A stretch of DNA of 8,658 bases from Thermoproteota archaeon (lineage in GTDB: Archaea > Korarchaeota > Korarchaeia > B14-G2): assembly GCA_003661385.1 (NCBI GenBank), contig QMWA01000062.1, positions 1 to 8,658 on the forward strand. Reading direction: 5' to 3'. The translations under genes were made by a program, and so were the position numbers. The notes below the pieces were generated by a model that had not been told where the DNA came from, ran no database searches, and saw only the letters and a program-made list of their open reading frames with translations. Each line of letters starts with the position of its first letter. Position 1 is the stretch's first letter. Positions 1 to 8,658 of this stretch are shown here, one piece after another.

Positions 1-1
1 G

Positions 2-1126
2 TACAGAATATCTGGGCTTCCAGTTGTGGAAAATGGGAAGCTCGTCGGGATCATAACTAGGAGAGACACAATTGGAGCAAGGCACACAGATCACGTCAGG
101 AGCGTGATGACACCGAGAGAGAAGCTAACAGTCATGTTTGAGGATGAAGTAGGAGAAGAGCTTGACGTGGATGCTGCACTAGAGAGAATGTACTCTAGCA
201 GGGTAGAGAAGCTGCCTGTAGTCGACAGGGAGTGGAGGCTCACTGGGCTCATAACCCTAAAGGACCTGCTGAGGATGAGAGAAGGCCAGGAGTCTAGCAG
301 AGACGATGAGGGAAGGCTTAGAGTAGGAGCAGCAATACCAGCACCACTCACACCACTCCAAGAGGAGAGAGTGCTCAAGCTGGATGAAGCTGGATGTGAC
401 CTGCTTGCGCTCGATGTAGCCCACGCCCAGAACAGAAACGTGATAAAGGCTATTGAAAAGGTGAGCAAGAAGGTTAGCAGCTGGATCCTCTTCGGTAATA
501 TAGCTACAGCAGAGGCAGCAGAGGAGGTACTAGGCTCAAGCGAGATAGAAAGCCTAGCAGGGTTTAGAGTCGGGCTTGGAGGAGGCTCCATATGCACGAC
601 AACCGTAGTCACAGGGGTAGGAGTACCAACGCTGACTGCAACAGCCCTGGTAGCAGATGTCGTGAGGGAGAAGCTTGGAGACAAGTACTCTGTTGTAAGC
701 GACGGAGGGATAAGAGGGCCAGGAGACGCCATAAAGGCCCTTGCAGCAGGAGCTTCAGCTGTGATGATGGGCTCTGTGTTCGCTGGCGCAGAGGAAGCTC
801 CAGGAGACAAGGTGTTCATAAGAGGAGTACCGTACAAAAAGTATAGGGGAATGGCCTCCCCCTCAGCCTTAAGAGGAAGGTACGCAGCAGACAGGTACAG
901 CTCCACAGTGAAGAGGGTCCCTGAGGGGATAGAAGGCTATGTCCCATACAGAGGGAGTGTATCATCCATAGTAAGGGAGTTTAAGCTTGCAATCCAAGCT
1001 GGAATGGGCTACATTGGGGCAGCTGACATAAGGCAGCTATGGGCTAAGAGCAGGTTCGTGCTCAGAAGCCAAGCTGGAATGCAGGAAGCCAAGCCGCATA
1101 CAGTGATCTCAGGTGATGACCTCTGA
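2..1126 (+). CDS. guaB: Inosine-5'-monophosphate dehydrogenase, 3' part (5' end outside window)
   Basis: Oxidises IMP to XMP with NAD+, the committed step to GMP, in the cytoplasm. The frame is open from base 2 and no start is visible. About 374 residues are present against roughly 480-490 for the family, so the N-terminal ~110 (start of the barrel and most of the first CBS motif) lie outside. Counting from base 2: end of CBS 1 at residues 1-25 (GLPVVENGKLVGIITRRD), CBS 2 at about 38-92 (EKLPVVD, GLIT), then the rest of the catalytic TIM barrel. The loop GGGSICTTT carries the catalytic Cys at residue 198. SDGGIRGPGD and MMGSVFAG bind the IMP phosphate. The mobile flap has the Arg-Tyr pair (DRY, residues 297-299), followed by PEGIEGYVPYRG. 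The segment DVAHAQN replaces the usual D(T/S)AHG, and Thr follows SICTT where Arg is usual. It overlaps guaA by 4 nt. GMP reductase is excluded by the CBS pair and flap. Confidence 0.96.
   Translation, partial: YRISGLPVVENGKLVGIITRRDTIGARHTDHVRSVMTPREKLTVMFEDEVGEELDVDAALERMYSSRVEKLPVVDREWRLTGLITLKDLLRMREGQESSRDDEGRLRVGAAIPAPLTPLQEERVLKLDEAGCDLLALDVAHAQNRNVIKAIEKVSKKVSSWILFGNIATAEAAEEVLGSSEIESLAGFRVGLGGGSICTTTVVTGVGVPTLTATALVADVVREKLGDKYSVVSDGGIRGPGDAIKALAAGASAVMMGSVFAGAEEAPGDKVFIRGVPYKKYRGMASPSALRGRYAADRYSSTVKRVPEGIEGYVPYRGSVSSIVREFKLAIQAGMGYIGAADIRQLWAKSRFVLRSQAGMQEAKPHTVISGDDL
1111..1126 (+). promoter_or_regulatory. Shine-Dalgarno site and CTGA stop-start overlap for guaA
   Basis: AGGTGAT at 1111-1117 matches the archaeal 16S 3' end and lies 5 nt before CTG at 1123. 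That CTG overlaps the guaB stop TGA (1124-1126) as CTGA, in the same geometry as the common ATGA coupling overlap. This is the best-placed ribosome site for guaA and is the main reason for choosing a CTG start. Confidence 0.7.
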
Positions 1127-2646
1127 AGGAGTATGTAGCAGTAGTAGACCTCGGAGGCCAGTACACCCACCTGATAGCAAGGAAGGTAAGAGAGCTAGGC
1201 GTGTACAGCGAGGTCATCCCAGCTAGCAGAGCACGCGATGCCATGGAAGACCCAGCAGCTAAAGGCATCATACTCTCAGGGAGCTACAGGAGCGTCAGAA
1301 GTGAAAGCAGAGACTGGAGCATACTAAAGGAGGCTAAGAAGCCTGTTCTCGGAATATGCTACGGCCACCAGCTCATAGCCCACGTGCTAGGCGGAGAAGT
1401 CCAGGAGGGAGTTGGAGAATATGGTAGAGTAGAGTGCAGGATAGCTAGGAGGACAAAGCTGCTGGCAGGCGTCAGAAGAAGAACTGTAGTCTGGATGAGC
1501 CACAGAGATCATGTCACCAGGACACCAGACGGCTTCACAGTAGACGCGTGCACAAGAAGCTGCAAGGTAGCTGCCATGAGCTGTGAGAAACTCCAAATAT
1601 ACGGGGTCCAGTTCCACCCCGAGGTGCACCATACAAGAGAAGGCAGGAAAATCCTGAAGAACTTCTTATTCAGAGTATGCAGGTGCAGTGGAGGCTGGAA
1701 GCCAGAAGACACCATAGACCATAGAGTAAGGCAGATAAAGCTCACAGTAGGAGGTGAGAGAGCGCTTTGCGCAGTGAGTGGTGGAGTAGACTCGACTACA
1801 GCAGCGCTGATAGCTAGAAGAGCGATAGGAGACAACCTAAGGTGCATCTTGATAGACCACGGGCTAATGAGAAAAGGAGAGCGTGAAAGCATACTGAAGT
1901 CCCTCAGCAGCCTCTTAGGTGGGATAAAGGTCGTAGAGGCACAGAGCAGGTTTCTGGGCAGACTGAAGGGAGTAGCAGATCCAGAGGAGAAGAGGAGGGT
2001 GATAGGAGAGGAGTATGCGAAAGTCCTGCAGGAAGCTGCTGACGAGGAGGGGTGCAGCTTCCTGATACAAGGCACGATATACCCTGACAGAGTGGAGAGT
2101 GGAAGAGGCCAGGCATCAGAGGCAAGCAGGATAAAAACCCACCATAACGTCGGTGGGCTGCCAAGCTGGCTGAAGCTGAAGGTAGTAGAGCCACTAGCAG
2201 ACCTTTACAAGGACGAGGTCCGGAAGATAGCTGCTAAGATAGGCGTGCCAAGCGAGATAATATGGAGACATCCATTCCCAGGTCCAGGGCTAGCTGTGAG
2301 GGTAATTGGCGAAGTGACACCAGAGAAACTACACGTATGCAGAGAGGCATCGCATATAGTTGAGGAGGAGCTAAAGAAGGCCAAGCTATACAGGAAAGTC
2401 TGGCAGGCATTCGCAGTAGTAGGCGATGACAAGGCAACAGGAGTAAAAGGAGACAAAAGAGCACTCGGCTACATAGTAACAGTCAGAGTAGTCACATCAG
2501 TAGATGGCATGACAGCAGACTGGGCTAAGCTGCCCCACAGTCTGCTAGATAGGATAAGCAGCAGAATAACAGGAGAAATTCAGCAGGTAACCTGGGTCAC
2601 CTATGCAATCACAACAAAGCCACCAGCTACAATAGAACCAGTTTAA
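1123..2646 (+). CDS. guaA: GMP synthetase (glutamine-hydrolysing), single chain, probable CTG start
   Basis: Converts XMP to GMP using ATP and ammonia released from glutamine. From CTG at 1123 the protein is 507 residues, full length for the fused enzyme. The N-terminal class I glutamine amidotransferase begins VVDLGGQYTHLIARKVRELG (about residues 7-26), with nucleophile Cys79 in GICYGHQ and His165/Glu167 in QFHPEV. The ATP-pyrophosphatase domain has the P-loop SGGVDS (219-224), LIDHGLMRKGE, QGTIYPD, KTHHNVGG and PFPGPGLAVRV. The C-terminal XMP/dimerisation part has SVDGMTADWAKLP and ends KPPATIEPV. The first ATG/GTG/TTG in frame is GTG at 1201, which would delete the invariant GGQYTHLI strand. 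Between the in-frame stop at 1117 and 1201 the only plausible starts are CTG codons, and 1123 has the Shine-Dalgarno site. Many Euryarchaeota split this enzyme into two genes, so the fused form fits a TACK archaeon. It is co-transcribed with guaB. Confidence 0.95.
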   Translation: MKEYVAVVDLGGQYTHLIARKVRELGVYSEVIPASRARDAMEDPAAKGIILSGSYRSVRSESRDWSILKEAKKPVLGICYGHQLIAHVLGGEVQEGVGEYGRVECRIARRTKLLAGVRRRTVVWMSHRDHVTRTPDGFTVDACTRSCKVAAMSCEKLQIYGVQFHPEVHHTREGRKILKNFLFRVCRCSGGWKPEDTIDHRVRQIKLTVGGERALCAVSGGVDSTTAALIARRAIGDNLRCILIDHGLMRKGERESILKSLSSLLGGIKVVEAQSRFLGRLKGVADPEEKRRVIGEEYAKVLQEAADEEGCSFLIQGTIYPDRVESGRGQASEASRIKTHHNVGGLPSWLKLKVVEPLADLYKDEVRKIAAKIGVPSEIIWRHPFPGPGLAVRVIGEVTPEKLHVCREASHIVEEELKKAKLYRKVWQAFAVVGDDKATGVKGDKRALGYIVTVRVVTSVDGMTADWAKLPHSLLDRISSRITGEIQQVTWVTYAITTKPPATIEPV

Positions 2647-2801
2647 AACCTCACAGCTTCAGAAAGCAGCAAGCGAGGATCCATCTCCATGTGAAACCAC
2701 CTGACATCGAGTCTACACCTGTTAGCTAAGAAAGGCCTCCTGCAACAGTGGTGTAGGGGTAAGCCTTCCACTACTATTACGCAGCTAGGAATCGGCCTCA
2801 T
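2643..2801 (-). CDS. Small Cys/His-rich protein of unknown function (52 aa)
   Basis: An open frame from ATG (2801-2799) to TAA (2645-2643), too short for usual ORF cut-offs. I do not recognise the family. Cys sits at residues 7, 19, 20 and 29, and His at 17, 18 and 37, so metal binding is possible. The C-terminal half (LDVRWFHMEMDPRLLL) reads like ordinary coding sequence. Support: 7 of 8 Arg codons are AGG/AGA as in the certain genes; its TAA overlaps the guaA TAA in the palindrome TTTAAA, the same arrangement as the other two convergent pairs here; and it fills the otherwise empty guaA-vapB gap. Weaknesses: a 50-codon open frame is not rare by chance, and no good ribosome site precedes ATG. 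GTG at 2771 (42 aa) is an alternative start, 30 nt below a TATA-like TTTTAGGTATATG. It is not a proven gene. Confidence 0.5.
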   Translation of the reverse strand: MRPIPSCVIVVEGLPLHHCCRRPFLANRCRLDVRWFHMEMDPRLLLSEAVRF

Positions 2802-2835
2802 ATACCTAAAATGCTCAGAGTAATGACATCTGCTC

Positions 2836-2848
2836 TACTGCAGTTAGC
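2836..2848 (+). repeat. 13-bp direct repeat, copy 1, upstream of vapB TATA box
   Basis: TACTGCAGTTAGC. Matches copy 2 at 12 of 13 positions. The 30-bp period is close to three helical turns, so both copies face the same side of the DNA. Confidence 0.75.
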
Positions 2849-2865
2849 AACACTTATATCTTAAG

Positions 2866-2878
2866 TACTACAGTTAGC
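2866..2878 (+). repeat. 13-bp direct repeat, copy 2, at the vapB transcription start
   Basis: TACTACAGTTAGC, between the TATA box and the vapB ATG. Occupancy here would cover the likely transcription start. Confidence 0.75.
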
Positions 2879-2883
2879 TAGAT

Positions 2884-3189
2884 ATGAGGAAAGTTGTTGT
2901 GCAGGTGAGGCTTCCTGCAAAGCTTGTGGAAATGTTAGATAAGCTAGCAGACGAAGGCTATTACAGCAACAGAACTGAGGCTATAGCGGATGCTGTAAGA
3001 AGACTGGTTGAAAAGTACTCTGGTGGTGGGAGAATAGCCAAGGTTGTGAGACTTTACCAGCTGGGTATTAAGGCTAAACCTGTAAGCATAGAGGTCAACC
3101 CACAGGAGGTAAGGAAAGCTCTAAGCGATAGATTTGGGACAGATAATGTAGATGAAATAATGGCGATAATAAGGAGGAGATCCAGATGA
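2884..3189 (+). CDS. vapB: Ribbon-helix-helix antitoxin, VapB type
   Basis: Antitoxin of a type II pair. It should neutralise the PIN toxin encoded next and bind its own promoter as a dimer. The 101 residues start with a CopG/RHH fold: strand VVVQVRLP (about 4-11), helix A PAKLVEMLDKLADE, the turn GYYSNRTEAI (25-34) with the typical N-R-x-E, and helix B to about residue 45. A Gly-rich hinge (GGG, 47-49) separates a C-terminal half that should wrap the toxin (VSIEVNPQEVRKAL and a basic end RRRSR). The length is usual for archaeal RHH antitoxins with a toxin-binding tail. The start is ATG at 2884, with a TATA box at leaderless distance. The stop overlaps the toxin start as ATGA. The exact antitoxin subfamily cannot be fixed by eye. 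Confidence 0.88.
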   Translation: MRKVVVQVRLPAKLVEMLDKLADEGYYSNRTEAIADAVRRLVEKYSGGGRIAKVVRLYQLGIKAKPVSIEVNPQEVRKALSDRFGTDNVDEIMAIIRRRSR

Positions 3190-3620
3190 TCTTTGTAGAT
3201 ACAGATGTGCTGGCAATCCATCACATTTTCACATGGGATAAGCGGAGAGAGGCCAATGAGAAGGCAGTAGCCTACCTGAAGGCTAGAGGAGCAGCTATCA
3301 CAATCCATAATCTACTAGAGTTGTGTGGGCTATATGGAGCAGCTAACATGGGGGATAAAGTGGAAGCGGTCATTGAAAGGTACTTAAGTGGTGTAGAGTT
3401 CGAGGTGAAGTTCCCTCCAGTCATAGAGGACTGGGGGAGGTATGTTGAGACCATGGCAGAGTATGTGAGGAGAGGACTTTCCTATAGTGACGCGCTTATA
3501 GCATTCTGTGTGGAGGCAGCTGGAGGAGAGCTGTTTATCACGTGGAATAAAAGGCATTTTGATGGCAGGCTTAGAGCTAGAGTGCTTACACCAGTAGAGT
3601 ACTTGGGGGAGCACCGTTAG
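3186..3620 (+). CDS. vapC: PIN-domain ribonuclease toxin, VapC type
   Basis: Mg2+-dependent endoribonuclease toxin. VapC family members cut RNAs such as tRNAs or rRNA, but the target here is unknown. The 144 residues form one PIN domain: FVDTDVL gives Asp5 and Asp7, LLELCGL gives Glu45, and SYSDALIAF gives Asp102. The last motif, usually TxDxxF, reads TWNKRHF with Asn121 where the fourth acid often lies. The sequence ends LTPVEYL, a common PIN end (the 'tP.efL' strand-helix). Three core acids are intact, so activity is expected. The 4-nt ATGA overlap with vapB implies coupled translation. Its TAG (3618-3620) directly abuts the mch stop on the other strand. Confidence 0.9.
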   Translation: MIFVDTDVLAIHHIFTWDKRREANEKAVAYLKARGAAITIHNLLELCGLYGAANMGDKVEAVIERYLSGVEFEVKFPPVIEDWGRYVETMAEYVRRGLSYSDALIAFCVEAAGGELFITWNKRHFDGRLRARVLTPVEYLGEHR

Positions 3621-4562
3621 CTATGCTGTAAATGACTTCATGAGAAGCTGTGGGTTTATCTCTCCAGCCGAATATGTTTTTCCTGTCATGATGTCGTTTA
3701 CGACTATCTTAGCTGGAGCGAATAGGCCTTTATCTATCTTGTAGAAGTCGAAGCCAGCTTCCTTGAATATCTCGTAGAAGGGCTTCCCATAGCTTGGAGA
3801 AGCTGAGGCTGGAGCCTTTGGAACAATATCCTCTAGCTTGTCTCCCCCCTTAACTACTAGGTACACTGCTCCCCCTAGCATCAGAGCGTCATTTGTCCTG
3901 CCCATCTGGACTGCGCTATCTGGGTGTAGTGGTGCTATTGGAGCGGAGCCGCAGCCGTATAGTATGGAGTTTGGGTTTAAGCCTAGGTCTACAAGCTTGT
4001 GGATTCCTGTCTCCACTATTCTCCCTGCTATCTGGGTTGAGCCTGCTAAGCTGCTTGTAGGAGCAACTACTATGTGGAGGTTTCTAGATGGCACTCCTAG
4101 ATCCCTGGCTATCTTCTCAACAACGCTCTCTGGTGGGAGCTTGTCTGCTTCAAGCTGCAGCACAGCTACCTCAGGAGGCTCAGAGTAGTTTAGCAGCTTG
4201 TAGATCCACTTTGGCTTCCTTACTATAGCTCTAGCTGGGCCTGAACCCATTGCAAAGTAGCCATTGTGGGATATCTTCCAGCCAGCGAACTGTGAAGCTA
4301 GCGTCGACACTGCTGGGTAGTCTGTGGTAACATAGACACAAGGCAGGTACAGCCCTCCTACATTCATTGGAGCTAAAGAAGCCCTTCCGAGGCCTCCTAG
4401 GCATATTTCAGTGATGATAAGGCCAGCTTCAGTGCTTCCCTCACACTCCACGCCAGCATCGACTACAGTAGCCTCAGCAATCCTTTGGACTGCAACCTTC
4501 AGCTCACTAGCTTCATCTATCAGCCTATCAAACAGCTTGAGAGCACGCTTGTTCATGTCCAT
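3621..4562 (-). CDS. mch: N5,N10-methenyltetrahydromethanopterin cyclohydrolase
   Basis: Interconverts methenyl-H4MPT+ and N5-formyl-H4MPT, the cyclohydrolase step of archaeal one-carbon metabolism (methanogenesis, the Wood-Ljungdahl methyl branch, or formyl/formaldehyde oxidation). The 313-residue length is standard. Family signatures along the whole length: TEAGLIITEICLGGLG (44-59), TTDYPAVSTLASQFAGW (79-95), YFAMGSGPARA (102-112), VAPTSSLAGSTQIAGRIVETG (166-186, with the conserved Arg181/Glu184), GSAPIAPLHPD (205-215), MGRTNDALMLGGAVYL (220-235), and YGKPFYEIF with FAPAKIVVNDIMTGKTYSAGEIN (258-303). ATG at 4562 follows GGTG (4571-4568) by 5 nt; ATG at 4556 is a possible second start. No other C1-pathway gene is in the window, so the direction of flow cannot be told. 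It shares its promoter region with gltX. Confidence 0.97.
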   Translation of the reverse strand: MDMNKRALKLFDRLIDEASELKVAVQRIAEATVVDAGVECEGSTEAGLIITEICLGGLGRASLAPMNVGGLYLPCVYVTTDYPAVSTLASQFAGWKISHNGYFAMGSGPARAIVRKPKWIYKLLNYSEPPEVAVLQLEADKLPPESVVEKIARDLGVPSRNLHIVVAPTSSLAGSTQIAGRIVETGIHKLVDLGLNPNSILYGCGSAPIAPLHPDSAVQMGRTNDALMLGGAVYLVVKGGDKLEDIVPKAPASASPSYGKPFYEIFKEAGFDFYKIDKGLFAPAKIVVNDIMTGKTYSAGEINPQLLMKSFTA

Positions 4563-4590
4563 TCAGGCACCAGGCTGCCAGGGGAATGGC

Positions 4591-4600
4591 TATAAATTTC
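4591..4600. promoter_or_regulatory. Shared bidirectional TATA element between mch and gltX
   Basis: TATAAATTTC reads as TATAAATT forward and GAAATTTATA in reverse, so each strand has a usable box. The centre (about 4595) is 33 nt from both the mch ATG and the gltX TTG. The whole intergenic space is 65 bp and no other A/T-rich element is present, so both genes must use this point. The predicted starts leave only short leaders. Competition between the two directions is inferred. Confidence 0.65.
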
Positions 4601-4617
4601 ACATACCTGTAGAAGGC

Positions 4618-4630
4618 AGGTGACCTCTTG
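4618..4630 (+). promoter_or_regulatory. Shine-Dalgarno site deciding the TTG start of gltX
   Basis: AGGTGA (4618-4623) lies 4 nt before TTG at 4628. An in-frame TAG at 4610 rules out any earlier start, and the next residues SLEEARKLA read like a normal N-terminus. Confidence 0.7.
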
Positions 4631-6361
4631 TCTCTCGAGGAGGCTAGAAAGCTTGCTTACATTGCAGCTGCAGGTAACGCGCTGAAATACGGAGAGGCTA
4701 GAGTTAACCCTGTCCTCGGCAAGATACTGGGAGCTATGCCTCAGCTGAGGAGCAGAGCTAAGGAGGTGAGGAGGCTTGTCGAGGAGGTCGTCGCTGAGGT
4801 GAATCAGCTGCCGAAAGAGGAGCTCATCAAGATAGCTGGCAGGGTGAAGGAGAAGAAGAGAGCTAAGGAGGAGAGGAGGTGGCCTGAGCTAGTGAACTAC
4901 AGCAAGTATGATAGGGTTGTGACCAGAGTAGCACCAGAGCCCAACGGGTACCCGACTCTAGGGCATGCCAAGGGGCTTCTGATACCGTTCATATACGCGA
5001 GGCTCTACAAGGGAGTCTTCCAGCTGAGGTTCGAGGACACCAACCCTAGAGTGGAGAGGCTTGAGTACTATGATGCTATTAGAAGCGAGTTTGCAGAGCT
5101 GCTAGAGGCCACTTCAGAGGAGCTTGGGATAGGCCCACCGAAGTGGGATGTCGAGATAATAGAGTCAAATGACCTCCCAGTGTTCTACAAGCTCTGCAGA
5201 AAGCTTCTAGAGGAGGGGAAAGCCTATGTCTGCACCTGCAGCCAGGAGAAGGTAAGGGCTAACAGGAAGCTGGGATTAGAGTGCGAGTGTAGAAGGCGGG
5301 GTGTGGAGGAGAACCTTGAGCTATGGGAGCTCATGCACACGACTCTCAGGGAGGGGGAGGCACATGTTCGCCTTAAGACCGATATGAAGCATAAGAACCC
5401 CACTATGAGAGATCCAGGCATATTCAGGATAATAGAAGCTGAGCACCCTATTCAGGGCACAAAATACAGGGTCTACCCTACATATGACTTTTCAATATCA
5501 GTAGAGGACTCGCTGACAGGGGTAACTCACGCATTCAGAAGTAAGGAGTTCGAGCCACACGTTGAGGTGCAGAAGACCATAATAAGGTACCTTGGGCTCA
5601 GAGAGTTTGAGATGATCCAGTTTGGGAGGATAACTGTGGAGGGAGTGCCCCTCTCGAAGAGGTATATTCGGCCTCTGATAAAGAGCGGGATCTTATGGGG
5701 GTGGGATGACCCTAGGATACCGACGCTAAGAGGTCTAAAGAGGCGAGGAGTCAGCTTCAGAGCGCTAGCTAGATTCATATTCGAGATGGGGCCGAGTAAG
5801 GTCGATGCTATAGTCAACATGGAGTCCATCTACGCCCTGAACAGGAAGATACTGGATCCCATAGCAGAGAGGTACATGTTCGTACCAGACCCAGTGAAGC
5901 TCGTAGTGGAGGGAAGTGAGCTGCCTGAAGATGCCGAGCTGCCAAAGCATCCGAGTAATCCCAGCTTGGGCACCAGAAGGGTCAAGCTATGGCCTAAGAG
6001 TGGGAGGCTGGAAGTCTATGTGCCAAGCAGCGACTTAAAGAGCTTGAGAGCAGGAGAAAGGATCAGGCTATGGTCGCTAGCGACCATCAAGCTAACCAGC
6101 GTGATGCCAGATATGGCCAAAGGAGAGCTAGCAGAGCACCAGCTGGGAGTACCAATAGTGCAGTGGACGCCAGTAGAGGGGTGTGTTCCCATGGAGGTCG
6201 TCTACCCAGATAGCATCTTCAGCTATAGGGTGCTATCTGGCTTTGGTGACCCTGGCATCAGAGAGCTCAAAGAGGGAAGCATAGTCCAGCTGCTGAGAGT
6301 AGGGTTCGCTAGAATAGACTCCCACGGCAGGGTGACAAGAGGCATACTAGCTCACAGGTAG
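4628..6361 (+). CDS. gltX: Glutamyl-tRNA synthetase, archaeal type
   Basis: Charges tRNA-Glu and, in archaea without GlnRS, mischarges tRNA-Gln for GatDE or GatCAB amidation. The 577 residues are the usual archaeal length. A helical N-terminal extension (1-90) precedes the class I Rossmann core. The HIGH-type motif is PTLGH (109-113) after APEPNGY, so Thr110 replaces the first His. ADEDTN-like loop RFEDTNPR (134-141). Two CxC pairs (Cys202/204 and Cys219/221) in the insertion may bind zinc. YPTYDFSISVEDSLTGVTH (283-301) is the amino-acid/ATP pocket region. The KMSKS-type loop is VPLSKR (340-345), followed by GWDDPRIPTLRGLKRRG. The C-terminal part (about 410-577) is the beta-barrel anticodon domain typical of the GlnRS-like archaeal branch. 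TTG start with Shine-Dalgarno. The TAG stop abuts the radical SAM gene stop on the other strand. Confidence 0.95.
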   Translation: MSLEEARKLAYIAAAGNALKYGEARVNPVLGKILGAMPQLRSRAKEVRRLVEEVVAEVNQLPKEELIKIAGRVKEKKRAKEERRWPELVNYSKYDRVVTRVAPEPNGYPTLGHAKGLLIPFIYARLYKGVFQLRFEDTNPRVERLEYYDAIRSEFAELLEATSEELGIGPPKWDVEIIESNDLPVFYKLCRKLLEEGKAYVCTCSQEKVRANRKLGLECECRRRGVEENLELWELMHTTLREGEAHVRLKTDMKHKNPTMRDPGIFRIIEAEHPIQGTKYRVYPTYDFSISVEDSLTGVTHAFRSKEFEPHVEVQKTIIRYLGLREFEMIQFGRITVEGVPLSKRYIRPLIKSGILWGWDDPRIPTLRGLKRRGVSFRALARFIFEMGPSKVDAIVNMESIYALNRKILDPIAERYMFVPDPVKLVVEGSELPEDAELPKHPSNPSLGTRRVKLWPKSGRLEVYVPSSDLKSLRAGERIRLWSLATIKLTSVMPDMAKGELAEHQLGVPIVQWTPVEGCVPMEVVYPDSIFSYRVLSGFGDPGIRELKEGSIVQLLRVGFARIDSHGRVTRGILAHR

Positions 6362-7138
6362 CTAGATCCACTCCGGGGAGGGCTTAGATGCTCTATAGCT
6401 CCTGTACTTTAAGCCACGCTCCTCAAGCCTCTTCTTAAGCTCACCAGTGAGGTAGAGTTCTTCAAGCTCTAGCTCCTTAGCCACCTCCGGGTACACCTCA
6501 CTTAGCTTAACCCTGAAGAGCTCTATGCTGGATGGAGTTGAGAAAGAGGACACCAGAGAAGCCCTCAGCGAGACACCGGCATCAGACAAGTTTGCTATAG
6601 CCTCCATCTGGAGCCTGTAGAACTCGGGTTTAGCTCCAGTTAGCCTTGAGAACTCCTCTTCATCGCAGCCTTTGAAGGACACACGGACTACTAAGCTGCT
6701 AAAAGCTGCTAGATCCAGGCACATGTCGAAGTCGTAGCCAAGTAGCATCCCATTTGTCTCCAGGACTACAGTAGCCCCCTTTAGGGCGTCTTCCACATGC
6801 TCTAACATAGCCTTAAGGTGCTGAAAGCATGTACCAGGTAAGACAGGCTCTCCACCGGTGATCTTGAGCAGGAAAGACCTCTTCCTCCTAGCTCTATGTA
6901 GGAGAAGAGATGCTGCCTCACTAGGGGTCAGATAAACACCTTCATGCGGCTCGAGAGCGTGGTGAGGAACCCAACAGAATATGCACCTAAGGCAGCATCC
7001 AGCTAAGTTGATGTAGGCACCAGGAGCAGGAGAGCCAAAGTCCCTGTGGTCAAAAACCATCCTCTCTGAAGAGCCACATGTAGACCTAGAGCACACCCGG
7101 GAGACCTTTTCAGCCAGATGGATCGGGTCAAATGGCAT
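6362..7138 (-). CDS. Radical SAM protein of unknown substrate, co-transcribed with eS26
   Basis: A 258-residue radical SAM enzyme. CxxxCxxC (Cys48, Cys52, Cys55 in GCCLRCIFCW; Cys49 is extra) should hold the 4Fe-4S cluster that cleaves S-adenosylmethionine. TGGEP (94-98) is the SAM-binding GGE motif, and VVLETNG (124-130) the next barrel strand. The N-terminus DPIHLAEKV and YINLAGCCLRCIFCW resemble an archaeal radical SAM group (COG5014-like) with no settled function; I make that match from memory, not a search. The C-terminal ~60 residues show no second Cys cluster, so there is no clear SPASM domain. Cys16, Cys21 and Cys104 are further free cysteines. ATG at 7138 is 3 nt after the eS26 stop with no clear ribosome site, suggesting reinitiation after eS26. 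Modification of a ribosomal component or tRNA is a guess from context only. Confidence 0.85.
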   Translation of the reverse strand: MPFDPIHLAEKVSRVCSRSTCGSSERMVFDHRDFGSPAPGAYINLAGCCLRCIFCWVPHHALEPHEGVYLTPSEAASLLLHRARRKRSFLLKITGGEPVLPGTCFQHLKAMLEHVEDALKGATVVLETNGMLLGYDFDMCLDLAAFSSLVVRVSFKGCDEEEFSRLTGAKPEFYRLQMEAIANLSDAGVSLRASLVSSFSTPSSIELFRVKLSEVYPEVAKELELEELYLTGELKKRLEERGLKYRSYRASKPSPEWI

Positions 7139-7141
7139 AGA

Positions 7142-7492
7142 CTACACTGTCTGTGTAAGCATCTTCTTGAATATCACCTTCTGCTTAAGCTTCTTGGAGG
7201 CAAGCTGTAGGGGTACACGGATTTTACGCTCCTCCCTGCTTCTCACCTTCACTATGCCAGCATGAACTGCACAGCTTACACAGTAGTACTTTACCATCGG
7301 GCGTGCAGCAACGTATGCACCACCCTTCTCAAGCTCTCTAGCTAGCTTAGCCTCAACTGGAGTATACCTCTTAGTCACTCTTATAGCCTTGTCAGCTGGC
7401 ACTAGCCTCCCACACTGTGAACATGGCACAGGAGGCTCTCGGCCCACGGATCCAGCCTTCTTCCTCCCACCAGACCTCCTTTTCTTAGGCAA
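7142..7492 (-). CDS. rps26e: Small ribosomal subunit protein eS26
   Basis: Structural protein of the 30S subunit, bound near the mRNA exit channel and the 16S 3' end in known ribosomes. The 116 residues fit the family. MPKKRRSGGRKKAG is the basic N-terminus. CSQC (Cys24/27) and CVSC (Cys71/74) form the zinc site. GRLVPADKAIRVTKRYTPVE and YYCVSCAVHAGIVKVRSREERK are highly typical. The start is TTG at 7492; an overlapping ATG 8 nt upstream is in another frame and stops after four codons. GTGAT (7502-7498) lies 5 nt before TTG. It is first in a pair with the radical SAM gene. The C-terminal 25 residues (Lys-rich, ending MLTQTV) extend past the conserved core. Confidence 0.95.
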   Translation of the reverse strand: MPKKRRSGGRKKAGSVGREPPVPCSQCGRLVPADKAIRVTKRYTPVEAKLARELEKGGAYVAARPMVKYYCVSCAVHAGIVKVRSREERKIRVPLQLASKKLKQKVIFKKMLTQTV

Positions 7493-7523
7493 AATCCATC
7501 ACAGCAAAGAGACAGCCACTCAT

Positions 7524-7538
7524 GATAAAAACTTTTCC
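7524..7538 (-). promoter_or_regulatory. Promoter of the eS26-radical SAM operon
   Basis: On the minus strand GGAAAAG (7538-7532, BRE-like) runs into TTTTTATC (7531-7524). The centre is about 36 nt before the TTG, so the leader would be about 10 nt and just long enough to carry the GTGAT ribosome site. Confidence 0.55.
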
Positions 7539-7596
7539 AAAGTTAGCTGCCGATTGCTAAGGTTCCCCTGCGAGCCTGAAGTATGGCCGAGGGAGG

Positions 7597-7776
7597 CTAG
7601 CTGCTCTCCTGCTCAAGCCAGTGCTTAGCGTTGCATGCAGGGCAGTGTACGTGTTTTCTCCCCTTTTTCCTAGGGTTAACCCAGAACTTAGCTCCACAGC
7701 TGCAGGTTATCTCCTTAAGCTCACCCTTAGCAGTCCGGTACCTGACGACTACGCCACTATACTTCAACCACTCCAC
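7597..7776 (-). CDS. Small zinc-ribbon protein (59 aa), unknown function
   Basis: A gene too short for ORF cut-offs. From GTG at 7776 to TAG (7599-7597). Residues 25-27 (CSC) and 45-48 (CPAC), 17 residues apart, make a four-Cys zinc ribbon: TCSCGAKFWVNP then KHVHCPACNAKHWLE. The spacer is very basic (PRKKGRKHVH), which suggests nucleic-acid or ribosome contact. The N-terminal part is a helix or strand with VVVRYRTAKGELKEI. A TATA box 27 nt upstream of GTG predicts a leaderless transcript; GGAGG also lies shortly before it, so a leadered start is possible. The frame is open upstream to a stop at 7813-7815 but contains no ATG. It lies 104 nt upstream of eS26 on the same strand, which has its own promoter. 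I do not recognise the family. It could be a TFS-like or ribosome-associated small ribbon protein. Confidence 0.8.
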   Translation of the reverse strand: MEWLKYSGVVVRYRTAKGELKEITCSCGAKFWVNPRKKGRKHVHCPACNAKHWLEQESS

Positions 7777-7798
7777 CAGGCTCCTCCACCACGGCAGG

Positions 7799-7808
7799 TA
7801 TTTTAAAC
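7799..7808 (-). promoter_or_regulatory. Promoter of the zinc-ribbon gene
   Basis: GTTTAAAATA on the minus strand, centred 27 nt before the GTG at 7776. That distance predicts a leaderless transcript. Confidence 0.55.
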
Positions 7809-7840
7809 ATCACTAGCTGACATAGCTTAAGCACAGCAGC

Positions 7841-7848
7841 TTAATAAC
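7841..7848 (+). promoter_or_regulatory. Probable TATA box of the TIM-barrel gene
   Basis: TTAATAAC, about 39 nt before the ATG at 7884. This leaves a leader of roughly 12-16 nt that holds GGTG (7874-7877). The 107-bp space to the divergent zinc-ribbon gene also contains AGCTTAA twice (7824-7830 and 7838-7844); the second copy overlaps this box. Confidence 0.4.
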
Positions 7849-7883
7849 TCGAGAGGCAAGCTGCTGACTAGCTGGTGGGCTAG

Positions 7884-8658
7884 ATGAAATTTGGGTACAT
7901 GAACAACCCCTATCTGGATGTTTTCAGCGAGATCGATGTCGCTAAGAATGCTGGCTTAGACTTCCTGGAGCTCACCATAGAGTGGCCTATGGCTACTGCA
8001 GACTACATTCTCCAGGAGAAAGAGAAGCTGAGGAGCAGGTTGGAGGAAGCAGGGCTTGAGGTCGTGACCCATGCTCCATGGTACATTGAGATAGGGCACC
8101 CATATGCTAGAGTCAGGAAAGCAGCGATCGAGGAGCTTAGGAAGGTTGTGGATGCTTCCGCTGAGGTTGAGTCTGAGCTGCTAACAGTACACCCTCATAC
8201 TCCAAGATGGGTTCATGGCAAGGAGTTCAAGAGCCAGATAGTGGAGGCGAACATAGAGTCTTTAGCTGAGCTGACTGACTACGCCAGCGAGAGAGGAGTT
8301 GTGGTTGCCATAGAGAACGTTGACCACGGCTTCTTTAAGTCTGTAAAGAGCCTAGTTGACATAGCCAACAGGATACCGAAGCTCATGTTCACGCTAGATG
8401 TAGGGCATGCCTGCATGCAGGGGTCTGATATGGAGAAACTCAGGTCGTATGTGTCAAACCTCTACCACAAGCTAGTACACCTACATGTACACGACAACCT
8501 AAGAGATGGAAGCGACCTCCACCTGGCTGTTGGAGCAGGCGAGATAGACTGGAGGGCAGTGTACAAGGAGCTGGCTGAGATAGGTTATGATGAGAGAGCT
8601 TGCATTGAGGTGCACGTCGGAGATATAGAGTGGGGGCTTAAGATAAGCCTAGAGGCTA
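7884..8658 (+). CDS. Xylose isomerase-like TIM-barrel protein (sugar isomerase/epimerase or endonuclease IV-like), 3' end outside window
   Basis: 258 residues are visible and the frame is open to the last base. Full family members are about 260-290 residues, so little is missing. GGTG (7874-7877) precedes ATG at 7884 by 6 nt. Metal-site motifs on successive barrel strands: THAPW (His63), TVHPH (His103, His105), AIENV (Glu144), LDVGHA (Asp172, His175), HLHVHDN (His199, 201, 203, Asp204), AVGAGEIDW (216-223), and CIEVHVGD (Glu242). This is the AP-endonuclease family 2/COG1082 pattern, whose members isomerise or epimerise sugars and inositols or nick DNA at abasic sites. The short FGYMNN start and the GAGEIDW loop favour the sugar-isomerase side, but the substrate is unknown. 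It is cytoplasmic, with no signal peptide. It is transcribed away from the zinc-ribbon gene. Confidence 0.88.
   Translation, partial: MKFGYMNNPYLDVFSEIDVAKNAGLDFLELTIEWPMATADYILQEKEKLRSRLEEAGLEVVTHAPWYIEIGHPYARVRKAAIEELRKVVDASAEVESELLTVHPHTPRWVHGKEFKSQIVEANIESLAELTDYASERGVVVAIENVDHGFFKSVKSLVDIANRIPKLMFTLDVGHACMQGSDMEKLRSYVSNLYHKLVHLHVHDNLRDGSDLHLAVGAGEIDWRAVYKELAEIGYDERACIEVHVGDIEWGLKISLEA

Follow-up and report, generated by a model that had tools for sequence, protein, structure and literature searches.

Which codon begins guaA when its frame is closed on the upstream side and offers no ordinary start ahead of the conserved amino terminus? The question arises at the guaB–guaA junction of a stretch of archaeal DNA of 8,658 nucleotides (the window), a contig (C62) from a draft genome that comprises 206 contigs and 1.74 Mb, is 91% complete and is the sole member of its own family and genus among the class genomes compared. 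From the layout of the junction, homology and a survey of the same genome, we conclude that guaA is very probably translated from the CTG at position 1123, by Shine–Dalgarno (SD)-assisted reinitiation after termination of guaB.

Layout of the guaB–guaA junction

The upstream gene matches the IMP dehydrogenase profiles PF00478 (E 1e-81) and TIGR01302 (E 8e-93). The guaA frame that overlaps its end reads TGA (1114) TGA (1117) CCT (1120) CTG (1123) AAG GAG TAT GTA GCA GTA GTA GAC CTC GGA GGC CAG TAC, and CTG 1123–1125 is its only NTG codon between the paired stops and GTG 1201 (Table 1). The initial annotation had described a CTGA overlap with the guaB stop, a frame without ordinary starts and an SD motif 5 nt ahead of the CTG, and each element is found as described: CTG 1123 and TGA 1124–1126 form the 4-nt overlap base for base, no ATG, GTG or TTG is read in frame before GTG 1201, 26 codons past the CTG, and AGGTGAT is located at 1111–1117. 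The motif thus lies inside the upstream gene, ahead of the downstream start, the arrangement of an NTGA pair.

Table 1. Features of the guaB–guaA junction (window coordinates) and strict CTG-start candidates at other loci of the same genome
Feature	Location	Strand	Remarks
guaB (IMP dehydrogenase)	2..1126	+	5' end lost at contig end; stop TGA 1124–1126
Shine–Dalgarno AGGTGAT	1111..1117	+	within guaB; spacer GACCT to CTG; 7-nt match to AGGAGGTGATC
Two TGA stops in guaA frame	1114..1119	+	close guaA frame upstream
Proposed guaA start CTG	1123..1125	+	forms CTGA with guaB stop
guaA, glutamine-hydrolysing GMP synthase	1123..2646	+	507 aa counted from CTG
GTG, first ordinary in-frame start	1201..1203	+	would drop 26 residues; weak SD
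Ribosomal protein L30e	L127:1722-2054	-	apparent CTG start in CTGA overlap with upstream gene; SD GGTGA
KorA-like 2-oxoacid:ferredoxin oxidoreductase alpha subunit	L157:11844-12995	+	apparent CTG start directly after in-frame TAG of ferredoxin-like gene; SD GAGGTG
Alpha/beta hydrolase	L168:1784-2596	-	apparent CTG start directly after in-frame TGA; GGAGGTGA; first GTG = residue 27

In the source genome, matches to GGAGGTGATC ahead of first ordinary starts are most frequent at registers 2–5, at that many nucleotides from the start codon. At register 4 their frequency is 0.084 before first ordinary starts and 0.006 before internal ATG, a 14-fold difference. CTG 1123 carries its 7-nt match in precisely this register, GTG 1201 shows a match of 3 nt across registers 2–5, and ATG 1116, which belongs to a different frame, shows one of 6 nt at register 7. 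Matches of at least 7 nt in register precede 10 of the 3190 codons that stand before a first ordinary start; three of those ten are CTG.

The amino terminus of GuaA and competing starts

Counted from the CTG, GuaA scores 656.7 bits against the GMP synthase model NF000848 (PRK00074; cut-off 400) over residues 5–505, beginning at profile position 1, and among solved GMP synthases its best match spans residues 4–505. Full-length matches to solved GMP synthases nearly all begin at residues 3–5, a few plasmodial-type chains giving a later best stretch only. The protein thus covers the full-length family model and holds a complete class-I amidotransferase domain, including its amino-terminal part: the PF00117 GATase match runs over profile positions 2–189 with 136.6 bits. 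It has the usual order of a single-chain GuaA (GATase, ATP-pyrophosphatase region, GMP_synt_C) and is 55–57% identical to its closest relatives; against other single-chain enzymes, only its start codon is unusual.

Homologues place their own starts at or near the CTG. In the closest same-class GuaA (L003, 55% identity) the ATG aligns on CTG 1123 (MVEGILVLDYGGQYCHLIARR against LKEYVAVVDLGGQYTHLIARK). The remaining homologues examined from the class begin at the CTG column or a few residues away. Among 84,980 species genomes, a set from which records of the source genome itself may be excluded, the closest homologue is 57% identical. The nearest homologues overall, at 55–57% identity, carry ATG or GTG starts.

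A start at GTG 1201, the first ordinary start codon and the output of a default gene caller, would yield a protein without the first 26 residues, of which EYVAVVDLGGQYTHLIAR is an example peptide. That loss falls on the amidotransferase domain present in homologues: as the initial annotation anticipated, the conserved amino terminus is encoded upstream of the GTG, and calling the ordinary start clips the PF00117 match to profile positions 25–189 (111.5 bits). The 26 codons ahead of the GTG moreover show coding composition (log-odds about +10), and in the favoured registers its SD is limited to 3 nt, making this start very improbable. No ATG, GTG or TTG alternative is compatible with the conserved amino terminus.

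Two further readings dispense with the CTG by other means. The overlapping frames stand in a -1 relation and the two enzymes are functionally linked, as would suit a -1 frameshift at CTC TGA that fuses GuaB to GuaA and needs no guaA start; yet GAC CTC TGA holds no slippery heptamer, the positioned SD marks initiation, and homologues begin guaA on a codon of their own, so that we regard a fusion as exceedingly improbable. The other reading is a one-base insertion error or a real frameshift early in guaA. Because the guaB carboxy terminus aligns flush with that of a homologue (L048) and needs no correction, such a frame error would be confined to the 11 bases from 1127 to 1137. With one base fewer there, ATG 1116 comes into frame with the conserved amino terminus, giving a protein that begins MTSE... 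and an 11-nt overlap with guaB, and the 6-nt SD match of this ATG falls in a register where SD matches show a weak excess across the genome (0.022 against 0.008). However, the genome supports register 4 far more strongly than register 7, the interval contains no homopolymer of more than 2 bases, and an indel at this one site would not account for the CTG starts at other genes; we consider it improbable. We prefer initiation at CTG 1123, coupled to guaB termination, because no other reading accommodates the closed frame, the place of the SD and the homologous amino terminus unless an error is assumed.

Probable CTG starts elsewhere in the genome

Besides guaA, at least three genes of the same genome appear, from their sequence context, to start at CTG (Table 1). 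For ribosomal protein L30e, the match to model NF002172 begins at residue 6, alignments with most same-class homologues begin at residues 3–8, and the first ordinary ATG is residue 12. The KorA-like subunit matches NF006412 from residue 9 and its best homologue from residue 3, the first ATG being residue 46. Four less strict cases, an FtsX-like protein (CTGA), a ribbon-helix-helix (RHH)-like protein with AGGAGGTG, an aldehyde:ferredoxin oxidoreductase with GAGGTGA and an M3 peptidase, are probably CTG-started as well. Most of the candidates lie at or adjoin an upstream stop, consistent with reinitiation by ribosomes that have just terminated there. A candidate on contig C102 was dropped, as a GTG further on fits better, and CTGs adjoining an ATG (contigs C80 and C9) were excluded from the obligate CTG starts.

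In connection with the TAG that precedes the KorA-like CTG, we considered a tRNA-Pyl called by ARAGORN on contig C18 (L142, 5150-5243, minus strand); its anticodon loop CTTCTAA reads by eye as tRNA-Arg(TCT), with a D-arm insertion, and a profile search gave no match to PylS above cut-off.

A survey of 109 contigs (1.31 Mb) of the same genome examined, in coding frames, the codons that precede the first ATG, GTG or TTG and are followed by a coding score of zero or more; a site was counted where such a codon has an SD of 6 nt or longer in registers 2–5. CTG makes up 6 of the 34 sites so led, against 100 of the 3190 codons overall (Fisher p = 0.0005), a statistic that rests on few sites. With the SD threshold lowered to 5 nt, it makes up 13 of 148 sites (p = 0.0006). 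SD hits at codons other than NTG mostly reflect chance or a single SD viewed from the neighbouring codon. Near predicted starts, the SD-led codons above internal background number 73 for TTG, 56 for ATG, 21 for GTG and 11 for CTG, the last figure including some CTGs beside an ordinary start. At NTGA junctions with an SD of at least 5 nt we count 12 ATGA, 6 GTGA, 17 TTGA and 6 CTGA, one of the six being CTGATG, in which the ATG may be the start.

These counts bear on whether base 1123 is misassembled or a minority variant, the true codon being ATG, GTG or TTG. The sequence is a draft metagenome-assembled genome, homologues have ATG, and the SD and its position would suit any NTG codon. Such an explanation would nevertheless require like errors at L30e, the KorA-like gene, the hydrolase and other sites, all of them CTG with an SD in register, and the CTG excess remains significant when guaA is left out (p = 0.003). 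Since CTG with an SD recurs at independent sites in the same genome, a sequencing error at guaA is unlikely, and we judge a wrong base at 1123 decidedly improbable.

Applied to 0.4 Mb of a same-class relative (G002), a sample much smaller than the 1.31 Mb of the survey, the survey test gave no CTG excess (0 of 5 sites). Among 185 genes with a homologue in that 0.4 Mb, amino-terminal homology revealed no further obligate CTG start, from which we take CTG starts to be a small minority. TTG is the commonest strongly SD-led start in the 109 contigs of the source genome, and ATG leads in the G002 sample.

Proposed coupled initiation and its relation to known starts

How might a ribosome come to start on this CTG? 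Ribosomes terminating guaB at TGA 1124–1126 would stand on the overlapping CTGA, where base pairs between AGGTGAT and the 16S rRNA 3' end could hold them; a restart on the CTG with initiator Met-tRNA would then give a GuaA with methionine as its first residue, beginning MKEYVAVVDLGGQYTHLIAR.... The source genome encodes aIF1 (SUI1), and no initiator tRNA was identified in its analysed part.

The arrangement resembles ATGA pairs with an intragenic SD, a setting in which bacteria and archaea are known to reinitiate (Huber et al. 2019, PMC6728339): such pairs share with guaB–guaA a 4-nt stop/start overlap, an SD within the upstream gene and functionally linked enzymes. The pairs of that study start with ATG, whereas guaA would start with CTG, and its coupling to guaB is predicted from the gene layout. 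AUG, GUG and UUG are the start codons named in a review of initiation in archaea, which leaves CUG out (PMC7531240). NCBI table 11 includes near-cognate CTG starts; the guaA CTG, with its strong SD, would be of that kind. Prodigal ignores CTG as a start (PMC2848648), and callers of this type would consequently leave core proteins clipped at the amino terminus: GuaA by 26 residues, the KorA-like subunit by 45 and L30e by 11.

The initial annotation had called CTG starts rare in archaea, a statement that matches general knowledge but sits less well with the source genome, which seems to use CTG recurrently (L30e, KorA-like, hydrolase). In most studied organisms CTG starts are isolated and weak, whereas here at least four clear cases occur in one archaeal draft genome, several of them at stop/start junctions. 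Initiation at CTG is already known, and rare; what is new is its recurrence in one archaeal genome in which TTG is the commonest SD-led start. A literature search, with most subscription journals outside its scope, turned up no archaeon described as using CTG starts recurrently, a weak negative.

We are evenly divided on a further proposal: that CTG serves this lineage, which forms a separate family, as a minor but regular fourth start codon. It would account for several per cent of the starts with a strong SD, frequently where a stop and a start meet, and would include those of the housekeeping genes guaA and rpl30e. If correct, the proposal would point to start-codon checking that is relaxed and favours TTG too. 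A lineage with recurrent CTG starts would offer a natural test of how archaeal ribosomes select start codons, and of whether the choice becomes less strict when initiation is coupled to an upstream stop.

Beyond guaA, the plus strand of the window carries at 2884–3620 an RHH-like protein (weak CdrS/NikR match) and then, across a 4-nt ATGA overlap, a 144-aa protein with no family match; by its look the pair is possibly a PIN-type toxin–antitoxin system. The minus strand encodes, at 3621–4562, a methenyl-tetrahydromethanopterin cyclohydrolase (mch) that scores well above cut-off.
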